NCBI GenBank assembly: GCA_021018815.1
Contig: JAITYX010000058.1
Span: 1,815,001-1,879,000 of the forward strand
Direction of reading: 5' to 3'
DNA length: 64,000 nt
DNA from: Talinum fruticosum
Lineage: Eukaryota; Streptophyta; Magnoliopsida; Caryophyllales; Talinaceae
Position numbers and translations under genes: made by a program. Position 1 is the first letter of the stretch, and every line of letters begins with the position of its first letter. Positions 1 to 64,000 of the stretch are shown here, one piece after another. A model generated the notes under the pieces. It did no database searches. It was not told where the DNA came from and saw nothing but the letters and a program-made list of their open reading frames with translations.

Positions 1-375
1 GAGATGCTTGAGCTCCTCCAAGAGAGGTGATCAAAGGCCACTCAGGACCCAAACAACTCAAACACGTCCGAAGAGTCCTCGAGCCCTACCAAGTCTCCTT
101 CTAGAGAGGCAGCAGAAGAAGAAGAGGAACCTGCGGCTGAAGCAGCTTTTTCGAGGAGAAGGAGGAAGAGAACGAAGAGGAGACGGAGGAAGGAGAGAAG
201 AAGGAAGAAGCCGAGGGACAACGTGATGATGTTCCTCAACCGGAACCGATAAGCTCGGACAGTAATCCGAGTGAGTCGGAAGACCCTGCGGATGTTGGAC
301 AGTCCGCAGCAGCCAAGCTCGAAGAAGCACCCCCTCTACAACGTTCCAAGAGGATAAGCCTCCGGACGACCTAAT
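1..375 (+). pseudogene. env-like post-pol ORF, C-terminal remnant (SIRE-like element)
   Basis: This stretch aligns with 54232-54590 of the second copia copy, starting from the shared GAGATGCTTGAGCTCCT. It encodes a low-complexity tail rich in Glu, Ser and Arg in the homologous frame. That frame is shifted here, and the longest open frame (8-226) is not the frame open in copy 2. It is the 3' end of the extra ORF that SIRE-lineage elements carry after pol. Function is unknown; the family label env-like is historical. Confidence 0.6.
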
Positions 376-953
376 TTTGGCTCGGCCACTTCCAGTCTGC
401 CGCCGCCCGCATCATCAACATTATCACAAGCATACCAGGGCAGGGCGCACTCGCATGCTCATCCGCCTTAACTCAAATCGCCCCAAATCCACCATCCTAA
501 TTTCTTTTTTTTATTTTTTTGTCCGGACATCAATTGTATCGGCTTGATACATTCTTCCCTATTTTTTTTTTTTTGCTGAAAGGCAAGGCGGAGAATATCG
601 GAAAAATTGTTGTCTTGTTTAGGGGAGTTTTCTCACCCTCTTTTTTGTGTATTTTCCTTGTTTTCTATATATATATGAATGAAGTGTTATTTTCGAGCAT
701 ACTGATTTCCGAGTTCACTCTTTCCGAGTTTGAATTCCTTATTATTTAGTTTTGCTCGATATATCAGCTCGTTTTTTTTTCCTCTATTTCGCTCCGATAT
801 AATTGCTCATATATGAGTGCTCTGTAGAAATATACTAAGTACGAATCACTTCACACATTACTCTATATTATGAGATATTCTACTCAAGTAAGAATAAAAA
901 CTCATGATTATTTTACTAACAAAGTTTCTATATAAGTATGGATGCCTTTCATT

Positions 954-966
954 AAAAGGGGGAGAT
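954..966 (+). other. polypurine tract (plus-strand primer site) of copia copy 1
   Basis: AAAAGGGGGAGAT lies immediately before the LTR start TGAAG, the normal place for the polypurine tract that primes plus-strand DNA synthesis. The same tract lies before the LTR of copy 2. Confidence 0.8.
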
Positions 967-2456
967 TGAAGACTCGGACTCTAAATCTATATCATTCCGA
1001 GTATTAGATAAAGACTCGAGTACAAATCTCATCCCTCCTAAGTTTTGATTACAAGTCATTCCGAGTACCATAGAAACTCCTGTTTAAGTTTTCATTTGAT
1101 TCTAATTGAATCGGAACACACGTTCTTATCTATCTTCTCACATTGATGTTTCGAGTCACTCGGACACCACTCAGATTTATCGCATGTTCAAATAATCTCT
1201 CTAACACTTCTTATCCGAGTTCGACTGCATATTCCGAACTAAAGTGAATTACAAGCATTAATTTATCTTTTTAAGTCAGTATGTTTGTTTGAGAATTATT
1301 TGTCCAGATCAAGTACGTATACTCTAATGTTTTCACTCTTACAACTTGATCCTTCTTAGGATCGACTCTAATGGAATTTGAGTATAATGAATATTAGACT
1401 TTGAAAATTCCACTCTTCTAGGCCAGAGATAATTATGCACTTAATTATCCTAACTAAATTATTATTTGTGCCTAATCTTGGACCAAAGTATTTTATACTT
1501 TGAGAACCAAAATTATTTACTTTTGTAGGTTATCCAAACGAGGTCATCTTATTTTTGAATTACAAAAGTAACCGGCTTCAAGTCTGTCAATCACCAAGCA
1601 GACAAGGCTTTTCTACTTATAAACAAGGCTCGAGACACTATGTCGGGGTTGTTTGTTTCCAAAACTGGAAAACTTCAACGCTAAGCTCAACAAGTGGTTT
1701 CAACCCTACTTTTCGGACAACACCAATTGATTGGGGCACCCTTAGGAGTCAAGAGTCATTGCACAACGTTCACATCTCAACGGATCTTTTCGAGCGACTC
1801 GAAAAACCTTTACAACGGTCACAAAGGACTTCGTTCGTAAATTAGTCACAACGGCTAATCCGCTTGGTCATCTATAAATAGAAGCCACCTCTCAAGACTT
1901 GAAGATTGCTGGAATTATTATTGAAACACATTACTTAAGCAAAATTCATTGTATTCATACTCAATCTTCTATTTACAACTCCCACCTTGTAATTCATACT
2001 TTCGGAATTGTAAAGTCTTGTAATTAGTTACATACTCTTCTTACTTTCTGAGTAAGGTCCCTTGACTGAGCTGTAAGGGTTAACTCAGCTCAGTTGTCCC
2101 TAGTTGTAAAGGTTACGTCGGTTAGGAAGTACTATATCAAATAAGAGAATTTATAAGTGTAGGAAAACTCTGTAAGGAATTGTTTAAGGGAGCAATTCTG
2201 GCTGAGTCGAGTCTACTATATTTTGCGGATTCAAAATAGTGGATTTGAATTGTTGCTTGGACTAGCACTTTCCGTGGTTTTCTGCCCCATGAAGGTTTCC
2301 ACATATATCCGAGTTTACACTTTTCCGAGTCCAATCTAGACTCGGATTGTCTTGAGTACTCTTTTCAAGCTTAAATCTTCCAAGTTTGTTAAAATTTCCT
2401 CATCACCCTATTCACCCCCTCTAGGGTGACTAAGACTCTCCAAGAGCAAACCTTCA
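967..2456 (+). repeat. 3' LTR of SIRE-like copia element, copy 1
   Basis: The LTR is 1490 bp, begins TGAAG and ends CTTCA, a 5-bp inverted terminal pair. It follows a polypurine tract and aligns along its length with the LTR at 55240-56772. The end includes the phrase CACCCCCTCTAGGGTGAC, typical of the 3' end of SIRE/Maximus-type copia LTRs. A TATA box lies at 1873-1880. Confidence 0.85.
1873..1880 (+). promoter_or_regulatory. TATA box in copia LTR
   Basis: TATAAATA in the context CATCTATAAATAGAAGCC is conserved at the same place in the LTR at 55240-56772 (56192-56199). It is the likely core promoter of the element's genomic RNA. Confidence 0.7.
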
Positions 2457-3739
2457 TAAATCAAATTCTTTTTTTTTCTTCTTTTTAGTTCGGACATCAC
2501 ATTATCTCCCCTTTCAAAGGAGTTTCGTCTCCGAAACTCACGTACCTAACGTAACAAGATTATGATACTTTTTATCGCATCTTGTGCTCTAACTCCCGTG
2601 TTGCTTCCGCAACTTTGTGATGCTTGTAATCTCACTTTAATGTTCTTGACTTCGTCCACGATTTCACCAATCAACTGGACTTTAGAAAATCATATTTTTC
2701 CGACTTCATGCTAACGAAAAGTGTTCTCGCATCATCATCCATAGAGTGCTTCATAAGGCGTCATCCTAATACTTTCATGATAGTTGTTGTTGTTGGCGAA
2801 GTCCACAAGTGGTATATTGCAATTCTAATTCCCTTTTAAACTCTAGCACGCACGCTTGTAGCAAATCTAATCTATAAGCACAATGTACGAAGTGATCTCC
2901 GATTTGAGTAAATTAGAAGATCGAATCCTCCCTCAAATTTGGGAGGTTTTGACTCCTAAAATTTTCACAACACATCTATAGCGTCTTGATGGAGTACATA
3001 ACGGGGAGGCATATGTCGGCAATTAAGTTATGTTTGTGAGTTAAAAGTCCAACGAGATCACGTGTTCTTAATCGTATATCAAGTGTGGCATCGTTCCCGT
3101 CTCTTATTGTATATACATCTAAAATGTTGGCTCTAAAGCCATCTTACACCATGATTATCAAGCCAAGCATGCATACACCAAGGACGTTTCAAAGAAATTA
3201 AAGTTAGTTAACTATTACTTCTAGTCTCACTATTTCCCAACCTCCTTGAACAAGTGTACGATTCCAATCATTAGTACTCAAGTGCTTATACAAGTATAAG
3301 AAATCTCGTATCCATGACACTACCAAAAATGAATATACAGGTCAGCTAATCCTTCTCGGATATATTACCATCCTTACGATATTCTCCCAAGTCGGCATGA
3401 CTATCTAAATTGCTTATCTCCGGGTCATCATCTAACCACTCAGTCTCCCATGAAACAAATCTCCTATATCAACATCATCAAGTTCATTATTAAGGATATC
3501 ATCCTCAGTCGCCTCTAGATCGCAACATAACTCATATTCATATTCGGCTTAATCGAGTACTCATCGGAGTCCTCCAACATGGGAACTTCATAACCAACAT
3601 CCTCTAGAAACTCTTGCTATTAGCTCAATATCAATATAATTTCTAAGCACCTCAAAGTCCAAGTTTCATTCATAGTTTACATTCGATTGAGTAATTCAGT
3701 GTGTTTCCCAAACTACAACCAATATCGTCAATAGGGCTT

Positions 3740-4370
3740 CAAATCACACATTAACACCGCACAATTACCACCACAATAACCTAGGGTTCCAAAACTATTT
3801 TGAACCTCTATACTCTAAATTCACGCTCCCTTCCTATACTCCAAACATAACTTTCTCATCAAACTCAATTCAATTGCAAGCAAAACAAACTTGAGAATCA
3901 CAAGGAGTTTAATTCTCCTCAGCCATAATAACCACAAACCATAAAACCACACATTATCGCAAATAATTATATTTTACCTCAAACTGTCTCAACTCATCAT
4001 AAACTAGCATGTTCGATCCAAACTCATGTATTAAATTTGCCTAACCTTTCAATTTGCAAATTTAGTTTACACGAGTCACAATAACCACAAACAATTACAA
4101 TTCAACCCAAAGAGTCACAACTCATCGCAACCGATAAATCAATTCAATTCTCACAATTTCATTTAACTACCCAATCGATGTACTACTTCCATTTTCTCAA
4201 TTCTTAGTCGCTCCAAGGTCAATTAAATCCATACTTTCACATAATCAAGCACTAACCAATTTAAACTAAATTTCAATCATTCGGGAATTGATTCACATAC
4301 TAACCATCACATATTAAATCAATCTACTAATTCTATTAATTCAAGAGTTGAATTACCAACTAATCTCAAA
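3740..4370 (-). repeat. LTR-derived segment inside the gypsy internal region
   Basis: This AT-rich stretch aligns with 59790-60420 inside the gypsy LTR at 58233-61332. Shared phrases include CTAGGGTTCCAAA versus TTAGGGTTCCAAA, CTATACTCTAAATTCA, CAGCCATAATAACCACAA and CTCCAAGGTCAATTA. LTR sequence is thus embedded between the primer site and the polypurine tract of this element, so the internal region is a rearranged or recombined derivative. No coding capacity is seen. Confidence 0.6.
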
Positions 4371-4690
4371 ATATCACAAGCTCTATAGATGCCAGAACTC
4401 AACTAGTTCAACATAAGTGATATAGCACCATCTAGGATTCCATATCCTATTCATAAGGCACCCAGCCAACTCCTGTCACCTCCAATCTCTCAAAAGTCGC
4501 ATAACTAACCACAAAGATAGTTCATTCCATCAAGCATGCTTAAACAGGAGATCGGTAAGTATCATAATCGAAATACTAGACTTAAATTTCAACATGAAAC
4601 TACAAAGACTCACATGTAATCACATAGCACATCACGAATTGTCCATAGAATCTAATGCACAAACATATTTTATGATTATGCAAAACTTAA

Positions 4691-4702
4691 GCTTTGATAC
4701 CA
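4691..4702 (-). other. primer binding site, initiator-Met tRNA type
   Basis: The minus strand reads TGGTATCAAAGC five bases inside the LTR end. This differs by one base from the usual plant iMet primer site TGGTATCAGAGC. It fixes the orientation of the element and the inner LTR boundary at 4708. Confidence 0.85.
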
Positions 4703-5502
4703 CTAAATGTAACGCCTCCGGCCCTTTGCTAGGGACGTCACGTCGACAGTAACCCTTTTCAAGGATCCTTAAGGCTAATCCAGGTAACAATTTGGAAAGT
4801 ATAATATGTTTTTCAAGCTATTGGAAGTCGAGAAAATAATTTTTTTTCAGAGATGCTATGAGTCTTAAGCCCATATGACTTCAACTAAACATTCAGGTTC
4901 ACACAACCCTACAATATAAATAAAGTAAATCACCAGCGAAGTCTTGTTGGAGGCCACCGAGGCCAAATTAGAGCATCTACAAATGGCAACATACATCTAG
5001 TTACAAACATGCCCGATTACCAAATAATTCTTACATGTCATATTCAAAATTACACACAATTAAACATACGTAATCAATGCATTAAAGTTCCGTGTACCTA
5101 AAAGAGCATCCAAACGGCCTCCAAAATGATAAAATTCTCCAGGAACCTTACTGTTGCTCTAGATCTAAAAAGATGAAAAAGTAGGGGAATGAGTAACCAC
5201 AGCTCAATAAGAGTCCTTCGCCTCCCAAAACTAAAATAGGTTTTCATGAATATATATATATATATATAAATATAATAGCAACCAATATTTAATAACCATA
5301 ATATTAGTAATTAAGTCATATCAAAAAGATAATCTCACCTTACTCCACATTTAGTCAAATGGGAAAACTGTAATGCATTAGAACTCAAGCGATCCACATT
5401 TTCTTCACAAATGTGACCAAAACAATTCCAAATTTGGAACTTAGTTTAATTTTTATCATCTTCAATTTCTTTGGGCAAGACTAGTACCCTGGTACTCGAA
5501 CC

Positions 5503-5950
5503 GACGCCTGTGAGCCAACGTAACGTACCACGGTACTCGGATTCGGAACCACTCACACGTGTGCACAAGTTTCCTATCCAGGAGGACTTGTAATCTAAGA
5601 GTGAAAGTCACTGCCCTTAGGCCGGAATAAGTCATCTTCCTAGATTTTCGTATTTTGACGCCTTTGAGCCAACCAAACGTACCATGGTATTGGAATTCGG
5701 AACCACTCACGCGTATATACAAGTTTATTACCCAGAAAGACTAATGATTTAGGAGTGAAAGTCGCTGCCCTTAGGCCGAAATAAGTCACCTTCCTAGACT
5801 TTGTATTTTGACTCTTGTGAGCTGACCTAACATACCATGGTACAGGAATTCAGAACCATTCACTCGTATACCCAGAAATAACTCATGATCTAGGAGTGAA
5901 AGTCGATACCCATGGGCCGAAATAAGTCACCTTCCTAGATTTTGTACCGA
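5503..5950. repeat. tandem repeat, three units of about 150 bp
   Basis: Units start near 5503, 5657 and 5810, each with a GACgCcTgTGAGCcaAC-like phrase. Each then has a GTACCAyGGTA core, a GGAATTCgGAACCACTCAC-like phrase and CCGAAATAAGTCACCTTCC near the end. Period is 153-154 bp and the third unit is slightly shorter. The repeat lies inside the gypsy LTR, and minor reading frames through it are incidental. Confidence 0.85.
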
Positions 5951-6126
5951 TAAAATGCTCAAACCTAATAAATCCATTTCTCAATTCACTTTATGGTTAT
6001 TATATCTCTTATTCCTCATATGTATGTTAATAAGAATGCTCAGTGAGGCGTGAGACCATACTTTAAAGGTTTAAACTTTCTTTCAACATAAGATGCAAAG
6101 CTTATAAGCATCCCGAGACAAGGCAC

Positions 6127-6385
6127 TTGGGTTGTGGGGGTCCAAAATTTGCTTTAGAGGTCACCACAGACCTCCCCACGACCAGTGGGGGTCAAAGATT
6201 TGTTTTAGAGGTCAACATGGGCCTTCCCACGGTCAGTGGGGACTTCTGGTGGCCACCGCGGGATACCCCACAGCCTGAGGGAGCACCTGTGGTGGGTGTT
6301 TTGGCTTATTTAGGTTGCTGCTGGCCACCACGGCCTGCCCCATAGGCTATGGGCGCACCTGTTGTGGGTGGTAGTGGCTGCCAAA
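6127..6385. repeat. G+C-rich degenerate direct and inverted repeats in LTR
   Basis: Two direct copies of a unit running from GGGGGTC...TTTAGAGGTCA to CCCCACG are followed by two copies of a unit with GGCCACC, GCCT and GGGAGCACCTG-type phrases. The patch is strongly G+C-rich in an AT-rich LTR. The open frame across it (6127-6345) is repeat-driven and not a gene. Confidence 0.6.
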
Positions 6386-6992
6386 CTTCATTTTATTATC
6401 TTCTATGCATTTTGTCTTTGTAGGATATCTATGAAATATTTGATTTATAAATTTTTCAGCATTATAAGTATCATATTAGCTCAATAAAACCCATTAAAAC
6501 GCACATGCAAAATAAACACTTCTCATACTAAGATTTGGACAAACTCGAACTAACATTTTCGATCACCGATCCACAAGAGCATTATACCAAGTATATTCAC
6601 TAACATATTTCAAACTCAAACCTCAACAAAACCATGATTTCATAAATATTTAAACATGGTTGGTACACTCTCATGTTCATATATGGATTTATAACAACAA
6701 AAGCAGAAGCTCAATCAAGTAGATGATCATGATCATATTTCTACTCCTTTTTCCTTTCTGACATCCTCCTCATTCCAAAAACACATGCATGCATCAATTT
6801 CTTGAAGTTTTAAGCATTCAAAGTTGGTCTACAAGCACACTTATAAAATTCATTTTGGTTGGAAAGTAATATACAATGGGGAGGAGAAGGAAACCCACGT
6901 TAATGAAGATGGTTAGAGCTAAGTTCTTGTTGGTTGTTGTATTCTTTAACCTTCCTTCTACCCCTTTCCCTTTGTTCTTGGCTCTACTCTTA

Positions 6993-8126
6993 TGTGGCGT
7001 TTGGTTGGATTTAATGCAATAGGAGTGTAATATAATCAATTATGTAATGTAATTTGTTATGCAATGTAATGATATAATAATTACATTATCATGTTTGGTT
7101 ATATAAAAAGTGTAATGTAATCACAATGGTAATGAATTATTTCAATGACAAAAATAATAATTAAATTATTGTAGTAGAGATAAATATTATCTAAAATATA
7201 AATTTCTAAATATAAATTTGAGCTACATATTTAGATTTGAGCTTTTTAAAATATTTTCTATCAAATAATCAAGTTTTATTTCTTTTGTGGCAAATATCAA
7301 TTATATTATTCCAATGGAAATAAATATCGTAATAGAGATAAATGTTATACACATGAAAACATTTTAAATTTGAAATCATATTTGAGATTTTTTTAATCTT
7401 TTGTATCATATTTCTTAATTTTAAATTTTTTGGGGGTAAAAAGATCAACTAGATTATTCTAGTGACGATAAATGTTTGTCCTAGTGAAGACAAATGTTAT
7501 CCAAATAACAAAATTTTAAATTTTAAATTTATATGTGAGCTTTTTTAATCTCTTCTATCATATAATTAAGTTTTGAATTTTTTTCATTGATAAAAAATAC
7601 CAACTGAAATTATTGTATTTATGATAAATATTTATTGAATTAAAGATAAATGTTAAGTAAAAAAATTTTGATCTAAAAATTTTAATGCAAGCTTCTTTTA
7701 TATTCTTAATTGAATAGCTAAATTTTGAATCCAAAATATTGAAATTGAATTTTTCTCTTAATGACCAACCGATTATATCATATATTAAGATAATAGAAGA
7801 AAGAAAATCAAGTTCCTTTTCAAATGAATGAAATTTTTGTTTGCCAAGGAGGAGAGAGAAAAATGATATGGCGAAAGAGAGGGAGAGGGAGAGGGAGAGG
7901 GAGAGGGAGAAAATTATTACAAGTGTATTAAAATTTGATCCCAATGATGGACGTAATTATGATTGTTTAATAAATGTCTAAGTAATTGTAATTGCATAGG
8001 TAGAGGTTAATGTGATTATAATGTAATTTTGATTGCATTACAAAGTTATAACCAAACATGGTAATGTAATGACCATTACCAATTTGATTACATTACCACT
8101 TTGATTACATCTAACCAAACTTGCCC
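6993..8126. mobile_element. Tourist/PIF-Harbinger-like MITE nested in the gypsy LTR
   Basis: The ends form a degenerate terminal inverted repeat: GGCGTTTGGTTGGATTTAAT on the left and, reversed, GGGCAAGTTTGGTTAGATGT on the right. TTA lies just outside each end (6990-6992 and 8127-8129), the PIF/Harbinger target size. Subterminal inverted copies of GTAATGTAAT follow. There is no transposase; the interior is A+T-rich with a (GGGAGA)n patch near 7880-7912. At 1134 bp it is long for a MITE, so it may be an internally deleted element. Confidence 0.7.
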
Positions 8127-8769
8127 TTAGTGAAGATCCTTAACAATGGAAGTTGAAGTTTGAAATGAATGAGATTGAAGAAGATGAAGTTTCCTTTATT
8201 CTCTCTCTGTATCTCTCTCTTATTTGGAGCTGTTGGATTTTACATGAGGAAATGAGCCAAAATTCAACATCACATTTGACTTATGTATCAGATTTGGAGA
8301 GGCTGCAATTATTATTTGGAGTATGGAGTAGATAGGTTGAGAGTGTCAGATTTGAGAAGGGGAGTGGTGTTGCAATGATGATTGGAGCATGGTGGTAGAG
8401 GTGGAGTGCAGCAATAGATAAAGATGGAAGGAGAAGCAATCAGATTTTTTGCCTAAATGTTGATGTTTTAGGATGAAAGGAATATGTTTTGCATGTTTAG
8501 ACATTAGGAAGATATCATGCTTTAAGATTTATTTAATCCAAGCAACTAGCAAACTAAATGAATATTTTCTAAGCTTACTCCTAATATTATTTCCAACTAA
8601 GTTAACCGTTAACTAACAAACTTGTAAATAAATACATATATATATATAAGGTAACTAGCACATTATATGAATTTTACGACCAATCTTTAAAATAAGTTAT
8701 TTAGTGAGTAAGTCACATATACAAATCAAATTCTTTTTTTTTTTCCTTCCTTTTAGTTCGGACGTCACA

Positions 8770-9484
8770 CATAATTAATAGTTAATAACAAATTGAGTGC
8801 CAATTGATTAATATGAATTTTATGAGTGGTATTTTTGACATTTTAGATAATTCAGGGATAATTTAATCTAAGTATTCGGCATGAGGGGGCTGGGGGAGGT
8901 TGAAGAGCTTCTAAATTTTCATGTTGTTCTTTTTTTTCCTTTATATTTTCCTGAGATTCAAAGATGAGGAAAAAGTCAATTCTCTAACTTTTTTATATTA
9001 AATTTTTTTCCAACAAAGCCTTATTTATTTCACCTCCTTGGAGTTTTTTTATTACTAATACATGTCATTTTTATCGGACATTCATTATTTGCTTTTTATT
9101 ATATGCATTTGAATTATGGTATAATAGTTATGTTAAATTTGGGCTCGTGAAACCTTTTTATGATTCTCTAATATTAATGAGGTGTTATCATTTGCATTGG
9201 AAGGCAAACAGCCTTGTATAACAACAATAGGCACGTTCACCCGTTTTCACTCATTTAGCATCCCTTTCACATACGGATGTGGTGGATGGATTCGGGTGGT
9301 GGATGCGGAGGGGGCACCATCCGATCCATTGTCATGCCTGTATTTAATACATAATCCATATCCTTCACACTTCACAGGATCCACCAGTCTATAACCAACA
9401 CCCAAACAAGTTGCAGATTGAATAATGGTTCAGAAAATCCCAAAATCCAAAAAATACAAGTAAACATTTTTTAAAAAAAAGATA
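8770..9484. other. intergenic region, no gene seen
   Basis: AT-rich sequence between the gypsy LTR and the first host gene. The part close to 9485 is presumably the 3' untranslated region of that minus-strand gene. A plus-strand frame at 9182-9394 has no recognisable domain and is not supported. Confidence 0.5.
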
Positions 9485-9958
9485 TCAGCAAAGCTCAGCT
9501 CTGCACCTTTTCCTGACAGAAAGGCAGCCTCTTTGATGGTCCCTATAGATCCTGATCTCAGAGCATTCTCGAAGATCATCGAGGCTTAAATACTGCTGCT
9601 TCACCATCCTTGAGAAGTTGCCTCCCGAGTCATGTATCCATATATAAGGCAAGCATGTCTCATCATAGTAGTAGGCATGCCTCCTCATGCCTTTGCCTAC
9701 ATTGTCATTATAATACACATCACTTGGACTAGCAGTCTGAGGCATGTAGGCCTTGTATATGGTCTTGCTTTTGAGCATCTTGGACGACCCCGGTTTCAAC
9801 GTGTGCACCTTCTTCAGTATCGATCCCAACCTTATTTGCAGCTCCACTGGCCTGTCACTGAAGTTCCACACCCGGGTTCCGAGCCTCGGGGCCGTCCCTG
9901 TGTGGTCTTGGCATGCATTCAGGCACCTTAGGAGAGAGAGAACCCCTAGTCCTGGCAT
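9485..9958 (-). CDS. plant-conserved protein of unknown function, 157 aa
   Basis: An uninterrupted minus-strand frame runs from ATG at 9958 to TGA at 9485. The N-terminus is short and hydrophobic (MPGLGVLSLLRC), followed by TAPRLGTRVWNFSDRPVELQ, a basic stretch GSILKKVHTLKPGSS around residues 45-59, a central YYYDETCLPYIWIHDS block, MVKQQYLSLDDLRECSEIR and a basic Cys-rich tail. This reads like an evolved protein rather than a chance frame: it is far richer in aromatic and charged blocks than the other-strand frames, which are its shadows. I recall similar small single-exon plant proteins with no assigned function, so no role is given. The start is the first ATG in frame; upstream sequence is CT-rich, like a plant leader. 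It is cleanly separated from the next gene, which has the same orientation. No signal peptide or catalytic motif is clear. Confidence 0.8.
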   Translation of the reverse strand: MPGLGVLSLLRCLNACQDHTGTAPRLGTRVWNFSDRPVELQIRLGSILKKVHTLKPGSSKMLKSKTIYKAYMPQTASPSDVYYNDNVGKGMRRHAYYYDETCLPYIWIHDSGGNFSRMVKQQYLSLDDLRECSEIRIYRDHQRGCLSVRKRCRAELC

Positions 9959-10645
9959 TAGTTTTTGGCAATAGTGTTTGAGGTAATGGGAAGATAAGGG
10001 TTGACGACACTTGGTTGGCTTGAAACTTTTTCTTTAATTTCCTTCTGTTTTGGAGTGAGGTGCGAAGAGACAAAGGGAAAGAGAACTAAAGGTGGCCGCT
10101 ACTGATACAAATGGTTATTATGGAAGTTTGGCACCACCTTTCAATTACTTTGTTGTTGGCCCTCTTTTCTTTTCCATCTTTTGTCTTGCTCAAGTTTCAA
10201 CTTTCAAATAAAGATCTACTTTAGTTAATTCTTGACAGTAGATAGATGGAAAAAATCATTTGAATATACCATACGGTCGGTATCTGACTTGGTGGGCCAA
10301 AGCTTCATCTTGAATATTATCACTCTTTTACTCATTCCTCAATACTTCAAATGTTGGCCCATTTGCTTGTGTTAGACAATTTGTATAACTAATTGCTTAC
10401 AGAGCAATTATATGAAATAAAATTTGAATAACATACAGCAGGGCCATCTGATCTCTCATGAGTTTAATTTCATTTGGTTTACGTTTCACCGGATAAGTAG
10501 TTCACATTTAGAAACAAATGATACAACTAACTATACAGAATTTGGGGGGGCGGGGAGCAAGAGTGCATAATTTTTGCACATAAATGAGTGGCATTATCCA
10601 TGGCTGTCTTACAGATATACAGTGATCTTTTACAATAATTAGGTT
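9959..10645. other. intergenic region between the two host genes
   Basis: This holds the presumed promoter and CT-rich leader of the 9485-9958 gene (proximal part) and the 3' untranslated region of the VTT gene (distal part). The longest frame here (9855-10073, minus) runs out of the first gene in another frame and shows no domain. Confidence 0.45.
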
Positions 10646-13600
10646 TCAACAGGAATCCATTTTGACAATGAGAGGTTGCTGGAGATCCCCTTGATCATCA
10701 TGTAAGGTGGATAGCGACAACTTCGGGGAGGATAATCCATCTATGTTCTCGTTTTCATCAAGTGCTCTGTCTAAAGCAGCCTTTGCAACTCTAGTGACAC
10801 ACGCTATTACGATCACTGCATCCAACACATTCAATCATTAGCTCCAGACACAAGATACATTGGGTAACAAGTGTGTTTATACCCATTTTTAAATCGATTA
10901 AACAATTCCAACTTTTCAATAAGCAAAGCATAACAGCCCATGGAAATGACACTTAAGCTCACAATGCATGGAACTTTTATGGTTTATTCCATTGTTTCAA
11001 TAAGTGGAAGGAAAGTATCAAAGACATACCTGAGACTGCTATACTCGATACAAGGAATGCCTGCATCCAAAATAAGACAGGTTAGCAAAAAGTCCGTGAA
11101 GCCAACTGAGCTCAGCAATGATAGCCAAAATAGAAATAACACTATTGCAACTTAATATACAAGCCTACGACCACCATGGAAAAGGATTCTTTTGCTTTCT
11201 CAACGTGACTTCCAAGTATTAGCAATGTTTAAGTATGAAAGTCAAAGATCAGCAAAAACACAAGGGCAGGTTTAAATTGAGAACACTACCGGCCAAGCGA
11301 AAACTCCTATATCAAGAACGCTCAACATCAGCTAGCAAATCTTAACCAAGACATAGTTACGGAACCTGGTTACAATACTAAATATCAAGACTTTTACATC
11401 TGTTGGGTCAAGTTCTAACAAACCAGATATCCCACGCTATCCCTTGGCTTTAAGCTCTCTCCTTGGCCCTTGCATTCTTTCTCTTACCATGCCCGATATT
11501 TCTTTTCCTACAAACCTGAACCCAGTATCTTATGACATGGATGGCAAGCCAAATAAGGAAACACCATCTGCTGGTTGGTCAGGCGATCCTACAAAACATA
11601 ACCACTCAAGCACCATACCTACATTACTAAAAGTATAGGCCCTTACACCTCTATCACCAAACTTTCTGCTACTTACGCCTCCTGTGCTCTGAATGCCAAC
11701 TCCCATCGTGTGGTCATACACCATAATTTGATGGTGTCTTTAATGCAGCAGTTGCAGGGATAGAGAATAGTCATTGTTGCATTGAGGTCATGGAAACAGT
11801 CAAGAGATCTCTCGAATAATGTCATTGCCTCAAAATATGTATAGGCCCTATTCTTTTTAGCTTTAATTTGTAGCCTTGCAACTACTTAGAGCTGCTTACA
11901 ACTTACCTTACAACTATCTATACTCCTTACAGTCTTATAATTTAACTTTCAGCAACAAACTGCTCTATCCGGGAAACTTGTAGCTCATTCTTTTTAGCTT
12001 TAATTTGTGACCTTACAGCTACTTACCTTACAACTATCTACAGCTCCTTACTACAACAAACAGCTCTATCCGGGAAAGTTGTTACTCCTGGTTTTTAAGA
12101 ATTGGCGATAAATCAGGAGAGTGAGGCAAACCCTAATTTGGATGCTCTACTTTTCCTCAAAATGCAAGAGCTCCTATTCTTTCAGCAACAAACTGCTCTT
12201 ATAATTATAACTTTCAGCAACAAACTGTTCTATCCAGGAAATTTGTAGCTCCTATTCTTTTTAGCTTTAATTTGTAACCTTACAGCTACTTAGAGCTCTT
12301 TACAACTTACCTTACAACTATCTAGAGCTCCTTCCAGTCTTATAATTATAACTTATAACAAACTGCTCTATCCGGGAAAGTTGTTACTCCTGGTTTTTAA
12401 GAATTGGCGATCAGTCAGGAGAGTGAGGCAAACCCTAATTTGGATGCCCTACTTTTCCTCAAAATGCAAGAGCTCCATCTTTAGAGGAGGACAGTGCTGT
12501 TCAATTGGAAAATTGTCGATGTCAATTTGAATGGAGTATCTGTAATTCTGTATAGAGCAACCTCGATTTCACTAAAATTGATTGTGCTGGACTGATCTTA
12601 ATTTAGCTCCCCTAGTAACCATTCGAGATACACACGATAGTAAAATTAATAAGCATAACATTATGCCAGAGACTGAATACTAGGACATTGTTGTTATATG
12701 CTTCATATAGGGGATAATCCTCCGGTTGCAATTCTGAATGGTTTTCTTTTAAAAATGTACTGGAAATTTGGGATTCACAAATGCTCACAAATGGATGGAT
12801 CCTTAAGATGGGATTTAGTTCAGAACAGAGATTTAACAACAATTGGGTTTGTCCACTTTGAAAATTAGGCGCTCTTAGTGAAGCCATGGACCCCTATCGC
12901 TTCTAAAGATCAAGGATGGCATTAAGTCTATTGCCACCTCGATCTTGATCTAAAGTACTAAAGCGATGCATCACTGAGCAAAGTAGCTAGCTTTCTTGGC
13001 TTTCCTATTATGGTTGATAAAAAATGTTCCATCCATCCTATAAAACTTGCCTAGGTAATTTAAGTTTTCAAGATAATATCATTCAATGCAATGTTTCCTA
13101 TTGTTTTTAGAAGACAGACAAGACTCCTAATACCAAAAGTAGTTGAAAGAACTTTATTTTGGGACATTCAAATTTAAGAAAGAGAGACAAGTAATTTGGG
13201 ATAGAGGAAATACTTAACTATAAGAGAGAATTGACTCTACAAGAATTCTTGTTGAGGTGAATGTCTGTCAAGGTTTCCCTGATTACGTGTTCTCAACTAG
13301 TGAAAAGGGATTGATTATGGAGCAAGGTCACTCATAATTAGAAGCCTATCAACTATTCTTCTAATGGCTATGGTCATAATGAGGCTCAATGTTGAAAAAA
13401 GGGAAGAGAACATGGTGGGAGACCAAGAAAAAGGAATGCAAATGCAGATAATTCTGGTGCTGTCAGTGTTGATTCTCAACCTGCTATAGGGCATGATACT
13501 CTACAAACTGCTGCAGGGCATGGTAATCGACAACCAGATGGTGGGAATCTCAATATTGCACATGTGACTTTCTGCTGCTGCTTCCCATGTGAGTCCTACA

Positions 13601-16600
13601 AGAGTTACTGAGAAGAACGTTCTTCAGGCTGTAATGTTGGTTTACAGCCTATTATCTGAAATGAACCCAACGTCGCTACAGTTCCAAATGGCAAGTTCCT
13701 CTCTTTGCGGCTGTGCCAAGATGACAAGCTACACCAAACCTAAAACAGAGTGGAATTATGCGGAGTTCTGAGGAGGTCAAAATAGACCTAAAAAAGATAA
13801 TAGAACAATATAACACCAAGAACTTAGCTAATACCCTAAGATAGATGATTAACTATGGTAACCAACACTGGGATAACAAGAACGAGATAGACTAGAATTA
13901 TCCAAGGATACAGTCACACCACTAGGATAAGACTAGGGTGCTAATCGGACTTAGAGATACAGTCACGCCACTCTAAGTATAACTAGACTCTTCGAGACAC
14001 AGCCAAATTACGCCGCTAATTAGACACTAATTAGACAAGTAAAAGAGAATTTAGGGGTTTGAAAAGGAGCTCAGTTCGACTTTACTTAGCATATAGCCAA
14101 AGTTCAAATTAGATATATCCCTTACAAGTGAAGGCCTATGCATATTTATAAGGCCTTGATCTATGTTACATCATTCCAATCCAAGGGTTATAAATCCCCT
14201 TTTTACAATCAAAGGCTATGCATTCAACAAAATAAAGGACAAAAACAAGGATAAAAAGTAGCATAATCATAGCAGAAAATAGCACAACATAAATAGGAGG
14301 GGACCGCAAAATCAGCCAACGTGAATAGTACAAAATTGTACAATTCGAGGATGGTGACATCCGTAGTCCATATCACCACATTCTCTATGCTTTCGATCCT
14401 TATACTTTTCCTTTCTTGCTCTGCTGATGATGTCCAAGTAGATCCGAGCGTAGCTGCAAGAGCTCGGTTAACTCAAAAAGATTAACTTAGACTTATTATC
14501 TCCGATTATCTTCGGTCTTGTCCGGCAATTACTCCGGCAATTACTCGTGTCTAAGGAGGCAAACAAGTATTTCGGGTGTTGCCAAACTCCCTCGAGGCTT
14601 GTGTCAAAAGTGAAGACCTAGTAGTAGATTCCGAGGACTCAAAATTATCAGGTGGGTTCTCATTATCGTGGGCGGTTCTCCCCATCATCCTCCCCGACTT
14701 GAAAAGAATTTGCCCTCAAATTCTCGAGTGAATTATCTTAAGTCTCCGGATAAGTTCACTTCAAACCCGCATTGTCATTGATTCTTTCAAGCATTTTAAA
14801 AGGACCATATGCCCTTAACATCAACTTAGACTTGCGCTTTGCTCTTTGAAGGAAAACGGTCCTTCCTCATTTGGATCCAAATGAGATCACCCGGCTTAAA
14901 ACCACCTTCCTAACTTCCCGGGTTTTTGTTAGCGTTAACCTGGTAAGTCGATTAGCTTGCTCAATCTTTGCTTTCACCTTCTCATGTAACACCCGCATCC
15001 GAGCAACTCTCTTGATAGTATAGCATCGGTATAAGGTTTTCCATCAAAAACTCTCGGAGTTAGATCAACACCGGTTCTACACCATATACAACTTTGAATG
15101 GAGACACATTGGTAGTCTTGCTAGCGTGCAATTGTAAGCAAACTCACGCTTATAATGAGACTTGATCAAGGTTCTAAGTAGGACTCCCAAAGTTCTATTG
15201 GTGATCCGTCTCACTCTCCGAGGGTGTCCGAGGGTGGCAAATGCTGTTGTACTTCAGCTTAGTTCCCAACTTCTTCCATAAGGTGACCCATAAACGATTA
15301 AGGAACTTTGCATCCCTATCTCGAAACCAAGGTCCTCGAGATCCCATGCAATCTCACTACTTCTTTGAAATATAAGTAACTAGTGTAGCATCACCTGGTT
15401 TTGCTATAAGCAATGAAGTGAACCATCTTTGAAAATCCATCAACAACCACCGGAACATAATCTTTTCCCCTCCGAGTCCGAGGTAGACTCGGAATGAAAC
15501 CAAGACTTACAACCGCCCGGGGCTAAGTTGGGACGAGTAGTGGAGTGTAAAGACCTTGGGATAAGGAATAACTCTTGGCATATTGGCAAACCACACATCA
15601 CTTGATGATATCTTGTATATCCTTATCCATACTAGGCCGTAAATAATGCTCTTTGAGCATCTAAGTCTGTTTTTCTTTCTCCAAAATGGCCAACTAGACC
15701 TCCGGAATGAACAGATGAGCGGATCCCTTGGGTACTCACAATTTTATACCCTTGAATAAGTATCCTCCTTAGATTTGGAATTCACCCTTAGGGCGTGCTT
15801 GACATTCTTAGTATAAAGTTCCAAAATCCTTATCATCCACATACAAACATTTCAAACGTTCAAAACCAAAAACATAAGATTCTAGTTCAAACAAGAGTAA
15901 GTACCTCCTTGATAGAGCTTTTGTTGAGCTTTCTAGATTTATGCTTGATTGTAAAATGAAAAGTCCGAAGGTACTCAACCCACTTAGCATAGTGTGAATT
16001 CAACTTGTGTTGGCCCCGAATATATTTGAGAGCTTTGTGATATGAGTGAAGGAATAAACTCCTGAGCCACTAAGTAATGACTCCAATACTCTAATGACCG
16101 AATGATAGCATACCTTGTCATATGTAAAGTATCTTCGTTTTGTATCACATAGCTTCTCACCGAAATAGGCTATAGGACGACCATCTTGAATAAGGACTCC
16201 ACCAATACCCATGCCCGAGTCATCGCACTTGATTTCAAATATTTTATCAAAACTTGGGTAAGGCTAAGACAGGGGTCTAAGTCGGTCTTGCCTTAATAGT
16301 TTCGGTGTCCAAACAAAGGAACTTTTTCTAAGCACATCGGTGCTAGGAGCAGATGATAGTGATAGTGATAGTGATGGTGCTTGAAATCTTTGATGAATTG
16401 GAGTAGGCCAAGATAGAATAGCCTCTCCTTTGCTCTCGTCTACCTTTACACCTTGAGCTCAAACATAACCCGGAATGGTGATTTATGAGGAGATTGTCGT
16501 ACAGCTTCTCTTTCTCCGTAAGTTGTACCACTTGTCCGAGGTGGTAAGAATGCTCTACCTCATTCCAGTCGTAAACCGTAATATCATCAACGTAGACCAC

Positions 16601-19600
16601 AACAAACTTTCCAATGAATAGTCCGAAAACTTGATTCATCAATCGCATAAAAGTACTTGGAGCATTTGTTAATCCAAAGGGCATAACGAGCCATTCATAT
16701 AAAACTCATTTGGTTTTGAAAGGAGTTTTCCATTCATCTCCTTCTCTTATCCAAATCGATAGTATCCTCTTCCGAGGTCAACCTTAGAGAAGACCTTAGA
16801 ACCATGGAGCTCATCCAACATATCTTCAAGTCATGATATAGGATGTCGGTATTTAATGGTGATTTTGTTAATAGCACGATTATCTATACACATGCTCACG
16901 TAACCATCTTTCTTTGAGACTAACAATGCTTGCAGCGCACACGAGACTCTCTCACAAGACCTTTTGACATCAACTCCTCAAGTTGTCTTTGCACTTCGCA
17001 CTTCGAGGTGTCTTTCGGGTTCATTGTATAAGCAAGCTTGTTTGGAAGAATGGAACCGGGGATAAGGTCTATGTGGTGCTCGAATGTGTCGTTTGGGTGG
17101 CAACCCAAGAGGTATCTCCCAGAAACACATAAGTAGGAAACACGTAAGTATACTCGAGTGATTAGTGTTTTGGCTAAGGGTTCGGTCTCAACTGTTTAGG
17201 GGTCTAAGTTCATGATGCATAGACTCCAAGTAAGTTTCCCTAAGGTCGAAAGAGCTCCGGGTGTCTTAGTTGGTTAGGTTTTCGCCAGTGGTGAGAGATC
17301 AAGTGGGGCTAGGGTTATCTTTTTGCCATCCTTGGTAAAGGTGTATGTGTTTTTGAACCCATCATGGATAACTCTACGATCAAACGACCAAGGTCTACCC
17401 AACATCCATAGGTATAACATTACACCATATCTTATCAACATATGATTTCCCAATACTAAAAGATATCAAAACTCGAGGCCCTTACCTTGACTTAGCCACT
17501 CGAATGTTGTAGGGTTGAGGGTGCAATATATTCTCTCTCGTGTGAAATATATTGATAAGCTTCTCTACCACGTTCAACGAGACAATGTTGGTGCAACTTC
17601 CCCCATCAACAATGATCGAGCAAACTTTCCCATGTATTGTTCCTCTTATGTGAAATATATTCTCTCTTTGAGCCTCTTTTGGGTCCTTGTATCCGCTCAA
17701 GGCCCCCATAATCACAAGCAATTCTCCTTCATTAGCCTCTTCAACAATTTCTTTTAGACTTCAAGCAAAGCATAGTTCGCTTTGTGGCTCATCCTCTTCT
17801 ATAAGTGCCTCCTCACTATCGATAATAGCGATTACCCTTCGATCAAAACCTTGACACTTAAAACATTTGTGGTTCACATTAAACCTAGTAGAAGGCTTGT
17901 TCCGAGGTTGAGGTTGAGTCCGAGTAGTGATAGTAGGCTTGGGTCCGTAACCGTAATGAGGGCCGGAAACACTCTTACCAAACCAAACCGATTAGGCTTT
18001 GATGGTTGAGTTTTGGGACCTCCTTCATTAAGGTTCCGACCTTCCTTTATCGCTCTACCTTGAGTGCAAAGAAACACCTCATCACATGTTGAGTGCTCGT
18101 TGCAACGCTACCACATTAGCATATCTTGGGTCACGTCCTCTATACCGACTATAGATCCGATCCTCAAACTCTTGTAGATAACACTTGATCCGAACTCTCG
18201 GGAATACTCCTCCACACTCATTGAGCCCTATTGCAAATTATGCAACCGAGTATAGTTGTCTTGGATGTATTTAGTGGTAAGAATTGAGCCTCCAACTCAT
18301 ATCTCATTTTCTCCCAACTTCTTATCTTGGGTTTTCTCCGATTAAAGCGCTTCTTCACCAATTTTTCCCACCTCTCGAGCTTGATAGTCCCAGGCTTAAC
18401 CTTCTTCTCATCTTCAACCTCCTTGTAATCAAAAATCCTTTCGACTCGTTTGTAAGCAATCTAGAAACTAATGGGATTTCAACCTTGAAAGCCGAGTTTG
18501 GACGAGGTGAGTGATGCCTTCTCCCTCTCCTTTCTCTCCTCTATAAGAAGCAAAAGGATTGCTCTCTTCTTCATCCCCGTGTGAATAGGTACGAGGTGGT
18601 GAGCTTGGAGGCGACTCCTCTATATCTCGATGTTTCTTCTTCATCATATCTCTCAATTGCTAAAGCAAGTAGGCGTTATGAGCATGCAACTCATCATAGC
18701 TTTTCGTGGGCATTTCAAAACGCTCTTCTAACGGTATGGTATACTTCCACTCATTCTCGGCTTATGGGTTTTTTTGTGCAATCATGTGTTTCAGCTAAAG
18801 GGTTGTGTTTGGGTTAAGGAAGCTCAGCCTAGGAATGGCTCCAAAGCTCGATACCGATGTGATACCGATGAGCCAAGATGACAGCCTAAAACAGAGTGGA
18901 ATTATGGCAGTTCCGAGGAGTTCAAAATAGACCTAGAAACGGTAATAAAACAAGTATAACACTAAGAAATTAGCTAATACACTAGGGTAGATGATTAACT
19001 ATGGTAACCAGCACCGGGATAACAAGAACGAGATAGACTAGAATTAACCAAGAATGCAGTCACACACCACCGGGGATAAGACTAGGGCCCTAATCACACT
19101 TAGAGATACAGCCACGCCACTCTAAGTATAACTAGACTCTTTAGACACAACTCACTCTAAGTATAGAGCTAGACTCTTTAGAGACAACCTAATTATGCCA
19201 CTAATTAGTTTACAAGCGAAGGCCTATGCATTTTTGTAGGGCCTTGATTTAGGTTACATCACTCCAATCCAAGGGTTATAAATCCCTTTTTACAATCAAA
19301 GGGTTATAAATCCCCTTTTAACAATGGATGGTCGTGATGCATTCAACAAAATAAAGGACAAAAACAAGGACAAAGCATAATTACAACATAAAAGCACAAA
19401 ATAGGGCAGCAGAAATAGGAGGGGACCACATAATCGAAATTGTAGTCGATATCACCACATCTCTCTGATCCTTAAACTTTCCCTTTTAGCTCATGCTCAT
19501 GATGCCCAAGTAGATATGAGTGTAGCCAAAATGGTCTGAGCTCAGAAGACTGTCAACTCAAAAAAGATCAACTTAGACTTATTATCTTCGATTATCTTCG

Positions 19601-21169
19601 GTCTTGAAAGACTTACTCCTGTCTAGGGAGGCAGACAAGTATTTCTAGGTGTTGCCAAAACTTCCTTGAGGCTTTTGTCAAAAGTGAAGACCTAGCAATA
19701 GATTGTTCTGAGGACTCAGAATTATTAGTTGGCACTGACCGGTTCTCATTCTCATTATCAGTCAGAGTCTGGCTTGGGGTGTTCTCCCCATCACGCAGAA
19801 ATAATAATGTGTCGCAGGGTTAACTGAAAATATGATTAGGAATCATCATACATGAATGCAAAAATGAAAATGTACTGGGTAGGCAGATCTGTTAAAAATG
19901 CAAGCCAACCTAGTGGCAGAACTTGGATTATTTTGGGATAGATATAGAACTGAGGATGCTCAATTTGTTCATATTAAAGTTCAAATTCACAATCTTCAAC
20001 CTTTCTTTACCACTTTTGTTTACGGTTTTAATGAGCTTAATGGAGTTCTAATTAGAATATAATGCAATGGTTAATAAGACATGGCAAACCCACCAAATAA
20101 TCTGAAAACTGAAGCTACTGCAGATAAGTTCAATAAGTTGAAGGCGTAAAGGTCCAAGATTGAGTTTGCTAATGTTGATCAGAAGGTGTAAGGTCTAAGC
20201 ACTTGCAAACTACTCAATTGTTTCTTCAAGGAGATCGTGGTACTATTAGAGTTAAAAGAGAATTTTGTCAGGGTAAAATGGATCCAAGATGCATATCTTC
20301 AGGGGAAAAAATTCTGGGACTATAATCCTCCCAGATTGTAGTTGGTACTGGAAGATTAAACATCAAGCAAAAGATACAGGAAGGCTCCGATAAGACACCC
20401 ATGTAAGGACACTTCACACTTCAACATAAGTATGGCCAAGTTAAAGTAACAGAGGATCTACTGTGGTTGATCAGCAGTGCAGCCTGTGTAGTGAAGTTGC
20501 AGAAAGCTCATCTCATCTATTTATTTCATTTTTTCACTGTTCATTCAGCAAGTTTGTTTTACATTGCACTGGTGATTGACTTTCCAGCTTTGTATGATGC
20601 CCAGGCGGATTCACAGATACAAAGGGACAAAAGTCTCAAAACAGGATGGGGCTGTTTTTTGTAGCATCTTTTGTCATCTGTGGAAAGAAAGGTGCCATAG
20701 AATATTTTTCTTTCTCATGTACAGCTTGTGTGTTTCAAACAATTGTAAATCAAATAAAGTGGCATTTAGAGTGAGGATTACATAACCAGATCACTAAGCA
20801 ACAGGGTAGAGACTGAATAGAGAGCTTGAAAACTTATTTTGTGTTTAGTCAGAGAGTTAGCAACCCGTCCTAGGGGGTGAATTAAGTCTTCGTGAATAGT
20901 CTTTCTGAGCTTTTTTCCATTGCATGCTATAGAATGGATGGGATAACATGCTTGACCAGAATGATCCAAACCTCATGTCAAAGTTGTACCAGTGATCAAA
21001 CATAAAGTAAACAGCTCTTACCCAGTGGGAAGGTGAGAATTCATGCCATCCATGCGTAATATCTGAAAGATCCTTCAGATTTGTTCCAACATATACTAAT
21101 GCAAGTGTTATAGGCTGCACAAGAAAAAAGGCACATTACCCACTAATATCTCTTGTTAGCATGTGTGCA

Positions 21170-21220
<51 letters not shown>

Positions 21221-24200
21221 AGGAGGGGGAGATGGAAGGAAGCCTAAAGATCATTTCGGTTAGTTTTTACGACTAGGAATGATAAAATAAGCGTCCACTC
21301 ACGCAAAAGTAATTTGCATATGTTTAAATACTGTACACATAAACCAAGAATCCACTCAAACAAAGCTCAAAATAAACAGAACTATTATCGTAATTCAACA
21401 CAAAAGTAATAACTACGTTATTAGCAAACAATCTAAGAATTACGTCAATAAATCATCGGAGCATAGAATTTACCATCATTCCAAGCCAGGAAGCCAGGAC
21501 ATATTCCCACATCAGAACTGGAGTAACCGATAGGAGGTAGTTCATCATATTATATGGAAGTAAAGGTACAAGTCGGAGTAGGAAGACTATCTGTCAGTCA
21601 ATAAACCATATTAATATACATTTAACACATGATCAAGAAAAGAATCACAAGAAACTCTGAAAAATGTGCACCATGTAAGGCAGTCCCAATCTCAGGCCCC
21701 ATCCCAAATTCTTTTTTAAAAAAAGAAAGCAGGAAAAGAGAAAATATGAAGGATTTATTTGATTTCAGCAAGGAAAAGCTAATTGATGGCAAGGAAGCAC
21801 GTGCATAGCAAAAGCATTAAACTGCTGATTTCTGGTTCATCAAGCATAAGAGGAACCTCCCGTTGATAGATTAGAAAGTTATCTAATTGCGTGGGAAGCT
21901 AAAATGCATCAGCCACCCAAATGCAAATAACTTAAGAGGTTTCACAGTGAGTTCCAAAGAATTTGGACTCCTTGGATTTCATATTCAAGGATCAAAATGT
22001 CGATCCAAAGCCAATACAATATTGTTCCAGTTTCCAACAAAAATGAACTTTGACGAGCTTCTTTTTTAATGGGTAATCTTATTGATAACGACACAAGATT
22101 TCAGCCATGTACAAAAGGGAAAAAATACAGAGATCATCATATGCCCTCGAGATCTCATGCCTAATATTACCTGCAAAATCTAACATGTTCAACTTTGACA
22201 TTCTAGCCCTGACTTCAGAATATAGGGACATCGAAAACTAATTCAACTATTGAATATGAAAGCATTTAAGACATTTACAGCCAAGGTGACGGTCTAGTAC
22301 AGAAGTGGACTTGCAAAATTACAACGTGAATGAGCTGAGGGCCTTAAAGTTTGTTTTAAAAAGGAAAATAAATGCTAGTTGGGAGAGCTAGGACTTAGCC
22401 AATCTGAAAGGATTCAACATACATTACATCAAAATGGCCAATAGATTCTTCAAAGGGACTCAATCGAAGGTCCTGGAGGAGTTTATAGTATACCAGCCGA
22501 CCATTCGTCCCAAGTGCAGATCTACTATCTATCAAGTGGTTCGGTTGACTTTCCTTCGCAAGTCACAAACTGCAGAGGTTATTGCTTAGGAATATATAGT
22601 GCTAAAACAATATTCTTTTTGAGTGACCAATTCACAGAGATAAGATCGTTCTACAGAACAACACAAACAATACCACCGCATCCCACCTAGGAAGGGTTTG
22701 GGGCAGTCAGACTTATGCAGCCTCACTCCTGCATAGCTAATAGATGCTTTGATTAGGTGGTAGAGGACCATTTAGCAAGACGTTTTGCTTGAGTCAACCA
22801 TAATTAAAAGATGGAAACACGGCCAGAAAGTGAATTTTCAGCAGTCCATAGGTGGAATTAAAAACAACAATGGGTTGTCATAAAGGCAAACAAGCATTCA
22901 GTGAAAGCTGCTCTGTTGAAACTAATGCTACCAAGTGCCAATTACCTATATATCTTATGCATTAAGAAGAATCAATTTATAAACAAATGCCTGCATGTAA
23001 AGGATATAATCAAAGATATCATATCTACAGCAGTAAGCAGAGTCCATCCAACACAATAAGATACTACGTGATTTGTTTGTTCAGAAAGAAACACCAACTA
23101 TTTTGTAGATTTTTTTTTCTTTTTCTTATGGCTGATAGATGCAGCCAGATGAATGTGTAGAGATATCATATGTACGTAGAAGATGGCTATTCTCCTCATT
23201 CTGACGTAACTTCATCCTGAGCACTAGTTTCGCGTGCAAAGTCTTACTTTTCAGGCCTGGTAACCCACATACAAGGGACTTTGTACCTATAGCTGTTTAT
23301 TATATATTAATTTCCCAAAAATAGTAGCATCTTGCAGATATCTAGGACACTAACAGCATGAATCCAGAGTTTAAATTAACGAGAGAGAGAGAGAGACAGA
23401 GAGCCAGGGAGGGGGAGATTGCATTTGGCAATGCTCATACCTTGAACCCAGATCTCTCTATGGCAATTGCAACATCCCTGAACTTTGGGTAATCCTTAAT
23501 TTTAACAATTACATATGACCTTCCAATCTGCACAATACCCAAATGTGGATAAAATCCATGTCACAATCGCACACATGGTTCTGCTCAAGCTCCAGTTGCC
23601 CTAATGGGATCTCTAAAAAGGTATCTACTTTCCAAAATCATTTTAGTCCATGCATCTTAAAATGATTCAAAAAAACTCACAGTTCTGCCAAAGAGAAAAG
23701 CCGCAGTTGCCCCCATGACAGAACCCAAAGAATCTGCAAGAAAACCTACCGGCAACCCATAAAGATAGCCACCACCAAGCTGCAAAATCAAAAGTTTATT
23801 AAGCCAACCTGAGTAGCATCTCAATCAGTTAAAAAAGTGGCAGAGCAAAACATGTGTTAGATGACAGATTTAGGGAGAGCTGAAACTCAAATCTGAAGAC
23901 CACATATAAATCAGCTGCTCCAACTTCAAAGAATCAGCAGTTATGCTTCCATATATCACTTCTATGCCTAGTCTATCAATTTCTTTTATCTTGTCATCCA
24001 GTTGTTTTTGTTTGTGGGCCTACTCATGTTACCCATGAAGAGAAGATGGATAAGAACCGGTATATGCTGATTTCGTGGAAGAACCCCATTACCTATGAAA
24101 TTAGTTTTGTGTTTTGACAGTTTCACTATATTTCGGACAAACTTATTGAGCAAAAGGCTACATTAGGTAAACTACATGTATCTTTTCCAAGAACATCAAA

Positions 24201-27200
24201 AGGATTATCCCTTTTTACCCAAGTCTTCATACACTATGTAAGAAAGCTCTAAATGGGGCAAGTAGTAAATGAGTGCACATCTCAGCTTTTCAAGTTACTA
24301 TCAACAATACATATATTTTTCACCAAAAGAAAAAAATAAAGACTTTATTGAGATGTTCAGAGTACTTATGAAGAATGCCCACCAATATAAATGAGACAAT
24401 TGCCTAGTAATTAAGGTGCAGCCGATAGACACAATAGAACATAGGTACTGGGTTAAACAACGCCAAATGAGAGGTGGAAGAAGACAGCATCATCTTATTG
24501 AGAGAAATCACCAATTAAATGAGTCAGACATGATCAACTATGAACTGATCATATCTATAAGCCACACTCCTTTCATGTAGCTGACATTGTGATCAATACC
24601 ATGCAGTTCAATCCTATTTATCTAAACCAGTGGTCCCAAAAGACACAGGGTGGTCAGCGGGTATGCTATCATGATCTACAAGAACTACCGCACAAATTAG
24701 TTAGATCTTACAACAGAGTCACATTTAGTGTACAAGTTCAATGCCACAAAAACGTCAAAGAGGAAATACACCATGAAAAGGAATAAGACAATAGTATTTA
24801 AGAACTTACTGTGAGTACTGAAGCAGGAACTGCAAGAACAGTCAGAGGAACATATGCAACAGCCCTGACATTATGCAAAGTAACCTTTATCTATTAAAAC
24901 TCAGAGATACAAACACAAATTTTAGTAAGTTATACACAAGAAGCATGGAGATTTATAAAAACCAAAAAACAGCCAAGCAGGGCCTCTGCATCCTGAAATT
25001 CTGAAACATCCATCTTCCCAATCATCACTATGCTAAGACCATTTTTCCCCATTCTTGATGAAAATAAATGCCTTCCTATCCAAAGAGCAGACAAGAGATT
25101 CGGAATATCACAGATTAAATCAAAGAAGAAAAGGCTTTATATTGCCTAGAGTCCATGATATGCACAAACCTTGATGGAGTAGTTATGTAACTATATAGAA
25201 GTTGAATCACACGAATAAGCAATTGATGTTCCACTCCACGGTATTTGATCTCCTACCTAATATCCCCCACCCCTTTTTGTTGGTAGTTAGTCAATTCCAT
25301 CCACACTCCTAGAATTATGATACATATGCAATCCCTTCTTTATCTGAAATGCTTAGGATCATGTTCCAATTCCATAAAACAAATGATCTGATCTCAACAA
25401 CCAAAATTAGATGCAGACAAAACATAAACACGTCCTTCACATATCAATCTTGACTTGAAATGTTATGCATTCATAAATAGGCTTAGAAAACAAGTTATTA
25501 ATTTGGACATGAGGGGAAAAAAATTAGTTCAATGATTTAAACCAGTTCTCACAATGAATTTCTATCCCACATCATAGTTCAATGTCCAATTCGATGTAGG
25601 ATCCTTTCTAAGGAGCATAAAGCAATCTCAAGCTCAGTCTACAGCAACAGCATTACCTGATCCAACCAAATATAATTATGATCTTAAATAGAAAAACATT
25701 CATACCAAGGTTGTGGATATTGTCCAATCAGACTTTATTTTTAGTAATTAATGGACATAGTAAAAAAATACTGGTTAACAGTGATTGTAACTCTTCATGA
25801 TAGCCAATTAAGGACAAAAAATTCATGACCTGAGAAGGAGAAAATGGGATAAAGGTACATACGGCATGATTTTTCTGTACTTGTCTATCTTATCTTCTCC
25901 CCAGCTGCCCCCAGAGTTCCCTCATACTCAACCAGTTTCCAGTCCACTATGGCTAACACAAACATCCAGTGCTCAACTAGTATTGTCCAGGCAAGAGTAG
26001 CGTATATTGAATAACTCCAAGAGAATGGAAACAAACTATGTTCATTTAAATTGCTCTCAGAAAAAAGAGCTTGGTAGAATTTCCACCACAAACAAGGAAA
26101 GGCCTTCGTGAAACTAAACAGAATAATTCAGCTTATACGATAAAAGATGGAAAAAAAGGGAACAGATAGAAACTAGATACTTGGTCCTGGAAGATAGTAC
26201 ATGATATCTCCAGGGAGCCAGTAACAAACTCAGATCATTTAGAGGTCAACACGTCTAATAAGTACAGGAAGAGAACAGCTACGGGGTGAAAAACTTGTTC
26301 ATGATAGTACTGTAATCACACAACTAATAATCAGCACAGCCAACCCCTCAATCCTGGAAAAAAAAAAAAAAAAAACCCACCTTGTCAAGCACACATCTTA
26401 GGGCATGTTCTCTTCATTTGAAGCCCCAATTCTTCTGCTTCCATTTAACTATATCAAAGCTAATATTCAAAAAAATAAAAGCTAAGGACTTGGAAACCTG
26501 TTCCACAACAGCTTTTAAAAAAAAGGTTTAGAGCTTTGACTAGGTGAAGACTGAAGAAATCAATTACCCAAACATTTAGGCTCCGCTTGATTCTAGTAAA
26601 ATTGGGTGGAAAGAAAATAATGAGGGCAAAAAGTTGAAAGAAAATAACCTTTTTTCTCTTGTTGAATTAAAGAAAACATAAGGGGGAAAAAGTTTGTAAT
26701 TTTCCCTCTCTCTGTATTATGGCAACCATGGAAGATGATATGGGTTCCCCCCCATTCTCTCTCTCTCTCTGTGCCTACTACCCTTGGTTTCTCTCTCCCT
26801 GAAGGTCAGCTCTGGTAGTGCTTTAGGTTCCACCTCAACCTCACTAACACCAATCACCAATCAATCAAAATGGTCATCAGAAAAATCCCCTATTGGTTCA
26901 ACTAACCATACACATATATACATCACATCCACTCTCTCTCTCCTCTCCTGAGTGCCTCAGCAGCTGATGAAGGGGCCACCGATGCTGACTGAGATTTACT
27001 CCACAATGATGGCGCTCATGAGTACTCCATTGAGTAACTCTAATGTGATTCCCTCTTGTTTAATCAAGACTCGGTCATCAAAATTAGGGGTTGAACTTGC
27101 GCTTCAAAATTTTCCCAAGATTGTCCTCTCATTTTTGTAAGGAAAAATATATGACTAATACTTCCCTATTTTTCCACCTAATTTTCAGCCCTGTTTTTTT

Positions 27201-29808
27201 CAATGAAATTTTGCTTGAATCAAACACTCAAAAAAAATTACTTTTCCGATATTTTTTCTTTCCATCTAACTTTCTTAGTATCAAACGGAGCTTAGTGTGC
27301 AGTAATCTAGTGTTTAAACTGTTGTTTTTAGTAACATTTCATGTTTCAAAAAAATTTCTACAAAGTCAATTATATTACGGTTCGGCGTTCCAATAATGTT
27401 TGACAAAATATACATGTCCTTTAATGTCAATTGATAATTGTTGGCTAAACCTACCATGGATTCAAAATGTGGACGTTCCACCGAAACAGCTGTATCAAAA
27501 AGGTTTTGGAGTTGAGCGAACCAGGCTTACATCCTACAGCAGCCACAATATGCAACAAAATTGCCGCATTAGGGCGATTTCTCGTACCACAACCGAAACT
27601 GCAATCCAGGCCAAAACAGCATTTTGAATCCCTGAACTGAACCCAACCGCTAATTTAGTGAATAATTCTCTTGAACGGCTATACACTAATAGCTAAATAT
27701 AATTGTCATCCACTACCACACTCTGCTATCAGCTACTCAATTAGCTATTAGTCACCCAAACACATAGCATTGCCAAGCAAGACTTAAATCAAAATAAACC
27801 TAGACTGAATGAAGATCATACAACAACTAAAATGTCGAACAACCTGGATCTAAAATCTTTAAAAAATTATCTTGATCAATCGAAATCCGGACAACATTAG
27901 TAAAAAGCAGGCCTTTGGCTTGGTGTGTTTACAAACAACCTAGCCACTTTAATGAGGACCAAAATCAACATAAACAATTGAGTGATACAGATGACAAAGG
28001 GGGAAAAGAAGGAAAAAAACATAAGAAAACGCTCATAAAAGCACATCCCAGTGCCAAATGGGGAAGGAAAATACTTAGATTATATTTGAATTTCATCTCT
28101 TGGAATAAAATACACTGGGAGAGTGAAGTTTCAATTTTTAGTTAACTTACAGAACTAGAGGACCCCAATGGCCAAGATCTTGCTCCACCCATATGAGGAA
28201 GTTCTTCAACATCTGCAAGAAAAAGCCAGGTTCATAATGATATAGCAAAAGGTAGCTCAAAACCATTTGACAACAAAGAAAAACTTTGTGTGCTTCAACT
28301 TTCACCATTTCCAAGTTCCAACAACTGATGGAAACCCGCTAAACAATGCCCAATTCAGAGACAGACAGACACGAGAGAGAGAGAGAGAGAGAGAGAGAGG
28401 GCATAAATGAAATGAAATTCAACAAAATAACAATGAATGAAGACATCACAAATAATAAAACTCCAAATTAAATAGTTTGACATGAACTCTTTGAGCGATT
28501 TCACTACATTGTCAAACCAACATCTCACATTAGTTAGATCACCCAGGTAGGCAAGACGAACTTGGGTTCCACAGAAATATTCTGCAAGTTTAAGGAAATG
28601 GTGCAGAATTTGTTTGGTAAATTAGTCAGCACAAGAGATGTAGGGGTTCAAATATATCAAAATTGACACTCTTTCACTCCTTACGGATCGACCTCTCAGC
28701 ATTACTTTTATCAACCACAGGCACATAGGTAAAAATTATTTGTGTTTGATGGAAGATTCTCTCCATGTTAAAGAAGCTTGTACGTAGTTCAGTTTAAGAG
28801 ACATGACCCTTTTCCCATTTTCCCTTCTTTTTTCTTTTTTACAGGGGGTGTGGTCCTGGAGGAATGTTTTCGGAAAGGGGTATGTCATTGCATCCTATGG
28901 TATGTGAATGGAAGGGACTGGAGCCAAGGAAATATGTTAAATGTCTATATCCTGATGTCCTTTCAGTCATTGATATACTGGGGCTGATAAGCAACCTGCT
29001 TGGAAGTATAACATCAGACATAGCCTGCTTGAAAAAAATTATATTTAAACCCAGAGCTTCAAATGTAGATTCCAAAAGCACAAGTTATATTTGTCAAGAT
29101 TCATCAACTCAATTGTGCATCAACTCAATTGTGCATCAACTCAATTGTCCATCAACTCAACTATATGATTACATCAGACATTTGGTCATTAATTTGGCAG
29201 TTGGCACACTATAAATAGCATTCAATCTTATGCGAAGCAGACATCTACTCCAATTGAAAGTCAAGTCAGTGAGTTTGTAAGCTAAATATTGATAATTGGA
29301 AAGTTGATTCAGAGAGTTTGTAAGCTAAATCTTGATTCCATACGCAATTGCAGTTGAAATGCTCAACAAAGTATACGGGTTACCAGCTCCAAGGTCAATG
29401 CTTAACCATAATGGTCTTCCTTTTCCACAACTGGGTCACCATAAACTATAAAACAGTAGCTCAGACACCAGCCATAACCTATAAAATATGAGGATATCGC
29501 TAATTACTTGGGATAGAGTCATCAGTCAAAATTTATTGTTGGGCTGTGCCAATTAAAGAAAAAAAGGAAAAACCAGATAAAATTTCGACAAAGAATTGCA
29601 GTAATTTCGACAAAGAACCACAAGAAGAAATTATCCCTCCCTGAACCAAAAAAATGAAAACGAAAGACAAAAATATAGAAAAAAAAAAAACCAATATAGA
29701 CAGAATTGAGACCTTTTCAATGGGCAGGGCGAAGAAAGTGGTGGTGATTGCGCCGATGAGGAGAAGGAGGACGGTGATGCGGATACAAGAGACCCACGAG
29801 AACTCCAT
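10646..29808 (-). CDS. VTT/DedA-domain membrane protein, TVP38/TMEM64 family, nine exons
   Basis: Nine minus-strand exons join into one open frame of 269 codons plus stop: 29713-29808, 28151-28212, 24810-24864, 23681-23779, 23441-23527, 21474-21590, 21022-21114, 11030-11060 and 10646-10815. Every junction is GT-AG, and the 810 nt stay in phase, which is the main proof. The protein has an N-terminal membrane segment (residues 8-29), then [17 protein letters not shown] (72-88), a VTT core [19 protein letters not shown] (139-157) and [18 protein letters not shown] (173-190). A last membrane segment spans exons 7-9, before an acidic tail ending [12 protein letters not shown]. This is the SNARE-associated Golgi (PF09335) fold; relatives are endomembrane proteins, and several VTT proteins act as lipid scramblases (family knowledge). 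Length fits plant members of about 270-280 aa. Odd points: a 31-nt exon 8 and a 9961-bp intron 7 full of transposons. The gene looks intact. Confidence 0.93.
11061..13379. other. intron 7 of the VTT gene, part without recognised transposon
   Basis: Noncoding intron sequence between exon 8 and the LINE remnant. It contains the tandem repeats at 11840-12478. Open frames here (for example 12612-12887) show no family resemblance. Confidence 0.6.
11840..12478. repeat. tandem duplication in intron 7, units of about 200-290 bp
   Basis: A block containing TTCTTTTTAGCTTTAATTTG, CAACTATCTA(C/G)AGCTCCTT, CTCTATCCGGGAAAGTTG and AATTGGCGAT..TCAGGAGAG occurs twice almost intact (about 11988-12178 and 12248-12475). 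A partial third copy lies at 11845-11985. The last two end in the same phrase around CTCAAAATGCAAGAGCTCC. Confidence 0.8.
13380..13711 (+). pseudogene. LINE remnant, upstream part (ORF1 end)
   Basis: Plus-strand sequence encodes, with breaks, a [22 protein letters not shown] stretch resembling the basic C-terminal end of plant L1-type ORF1 proteins. It stops at the left LTR of the gypsy element, and LINE sequence resumes at 19794. Confidence 0.5.
13712..14687 (-). repeat. 3' LTR of intronic gypsy element
   Basis: 976 bp, minus-strand start TGATGGGGAGAAC at 14687, next to a purine-rich tract (GGGGAGGA on the minus strand, 14695-14688). It aligns throughout with the other LTR, for example through CAAAATAGACCTA and GATGATTAACTATGGTAACCA. 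Its far end reads TGTGCCAAG where the partner has TGTGATACCGATGAGCCAAG, a 10-bp deletion. Confidence 0.88.
14700..15720 (-). pseudogene. gypsy integrase remnant
   Basis: Minus-strand reading gives broken integrase signatures: [16 protein letters not shown] from the zinc-binding region, followed by a Cys-containing CVVCQ and [10 protein letters not shown] (15530-15650), then core sequence with multiple stops. It lies between RNase H and the polypurine tract, the Ty3/gypsy position. No single frame covers more than about 60 residues. Confidence 0.7.
16000..16212 (-). pseudogene. gypsy RNase H remnant
   Basis: The frame reads [20 protein letters not shown] followed by a [23 protein letters not shown] segment. 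These match the start and the YPTYDKE-like block of gypsy RNase H. It ends after about 50 recognisable residues. Confidence 0.8.
16343..17108 (-). pseudogene. gypsy reverse transcriptase remnant
   Basis: Two minus-strand frames carry it. 17108-16920 reads [20 protein letters not shown] and [12 protein letters not shown], the N-terminal part of gypsy RT. 16684-16343 reads [20 protein letters not shown] and then the catalytic YVDD box. The frames between them are broken, so no active enzyme can be made. Confidence 0.88.
17482..17721 (-). pseudogene. gypsy aspartic protease remnant
   Basis: The minus-strand frame includes [20 protein letters not shown] and [10 protein letters not shown]. The VDGGSCTN block is the active-site region seen in many plant gypsy proteases. 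The frame stops before the RT part. Confidence 0.8.
17800..18720 (-). pseudogene. gypsy gag and zinc-knuckle remnant
   Basis: Near 18300 the minus strand encodes a [19 protein letters not shown] gag block, and near 17850 a CFKCQGFD start of a CCHC knuckle whose second half is lost. Stops interrupt it in every frame. The position next to the primer site fits gag. Confidence 0.7.
18846..18857 (-). other. primer binding site of intronic gypsy element
   Basis: Minus strand TCGGTATCGAGC directly abuts the LTR end (...ATCACA). It is a degenerate form of the plant iMet-type site and fixes the element's orientation. Confidence 0.7.
18858..19793 (-). repeat. 5' LTR of intronic gypsy element
   Basis: 936 bp, minus strand TGATGGGGAGAAC to GGTATCACA, so TG...CA ends. 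It aligns with 13712-14687; scattered substitutions and indels show the insertion is not recent. Confidence 0.88.
19794..20790 (+). pseudogene. LINE (L1-like) remnant, endonuclease to C-terminal zinc region
   Basis: Continuing after the gypsy insertion, the plus strand encodes an endonuclease-like block ([20 protein letters not shown] near 19970-20030). An RT-tail fragment with [11 protein letters not shown] follows (near 20330), then a zf-RVT-like end with a Cys-rich stretch, HLFFHCSFS and [14 protein letters not shown] (20480-20720). Most of RT is missing, so this is a deletion derivative. It is antisense to the VTT gene. Confidence 0.65.
21172..21219. repeat. (GT)n microsatellite in intron 6
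   Basis: About 24 GT units, uninterrupted, followed by a G-rich stretch. Confidence 0.95.
21591..23440. other. intron 5 of the VTT gene
   Basis: Noncoding sequence between exons 5 and 6. Apart from a SINE-like patch (22650-22770) and a short (GA)n at 23381-23396, which lies about 40 bp inside the donor end, nothing was recognised. Confidence 0.7.
22650..22770 (+). repeat. possible Au-like SINE fragment
   Basis: The phrase CAGTCAGACTTATGCAGCCT followed by CACTCCTGCATAG resembles the region of plant Au SINEs that reads roughly AGATGTACGCAGCCTTACCCC. The tRNA-related head is not visible, so this would be a 3' or body fragment. Recognition is from memory and tentative. Confidence 0.4.
24865..28150. 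other. intron 2 of the VTT gene (3.3 kb)
   Basis: Noncoding. It holds a Tourist-like MITE (26579-27291) and a poly-A run near 26360. No other gene is seen; frames such as 27091-27396 fall in the MITE. Confidence 0.8.
26579..27291. mobile_element. Tourist/PIF-Harbinger-like MITE in intron 2
   Basis: The left end reads GGCTCCGCTTGATTCTAGTA and the inverted right end GCTCCGTTTGATACTAAGAA, about 40 bp of imperfect terminal inverted repeat continuing into TGGAAAGAAAA. TTA lies directly outside both ends (26576-26578 and 27292-27294), the PIF/Harbinger target duplication. 713 bp, no coding capacity. Confidence 0.75.
28213..29712. other. intron 1 of the VTT gene
   Basis: Noncoding, with a (GA)n microsatellite at 28373-28399, four 16-bp tandem units at 29102-29165 and a TATA-like TATAAATA at 29210-29217 on the plus strand. 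The last two lie together in what may be a small unassigned insertion. Confidence 0.7.
29102..29165. repeat. 16-bp minisatellite, four units
   Basis: CATCAACTCAATTGTG occurs three times with one end substitution and a fourth time as CATCAACTCAACTATA. Confidence 0.9.
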
Positions 29809-29952
29809 CAGATTAGAAGAGAATGAAGTTTCCTACTTGTTCTTTTGGTGGTGGTCTTCTTTGAGTCGTCACAGTAGAGGAGAGCCTATCAACATGAACT
29901 GACCCCTCACCAAATCGCGCTTTCTTCTCCCCTCGAACTCCCAATTCGCGTG
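29809..29952 (-). promoter_or_regulatory. 5' leader and proximal promoter of the VTT gene
   Basis: Immediately upstream of the ATG at 29808 the minus strand reads CT-rich leader sequence. A transposon-like element begins by 29953, so the undisturbed upstream region is only about 145 bp. No clear TATA box was seen. Confidence 0.4.
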
Positions 29953-30612
29953 CAGTATCGGTGAGCAAGACCGGGTATCCAGTTATTTTGGTCGGACGCA
30001 ATCCCGGATTCGGTTAAAATCGGATTTAGAAATTTTGACCAAATTCCATACTCGGTTAGAATCGAGTTTAAAAATTCGGATTCGGTCCCGGACCTGCTAG
30101 GACCGAGTCCAGGACGGGTACTCGGATGTTTGCTTCACAATTTGAGTTTTTGTGATTTTTTATTTTTTATTTTTTTTTAAGTTTTGACATATAATTATTT
30201 AATATTTTCAATGCACTCAATCTAATAATATGAAGCATGCAATCTTATAATTGTGACTATTACAAAAGGTTTCAAATCCCGGATCAATAATGAAACAAAA
30301 AGTCTTGAATCTACATGCAATACAAATGCCAAAGTATAGGTTTAAATCTTAAAGAAAAATGTCTCAAATAATCAACATTAACAATAAAAAAGAGGCTCTC
30401 AATTTTAAATATAAATCGGGTACCTGCATAACGGGTCCACGTTCGGGTCCACCTTTTGACTACTTGGTCCCGGACACGATTGTAACCGGGTCCTAAAAAT
30501 TGGACCTAGTCCCGGACCCGGTTCAACCGGGTCCGGGTCCGGACTCAGCCGGATCCAAACCAGATTCGGGTCCGTGTGTAGGATCGGGTACCCGATTTTT
30601 TGCTCGCTCCTA
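29953..30612. mobile_element. foldback/hAT-like MITE upstream of the VTT gene
   Basis: The two ends are inverted and share GTGAGCAA / GCGAGCAA followed by CGGGTAyCC phrases. The arms are full of GGGTCC and GGACCC motifs that can pair. Many plant hAT-type MITEs begin with a GGGGTGAGCAA-like phrase (family knowledge). An 8-bp target duplication is not clear (only GCGTG shared), so boundaries are approximate. Confidence 0.5.
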
Positions 30613-31479
30613 GCGTGTAGGCTACTAGATAAAACCTTTGAAAAAGGTTCGTCATTTTTAATAAAAGGTTCATCATTTTTTAAAAAAGGTTTATAAAATA
30701 TATAATTGTTCAATAAATATATATAAAGATTCATTTTATATACTTATAAGTTTGCTTCCGAAATCTAAAATTTATCAACTTTGATCAAACAATTTCATTT
30801 AAAAATTGATATCTTCCTAACAAATTATATTTAACATTATACAACAAGTACTATAGTGTTAGATATACCCCTGTTAAAAAGGCATTTAAAATTTACAAAA
30901 TGTAAAAGTTGAAAAGGTTAACCGAACAATAAAAAAGGTTCATTGAAAAATTAAAATGGTTCATCTGCATAACATATTTAAATATGCATGCACATATACA
31001 TAAAATACATACCATCATTACAATAACCATATAGTTTAATAAATCATAAAAAAGGCATTTAAACTTCACAAAATGTAAAAACTAAAAAGGTTTACTGCAT
31101 AATTAAAAAGGTTCACTGTAAAATTAAAAAGGTTTACATAAAATACATACTAATGGTTCATCACAATAACCATATGGTTTAACAAATCATAATAAGATTT
31201 TAAGAACATCTCGTTCTTTTCCTTTTTGACCTTACGCTTGCAACAGTTTTTAATCAAACTTTGTGTTTACTAATAACTTAACAACAAAAGAATACATTAG
31301 CACTTGAATCAAAACCTTGCAATAAACACAATTTCAGTCGGTTTCCTTGGACTTGAGTCAAAACCCGGGTTGAGGTTACCACTAAAACACTTTGGTTAAA
31401 ATTAATTTAAAAAAATTAACTAATAAACCTTTTATTGAAAATGATGAACCTTTTCATGAGGGTGTATGATGCAATATAT
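30613..31479. repeat. AT-rich region with repeated AAAAAGGTTCA / AAGGTTTA phrases
   Basis: The motif AAAGGTTCAT or AAAGGTTTAC recurs about ten times. Inverted forms (AACCTTTTATTGAAAATGATG) near 31425-31460 match the left side AATAAAAGGTTCATC near 30660, so this may be a degenerate foldback element. No gene is seen. Confidence 0.45.
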
Positions 31480-32321
31480 GTATGAATGTAGGATAGATTT
31501 TGCGTCTAACTCTCCGATTCTCTCTCTTTGAATCAAGTCTAATTAGCAATGCGATGATTAGAATTCTTTTTGTTTGGAGTAGTTGTTTGTCTCAAATAGT
31601 TGTTTTATTTATCGCTTTTAAGCATAATTTAGTTAATTAAATTTCTCTTTTAGTAAAATAATTGTCTGCTTTTCTTTAACACAATTTTACATTCCCATTT
31701 AAATAAGTAAATACCATTTTTAAATGAACAAAATGATGAGTACCCTTCTCATTTTGTACCTTCACCCACGAATATTGGATCCCCGAAATATCGGATCATT
31801 GGTTTTGACTCCTTTTTGAAAACTTTTCTTATTTTGAGCTTTTTGTCCCCTTTGGTTGTCCCTTCGGTGTAAGCTCAAATTAGGAAAGGGAATTTTATTT
31901 TGTTAGTTTTTATTCAAAACTAACTAACGACTCATGTGTTTTAATCTCCTTTATTATGAACAATGCATCTCGGCTTTTTCATAAATAAATTTTATTTTGT
32001 TAGAGGAGCCATGCCGGTCGTCCCCACTCGGCTAATCCACGCCGGTCGCTGTTGTGGATTTCGGCCTAACTCCTAGCCCAAGCGAGTCTACTGCATGGCC
32101 TAGTGAGTCTCGCTATAAACTATGTTTAGAAAGTTTAATTTTCTTCCGCTTGTCTCGAGAATTATCAAATGCATTTCAAAAATAAAAATAGTTCGAAAAC
32201 CGCTAGTTAACTTAGAAATCAAAAGCCTTATTATCTTGATAAGGGCACCTCTTGTGAAATCGACATTCGTGGGGAATGCGGTGCGATTCGACAGGCGCGG
32301 CGCGAGTCGTGGTTCTTACGA
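31480..32321 (+). repeat. LTR 3' portion of a Tat/Ogre-like gypsy element
   Basis: The sequence ends directly at a tRNA-Arg-type primer site, so what precedes it should be the 3' part of a 5' LTR in plus orientation. The stretch GGTGCGATTCGACAGGCGCG shortly before the site is the G+C-rich tail. The LTR start is not identified, so the left boundary is arbitrary. Confidence 0.5.
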
Positions 32322-32339
32322 TGGCGACTCCATTGGGGA
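32322..32339 (+). other. primer binding site, tRNA-Arg type (Tat/Ogre lineage)
   Basis: TGGCGACTCCATTGGGGA matches the complement of the 3' end of plant tRNA-Arg(ACG), TGGCGACTCCGCTGGGGA, at 16 of 18 positions. This primer is characteristic of the Ogre/Tat branch of Ty3/gypsy. Confidence 0.75.
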
Positions 32340-33416
32340 CACTTATTAAGGGGGCGAGACTTGAAATTTTGAATAGGAACTTTTAATTGTGTTTGCAATA
32401 GGTATTCTTGCATTTTAAAGCGACTTTGGACATAGATGTTAGACCTTTAACTTCTACCTTTAGTCACCCTTTTTGGATAAGTCGAATTACTATCTTACTC
32501 GGGTCCACTTAATTTATAAATTAGGTGTGGTTGCTTTACTACTCATAGCATGCTTTCTTGATCCCCGATCGAGAAGAGCACCAAATGGTTGATGCTCGTC
32601 ATGTAGCCCATAGGAGATAAAGGATTGTGAGCCATCATGTTTATCCGACGCTTGGATCCCTTCGAACATAGAACTATGTTTAGATTGGAACTTTATTTGT
32701 GTGCTTGAATGAATGTGGTTGTTATTATTTAATCCCTTTATTTGAGCCTTTGTCCGAGTTTAGGTAATTAGGTCTCGTCAAGCCTAAATAAATTCTTGCA
32801 TTGATGCCAAAATAAAAATAATAAAAGACTTGTGTTAGACCTCATTTCATTTTAGCTAAATAAAATTCATTTCCCTATTAAGGTCGGTCCATTCTAGTTT
32901 TTCTTATATCCAAAGTCATTTTCTCTTGGCTTGTGACCCACGTCGGTCACATTAGCCGATCCTCAAATTAGTGCCTCGCCATGGGGCCCATTCCTTTTCT
33001 CGCTGAGATTGTGACCCCAAGTCAATCGGATATGACTCATCTTTTGAGTCGAACCCCAAAATCTGGTTCCTTTCTTGTTTTGGTCGGTTCATTTTTTCTA
33101 AATTTTCCAAGCATCCAAATAAAGTTATTCCAAATAAATTTTCATTCTTTCTTTTTTATGACTAGTCTTCTTAGAGGGTATCGGGTCTAGCACTTAAGCC
33201 CCAAAATCCCCTTGGATTTCTTTAGAGACAATCCCGAGCACTTAACTTTCCGCGGGAGATGATAAGGAAGCCTACTGGAAATGGACATTGTTAGAATCCC
33301 GACATAAAGAAGCTAAAGAAACTAGGAAGTAAAGAATCTAGGAAGTAAAGAATCTACCTCAAGACCAGGCATGTAACCAATGGATACTAGTAGTACCTAA
33401 CTCTCCTCTTAAGATG
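32340..33416 (+). other. 5' leader remnant of the Tat/Ogre-like element
   Basis: Noncoding sequence after the primer site; no gag frame was found before the element is broken off at 33417. Minor frames such as 32981-33190 have no recognisable domain. Confidence 0.45.
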
Positions 33417-33536
33417 TGTAACAACTTGACCCTAAGAAAACATATTATCATTAATACGTTAAATTATTATGAGGGCGTGCATTTTAATTTTAAATTTTCA
33501 AGTCATATTACATATGTGTAACAACCTGGCCCTCAA
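33417..33536 (+). repeat. two LTR-start fragments (TGTAACAAC...)
   Basis: TGTAACAACTTGACCCTAAG at 33417 and TGTAACAACCTGGCCCTCAA near 33515 both match the outer end of the solo LTR at 36690-39478 (CGTAACAACCCGACCCTAAA when reversed). The first also shares the later GGGCGTGCA phrase. These look like truncated LTR ends at the border of the TIR element. Confidence 0.5.
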
Positions 33537-34516
33537 ATCTCTGTCTCTCTCACTCTCGCTCAATCCTCTCGCACTCTCCTCTCCTTCCGCTCCTCTCGCC
33601 ACTCTCTCTCTCTCTCTCTTCTCGCCGGGCTCTCTCGTCTCGAGGCGGGTTCGTCTGTCTCGCACTCGCTCACGCTCAAGCTCACTCTCATGCTCGCTCT
33701 GTCTCTCTTTCTCTCATCACGCCGTCGTTTGACCTCGTCGTCTACCCGAATCCATGGCTTGGTGAGCATCCTTTCCCCTTTATTTTCTTTGTCTCTCTCT
33801 CTCTCATCTTGCAGCCATCCGACCCCGTCCCCTCCGAATCCATGGCTCGGTCAAGATCCCCTCCACCTCTATTATTGTTGAAACCCTAGGTTTTCGATTA
33901 CTCTCTTTCAATCCCCTCTATGTCTCTATCGCTCTCTATCTCCCCACACGCACACACTCTCTCTCATCCCCCTCTCTCTATCTCCACAAATGATTTGCCC
34001 GCCCGTAGCTGGGTACCGCAACCGGAAACTTACGCCGGAATCCGCTAGCGCCGAAGACTTTTGTTTGTGAGTTGTTATCTCGAATTTTTTTATGTTGTCC
34101 GAACTGAATGTGAAATCATTTGATAATATTTTCAAATTCAATTGTGAAATTATGTATGAAAGTTTAGTTTTTGTTTGAATGTTCTTGACAATTATGTTTT
34201 TTATTGTTTTTTGGATCAATTTGGATTTGGGATTTGGAGGATATGTTACCTGTCTGGGCCGGATGAATGACTAGATACATCGAGTGATTGTTTTACAAAT
34301 CTTGGACATAGTCATTTTGTACAGATTGCATATTTCTTTGATATCAATTACAAAGGTGTATTGACTTCGTTTTCTTTGAATTTGGGCATATGGTTTTCTC
34401 TTCTTCCTCCCCGCGTATACCCCGACCATTTATTGGATTGGAGATTACATTGTTTTCTATTGTGGAGATTATTGTTGGATTATGTATTCTTCCTCCCATG
34501 CAAAGTTCATATTTGT

Positions 34517-34585
34517 AACCTATTAGCTCAACGGGAGAGCAACATGCTATAGCATGCGGATGTGGGTTCAAATCCCACATAGGTT
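34517..34585 (+). tRNA. tRNA-like cloverleaf 1 (probable pseudo-tRNA)
   Basis: Acceptor AACCTAT pairs perfectly with ATAGGTT; the D arm is GCTC/GAGC; the T arm is GTGGG-TTCAAAT-CCCAC. A-box-like TAGCTCAACGGG and B-box GGTTCAAATCC are present, so RNA polymerase III promotion is conceivable. The anticodon position holds CATGC-TATA-GCATG, not a 5-bp stem with a 7-base loop, so no anticodon can be assigned. Confidence 0.75.
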
Positions 34586-34832
34586 GTATATGTATTCATT
34601 ATGTTGTCCATTTTATAGCATTATATAATTTAAGCATGAACAGAATGAAGCAAGTTCATAGAGATGCACGTGGTTAAAAGAAATCGATGTTCTTTTGGCT
34701 CATATCAAATTCCCTCGCCGTTTATTTATGTCACAATGTTTTGATCCTGATCTAACTTGGTCAAAAGGATTCTTGTCATCTGTTATATCAAGTTGTTGGT
34801 GTTTCTTTGTGTCTTCAAATCCATTTTTCATT

Positions 34833-34904
34833 AGCCTATTAGCTCAAATGGTAAAGCTTTTGTGCAATCGCACAAAAGATGTAGGTTCAATTCCTACATA
34901 GGTT
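34833..34904 (+). tRNA. tRNA-like cloverleaf 2 (probable pseudo-tRNA)
   Basis: Acceptor AGCCTAT/ATAGGTT with one G-U pair; T arm GTAGG-TTCAATT-CCTAC; D arm GCTC/AAGC with one mismatch. The anticodon position is an 8-bp hairpin TTTTGTGC-AATC-GCACAAAA. It lies 247 bp after cloverleaf 1 in the same direction. Confidence 0.75.
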
Positions 34905-35523
34905 GCATTCGAATTTGGTTTATTTTGTGGCCATCTTGTTTTTCAGCTCAATTCACTTTGATTACATAAAAACAAATTTTATTTAGTGGAACTATGGAAG
35001 AAGAGTTTCTCAATCATAAATAGTCAAGTCCCTTCAATCCAAATAAAAATAAAAATAAAAATAATCAAGTCCCATTTAGATATAAATAAAGTAAAAGTAA
35101 ACATATACACTTTATATACAAGTCGAAGCATCGGAAGAAGAAGCATGGCCCCCAAAGATCCACACATTACCAACCACAAACCGGACAAAGCAAAGAAGCA
35201 ATCCGGACCTATCTTAAAATATTCAACGAAAACCTTGAGCTCGTTATGTGGAAACATAGACAACTCGTTTCATATACTTCCTCGGATAATACCACTTTGA
35301 GAGAGAAAAACCAAAAACCGGTAGCAACTAAATCCTCGGAACTACTATTCCTTAGACGTACAAGTTAGCAAAACGCTAAAGCATGGTAAACCATAAACGA
35401 ATGGGATAATTGTGGTACCAGTTTAACTTCTTTGTGTCAAGGGTTTTTTTGACTTGGAATAAATTTAAACAACTTATGCAACTTGAAAGTATAATCGTGG
35501 ACTAAAGAGGTGAACACTAATAA

Positions 35524-35594
35524 AGCTTATGTAGGAATCAAACCTACGCCTTTTGTGCAAATGCACAAACACTCTTCCATTGAGCTAATAGGCT
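35524..35594 (-). tRNA. tRNA-like cloverleaf 3 (probable pseudo-tRNA)
   Basis: Minus strand. Acceptor AGCCTAT/ATAAGCT with one mismatch; T arm GTAGG-TTTGATT-CCTAC; D arm GCTC/GAGT. Central hairpin TTTGTGC-ATTT-GCACAAA. It faces cloverleaves 1 and 2 from the other half of the element. Confidence 0.72.
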
Positions 35595-36477
35595 ATATAG
35601 AAATTATTTGCAAACAGGAACATAACTTACAAACAAATGTGCAAGTTCTCGTGGATTATAATTGAACTCAATACCAACATTCACTAACAAATGTGCAAAT
35701 TCTATAGATTATAATTGAACCTCGTATCCATGAAGAGAACCTTTTCTTTAAGTAACAAGTTCTTTTCATAGTGGAGGGCGAAAAGTCGAGCCTCTGTTCT
35801 TCTCTTGTGAAAAGAAATCTCATTTTGACAACCTTCCTAATAAGTAAGGTATGTCTACTCCATTACCTCTACAACTATGCATTAGTGAAAACCTTAGCTC
35901 CAACTCGTATACAACTACAACAAAAAGGCAACAAAAAGACTAGCACCAATCTCAGCTTTTTTTTGCACTCTAGATAATGAAAATTAGATGTCTTCACTAG
36001 TATGAATATAACTCAAGCAACATAAATGGACTAAGAATTTTATCGATATTGTAATACTGCAGACAACATAACCTTCTTAAAACATATGCGTAAACACTCA
36101 ATAAACCCACCTCTTGATCTTCAACTAGGGTTATCCATGAATTCAATAGATTACATTAACCCAGTTCATCCATGAATTCAATAACATACAACCTAAGTGC
36201 TTCCTTCGAACGTAAGAAAACCAACGAGCTATCACATTAACCCAGCTTCATCCATGAATTCAATAGATTACATAACCGATTAACCACATTCAAAGCAGCA
36301 AAAAACCTAATCTAGAAATCCAAAACAAACCTTGCTTCGTCCATTCATCCCACAAAACATAACAAAACTACAACAACATATCCAAGCCAAATCATAATCT
36401 CTTAATCCAATGGGAAAAAAAAAACCAAAGGGGCGAAAGAAAGCAGACCCAAAAAGAGAGAGAGTAAAAATACCGTA

Positions 36478-36657
36478 GATGGGGGCTTCGAGCTCCAAAA
36501 GATTAGGTCGTCGAAGGAAATTATCATTAGAAGCGGCGCAAAGTTGCCGGATCTCCGACTCGAAAAGTCGAACTCGCCTCGCACTTCTAAACCTAGGGTT
36601 TCGAAAATCCAATAACTTGCTTATGATGTCCGGCGGGTCCAGGAGAGCGAGATACAA
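36478..36657 (-). pseudogene. captured fragment of a type-1 Ser/Thr protein phosphatase gene (N-terminal exon)
   Basis: The minus-strand frame reads [16 protein letters not shown], then [20 protein letters not shown] and [14 protein letters not shown]. This matches the start of plant PP1 catalytic subunits (LLD-II-RLL-FRN, then [30 protein letters not shown]) over about 56 residues. Immediately after EAPI the sequence turns into GGTATTTTTACTC and T-rich sequence, as at an exon-intron border, so genomic DNA rather than cDNA was copied. The catalytic metal-binding motifs (GDIHG, GDYVDRG, RGNHE) lie in later exons and are absent. The solo LTR begins 33 bp upstream. Located in the arm of a TIR element, it is best read as a transduplicated gene fragment. 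Confidence 0.78.
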
Positions 36658-36689
36658 GAGAGGGTATGGGAAAGTGATTGGCCGGTGGT

Positions 36690-39179
36690 TGTAACGCCCC
36701 AGTTACCATTACTTAATAATCCCCTAACCCGAGAATATTAGGTAAGGTTGCGGCGGAAGTTACCGATCGAAGGCGTTACGCCGCCCTAACAAAAGGACAA
36801 GGCCGAATTAAAATACCATAATAAACGAGTGTCTAGAGGTCATGCCTCAGCCTGCGTCTCGTGGTGTCATCCCGACTACTTAAGTAACCAATCCCAAGCA
36901 CGGTTCGCTACCTATTTACAAACGTTAGTGACCATTACAACAGATCGCGATAGGAAATGTGCAACACTTAATTACAACCCGAAGTCAAACCCAAAATTAG
37001 CGTGGACGAGAATCACTGTGAGCACCTAATCCCGCACGGGACGGTGATAATGGAATATCCAGCTAAGTCCTGCTCCCGTCAGGCTTCTTATGCAATGGGT
37101 CGTTCATCGATGCTTTTCCTAAAAACAAAACATCAAAATAATTCAAAGAATGAGTCGAAACTCGGTACGAACATTCTCGCACGAGTTAAATAAATTTGAA
37201 ACACATTGATTGAGCGCGCGCATTTCAATTCATTTTAGTTTGAAATCGGGGGAAAGAATATAAGTAAAACTTCCTTGCCGGTTATTATCTCGAAAGTGGA
37301 ACCCCTTGATAATTGATACGATCTTAGTAAGGTGCACACCTCCCGGCCGACCGAGAACCCGAGTTGAAGCCGCGCGGGTTGGGCATAAGCCACGATTATT
37401 GATAATTGATGGGCATAAGCCCCGATAATTGATAATTGGGCGGGGGCCACTTGATTAGGTGGTAAAACTTGATTTGCAAATGGTTCATTATTAATTATAT
37501 ATATGAGAAATGTTGAGATTTGATGAAATATGTGAGTTTTTGAAAGGTACAGGTAATGAACGTACTCGAACCGAGGATGTTTGCTTTCTCCCCTTTTTAT
37601 GAAAATTTAAGTTACTAGCTTTCCAAGCAACCGAAGTGGCCTCGGTTACGTTTCAAATAGATTTCCCTCGTTAATAAGGTTTTTTATTTTTTTGAGTTTT
37701 AATACTTGAATTCGTATAATCGTTGGTAATTTGATTTATTTTCTTTATTTGTTATGTAATCGATTAAGCTAAGATTTTTGTTACTCAACTCCCTTGCACT
37801 AATTCTGTTTAGATCATTATTGAGCACGTACTCGATAAAGTAGTCGACTAGATCCAGCAATGATATTCCCACGGTGTAATGCGTTACGGACTCAAATCAA
37901 GAGAATGAAAACCCACATATACATGTATATATATGTACTTATGCATGTGTACAAGTACCTAAACACTTCGTAGTTAATGTTGTTATTATTATCATTGTCA
38001 TTGTTATTGTTATTATTAGATGCAACTGATTTGATTAACTTGCCAAGCCCAACTTATCTTTCGATCTTTATTCCTAACGTAATTTCTTTATTTCTCACTT
38101 TATCGAGTTCTAACCTAGAACTAGGTGATTACCCAATCTACCAATGCCTTTCCACGGGAGGCTTCACAATTAACCAAATTGCTCGAAATTCATACATATA
38201 CTAACTTAAGGTCCTGGGCATTACTTTCACCACAAAATTCACATTCGCAATCACGATTAAGCATGCTCAATATTTGAACTATTTTCTCAACCTCTGCAAT
38301 TACGCATTAGCCAGTTCAACTTATGCATATACTCCGTCCTACGTTTGCTCAATATAGTCATTCCCCAAAATCTCAAAATCCATCCAGCTTACTCAATTAC
38401 ATAACCAAACATCCCTAATTTCGTTCTCTACATTATAATTCCCTAAAAGAATTTTACCTCTATACACAATCAATCCATCCACTTGCCATAACTCGAGTCA
38501 TTCATACCAGTTTGAATATTCTCAAATCAATCCTTAATTTCACTCAACAACACAATTCTAAATCATACACTTCAATTTATAGTTACAATTGCCTAAATAA
38601 ATCGAAACTTGATAATTTAGGGTTTAGCGTGTTTACCTTCAGATTTGGAGAGAAGAAGTTGAGGAGGACGAGCGGAGGGCGGCGGTGGACGACGCTGCAC
38701 CGGCAACCACCCGGCGAGGCGGCGACAAGCTCGGCGGCGCTGCGGCTGGGGTTGGCTGCCAAGCGAGCCGCGACAGAGGAGTCCCGCAGCGCCTAGCGGG
38801 AGGAAGGGAGAGGCAGCGAGAGCACGAGAGAGGGAGGAAGCGAGAGAGGGGAGACGAGAGGCGGCCGGCGCTGGTCTCCCGCCGGCGTCGGCTGGCGCCG
38901 GTGGCGGAGAAGGTGCCCACGGGGAAGAAGAAGCAGGGGAGGACGGGAGGAGCGGGGAAGCGAGGGGAGGACGGGAGGAGGGAAGGCGGTGAGGCAATTG
39001 AATTGAACTTGCCCGCTTATTTTGGTTTTAACCGCCTCACTATTTTTTTTTCTACTTAATTCCGGATAAATCAGTATCTGGATTTTTCTTAAAAAATCCG
39101 ATTAATTTATTTCATTTTCATTTTTTTCTTTTCTACATTCATTTTTATGTATTTATTTAGTTACTTATTTATTTATTTG

Positions 39180-39265
<86 letters not shown>

Positions 39266-39478
39266 TTTTTAATTTTATTTTAATAATGCTTGTTAACAAA
39301 TTATAACTTTATTATGAGATTTTTATTAGGCCACTTCGTTGCCTTAGCCGCTTAACATGTACATAAAAGTAATTTAAATGTGAAATATTGAATCGAAGTG
39401 CACGCGCTCAATCATATGAATCTTGTAATTAATGAGTTAATAAAATAAACAATTTGGTTTAGGGTCGGGTTGTTACGA
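36690..39478 (-). mobile_element. solo LTR of a Ty3/gypsy element with 5-bp target duplication
   Basis: The insertion begins TGTAACGCCCC at 36690 and ends TTGTTACGA at 39478. GTGGT stands directly outside each end (36685-36689 and 39479-39483). It has no internal region, primer site or polypurine tract, so it is a solo LTR of 2789 bp left by LTR-LTR recombination. The minus-strand start should be TG but reads TC, one substitution. A (TTA)n tract and a G+C-rich patch (38640-38990) lie inside; large overlapping frames in that patch are compositional artefacts. Confidence 0.85.
39181..39264. repeat. (TTA)n microsatellite, 28 units
   Basis: An uninterrupted TTA/ATT repeat of 84 bp within the solo LTR. 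Confidence 0.97.
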
Positions 39479-39483
39479 GTGGT

Positions 39484-39679
39484 GGAGGGGACAAGGGGCC
39501 GGACGGATGCTCGCGCGGGTCAGGTCAGGCTGCGAGGCCGGCGTCCGGGCAGCGGTGCGCTAGGGCTGAATCCATGGCCAAAGTGTACTATCGACCACAA
39601 ACGAGAGAAGGTCTTGGAGAACAACCGACCAGCGGCGGGAGAAGGCCGACAGGAGAACGCCGGCGTGAGGTAGAGCTCC

Positions 39680-39714
<35 letters not shown>

Positions 39715-39916
39715 AGGAGAAAGGAAGCGTAGAAGGTTTCGAGTAGTAGAAATTGGGGGAGGGGACTCGAGACCCCTTCCAAGCCTTTTGTTTTTCTTTT
39801 TTTAAATTAAAAAATTCTCTTTTAATCCCGGACGTTGAATGAAAATTGAGCAGCTGAGATCTGAAGTGCTCACCTAAATGGTGGGCACACCTAAGGGAAG
39901 GCTCACTTGAACCCTC

Positions 39917-39918
<2 letters not shown>
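39484..39918. repeat. right arm and terminal inverted repeat of TIR element 1
   Basis: After the solo LTR comes a G+C-rich then (GA)n arm (39683-39715). The terminal region carries AGGTGAGCACTTC...CTCAGC and AGGTTCAAGTGAGCC-type phrases in inverted orientation, matching both ends of element 2. The terminal GGCTCACTTGAACCCTCCC abuts the (AT)n tract. Confidence 0.7.

Positions 39919-39996
<78 letters not shown>
39919..39996. repeat. (AT)n tract shared by the ends of two TIR elements
   Basis: A 78-bp AT dinucleotide run lies exactly between the terminal repeat of element 1 and that of element 2. The other end of element 2 (45447-45467) also abuts (AT)n. This fits insertion into an AT microsatellite or (AT)n target duplications. 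Confidence 0.95.
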
Positions 39997-39998
<2 letters not shown>

Positions 39999-40090
39999 GA
40001 GGGTTCAAGTGAGCCCTAACTTTAGGTGAGCACTTTTAATCTCAACTATTGAACTTTCAATCAAAGGTTGAGATTAAAAAGGAAAATTAT
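39997..40090. repeat. left terminal inverted repeat of element 2
   Basis: It pairs with 45345-45446 as described for the element; about 75-80% of positions agree by eye. Confidence 0.8.
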
Positions 40091-40640
40091 AATTTAAAAA
40101 AAAGAAAAATACATTTTTTCACTCGGGAGAGGGAGAAGGAAGGTCTCGATGCCTTTACCGAGTCCTCATTCTCACATTTTTCCTCCTCTCTCTCTCCCCT
40201 CTCTTGTCGGAGCTCTCCCCGACGCCGGCATCTACCTTCCGGCCTCCTCCCACCGCCGACCTTTGTTCTCGGGCCCTCTCTCGTCCGTCCCTCTTCTAGT
40301 GCTCGCTAGTTTGTGCTCGCTCGTTCGTCCTCTTTACTTGGTGGCTGCCCTCTCGAACTCACCGGTTGCCTAGACCCGCTGGCCTCACCAGCCCATCCTC
40401 GGCCACCCTCCGTCTCCGCCTTGTCTATCTCTCTATCCTCCCTCATTGAGGAGCACGACCCCGCCGGAAATCACAAGTAAGAGTTTGAATTAAATCTAGG
40501 TTTGCAATTCCTCTGTCTCTCGATCCCTTCTTTGTTTCTCTTTCTCTTGATCCCCCTCTCTCTTTATCTCTAACCACAACCACTTGTCTCCCCCTCTGCG
40601 GCCTACCGCCACCGGAAATAGACAATAGAATCGAGCAACG
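40091..40640. other. CT-rich left arm of element 2, no gene
   Basis: Pyrimidine-rich sequence resembling a plant gene leader, with a mirror-image GA-rich arm at 44890-45340. Open frames here are compositional. Confidence 0.6.
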
Positions 40641-40974
40641 CCGGAGATGTTTTTCTAGGTACATTTTCTTGCTCATCTTGTTTCTGTTTTGTCTTAATTT
40701 TGTGGATTAAAATGCCTTTAATTATTTTTTACATATTGACATTTGAAACTGGTGATTGATTTGCTCATCTTGTGGATTTTGGATTTTGTGGATTATGAAA
40801 CTTGTGATGAATTTTGTGGATTTCAAACTGGTGATGAATTGTGTCAATTTGAATATTTTGGACAATATTATATGTAAGGACGGCCTGTTGCCATTGAGAC
40901 GTGGGGGCATAAACAAGTAAATTGGAAGTTATTCGGAGCGGATTGCGTATTCTGTTTTTGAGTTTGTTTCTTTT

Positions 40975-41130
40975 TCATTTGCAAATAGAAGTTGTAATAA
41001 GGCTACCCATGTGCTAGCCAAGCATGCTTTAGTTAAGAGGAGTAGTAGAACTTGGTCCAGGAATTGCCCCGAGATCTTGCTATCTCGTGCTGACAAACTT
41101 AATTTATTGCTTGAATGTCATGGTGTATGA
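40975..41130 (+). pseudogene. RNase H-like (RVT_3) C-terminal fragment inside element 2
   Basis: An open stretch reads FANRSCNKATHVLAKHALVK and then RNCPEILLSRADKLNLLLEC before a stop. NKATHVLAKHAL is the signature of the C-terminal helix of plant RVT_3 RNase H-like proteins (usual form NxVAHxLAKxAL), found in non-LTR elements and related host proteins. Only the tail is present, and the catalytic acidic residues are absent apart from this end. Probably captured by the TIR element. Confidence 0.6.
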
Positions 41131-41225
41131 CTTTAGTTGACTCTAATCGTGAATGTAGATTTTGGGCACTTGAATTGAGTATTGAACTTGATGTGGTTTC
41201 TCAGGTGTATTGGTGATTTTTGTAT

Positions 41226-41297
41226 AGCCTATTAGCTCAATGGAAGAGCATTTGTGTGAAATGCACAAAAGGTGTAGGTTCAATTCCTACATAGGCT
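41226..41297 (+). tRNA. tRNA-like cloverleaf 4 (probable pseudo-tRNA)
   Basis: Acceptor AGCCTAT/ATAGGCT pairs at all seven positions; D arm GCTC/GAGC; T arm GTAGG-TTCAATT-CCTAC, all perfect. Central hairpin TTTGTG-TGAAATG-CACAAA, 6 bp with a 7-base loop. Of the six copies it is closest to a canonical tRNA, but the base before the central triplet is G rather than T. Confidence 0.78.
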
Positions 41298-41985
41298 TTG
41301 TTTGTGCTCTTCTCTTAATTGTACATCCCTCATTTGAGTTCACTCCAGCTGTTTTGTTTATGTTCTTCTCTTAATTGTGCAAAATGCTTGAGCGGCTAAA
41401 GATGTGCATAAAACACCCTATCCGAGTGGAAAGTCTGTTGCCTTTCTAGGAATGTTTCCCCATATTGGAGAAGCTTTATAAAAAACTTGCCAACATCAGT
41501 AACTATCACAAAATTGCCAAATTCTAGCCTTGAAGGCATGTATATAAAAACAAAAACACAGATTTAACCAAAATGACAAGGGGAAAAAGAAAAATCTATT
41601 TACAACCATTTCCCAGAAAGCAACATCAAGTTTGAAGTTCCGTATTAAACAAAGGAGAGCCTCTTTGTCCCTCCGAGTACCTAATTCAACAGCATATTGT
41701 ACCTTGAATCAACAATGCTTTCCAAACAATGCTTCAGACATGCTTCTCGATAATTGTTATTGTTGCCTTGGATCGAATAGTAGCGTATCTTGAAAGTGTT
41801 TCAACATCAAATGCCATCACATAGCTTCTTAGACTGGAGGGTTTTATCACGTGACTAATTGTGGTCGTGATGTCATCAATCTTGCCTTGCTCAATAGTTT
41901 CTTTTTCCCTCTATTGCATCTGCTCGGGAAGGATCTTCATCGCCTATTCTAGATGAAATCTCCGGTCCACGCGTTTAAGGAAGTA

Positions 41986-43360
41986 ACCATACTCAATATG
42001 TTGAAATTGGAAATCAATATGCAAAAATGTCTCAAAAATACAAAATTCTACTAAACATTAGAAACTCAATATGCTGAAATTGGAACTCTTGCTTTGACTA
42101 CTCTTTCCTCCATGGTATAACCTTCCTAACTTCATTTTAGGCGTGTCTATAATCTTGACTCGCTCAAAAATAAACTTCCTTCAACTTTTACGCATATGTC
42201 TTACTAGCAATCGCACTTGTTTTTGCTTAGACTGTATTTGCTAAGAACCGCACTTTTCGGTGAACTGGAGGGCATATCCATCAAAATATGTGTAAAATAT
42301 AACTAAAAACTATCTCAAATATTACATACCAATAAATGCAAAAAATATCTCAAAAATAAAAAATTGTGCTAAAAATTACGAACTCAATATGTTGAAATTG
42401 GAACTCTTGCTTTGACTACTCTTTTCTTCATGGTACAACCTTTCTAACTTCATTTTAGGTGTGTCCATAGCCCTGGCTGCCCCAAAATGAACTTCCTTCA
42501 ACTTTTACGCACATGTCTTTCTAGCAATCGCTAATTCTCACGCTCACTCTTATTGGTGATGAATTCTAGACACTGCTTGTTGATGAGGCGGAATGATTGC
42601 TAATTCTCGGTGTAAGTTGGTCAATGTTTTAGTTATCTCCGAAAATAATATCGGGAGATGTGAAGCTATTTATGTTCAACTAGGGTCATCTAATAAATCA
42701 GATAGACTATGTGGGAATTGAAACCCACACCTTACGTGCTTTATTACACGTAGCTCTACCAATTGAGCTAATAGACTATTAGTCATTGTGAAAACTATAC
42801 CATCTTTATTTAGGAAAATTACATTCTTATGGAAAAATTGAAATACATTAACAATAAAAGAAAAGAGTAACAATCAAAGGAATTTTCGCTCTTACACAAC
42901 TCCAATAAGGGTTTGAATTGACAAAAGATCACTCTTTCAGCAAGTAACTCAATAGCTTCCCGAGTTTTAGCTCGCATTTAACATCTAGAAAGCTAGGACA
43001 TAAAATGGCTTTTGTTCAGTCAATTGGAGGGCATATCCATCAAAAGATGTGTAAAATATAACTAAAAACTACTTCAAATATTACATACCAATAAATGCAA
43101 AAATGTCTCAAAAATAAAAAATTCTACTGAAAATTAGGAACTCATTATGCTAAAATTGGAACTCTTGCTTTTACTACTCTTTCCTATATGGTATAACCTT
43201 CTAACTTCATTTTTAGGCATGTCCATAGCCCCGGCTGCTAAAAAAAAAAACTTCGTTCAACTTTTACGTGCATGTCTTGCTAGCAACGACACTTGTTCTA
43301 TCCTAGATTGAACTTGCTAGCAATTGCACTTGTTCAATTAACTTTTATGCATGTTGCTAG
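41986..43360. repeat. three direct repeats of about 300 bp in element 2
   Basis: Units near 42000-42235, 42262-42540 and 43018-43350 share AATTGGAACTCTTGCTT, TAACTTCATTTTAGG and CTTCAACTTTTACGC phrases. The second and third also share GGAGGGCATATCCATCAAAA. The third is followed by cloverleaf 6, and cloverleaf 5 lies between the second and third, so repeat plus cloverleaf may have duplicated as one block. Confidence 0.8.
42704..42777 (-). tRNA. tRNA-like cloverleaf 5 (probable pseudo-tRNA)
   Basis: Minus strand. Acceptor AGTCTAT/ATAGTCT with one mismatch; D arm GCTC/GAGC; T arm GTGGG/CCCAC with an 8-base loop. The central hairpin TACGTG...CACGTA keeps pairing while its sequence differs from the other copies. 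Confidence 0.7.
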
Positions 43361-43370
43361 TTTTGTTTTC

Positions 43371-43441
43371 AGCCCATGTGGGATTTGAACCCACATCTTT
43401 GTGTAATAACACAAATGCTCTACCAATTGAGCTAATAGGCG
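43371..43441 (-). tRNA. tRNA-like cloverleaf 6 (probable pseudo-tRNA)
   Basis: Minus strand. Acceptor CGCCTAT/ATGGGCT with one G-U and one end mismatch; D arm GCTC/GAGC around AATTGGTA, the most tRNA-like D loop of the set; T arm GTGGG-TTCAAAT-CCCAC. Central hairpin TTTGTG-TTATTA-CACAAA. Confidence 0.75.
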
Positions 43442-43659
43442 TCCAAGGTTTCATAGACATAGACACCGATCGGTGTATGCTCATTTATGAAACAACTATT
43501 TTATAATCGAATTGGTTAGAAATAATCAGAATTTGTCAACTACATGGAGCCAAACTAATAAAGACTTAACTCCAGAGGTGAAGTTGAACCAAATGGATCA
43601 TTGCCCGGGAGGAAATAAAATAAAGGAGCAAGAAAATTGACAAGAAATTGACAAGAAAC

Positions 43660-43748
43660 CTGTTCTCCAGCTAGGGGATCCGGAATGTTCTCAACGAGCA
43701 AAGGCTCTTGCTTTGAATCATCAAGCATTATGGTGTGAATGTCATAGT
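43660..43748 (-). pseudogene. exon-like captured fragment, possibly TSR1-like
   Basis: Minus-strand sequence reads IMLDDSKQEPLLVENIPDPL and then AGEQ, directly followed by GTTTCTTG, a possible splice donor. The DPLAGEQ ending reminds me of plant pre-rRNA-processing TSR1 proteins, where it is followed by TWPTE. The match is short and from memory, so this is tentative. An adjoining AG|GGGGCATT acceptor-like site at about 43900 suggests more intron-exon structure was copied. Confidence 0.35.
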
Positions 43749-44889
43749 ATGATAAGAGAAGTGCACAAATAAGAACATTTATATGATAGAAAATGTAGCA
43801 GAAATATCGGGCTCACATGAAGAACATGATTTCATGACATCTCCCACATCTTTACTCCTTTTGTTATGCGAAGGACAAGGTTTCTTAATGCCCCCTACAT
43901 TGTAAAGAATATTAAATGAAACTTGAAGTAGCACAACATTTGTTATGAACCAAAAACAAAAGCAAAAATAAGGTATGTTCACCCATGAGAACTTTTGAGC
44001 ACAATGCTTGCAAAGGGCTTCGGTAAGTTTGATAATTAGCTTCCATCTTTAAACCAAGGTTACTAATATACTTCAGTAAGAAATTTGTAGAACTCGATTA
44101 AAAAATAACATATGTTTGAGCTCAAGGTAGAAAAACCTTCGAAACCGGGGATATTCTTCGAAGACAAAAGCGAGCATACACCATGCCTTAGGCTCTTCTT
44201 TTATGATGATGGTAGGCTGAGTTGAAGAAGGATGGTTAAATGACACTTTAACTATCCCCTCTCCCTCACCCCCTAAAAAAGTCTAAAAACTTGTGCGACA
44301 TTTGGTCCGTGATTGACCTCTGGAATCTACATATTTTAATCTAAGAACTTTGCAATTGAACATTGCTGAATGCTTGTTTAGCTAAAAAATTCCATCTATT
44401 CATTAGTTAGTCTCTGAAATGATATGTTGCAACACAATCAATTTTCTTAAAACGTCATCTTTGGAGCATAGACTAAGCAGGGGGTTGAAAAGGTGTAACT
44501 GGAGTTGGTGATCTGGATATCTTTGTTCCTGTTAATTTGTTCATCTTGGGAAAAAGTTGTAGACATTAAAAAAGACTAGATTACATAATCAATTGATGTT
44601 CAAGTATTAGAGATGGAAAAGGGAGGATACTATAAAAAACACCAAATCCATAGAAATTATACATCGGAAAATAACAGACTTCAAGAACCTAGCCACAAAT
44701 CAAAATCACCTAACATTAAAATCAGAATCAATTCAATTAAAAATCCAACACCAAATCGGAATCGATTCAATTCAAAAACACAAATACCGATTTCAATTTC
44801 TACTTCCCAAATCGAATTAATTGAAAAATTAAGAGAGATAAAAAAAAGGTGGATACTCGCGATTTTCTCTTTCCCAATTCGATTTTGAT

Positions 44890-45446
44890 AGCAACGAGAG
44901 TGAGAGAGAGAGAACGGGATCAGCGGTGGTAGGTGACTCGGGGGCGGTGGTTGTGCGAGATCAACGAGGGAGAGCGACGAGAGTGAGCGGCCTCGGCGGT
45001 GGCGAGTGACTCGGCCGGATCGACGATAGTGAGACACGAGAGGAAGGGATGGGTAGAGAGAGAACAAGCTCGGTGGTGGCAGTCGACTTTGACGGAGGTT
45101 AACGAGGGACAAGGACCGAGAGAGAGAGAGAAGCAGCAGCGAGTGGAACGCCGATGGTGGGAGGAAGTCGGCAGGTGGACGGTGGCGGTGGGCAACGGGA
45201 GGCGACGAGAGAGAGAGCGAGAGCTAGAGAGAGAGAGAGAGAGCTTGGGAGGGCTGGAAAGAGGATGGAAAATGACGAGGTCTTCCAGTCCTCCCCTCTC
45301 CCGAAAAAAAACAATTTTTCTTTTTAAAAAATCAAAATTTCCTCTTTTAATCTCAGCCATTGAATCAAAATTCAATGGTTGAGATTGAAAGTGCTTACTT
45401 AAAGTTGGGGCTCACCTAGAGGGGAGGGCTCACTTGAACCCTCCCC
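44890..45446. repeat. GA-rich right arm and terminal inverted repeat of element 2
   Basis: The purine-rich arm mirrors the CT-rich left arm. The terminal ~100 bp pairs with 39997-40090 and ends GGCTCACTTGAACCCTCCCC next to (AT)n. Long frames on both strands here (for example 44999-45382) are compositional. Confidence 0.75.
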
Positions 45447-46814
45447 ATATATATATATATATATATAAATATTTTTAAAATGCAGGACCCGAATGATAAC
45501 AACGACGATGTATGGCCCATATCTCGTAAATTATGGAGCATGACTTGTAAACTATTAATTATAACTTATTATTCCTATACTTATTTCGCTTAAATTAATA
45601 ATATATTGATAAGTAAAAATCGTATTCGAAATGTGTAGATTTTATTGGAGTTGTTATTTCAAACATCAATATGTTCCTTCACTTAATTTAGTTTGGCCTC
45701 GGAATTTTTAGGAGTTGAGATTAGCATAATTTTACTTTATAAATATAATAACATTTTTATAAAATAATAGTAGAAGAAGGAGTAATAAATTTGAAGGAAA
45801 AATAAAAAGAGAATAAGGTATATTAGAGATTGATTATGTGATACATGAAAATATTGGGCCTCGGATTCGCCAGCAGACCCATTTGGATAAGAATTGGGTA
45901 ATATAAATATAACCCAAATGCACAACCAAACCCATTATCATTTTCTACCAAGACTTCACACCTCCCTCACACTTCCTTTGTTGCCTCTCGCTCGCCGACA
46001 ACCCCGCTGCCGGTTGCCACCAGCCAGCCACCTCTTCCGCCGGCCATCCACCACCAACACCATCACAACCACCACCAAGCACCAACAGTGACACCACCCA
46101 ACATCCCCAAGCCACCAAACCGTACTTTCTCTCTTTCTCTTTGCTTGCTCTGTTCTGCCACCGTCGAGGCGCCGTCCGGACATCATCGCCACCTTTTCCG
46201 TCTTCTAGCCTTTCCTTGTTGCCTTGTCGCCTGCCATCCACCTCTGTTGCCACCATCCAAAGCTACCATAACCCTTTGATAGCTTCCTTCATTTCCTCTC
46301 CTAGGTAAATTTATGAGTTAATCCCTTCCTAATTAAAGTATTTAGACTATAAATTAGTTATTTTAATAAACTTATAAGAAGGATTTAAGCCTAAAGTATG
46401 ATAATTAAGCGTTAGATGATGGTATTTGAGCAAAAAGAAGAATTTGAGTTAAAATTTAGATAATTAAAAGTTTGTTGGTTATGCTCAAATAGAGAGATGA
46501 CATTAAGTAATTAGAAGTGTTGCATGTATGATCTAATGGGGAGCTAGGCTTTAATTGAGGTACATGTATATGATGCGTGTATAATTTAATGGAAACTAGG
46601 GTTTGAGTATAAAGGATGAAGATCAAGTGGATTGATGATCATTCATGGTTGAATTAATGAAAGTTTAGGCATATTTAAGGTGTTAAATCATCATGCATGC
46701 TTGAATTAATAAGAGTTGAGCCTAATTGTTAAGTTAAAATATGATGTATGTGGAGTTAAAATATGGTGTTAAATCATCATGTATGTGAAGTTAAATCTTC
46801 ACAAGTATGAGTTG
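45447..46814. other. unassigned region between TIR element 2 and copia copy 2
   Basis: (AT)n at 45447-45467, then AT-rich sequence, a C-rich low-complexity patch (45940-46280) that gives repetitive frames rich in Pro, His, Thr and Arg, then AT-rich sequence to the gag remnant. No gene or complete element was recognised. The 5' LTR expected for copia copy 2 is absent. Confidence 0.5.
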
Positions 46815-47456
46815 TTGAGAATGAAGCCGAAGAGAACATTTCTCGGATGTATGCTCGGTACATTGAGATTACCAACAATCTCAAGTCTCTGGGTAGAAAG
46901 ATCTCTCGTGAGGAAATGGTCGGAAAAATTATGAGAAGTCTACCAAAGAGAATATGGGGTCCCAAGGTGACAACAATTGAAGAGGCTTAGAATCTCTCTC
47001 AACTAAAGCCTAATAAGCTCATTAGGAAGCAACTTACTCATGAGTTGCAATTGGAAGAAGAAGATGCTGAGGTCGGCACCAAAAAGAACATTGCAATAAA
47101 GGCCTCGAAAGCGGATGTCAAAGTTTGACCTCCTCGGACTCGGAAGAGGATCCCATGGCACTCATTATCTAAGGCTTCAAGAAGATGATGAAGTACAAAA
47201 AGTGGCAAAAAGGCCAAAGGAAGAGTTATACAAGAAAGATAAGAAGGACAAGAAAGGTAAATACTCATCTCCTTCAAAGTTATCTTTAACTAAGGACTCT
47301 AGTTGCTTTGAACGTGGCAACAAAGAGCACATAGTCAAGGACTATCCAAAGAGAAAGAAGGACAGAAAGAAGAAAAAGGCTATGATGGCAACCTGGAGCA
47401 ATGATGAATCATCCGAAGAAGATGACTCTAATGACTTAAGTGTCTTATGGTACTGA
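46815..47456 (+). pseudogene. copia gag remnant (UBN2-type) with degenerate zinc knuckle
   Basis: The frame near 46817-46990 reads ISRMYARYIEITNNLKSLGR and then EEMVGKIMRSLPKRIWGPKV and TTIEEA, the conserved core of plant copia gag (UBN2/DUF4219 family), ending at a stop. A second frame (47115-47456) carries a Lys-rich stretch and the knuckle CFERGNKEHIVKDYPKRKKD. Its second and fourth ligands (Cys) are lost, leaving Cys and His. The acidic tail SSEEDDSND follows. Confidence 0.82.
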
Positions 47457-49300
47457 CAGACTTAGAAGCTAGATCTCGGTCGAGACAGTGACAGCTCGGA
47501 TATTGGGAAACAAGTCCTTAGGAGGTAATTGAATACTTCCTTAAGTTTCCCAAAGTTGATCTTGTTAGATATATTTTTACTTTGGAAGAAAAGTCCAATT
47601 CGACTCTTCGTTTTTAAAGAACAACTTGAGTCTCTTATCTGCTGAGAGCAATGTTTTGAAAAACGAATTAGAAAACTTGAGACAAAATTTGAAAGTACTT
47701 GAGACCAATGCTCAAGCCCATGAGACTGAGTCCGAGTCACTCGGAACAGAGAATGAGCAAGCGAAAAGGAATCTCAATGAGTCTCAAGAGCTAGTTTTAA
47801 AACTCCCTTAAGGTCGAGAAAAACCTTAATCTTTTACTAGTCTCTCGGTGTGTCTCATTCGAAAAGAAGGTCTCGATTATAATGCTTGAAGAGGAATCTA
47901 ATTCCTACTTAGATCTTTTCAAAACCGATTCCAAAATTGTAAAAGGAAGGTCGAGCATGGTCCCATTCACTCTTATGAAAAGAGGACTAAGCCTAAACCA
48001 GTTTACAAGAAAAAGCCTTCTCCACCTGTTTACAAAAGAAAGGATTTTCAAAGAAAGGAGACACGGACTCGGTTTTCTAGAAAGAAGACTCATAACCGGA
48101 CCAAACCCAAAATTATTCAAATCTGGATTCTCAAAAGTGCTTGTTCCTCGAAAAAAACCACAATAAAGGCAATTACTTGGGTTTGTAAGAGGAAGTGAGA
48201 AGGGTTAGTTTATTTCTATTATGCGAGATGACTCGAAATGGAAGGTTCACTGGTACTTAGACAGTGGGTCGTTCACGACATATGTCTAGAGATTCAAAAC
48301 TTCTCTCAAAGTTAGAAGATCTAAAGAGAGGAAAAGTCACATTCTTCCCTTTCAAAGTTATCTTTAACTAAAAACTCGGCTGTTTTGAATGTGGCGAGCA
48401 AGGAACACATAGTCAAAGACCGTCCCAGGAGAAAGAGGGACAGAAAGAAGAAAAAGGCTATAATGGCCACATGGAGTGATGAAGACTCATCGGAAGATGA
48501 TGAAGACTCGGATGATTCAAAGTGTCCGATGACACTCTCAAACTTAGAAGTCGAATTAGAGTCGGACTCGGATCACTCGGACGGTGAGGAAACAAATCCT
48601 CGGGAGGTAATTGAATACTTCCTCAAGTTCTCCAAAGTTGATTTAGCCAAATATATTTATACTTTGGAAGAAAAGTCCAATTCGATTCTTCTCAGTTTAA
48701 AGAACAACTTGAGTCTATTACTTCGAGAGCATCTCTTTGAAAAATGAATTAGAAAAGCCGAGACTTACTCTAAGAGAACTCAAGACTAGTGCTCAATCTA
48801 ATGAGACCGAGTCCGAGTTACTCGGAAGAGAAAATGAGCATCCGAAGCAAGAGCTCAATGAGTCTTAAGAGCTTGTTTTAAAATTTACTCAATGTCGGAA
48901 AAACCTTGACATGCTCTTAGGGTCTCAATGTGTCTCCTTCATAAAAGAAGGACTTGGTTTTAACAAAGAGGAGGAATCCAATTCCTAGTTGGAGCTTTTC
49001 AAAAAGGATTCCAGCACTATGAAGTTCGGGAAGGCTGAGCACGGTCCCATTCATAATAATGAAAGGAGGACTGAGTGCGAGCCAGCCTACAGGAGAAAAC
49101 TCTCTCCTCCTCGTTTATAAAAGGAAAGAGTTTCAAAAGAAAGAGACACAGAATCGGTTTTCTAAAAGAAAGACTTAGAATCGGCCAAACCCAAAGTTAT
49201 TCAAATCTGGGTTCCCAAGAGTCTTCTTCCTCGAAAAGGACCATAGTAAAGGAAGTTACTCGGGTTCGTTAGAGGAAGTGAGAAAGGTTAGTTTGTTTTT
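47260..49300 (+). repeat. tandem duplication of the gag 3' region (two units of about 1 kb)
   Basis: 47260-48200 and 48345-49290 align in order. Shared parts are the phrase TCAAAGTTATCTTTAACTAA, the knuckle and KKDRKKKKA stretch, the acidic ESDxDHSD segment, TTCAAAGAACAACTTGAGTC-like coiled-coil coding sequence and the terminal Lys/Arg-rich part before the protease. Both units are independently broken, so the duplication predates or accompanied decay. Confidence 0.8.
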
Positions 49301-49311
49301 TCGACTTGTAG

Positions 49312-49608
49312 GTGGCTCGGAAAAGAACAAAAGGGCATTGGTACCTGGACAATGGATGCTCACGTCACATGTTAGGAAATCCAAGACTCTTTTCCGAGTT
49401 AGAAGAGTACAAGGGAGGCAAAGTCACATTTGGAGATGACAACATGGGCAAGATAATTGGGATAGGCAAGATTGGAAAAGGAAATAATCTGGTCAGCCCA
49501 GTATATCTTGTTAAGGGATTAAAGTACAATCTACTTAGCATCTCTCAACTATGTGACGAAGGTCAAGAGGTAAGATTCACTCGGACCAAGCTGTTATATT
49601 TCCGATGA
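49312..49608 (+). pseudogene. copia protease and pre-integrase start
   Basis: The frame reads GHWYLDNGCSRHMLG followed by FSELEEYKGGKVTFGDDNMG and LKYNLLSISQLCDEGQEV, the standard plant copia protease to GAG-pre-integrase passage. The usual active-site D-S-G is D-N-G here, so it would probably be inactive even if translated. Confidence 0.88.
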
Positions 49609-49756
49609 TACTACCAAGGAGACCAAGCTCTCGGGTAAGAGATCGGGTAACACCTACACTATTCCTATTTTTGACCCAAGTTAGAATTTATCTTGCTTAA
49701 AAGCATCTCTACATCATGATTCATGGACATGGCATCGTAGATTAGGTCATATTAGC

Positions 49757-50600
49757 ATGCATACTATTAAGAAGCTTGCTTCTCATGGTTTAGTTAGAGG
49801 ATTGCCTAACTGTGCGTTCAAGAAAGATAAAATCGTGAAGCATGCACAAAAGGGAAACAGGTCAAATTATCTTTCAAACCTCCGAAAATTGTTTCCATAT
49901 CTACGAGTGCTTGACTTGTTGCATATGGATTTATGTGGTGCAATCCCTATCAAGAGTCTCGGAGGTAAATCATATGTGCTTGTGATTATTGATGGCTACT
50001 CACGATTTACCTGGGTTTGTTTTCTTAAGCACAAAAATAAAGCATTCAAAGAGTTCAGCAAGCTTAGTAGGAAAATCCAAGTTGAGTCTCGGACTCGAGA
50101 TCCGAAGAATTCGAACCGACCATGGAAGGGAGTTCGACTACTCGGAATTTGCGAGTTTTGTGATAAGAATGACATCTCGCACAACTTTTCAGCACCAAGA
50201 ACTCCTCAATAAAATGGAGTACTTGGAGAGAAAGAACCGGACACTTGAAGAAATAGGAAGGACAATGATGATTGAACATGATCTACCCTACTATTTACGG
50301 GCTGAGGTAGTCAACACGAGCAAACCACACATTAAACGAGATGCCTCATTAGACCCATCCTAAAGAAAACTCCATATGAGCTCTACAAAGGGAAGAAACC
50401 CAACATTTCATACTTCAAACCCTTTAGGTGTAAGTGTTTTGTTCACAACAATGGTAATGATCACTTGACCAAGTTTGATGCTCGGTCGGATGAAGGTATT
50501 TTTCTTGGTTATTGATCTCATAGCAAAGCATATCGTATTTTCAATAAAAGAACTAACAAAGTGGAAGAAAGCATCCACGTTGTTTTTGATGAGATTGAAC
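49757..50600 (+). pseudogene. copia integrase remnant
   Basis: 49757-50212 carries the zinc-binding region (RLGHISMHTIKKLASHGLV; the CC pair is lost) and the first catalytic Asp block LLHMDLCGAIPIKSLGGKSY with VLVIIDGYSRFTWV. A frameshift near 50095 moves to the frame 49989-50363 with IRTDHGREFDYSEFASF (second Asp and the region toward the catalytic Glu). The C-terminal KPFRCKCFVHNNGN / FDARSDEGIFLGY passage follows at about 50415-50515, with stops. Confidence 0.88.
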
Positions 50601-51150
50601 AGGAAAAACCGAGTGAGTGAACATTCTCGGACACTGAAGCTCAGCAGAGATGATGATCTTGGTGAAAATGAGCTCATCAAGAATCAAATCAAAATCACTC
50701 GGAACGAAGTGACTCGGAATAACTCGACTCGGAATGAGATAACTCGAGAGACAACTCGGAATGTTGAAGGTCAATCAGCTGAACCAGCTCACTTAGAACA
50801 GACTTCGAAGATCAACCAATTCAACCTACGGATCTGGTGAACCGAGAGAATAGGTAGAGCATTCAAGAATGCTTCGAGCCACCCACTAGAAAACATTTTG
50901 TCCGATATCAACGAGTGGGGTAAGAACTCGTTCCTCTCTACAAAATCTATATGTATTCACTGCATTCATTTCATTAACTGAACCTAGAAATGCACTAGAA
51001 GCCCTAAATGAACCTGAATGGGTAGAGGCCATGCAAGAGGAACTCAATCAATTTGAAAGAAACCAAATGCGGACTCGACGAAACGATCTTCCGATCATCC
51101 AGTCATAGGAACCAAGTGGGTTTTCAAGAACAAAGCTGGATAAAGGTGGG

Positions 51151-51858
51151 TTGGTAGTAAGAAATAAGGCTAGAATTGTGGCTCAAGGTTACAATCAAGA
51201 AGAAGGAATCGATTGTGGGGAAACCTTTACACCTATTGCTAGAATTGAAGCTATTAGAATCCTATTGGCATTTGGATATAGCATGAATATCAAATTGTAT
51301 CAAATGGATATTAAATGTGCTTTTCTCAATGGTTTCATTGAAGAGGAAGTCTATGTTGAGCAACCCCTGGATTTGAAAACTCGAGAATTTCCAAATCATG
51401 TTTTTAAATTGCAAAAAGCTCTCTATGGTCTTAAACAAGCTCCCACGACTTGGTATGAAAGATTGAGCAATTTCTTGGTTGAACATGATTTTGAAAGAGG
51501 TAAGATTGACAAGACTCTTTTTATAAAAACCAAGGGAAGAGACTTTCTTATTGCTCGGATATATGTTGATGACATAATCTTTAGAGCTACTGATGAAATT
51601 CTTTATCGAGATTTTTACGAGTTAATGAGACAGGAATTTCAAATGAGTATGATGGGAGAACTCAATTTCTTCCTTGGTCTACAAATCAAGCAAGACAAAG
51701 ATGGGATCTATGTCCATCAATTAAAGTATACCAAGGAGATGCTGAAGAAGTACATGCTTCAAGATGTGAAACATGCCACAACACCTATGAATAGTAGCAT
51801 AAAACTAGACTCGGACGAGAAAGGTAAAGCAATAGATCGAAACTCTATCGAGGTATGA
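51151..51858 (+). pseudogene. copia reverse transcriptase (RVT_2), longest intact domain
   Basis: A 235-codon open stretch covers most of RVT_2: KARIVAQGYNQEEGIDCGET, FTPIARIEAIRILLAF, YQMDIKCAFLNGFIEEEVYV, LQKALYGLKQAPTTWYERLS, the catalytic YVDD and LNFFLGLQIKQDKDGIYVHQ. The two catalytic boxes (QMDIKCAFLNG and YVDD) are preserved. It is linked upstream to EALNEPEWVEAMQEELNQFE (about 51000-51060) across a frameshift, so it is a fragment of a dead polyprotein. Confidence 0.93.
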
Positions 51859-52470
51859 TTGGATCTTTGCTATATCTTACTTCTAGTAGGCTAGACATAA
51901 TGTTTATTGTATGTTTATGTGCAAGATTTCACGCTAATCCAAAAGAATCACATCTCACTGCGGTGAAGAGAATATTCGAGATATCTTGCGGGGACTTAGA
52001 ATCTAGGTCTATGGTACTTTAGAGACTCGGAACCGACTTTCACTTGGATACTCAAATGCTAACTACGCTGGATACAAAGTTGATAGAAAGAGCACCTTAG
52101 GAGCCTGCCGGTTTCAGGTTAATCCTTGATATCTTGGCACTCAAAGAAGCAAAACTCGGTAGCTCTATCAACTGTTGAAGCTGAATATATTGCGATCTGG
52201 AGCATGCTATGCTCAGATTTTATGGATCAAGCAATACTTGAGAGATCTTGGACTTACATTCAAATCAATTCCAATCAAGTGTGACAATCAAAGTGCAATC
52301 GGCATCACCAAGAACCCAGTTCGAGCACTCAAAGACAAAACATATTGAGGTCGGGTATCATTTTCTAAGAGACCATTCGAGAAAGGTGATATTGAACTTG
52401 AATTCATTCCTACCAAACTTCAATTAGCTAATATCTTTATTAAGCCACTTAGTAAGGATTAGTTTTGCTT
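51853..52470 (+). pseudogene. copia RNase H remnant and end of pol
   Basis: Several frames give MIGSLLYLTSSRLDIMFIVC, SNANYAGYKVDRKSTLGACR, IKCDNQSAIGITKNPV and FIPTKLQLANIFIKPLSKD. These are the recognised blocks of copia RNase H and the final DxLTKPL-like motif (here NIFIKPL). At least three frameshifts separate them. Confidence 0.85.
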
Positions 52471-52878
52471 TATTAGGAATGAGCTTGGCATGATCAATGC
52501 ATAATTATGTGCTTTTCGAGTGTGATTATATGTTATATGCTTTCTCTCTAATAGCCATTAGTTCAATTGAACCAGTGATACTGAGTTATGAGTTATTGTT
52601 TGTCCGCGGTTTCGAGTCACTCGAAACTTCACCGAGTCGGACTCAGATTTTGAGAAAAATAGACATCAAACTTCGAAATCATCTCTAGAACAGTGGAGAA
52701 TTTCATAAATTTCTTTTAAAATCTTTTTTTCTCTCTCTCTCGCGCTCATCGATCGGACAACTAGCCTTTGGGTGACAAACGCTGGAATTCTAACGGTTAG
52801 AGAGCGAAACGGTGACACCGGTCCGAGGCAACCGTTGAAGAGCTGGGTCGAACGTATCCTAAAGGATATCTCTGTCTC

Positions 52879-52887
52879 TATAAATAG
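52879..52887 (+). promoter_or_regulatory. possible internal promoter (TATA box) before the env-like region
   Basis: TATAAATAG in the setting CTGTCTCTATAAATAGCGTC lies about 400 bp after the end of pol and 200-300 bp before the env-like frames. A CT-rich leader-like stretch follows. It is not part of the LTR. It could start a subgenomic RNA for the 3' ORF. Confidence 0.4.
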
Positions 52888-53059
52888 CGTCTACTTTCCT
52901 TCATTACGCTACTTTACTCTTTACACACTTTCTCTCTTACTTACTTTAACTCGAGCAAGCTTTTTACGTTCGAAGAAGATTTCATCGCTATCAAGATAAG
53001 TGAAAGAAGTCTCAAGTAAGCACTATCACTCTCGACTCTCTCTTTCTATTCTTTCATTT

Positions 53060-54590
53060 TCTTTTTGTTCACTTTCGTCGAGCTATCTCTCTCTCTCTTT
53101 CCCTCTCTCTCACAAGTTCATTTCTCTCTCTCTCTTTTCTTTCAAACATGCTTGAAAAGAGGTTCCCACCTCGATTTTCTTGGTTCGGCCACCAAGAAAC
53201 CTCGTACTAAAAGCCGGGAAGGCCCCTCCAATCCCTCAAAAATCATTGTCATCCAACATCTAGCGTTGGATGACAAATTCTTCCCGACCACAAAGTTTTC
53301 GTGGTTGGCTCACATCAAATCAAGAGGGGTTTACAATTTCCTCTGTTTCAGCGAGTTCATATACCCGAACTTGTTTCGAGTTTTATTCTAACCTCGTCTA
53401 GCTCCGAGGGCATCCTTACCTCTAGAGTTGAAAACGTCACGGTTTGCATCAACACCTCTCTTCTCCACCAACTCTTCAAAGTCTCTTCTCTTTTCCTTAA
53501 CAGACAACCCCATACCTTTCAACGATGTTGCTTGATGAATTTTTGAAAAATATGCCAAAGAGTTTCTGGGTCACGTAAAAACTTCTCCGTGACTCAACTC
53601 AAGTCGAAACTCGTCTTACGTGCTTTCTGCCGACGAGGACTTTCTTCTCTCGGCATTTTAGCAAGCGGAACCCTAACTCCAAGCATCTTAAAGCTCTTTA
53701 CGACATCCTTGAGGGCTACGAAGTAGACCTCTTTCTTGCTATAATCGAGCAAATGGCAGCCGTGCTCGCTCGGACTTAGACCAAGAAGACAACCCCACTT
53801 CCTTTCGGGGCCCTTCTCACTCTCATCTTCAAGTAATTCAAAGTCTCTATTCCCTCGGATCCTAACGCGGTTTTTGAGGCTGCCATTATCGTTGGCAAGA
53901 AAGAACTTCTTGGGTATGGATACCAAGAGACCCAACCGGGTGTCTAGGTCCATAGCTCATAACTCGAGGCCTACTTCTCCGCCTCGGACTCGGACTCAAT
54001 CCCCTCTCTCTCTACCTCCTCCACCTCGGGTGTTTCTCGGATTCTCTCTTCTACCTTGTCCACTCGCCATAATGGACAAGCTTTCTTCGGTGTCCACCGA
54101 ACTCAAGGACACCCTCCTGTCATTCAAGATCGTTCTTCGATCTATGACCATCAATCGAAAACCGCTCAATCCCAAATCCGCGAGCAGCAAGTTGTGCTTC
54201 TCGAGATGAAAGCACTGGTCAAGGAGCGAAGGAGATGCTTGAGCTCCTTCGGGAAAGGCGCTCCAAGGCGGCTCGGGATCCGGTCGACTTAGATACTTCG
54301 GAAGAATCCTCGAGTGCGGCCAAATCCCCTCTGCGAGAGGAAGAAGAAGAAGAAGAAGGAGAAGAAGTGGAGCCTGCGGCTGAGGCAGACTCCGTCCGAG
54401 GAGAAAGAAGTAGAAATAGGAGCCGAAGCGGCCGAGGGCCAAGGTGCTCCAGAACCCCAACCAAAGTGATCGGCTCGGACGAGCGGTCCGAGTGGGTCGA
54501 AGACCTGTTGACCATGGTCGGTCAGCAGCAGAGCCAGCACCTACCTCGGTTGAGTTCTAGGAGGATGAGCCTTTGGACGACTTAGTTACG
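53060..54590 (+). pseudogene. env-like post-pol region of SIRE-like element
   Basis: The frame 53065-53391 reads LDFLGSATKKPRTKSREGPS, IVIQHLALDDKFFPTTKFSW and LAHIKSRGVYNFLCFSEF. Another frame then continues with SRVENVTVCINTSLLHQLFK (53400-53490). Further frames end in an acidic/Arg-rich tail (54235-54585: SAAKSPLREEEEEEEGEEVE). These are pieces of the extra ORF of SIRE-like elements that databases name putative plant transposon protein. Shifts and stops break it. No membrane segment is obvious, so the env label is only by position. Confidence 0.65.
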
Positions 54591-55239
54591 GGTCGGCCAC
54601 TCGGAGCCGAGCCCATTGCGGAGATACCGATGCTTGCCTCCGCCTCGTTCATCTACATCTTCAAGATCTTATCGGCGAAGGCGCACTGCACGTCCACCAT
54701 CCTCGACTCGAGTCTGCTCCCTCCCTTTCATCTTAGAAATTTTTTTTTTCTGTTTTTTCAAATTTTTTTGTCCGGACATACAAATTTGTATCCTCTTGAT
54801 ACATTCTTCCTCCTTTTGTTCTTTTGGTTTTTTTGTTGAAAGGCAAGGGGAGAATATTTAGAAATTTGTTGTCTTGTTTAGGGGAGCTTCTCTCATCCTC
54901 TTTTGTGTATATATTTGTCTTGAATATTAATGAAGTTTTAGTTTCATGATTATTACTTTATGAGTTGCAATTATTTCGAGTTTCAATTTCTTGCTCAGTA
55001 ATTTTCTTTGCTCCGATTCAATAACTCAATCTATCATTGCTCTGTTATTTTAGTTTTTAGCACTATTGTAATCTAAGCTTACCTGCTCCGATAGAATCTA
55101 AGTTTCAATCACGTATATCACTGAGCTTATTTGCACTCATTTCTTTGACCTATGTCTTGAGAAAGAATGAAAAATCATATCTATATCACTAACAAAGTTT
55201 CTATCTAAGTATGGAATGCCTTTCATAAAAAGGGGAGAT

Positions 55240-56772
55240 TGAAGACTCGGACTTTGTAGGTATATCATTCTAAGTACCATCAAGGAATCGAGTACGAGAC
55301 TTCATCTCTTATAAGTTTTGATTACAAGTCATTCCGAGTGGTTTAGAATCTTTTCGAGTGTTACGAAACTACTGCATATGTTTTCACTTGATTCTAACCG
55401 ACTCGGAAAGCATTCACTTGATTCTAACCGACTCGGAAAGCATACTCTTGCTTATCTTCCCACACACGGTTCGAGTCACTCGGACAACACTCGGACTTAT
55501 CGCATGTTCAAATGTTTGCTCTAATGTGCATAAACTCGAGTCCGACTTTGTACTCTAAGTTTGATTGAATTACAGTGTTAATTCAACCTTTTAAGTCAGC
55601 ATGTTTTGTTTGAACTGTGCTTGTCTAGATCAAGTCTCATTACTACGATATTCCTTAACCGACTCGTTTTACTTCTAGACCGACTTAGATGGAATTAGAG
55701 TATAATGGATATTAGACTCGAGAAAATTCCACTCTTTCAGGACTCGGATAATTAGGCACTTACTTATCTTAATTAAATTATTATCCGTGTCTAATCTTGG
55801 ACCAAAGTATTTTATACTTTGAGAACCAAAATTGATTTACTTTTGTAGGTTATCTAAATGAGGTTATCCTATTTTTGAATTACAAAAGTAACCAGCTTCA
55901 AATGTCAAATCACTAGCGAGACGGGGCTTTTTTACTTCGACCAAGGCCCGGACACTCTGTCGGGGTTGTCTGTTTCCAAAACTAGAAATCCGCAACGCCT
56001 AGCTCAACGGTGGTTTCCACCATATTTTCTAGACACCACCAGTGGATTGGGACATCCAAAGGAGTCAAGAGCCGTTGCCAAACGTTCACACCTCGACGGA
56101 TATTTTCTAAGTCACTCGGAAAAACCATTGCAACGGTCACAAAGGACTTCTAATCGGAGGATAGACACAACGGCTAATCTGCCTGGTCATCTATAAATAG
56201 AAGCCACTTCACAAGACAAGAAGATGGTTGAACCTATTGCTGAAATTATCTCTCTCTATGTAATTCTCATTCAATCTTCTACTTACAACTCCAACTCTAT
56301 ACTTAACATCTTTCCGAGTTGTGAGGTCTTGTAATTAGTCACAAACACTTATTCTTACTTTCTAAGTAAGGTCCCTTGATTGAGCTGTAAGGCTTAACTC
56401 AGCTTACTTGTCCCTAACTCGTAAAGGTTACCTCGGTTAGGAAGTACTAGATCGAGATAAGGGAACTTCGAGTCTAGGAAAATCTTGTAAGGAATTGTCT
56501 AAGGGAGCAATTCGGTTGAGTCTTTCTACCGTATTTTGTGGATTCAAAATAGTGGATTTGACTTGGTGCTTAGATTAGCACCGATCGTGGTTTTCTGCCT
56601 CAGGAGGGTTTCCACGTACTTTCTAAGTTAACACTTTTCCGAGTCCAATATAAACTCGGATCTGTTTTAAAGTCAATTTCGATTTTAATCTTCCGAGTCT
56701 TTGGTCAAATTTCCTCATCACCTTATTCACCCCCTTCTAGGGTGACTTAGTCTCTCCAAGAGCAAACCTTCA
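55240..56772 (+). repeat. 3' LTR of SIRE-like element, copy 2
   Basis: 1533 bp, TGAAGACTCGG to AAACCTTCA, preceded by the polypurine tract AAAAAGGGGAGAT. It has the same TATA box context (56192-56199) and the same CACCCCC..CTAGGGTGACT end as the LTR at 967-2456. A 26-bp phrase around CACTTGATTCTAACCGACTC is tandemly doubled at 55386-55440. Confidence 0.88.
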
Positions 56773-57522
56773 CACCGTATATTTCAATCACCAGCAGATG
56801 ATTGGACAATCTTTTGAGCCAAGGATCACTACACAATGTTCACATTTCAACGAATCTTTTCCTGAGTGACTCGGACTAGTCGTTACAACAGGTAATGAAG
56901 CTCACCAGTCTAGAACGAGTCTCAAGGGTCATTCCGCCTTGGTGCTTATAAATAGAAGCTACTTCATAAGACTTAAAGATATGTGAACACATTGTTTTAC
57001 ACTTACTTAGTGCATTCTTACTCAATCTTTAGCTTGCAACTACAAATCTATAATCTTTTATGTTTTGGGTTGTAAAGAAAGTCTTGTAATCACTTCTACT
57101 CTTTACTTTCTTTCTAAGTCCGTTGATCGAGTCTGTAAGGGCTAACTCAGCTCGGTTCTCCTTGACTGTACGGGTTATCTCGGTCAGGAAGTACTAGATC
57201 GGATAAGGGAACTTCTAAGTCTAGGAAAAACTTGTAAAGGAATTGCCAAAGGGAGCAATTTTGGTTAAAATGAGTCCTGTGTAATTGAGGATTCAAGTAG
57301 TGGATTTGACTTGGTGCTTGGATTAGCACTTGTCCGTGGTTTTCTCGCCCTAGGAGGGTTTTCTACATATATCCGAGTGTTTAGCTTTTTGAGTCCAATC
57401 TAGACTTAGAAACTATTTTTGTTATGTTCTATGCAAAAAGAGTTTAATTTTTCTCAAAAATCTTCAATAACCCTATTCACCCCCATCTAAGGTGACTTAG
57501 CCTCTCCAAGATCAAACCTTCA
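56773..57522 (+). repeat. truncated second LTR fragment of the same copia family
   Basis: Directly after the copy-2 LTR, a further 750 bp matches the 3' half of the LTR: GTTCACATTTCAACGAATC, TTATAAATAGAAGC, CAGCTCGGTTCTCCTTGACT and the CACCCCC...CAAACCTTCA end at 57522. The 5' half is missing. It represents another insertion or a rearrangement product. Confidence 0.8.
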
Positions 57523-58232
57523 ATCTTGTTTCTTTTATACGAAGCCTGCCTCCTCTTATGTCTCTGGTTTTGTTGGGCCCAATCAAATAAAGCTAAAACA
57601 AGATGATCCGCAGTAGCCTGCCCGACCTCTAGTGTTTTCGCTTTTAGCTTGGGAGTAATGGTCCCACGTTCCATAAGAACATGACCATTTCCCAATAGGC
57701 GAAAGGACACCAACCCCTTACGGATATGGTAGCCCATAGGCATATCGCGATTCTCCGTATGGTTTATCTACGGGCAGGTTCTCGATAAAATATTTGGCCC
57801 GAAGTCCGAGGTAGACCGGACTATGTTCTAAATTGTTACTTAACTCCGTGATCATCCAAAAAAGACGACATTATATCCCGCTAACCAAAAGGGCATGTAA
57901 GTGTAATATTCCCAAGTGAATGCCATCGGAATGATTAGGATGACCTAAGTCATGTAATTTGTGTTACTTTATTACATGTAGGGCACACATAAATAAGTAT
58001 CCTAATCATGAAGCAAAACAATAAATCAATGCACATTATCACCTTAATGGGCAATTTACAATAATCTAATCTACCTAAGTTGACTAGGTAATCACGTATG
58101 AGTCCAATGTTACACTTAATGTCACATGTATATGTGTTACAAATATGGCACATTATCACATAATGAAGGATCCTAGACAGACAATATGCGTTGCAACTTA
58201 AGGTCACCAAAATCGATGCTCGATACCATAAT
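57523..58232 (-). pseudogene. internal remnant of a minus-strand gypsy element, with an unassigned frame
   Basis: This region lies inside a gypsy 5' LTR on the minus strand and begins with its primer site (58221-58232 region, TGGTATCGAGCA). A frame at 57477-57743 (minus) reads MGYHIRKGLVSFRLLGNGHV, then LEVGQATADHLVLALFDWAQ; I do not recognise the family. The rest shows no coding sequence. Confidence 0.4.
58218..58229 (-). other. primer binding site, iMet-like
   Basis: Minus-strand TGGTATCGAGCA lies a few bases inside the LTR end GGGGTGTTACA. It is a degenerate iMet-type site and orients the LTR at 58233-61332. Confidence 0.7.
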
Positions 58233-61200
58233 TGTAACACCCCGAACCCCACCCTAGAAGTATTGCATCGTCGAGTTCCTTAAAAGGAACTCCTAAGGCT
58301 AATTAAGGTGTTGGGTTGGCTTTCTAATTCTAGCATAAAGGTAATAAAGGTGATTTTACGTCTTACATGAAATTTTTCTGAAAATTTTGGCGAGTTCGAT
58401 CGTAATATGGCCTATCCCATTGGCTTAAAGCCCTAAAAACCTTCATAAAAACCACAATATATCTCAATGCACCACATGCTCGTAGTACACAACTCAATGG
58501 CCACACGCCGGAGTCCAACCAATGTGCCTTAAAATATAAAACAATCTAAATGGTTCATGATACAGACTAATACAATAATATTAACTTAGTTACAAGTTAC
58601 AACAATTAGAAATATATGGAATGCACATGAGCAAGCTCGTGCGACTCATAACTATCACCAGCAAACACCAAACAACACACATGATTCCAACATATGCTAA
58701 AGTAAATGACACACCGCCCGAGAGAGTACACGAAACTAGAGAAGGGGAGAAATGCGGTGAGCAAACCACAAGCTCAGTGGGTAATCTTATCCACAAATTT
58801 ACAACATTTATACTTTATCCGCTTGTGATAACGCATGTCATAACCTTCGTTCCATAATCCCAATCTTCCATTAAACACATCATGTACGCCACACATCACT
58901 CAAGCCACTATTCTCACAATCCCGAGCTATTTTATTAAATGAATCAAACTTAGTCAAAGCAAGATAAACTTTAGTTATTCAATACACATACAAATTCACT
59001 GGAGTTTAATACCAAAATCATTTTTCCGCATTCTCTCAAACAAGGTTGTGCATTTGTCAACAATTACTCGAAACATCAAGTCTCATTTAAGGGAAATCCC
59101 CTACAGCTCATCATTATAACATTTCAATCCTTTAAAACAGAGTTTCGAAGTTATTAGCAACTCATCGAATCGAATCAACATTTTAGACTGCAGACTCGAA
59201 CTAGCACTTCATTATTTAAAGGGTGTGACCCCTAATAAAGGCTCCGGGACTTATCTCTAGGAAGTCTCTAGTTGGACATCTTGATACATAAGGACCCCGG
59301 TTAGAACTCTTCCGTGGAAGTCTCCGGTTGGGCATCCCGACACGCGAGGACCCCGGTTAGAACCCTTCCGGTGCTAAATGATCCTAGCCCACTTGATTCA
59401 AACTAACTTAAACACATTCATTAAGTTGTTTGAGACAACATTCTCAAATCGGTTTAACACACTAGAAAGCATGGCACCATATGCCACTCCTCAAATCCAG
59501 TTTCACTTCTTAGGAATACGTTTTCACGTTTAAAAGCGAGATATCAAGAAATAATACTCAAGAATCGTTTTGCGTAAATAAAGCTCTTTTCGGAACTAAC
59601 AACTTGAAAACGAATTAACTATCCGAGAGACATAATCAAGTTTAATCATGCACACTTAGCACTTTATTTGCATATTCCCTACATGACAATCGAATTCACC
59701 ATAATATCACATGAATACTAAAATACTCGAATTTATAGCTTCCTTTTTCCTCTTATCTCACATTTAAGTTCCTTTAGTAATACTTCTTACTTAAATCACA
59801 CATTAAACACCACATTATTACCATTATAATAACTTAGGGTTCCAAACTTCATTTTGAACATCTATACTCTAAATTCATGTTCATTTTCTATTCTCCACAC
59901 ATCAGTTCTCAACAATCTCATTCAATACAACTCAAGAAACTACTCAGCCATAATAACCACAAGTCATTACAATTTTGAACGAAGAATTCACAACTCATCA
60001 CGAGTGCAATATATTTGGTTCAAATTCGACATTACGTTTGCTCGACTTGTTAATCCACTAATCTACTTTTCAATGAACCACAATAACCACAAACAGACTA
60101 ATATCCCCTATATTTGATTCAATTCTACGATTTCTTTCGTCTAACCAATAAATTCCCAATTATGACTTCCCATTTTAAGTTACTCCAAGGTCAATTATAC
60201 TTACTCGATCCACTACTTCTATTCGTCAATTTACTAGTATTTCATGGTTAATCCATTCCATTATATCACACTATCGAACTACTCAATACAGCTTCCAAAC
60301 CAAGTATTCAATCACAAACATGATAAACTCAGGAACTATAAACTTCAATCGAACGGGGAATAAATTTATATACTAAGTCAATTCAATCATTCCATTAATT
60401 CACAACTTCAATTACCCACCTAGAATTCTAGGTTTTGAGTAGTTGATGGGATTTCGACTTTCCCTACTCGTTGTCTATTCGTCCCCTCCCTCTCACTTGC
60501 TCTCGATGCTCTGTTTTGGCTTCGAATCTCGGCCTCTCTCTCGCTTCCTCCTGCTTCTTGTTCGGGGCCCCTTCCCGGTTCATAGTCTCTCAAACTCCCT
60601 CTCTTGTCTTTCTTTGTTTCGGGTTTTGGATTTAGGTCCTTATGGCTCTCTCGTGCTTCCTCTCGTTACTCTCCCTGGTCTCATCAATTAGTCTTACCGG
60701 CTTCGCTCTCTCGGTCGTCGGTTGCCGTTCCTTTTCTTAACCTCCCTTTCTCTCGCTTTGTTCCTCTTCTTGTTGCTCGCCTCCCATACTCTCGGTCTCC
60801 TACCTCGCTTCTCGGTCCCTCTCAGTCCCTTGCTCTCGCCCTCACTCTTAGTCTCTCATTTCTCCTCTCTTTTCCTCGTTCGTTTCTCTTCCGTGTGCTT
60901 CCTCTTCCTTTTGCCTTCCATTCTTTTTTAACTCCAGCTTTCTGTCTCACCACCGCCTCACAATCGGTGCCTCCTTCTCAACTTGGACCCCTAATTTACT
61001 TCCTTATCCCAAAATAATCAAACCAAAACAAACCTCCCATAAAAACCAATTCCTACCTCTTCCCTTCCCGAACTTGTACGTTTTCCTTATATAATATTAT
61101 AATAGGTTGGTTATGACAACACCTAACTGGGTATAAGTTTTTGTTCGGATATAGTTTCGGAGATGGGAAATTCCTTGATTTATTTTATTTAGCATTCGTA

Positions 61201-61332
61201 CCCAAAAGAATGTCAAAAATAATATACACTTTATATATATATAATTAAATAATCACCTAATAGATTTAATTTAAAGTTGCTTAATAAATTTTATCTCATA
61301 TAACTACCTTAATTAAGTTTATGGGTATTACA
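58233..61332 (-). repeat. 5' LTR of a Ty3/gypsy element, 3.1 kb, minus strand
   Basis: On the minus strand it starts TGTAATACCCATAAAC at 61332 and ends GGGGTTCGGGGTGTTACA at 58233, beside a primer site. Part of it (59790-60420) matches 3740-4370. A CT-rich patch at 60450-61010 gives long spurious frames rich in Ser, Leu, Phe and Pro; comparable pyrimidine/purine-rich patches sit in the solo LTR at 36690-39478. Confidence 0.8.
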
Positions 61333-62430
61333 TATGACATCTATCGAGTATTTGGAAAAATGAGAACACCCGATGGATTCCATACTTAGAGCCCAACGAG
61401 CCATCCAGATGCTAGCAGCTCAATTCTTCATCAACTAAGGACAGTCGTACAAGAAAACTAACACATGAATCAACTTACTTTGTGTCGGCCAACACGAGCA
61501 GAGTGCATCATGCCGCATCATGCGTGAAATTCATGGTGGGAATGTGGACCCCATATGAATGGAAGAATGTTGGGTTGGAAAATTCGAGAGGTTAGGATAC
61601 TATTGGTCAACCATAGCAGCTGATCGCCATGAATTTGTTAGGAAGTGCCACAAGTAAGTGTATGCCAACCTATAACACCAACCACCATCTTTTATCACGA
61701 CACTTGCATCGCCGAGGCCATTCTCGGTTTGGGGAATTGATATCATCGATAAAGTGACCCCTAAAGGAACAGATGGTCACAAATTTGTGTTAGTAGCAAT
61801 TGATTACTTCACCAAGTAGCTGGAAGCAGACCTCCTACGCAACCTTGACGTCAAAACACGTAGCAAAGTTCATAACTCGGAACATTATTTGTCGGTATTA
61901 GGTCCCCTATGAACCGATTAACGACCATGGTAGTCACTTCAAGGAGCAAGTAGCAGACCTATTGGACAAGTACAACATGAAACACCACAAATCTACTCCC
62001 TATTACCCTCGGACCAACGGAGCGGTTGAGGCCGCCAACAAAAATATTCGAAAAAAGTGGAGACGATGGTCGTCAACTTTATAGATTGGCTCGATAAATT
62101 GCCCTTAGCTTTGTGGGGCTACCGAACCTCCATCATAACCTCCATAGAGCAACATCCTACTCCCTAGTGTATGGCATATAAGCAATCTTCCAATAGAAAT
62201 TGTCATTCCTTTATTATTGATCGTTGTAGAGTGTCGGATTTGCGAGCGTAATGGGCTAACGCATGCTACGAAGAATTAATGTTGTTGGATAAAAGATGCC
62301 TAAATGCCTTACATAATGTCCAAATATACCAGGCACATATATCAAGGGCATTTAACAAGAAGGTGAAGCCTCGTAATCTTCGAGGTTGGAGATTTTGTCA
62401 TTAAGGAGATTAGAGCACCAATCCGAGGAT
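61333..62430 (+). pseudogene. Ty3/gypsy integrase remnant (Tat/Athila-type)
   Basis: Plus-strand blocks read MREIHGGNVDP and ADRHEFVRKCHK (zinc-binding region), WGIDIIDKVTPKGTDGHKFV with LVAIDYFTK then a stop (first catalytic Asp), NDHGSHFKEQVADLLDKYNM (second Asp) and KHHKSTPYYPRTNGAVEAAN (catalytic Glu region). This ID-VTPK-GH-FVLVAIDYFTK pattern is typical of plant gypsy integrases of the Tat/Athila side. Frameshifts and stops make it dead. Confidence 0.85.
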
Positions 62431-62717
62431 TCCCGAGGAATGTTTAGTCACAACTAGCAAGACCCATTTGTACTTAGTCAAAAAATGCCGAGAGGAGCAA
62501 TTAAACTAACTTATTTTGATACTGAAGGGATTTTTCAGTATACAAATTTGGATCGATTATAGAAATACTACGTTTGGCATGATGCTAAACGGACCACGTA
62601 ATGAGCCAAGCCCGACCCAATCGTATCGTGCTCTAGCCGGCCTTGGCCACTTGTCTAGACAACGGTAGATTGGCCGAGCCAAATGATCCCTTTTACTATA
62701 TTCAGTATTAAACTTTA

Positions 62718-62855
62718 TTTTCAATGGTCCAACTAGACAGTCCACTTGTTTAATTAATTAATTAATTGTTATTTTCAACGGTCCAATTAGACGGTCCACT
62801 TATTTAATTAATTATTTAATTGTTATTGGTGGCGGTCCAATTAGGCGGCCTAAAT
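62718..62855. repeat. three imperfect tandem units of about 55-60 bp
   Basis: GGTCCAAyTAGrCrGTCCAC followed by TTAATTAATTA...TTGTTATT repeats twice and a third unit starts with GGTCCAATTAGGCGGCC. Confidence 0.75.
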
Positions 62856-64000
62856 TTATTCCTCTAGGTGAGCGATAAAAATAAATAAAGCATAAAAACG
62901 AACATAAAACTTACTTTTTACTTTTATTAATAAAAAGGTTAGTCTACTACTTGAATACATAGCTAATAAAAGGGAAATAAACAAGCATACTACTTGAAAA
63001 ATAAAGCTGTCTTCAAGAGGCAAAACTAAACTTCCTGAATTTTATTCTGCAAAATCCTCTCTATAAATTTTCGACCCTAGTCTATCTTCACTTTCTTCTT
63101 TTTCGGATCGCTAGACTCAGCTCGCATCATCCGTGTACGTTTCTTTAACTCTTCAATCCTGCGAGCCCTCCTCTGTTAAGCTTCTTTAGCCTCTCGCCTC
63201 CCTCATGTAGGCTCGTTCCTCAATTTGGGGGTTTATTTCATGAATGCGAAGTTGTGCAGCAGCGAGAACAACTCCTTTAGGATACCATTCTCGAGTCCTC
63301 GGTGCCTTGCGATACTTGGAGTCTACTACGTTATCCTCTCCAAATAATACTCAAAAACTATAGTGGTATGTTTATCTACGATTTCAGTAAAGGTTATCCA
63401 ATACTCAAGCCATGTCGAAACCCACCTCGAGTTTCCGAACCCGCAAACAATTCAAAGGTAGCAAGCTAAACACAATCCAAATAAGGAATCACCTACTCTC
63501 GTCCCATTTTTCGCAAAACACGGTCGGGGAAGTAGTACGTATTGGTTTTCGGACCCAACGAAACATACAAAGGATGTTGCTTAGAATGTGTCATAAAGTG
63601 GGACACTTTCCAATGTATGATGTACCGTTCAACAATACTATGGTTTCTAAGCCAAGCCTCCACCAGAAGCGGGATGGTCAATAACCACACTTGCTCACTT
63701 CCACCGACGGAATTGTGTTGCCGGGCATACAGCCCACAACTACATGAGCTTGAATTAGTTGAAGAGGCTCCATCAACCACATCTCGCATATAACGAGATA
63801 GAGAAATCATTAGAAGTCCTGCACGGTCGAATTCAACTTTATTTATAGCCTAACAGGAGAAAAATCGAAATAACAAGATCACAAAAACAAAAAGCCGAGA
63901 TTTTGGGCAAAATCGGAGGCTTTTAGCCTAGCGGTGCTTGGACCGCCATCTCTTAGCCAGCGGCGCCCACTTAGTCTCACCGACTGGTCCCGATTATTAT
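62856..64000 (-). other. unassigned region with a possible transposon-derived minus-strand frame
   Basis: A 105-residue frame (63493-63810, minus) contains TIPLLVEAWLRNHSIVERYI and YYFPDRVLRKMGRE. The last phrase is reminiscent of the YMPERVLRQFG motif of plant mobile domain proteins, which occur in host genes and in transposons. The match is short and the surroundings are broken by stops, so it may be a decayed mobile-domain sequence. The rest (62856-63410) shows no gene. Confidence 0.3.

Follow-up and report, generated by a model that had tools for sequence, protein, structure and literature searches.

We describe a family of tRNA-like sequences in the genome of Talinum fruticosum that keep the body of a tRNA, carry a closed hairpin in the place of the anticodon arm and lie antisense behind the transposase genes of FAR1-type MULE transposons. 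The structured component is well supported, and its biochemical role is a proposal. We give an even chance to the reading that these tRNA-likes are a conserved, anticodon-less tRNA-body RNA and a regular part of FAR1-type MULEs, which would act as an RNase P/RNase Z cutting signal in antisense RNA. The family is neither a simple SINE nor a decaying organelle tRNA nor a working tRNA.

Results

Six tRNA-like cloverleaves had been proposed in the initial annotation of the window, i.e., the whole 64-kb stretch of DNA that was analysed, and all were recovered in place: t1 (34517..34586), t2 (34833..34905) and t4 (41226..41298) on the plus strand, and t3 (35523..35594), t5 (42701..42778) and t6 (43370..43441) on the minus strand. 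Five of the six exceeded the gathering score of the Rfam tRNA family RF00005 (48-60 bits; t1 50.6, t2 48.5, t3 48.2, t4 59.5 and t6 48.3 bits), with t5 below threshold. ARAGORN likewise called five, including t5, and missed t3; in four of the five it could read no anticodon, and the other it typed as Phe(AAA). A covariance model built from the six window copies, as suggested at the outset, scored t1 at 80.1, t2 at 90.8, t3 at 87.8 and t5 at 82 bits, also matched t4, and at E 0.01 revealed no seventh copy anywhere in the 64 kb. The T stem does switch between G-C and A-T pairs, and the hairpin (CATGC TATA GCATG in t1) does carry paired changes. That an ordinary anticodon arm is missing holds nearly throughout, the hairpin being closed, but was put slightly too strongly, as a 7-nt loop is one way to draw t4 (ARAGORN: AAA), with G33 and T37. 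t2 contains an internal TTTT and t6 lacks the 1-72 pair. Compared with 200 dinucleotide shuffles, the fold energies of t1 to t6 gave z values of -2.9, -4.3, -2.0, -3.9, -5.3 and -4.2; shuffles as good as the real fold numbered 5/200 for t1, 10/200 for t3 and 0/200 for t2, t4, t5 and t6. The minimum-energy folds of t2 and t3 differ from the full cloverleaf.

The copies had rightly been placed in TIR elements, and the hosts can now be named as FAR1-type MULEs, from the transposase of their full-length relatives. Element 2 has a TIR at both ends (left, 39998..40119, plus strand; right, 45305..45444, minus strand), each adjoining (AT)n and identified by the TIR motif and an inverted repeat (40009-40119/45305-45415, 81%). 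For element 1 the right TIR alone was detected by its motif (39791..39917, minus strand), and the left end was not found. The two elements meet across an (AT)n run at 39919-39996, and element 1 is interrupted by a foreign 2.79-kb insertion (36690..39478, no strand assigned) with GTGGT on both sides. Both are non-coding derivatives carrying convergent copies.

Full-length relatives encode a FAR1/MULE transposase, and the hosts are MULEs inserted at TA microsatellites. A MULE domain and a FAR1 DNA-binding domain occur within one TIR pair in L046 and L049, where PF03101 and PF10551 scored above cut-off between TIRs with the same motif; in L047 the FAR1 and SWIM matches were weak and below cut-off, and the transposase of L048 was found by tblastn only. 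The t6 type of tRNA-like is the one present in L046-L048 and, slightly diverged, in L049. (TA)n lies outside 29 of the 46 TIR-motif matches, most of the others being the reverse motif at the same end, and it also flanks L046-L049, as expected of elements that target TA microsatellites. Because the flanks are (TA)n, any target-site duplication of 8-11 bp would be masked. The two ends of coding members are alike over 361-426 bp at 92-96%, and the same promoter is therefore expected at both. Transposases near tRNA-likes share 64-100% identity with the transposase piece of L046, which has relatives in Spinacia oleracea (up to 68%, 93% of the query), Carnegiea gigantea (up to 77% over shorter stretches) and Lotus and Medicago (51-53%). 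The high-copy MULE L045 was rejected as a host, having neither the TIR motif nor a model match.

Across the 620-Mb genome, the tRNA-like pattern gave 655 matches compared with 4 for the reversed pattern. This pattern itself fixes T8, A14, A15 and T54-C56 and is free of bias from similarity to t4; loci L009-L044, in contrast, are biased to the t4 type because they were picked by such similarity (with its flanks, t4 matched 40 scored places out of 598 genome candidates). RF00005 exceeded its gathering threshold with 39 matches in 14 loci and a further 9, one per locus, in 9 loci. The copies sit on contigs of up to 17.6 Mb alongside MULE and copia sequences. Clustering of 89 of 92 rows, after removal of two antisense matches and one fragment, yielded 16 flank clusters with unrelated flanks and a common part limited to a core of about 75 nt, and the alignment was confined to the core in 1849 of 2372 ordered pairs of copies. 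No body and tail inserted as a unit was common across the flank clusters, nor was an independent insertion unit for the tRNA-like seen among them. A single recent SINE with alignable flanks, which had been named as a possible refutation, is thus not what the 16 clusters represent, and the initial remark that the flanks are unlike holds for most copies, with the exception of t5 and t6, which have neighbouring repeats in common. CCA right after the core was absent from the 57 copies examined. With strict patterns, IMG/VR and the GTDB genomes each gave 0 matches, from which it follows only that this is no common prokaryotic or phage tRNA.

The earlier proposal of structured tRNA-like RNAs under pairing constraint is borne out by this genome-wide family with unrelated flanks, by its tertiary positions and by a covariation check, in which pairing exceeded a tree-aware null. 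Paired cells amount to 94.8% as compared to 84.4 +/- 3.1 in 1000 tree-aware simulations, none of which reached it (49 of 57 copies, without one misaligned copy and identical rows); the mutual information was matched by 4/1000 simulations, and the count of double-change pairs is unremarkable, with 57/1000 reaching it. The pairing result pointed the same way in 88 distinct strings, which were taken from the first 100 places listed of the 655. A closed hairpin in the place of the anticodon arm recurs in 15 of 16 flank groups and its pairing persists through sequence change, with energies about 11 SD below shuffles and half-swaps as good in 1/1000. The hairpin loop is predicted to have 4 nt in 49 of the 88 distinct sequences and 7 nt in one; the family thus does not show the 7-nt anticodon loop with U33 of a functional tRNA, and t4, when drawn with 7 nt, has G33.

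Across the 16 groups with unrelated flanks, the tRNA body is preserved together with its D-loop/T-loop elbow and with G46 and Y48. The expected nucleotide is in the majority in all 16 clusters at A14, A15, G19, G46, Y48, T54, T55 and A58, in 15 at T8 and G18 and in 14 at C56, although the D-loop GG occurs in only 71 of the 88 genome-wide strings. The fold has an intact elbow, as in t-elements. This constrained body and the hairpin closed in 15/16 flank groups give no support to decayed organelle-like tRNAs, the other origin initially considered, which we discarded in view of the constraint on the core. Among nine recent groups, the core evolved more slowly than both flanks in six, at a rate between them in two and faster in one; the expectation that it would be slower in every recent group failed in these three. 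A strand test for G-U over A-C wobbles in 78 of 89 rows, without a decayed cluster and duplicates, gave a non-significant lean (39 vs 26 events, p 0.14; by cells 56 vs 37, p 0.06; reversed in the hairpin, 8 vs 14).

The main regularity, which was absent from the initial annotation, is the convergent order of the copies and their antisense position relative to the transposase gene. Of the 122 transposase genes scored genome-wide, 26 have a known tRNA-like within 6 kb, which in 25 of these 26 is downstream and on the opposite strand. Where contigs were listed exhaustively, 11 of 19 transposase genes have one, always in this arrangement, and the remaining 8 have no pattern match within 6 kb. All four coding members examined whole carry one strong tRNA-like opposite to the transposase, and the flanks of five sampled diverged members look unrelated. 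Each of the 13 TIR-delimited non-coding elements carries convergent copies, plus preceding minus in all; L010, with the order -,+,-, has no TIR motif. In the elements measured, copies lie inward of the nearer TIR by about 0.7-2.8 kb. When the 13 non-coding elements are divided into twelfths, all of them show positive T-A skew in the first three and negative skew in the last three. Part of the skew at the ends is expected anyway because TIRs are inverted repeats; in L021, L022, L023 and L027 the skew switches >200 nt outside the interval between the convergent copies, and coding members show a clear skew only close to their ends. Homology breaks at the 5' end of the tRNA-like. We did not use this break as a sign of RNase P-defined retro-insertion, since recombination at a conserved module explains it equally.

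Discussion

Transcription, cleavage and benefit are predicted here from the observed structure, conservation, position, orientation and host family. In full-length members, the transposase would be transcribed from one TIR, and the tRNA-like, beyond the transposase 3' end and on the other strand, would stand in the path of a transcript from the near-identical opposite end. In this RNA it would fold as a tRNA, akin to a plant mitochondrial t-element, and RNase P (PRORP) and/or RNase Z would cut the fold, so that the antisense transcript would end there. The shortened transcript would no longer pair with the transposase mRNA and would not feed into silencing; non-coding derivatives, including both window elements, retain convergent copies. 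In the available text of one study, AtPRORP1 cleavage is affected by changes at 18, 19 and 56-58 and is efficient on a substrate without anticodon arm; the anticodon arm is also among the parts that matter for model substrates, and the PRORP data come mainly from the organellar enzyme (PMC4975455). More specifically, and only tentatively, as we rate the chance at well under even, a FAR1-MULE lineage may have retained a tRNA devoid of its anticodon for use as an antisense terminator at the RNA level, with host tRNA maturation enzymes cutting the antisense RNA from the second TIR and thereby shielding the transposase mRNA against double-stranded RNA and silencing. Since the anticodon loop is closed, the product of such a terminator would be unable to decode. 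If true, a tRNA would here have been turned into a counter-silencing device by a DNA transposon.

Pol III transcription had been considered possible from the outset, and A-box and B-box sequences are indeed retained in nearly all flank groups. They could recruit TFIIIC, perhaps with Pol III, and form a DNA roadblock or boundary, for which a place between convergent transcription units would also be suitable, or a small Pol III gene. However, the oligo-T expected just downstream of a type 2 gene is rarer than in background (T4 no more than 30 nt from the 3' end in 6/98 copies vs 21% of background windows), a T4 terminator is found in the majority of copies in only 2 of 16 flank clusters, three copies contain an internal T4, and the constraint extends beyond the boxes to hairpin pairing, G46 and Y48; we regard this reading as unlikely. 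It is quite improbable that the excised tRNA-like is itself the product, a stable small RNA acting in trans, e.g., one that lures tRNA enzymes or small-RNA pathways as a decoy. A tRNA body without anticodon, the 655 pattern matches and the CCA tailing and modification described for excised mitochondrial t-elements (PMC11658184) would agree with such an RNA, which leaves the antisense place behind the transposase and the convergent order unexplained.

Within an element, the complementarity between convergent copies is up to about 85% across some 70 nt, and dicing might act on RNA from the inverted repeat that they make up. Such a foldback or silencing structure is very improbable, as the coding members examined have a single strong copy, partners within an element often differ in type, and neither cloverleaf covariation nor tertiary nucleotides would be needed. 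A role at the DNA level, such as a transposase-binding or subterminal site, would account for the retention of tRNA-likes in non-coding derivatives too, but with copies so far inside the nearer TIR and a constraint that tracks RNA tertiary positions we see hardly any chance for it. tRNA-derived SINEs have a tRNA-like head with A and B boxes. The many copies and the tRNA similarity, boxes included, would match a SINE or tRNA pseudogenes spread by hitch-hiking in the transposon, whereas the flank clusters of the Talinum family share neither a body nor a tail, only the core of about 75 nt unites them, and pairing exceeds the tree-aware null. As a sole explanation this is disfavoured by the position rule, i.e., the fixed strand and position relative to the transposase; because of flanks and position we set both the SINE and the pseudogene readings aside as the least probable of all. 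No source tRNA of the family was identified.

tRNA-like processing signals occur in plant mitochondria and in a nuclear lncRNA of vertebrates, and SINEs and TRIMs have tRNA heads; a conserved tRNA that does not decode and is built into a DNA transposon as a fixed, antisense component would represent a new use. It raises the question whether DNA transposons whose two promoters are near-identical keep their antisense RNA under control via host RNase P. Among tRNA calls in such genomes, many of the 'undetermined' or Phe ones may belong to transposons, which annotators should bear in mind. In MALAT1/mascRNA, a nuclear tRNA-like with an altered anticodon arm is processed from a Pol II transcript by RNase P/Z, at a single vertebrate host locus with a triple helix upstream; in the Talinum window and 23 loci, no Rfam family besides tRNA was found above threshold.

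Plant mitochondrial t-elements (cox1, ccmC and others), as far as described in the available text, are likewise non-translational tRNA-likes inside longer transcripts, the ends of which are defined by RNase P/Z cleavage (PMC11658184). However, they adjoin mitochondrial genes and are encoded in the mitochondrial genome, whereas the Talinum copies reside in nuclear-sized contigs (up to 17.6 Mb), in DNA transposons and antisense to the transposase, and a closed hairpin replaces the anticodon loop in nearly all groups. The MuTAnT, SaTar and Micron MULEs resemble the Talinum hosts, on the portions available, in being (TA)n-flanked TIR elements with modular arrays and a MULE transposase in full-length relatives; the word 'tRNA' is absent from the main text of both reports (PMC4486113, PMC5907723). 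Helenus TRIM retrotransposons are also mobile elements carrying a tRNA-like sequence, for which anticodon and isotype model disagree in many families (PMC10886601, available text). There the tRNA-like is located in the LTRs as a Pol III promoter, while in Talinum it is internal to a DNA transposon, antisense to the transposase, and the host, a TIR element, has relatives with a MULE transposase.

Structural constraint on the tRNA-like sequences

The initial annotation had placed six tRNA-like cloverleaves in the window (t1-t6), and their positions were borne out. Five of the six passed the Rfam tRNA threshold, and each folded better than the mean of its own shuffles (z -2.0 to -5.3), t3 being the least clear, with 10 of 200 shuffles as good. 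The minimum-energy folds of t2 and t3 differ from the full cloverleaf, the 1-72 pair is absent in t6, and a covariance model built from t1-t6 and run over the window found zero additional copies. ARAGORN calls most t4-type copies Phe(AAA) and finds no readable anticodon in nearly all other copies. The t4 loop has G33 and T37, which is unlike the anticodon loops of working tRNAs.

The same annotation had proposed, as one of two readings, that base pairing is under constraint. This reading found support in 49 distinct copies, where paired cells reached 94.8% compared with 84.4 +/- 3.1 in 1000 simulations that preserved the number of changes per column and a tree built from the same short sequences; no simulation reached the observed value. 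Double-change cells were matched in 1 and mutual information in 4 of the 1000 simulations, while the count of pairs with a double change was reached in 57. The covariation score of 79 distinct rows from an 89-copy alignment was 0.172 (0.128 shuffled; reached in 0/500) and dropped to at most 0.095 with sliding partners. Both alignments, of the 49 copies and of the 79 rows, had been fitted to the model, which favours pairing. A check independent of any hairpin alignment came from folding the stretch that joins the D stem to the T stem. The hairpin was found in 15 of 16 groups of copies, with summed energies of -89 versus -23 +/- 5.8 for shuffled segments, and half-swaps were as good in 1/1000. 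Among 88 distinct strings, drawn from the first 100 listed of 655 genome places, the energy sum was -426, as compared to -98.5 +/- 11.8 shuffled and -327 +/- 13 half-swapped (200 each). A good hairpin was missing in 14 of the 88, and predicted loops were chiefly of 4 or 6 nt, with one single 7-nt loop. A wobble strand test for G-U over A-C was not significant (39 versus 26 events, p 0.14).

Positions holding the three-dimensional shape of tRNA are preserved across the 16 groups. With D-loop length allowed for in A14 and A15, majority sequences keep A14, A15, G19, A21, G46, Y48, T54, T55 and A58 in all 16 groups, T8 and G18 in 15, and C56 in 14. In the 88 genome-wide strings, for which the search pattern preset T8, A14, A15 and T54-C56, G46 occurs in 79, Y48 in 86 and the D-loop GG in 71. 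The Pol III A and B boxes include neither the hairpin nor G46 or Y48. The D-to-T segment measures about 23 nt in class I tRNA and 21-24 nt in 83 of the 88 strings.

Genome-wide family and host transposons

Searches of the same 620-Mb genome yielded the 40 best-scored places of 598 candidates with a 90-nt query around t4 and the 40 best-scored of 957 with a 75-nt t6-type query, the latter every one at 97% or more. The pattern TATTAGCTCAAN{30,55}GGTTC occurs at 655 places, versus 4 for the reversed pattern. Flank clustering of 89 copies, from 36 fetched loci and the window, gave the 16 groups, seven of which are single copies. Between groups, alignment usually did not extend beyond the roughly 75-nt core (1849 of 2372 ordered pairs, some of them physically overlapping pairs from one locus). 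In nine recent groups, the core evolved more slowly than both flanks in six, at an intermediate rate in two and fastest in one, a result that selection acting solely on active source copies would permit but that lends no support. In t6-type copies (L046-L049, L009, L012, L014, L015, L022, L024, L027 and window t6), the downstream sequence is homologous over hundreds of bases and the upstream sequence exists in at least four unrelated versions, with the junction to coding members 0 or 18 nt upstream of the core; recombination at a conserved module, or something else, could have produced these versions.

The hosts are TIR elements whose ends begin GGGAGGGTTCAAGTGAGCCC and adjoin (TA)n. The 19-base core of this motif has 111 exact places, versus 0 reversed. 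Six exact TIR pairs lie on the stretch C1-C7, for which the listing is exhaustive; five of them enclose one or more listed tRNA-like copies, and the pair at C6:8975997 does not. Some copies reside in other hosts, with a different TIR (L023) or no recognised TIR (e.g., L010, L012, L028). In the window elements we saw no ORF of at least 140 aa save low-complexity ones, and no match to transposase pieces. Longer TIR pairs led to four transposase-coding relatives (L046-L049). L046 and L049 carry FAR1 (PF03101) and MULE (PF10551) domains, both above cut-off, L047 shows weaker matches only (FAR1 and SWIM), and transposase pieces among the four mostly match at 89-100%, with 63-71% in three stretches. 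These domains and matches identify the four as MULEs with a FAR1 domain, which the consulted part of PMC6446971 equates with the Jittery group. They belong to the kind of MULE that inserts into TA microsatellites, known from the consulted sections as MuTAnT (PMC4486113) and SaTar/Micron (PMC5907723). SaTar elements are described as forming modular arrays, and the two window elements similarly abut at a common (AT)n run (39913-40002). Among the freely readable papers listed, titles and abstract openings name no tRNA-like sequence in a MULE, which is no proof of novelty, and PMC4486113, PMC5907723 and PMC6446971 do not use the word 'tRNA' in their main texts. A protein search for relatives of the transposase gave matches of up to 68% in Spinacia oleracea and, over part of the sequence, of up to 77% in Carnegiea gigantea.

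Orientation and proposed function

Copies within an element converge. Plus-strand copies all precede minus-strand copies in 13/13 TIR-delimited non-coding elements and in 12/12 2-kb loci with at least two copies, all selected via t4. Of the neighbours no more than 2 kb apart in the first 100 places of the listing, 21 were +-, 4 ++, 1 -- and 0 -+ (within 5 kb: 21, 5, 3 and 4). L010, which has no TIR motif, is an exception with the order -,+,-. In all 13 elements, the first three twelfths have a positive T-A skew and the last three a negative one, and in nine the switch point is at most 200 nt away from the interval that separates convergent copies. This pattern fits inward transcription from both ends, with a contribution from the TIRs, as these are inverted repeats. 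The four coding members show clear skew near their ends only. In each of them, one end matches the other at 92-96% over 361-426 bp (lengths that include flanking (TA)n in L047 and L048), and the same promoter is therefore expected at both.

Each coding member has one strong tRNA-like copy, located past the final ORF piece of the transposase and on the other strand; it scores 76-92 bits and casts a weak shadow of 15-16 bits in antisense. Genome-wide, 128 matches represented 122 transposase genes (122 of 992 candidates scored), and 26 of the 122 have a known tRNA-like copy within 6 kb, a lower bound since only 171 known places, combined from the t4-query, t6-type-query and pattern listings, were used. 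For 25 of the 26, the copy is on the strand opposite the gene, 1.1-3.0 kb downstream of the end of the matched piece; the remaining one is downstream on the same strand (5.7 kb), and none is upstream. These 25 cases are not 25 independent trials, because copies share descent. On contigs with all pattern matches listed, 11 of 19 genes have a tRNA-like copy, every one downstream and opposite, and eight have none. The rule is valid for transposases 64-100% identical to that of L046; in five diverged cases (L050-L054), the flanks appeared unrelated on visual inspection and the inner tRNA-like copy is 77-90% identical to that of L046.

The tRNA-like sequence does not resemble an ordinary Pol III gene. 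T4 follows the 3' end within 30 nt in 6 of 98 copies, versus 21% of random downstream windows, and in the majority of copies in 2 of 16 groups; three copies contain an internal T4. In Arabidopsis, PRORP1 is organellar and PRORP2/3 are nuclear. According to the consulted part of PMC4975455, cleavage by Arabidopsis PRORP1 is affected by changes at positions 18, 19 and 56-58, and the enzyme efficiently cleaves a substrate without the anticodon arm but not one without the D loop; its model substrates are weakened when the D loop, the variable loop and the anticodon arm are all missing. The retained parts of the tRNA-like sequence are those that PRORP1 needs, and the lost part is dispensable to it. 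This suitability, together with the antisense position, suggests a processing signal that ends an antisense transcript. The wobble strand test, the core rates of the recent groups and the absent 1-72 pair of t6 count against this reading. Antisense transcription of the element would carry the tRNA-like sequence into RNA, cleavage there would end the antisense RNA, and the transposon may benefit. Mitochondrial t-elements are cleaved and CCA-tailed without aminoacylation, as the consulted part of PMC11658184 reports.

A spacing of about 172-178 bp within the inner convergent pair recurs in many non-coding elements that represent different subfamilies (L017, L018, L019, L020, L021, L023, L025, L028, L031, L034); the spacing differs in L036 (225) and L041 (183). 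At L020, a second FAR1-MULE transposase (7964-9336), whose tRNA-like side lies beyond the fetched locus, abuts the non-coding element, its larger pieces being 63-77% identical. Within the window, element 1 contains a 2.79 kb insertion (36690-39478) with GTGGT on each side and ends TGTAACG / TTACGA, and 49685-51858 holds Ty1/copia retrotransposon fragments (gag_pre-integrs, rve, RVT_2).
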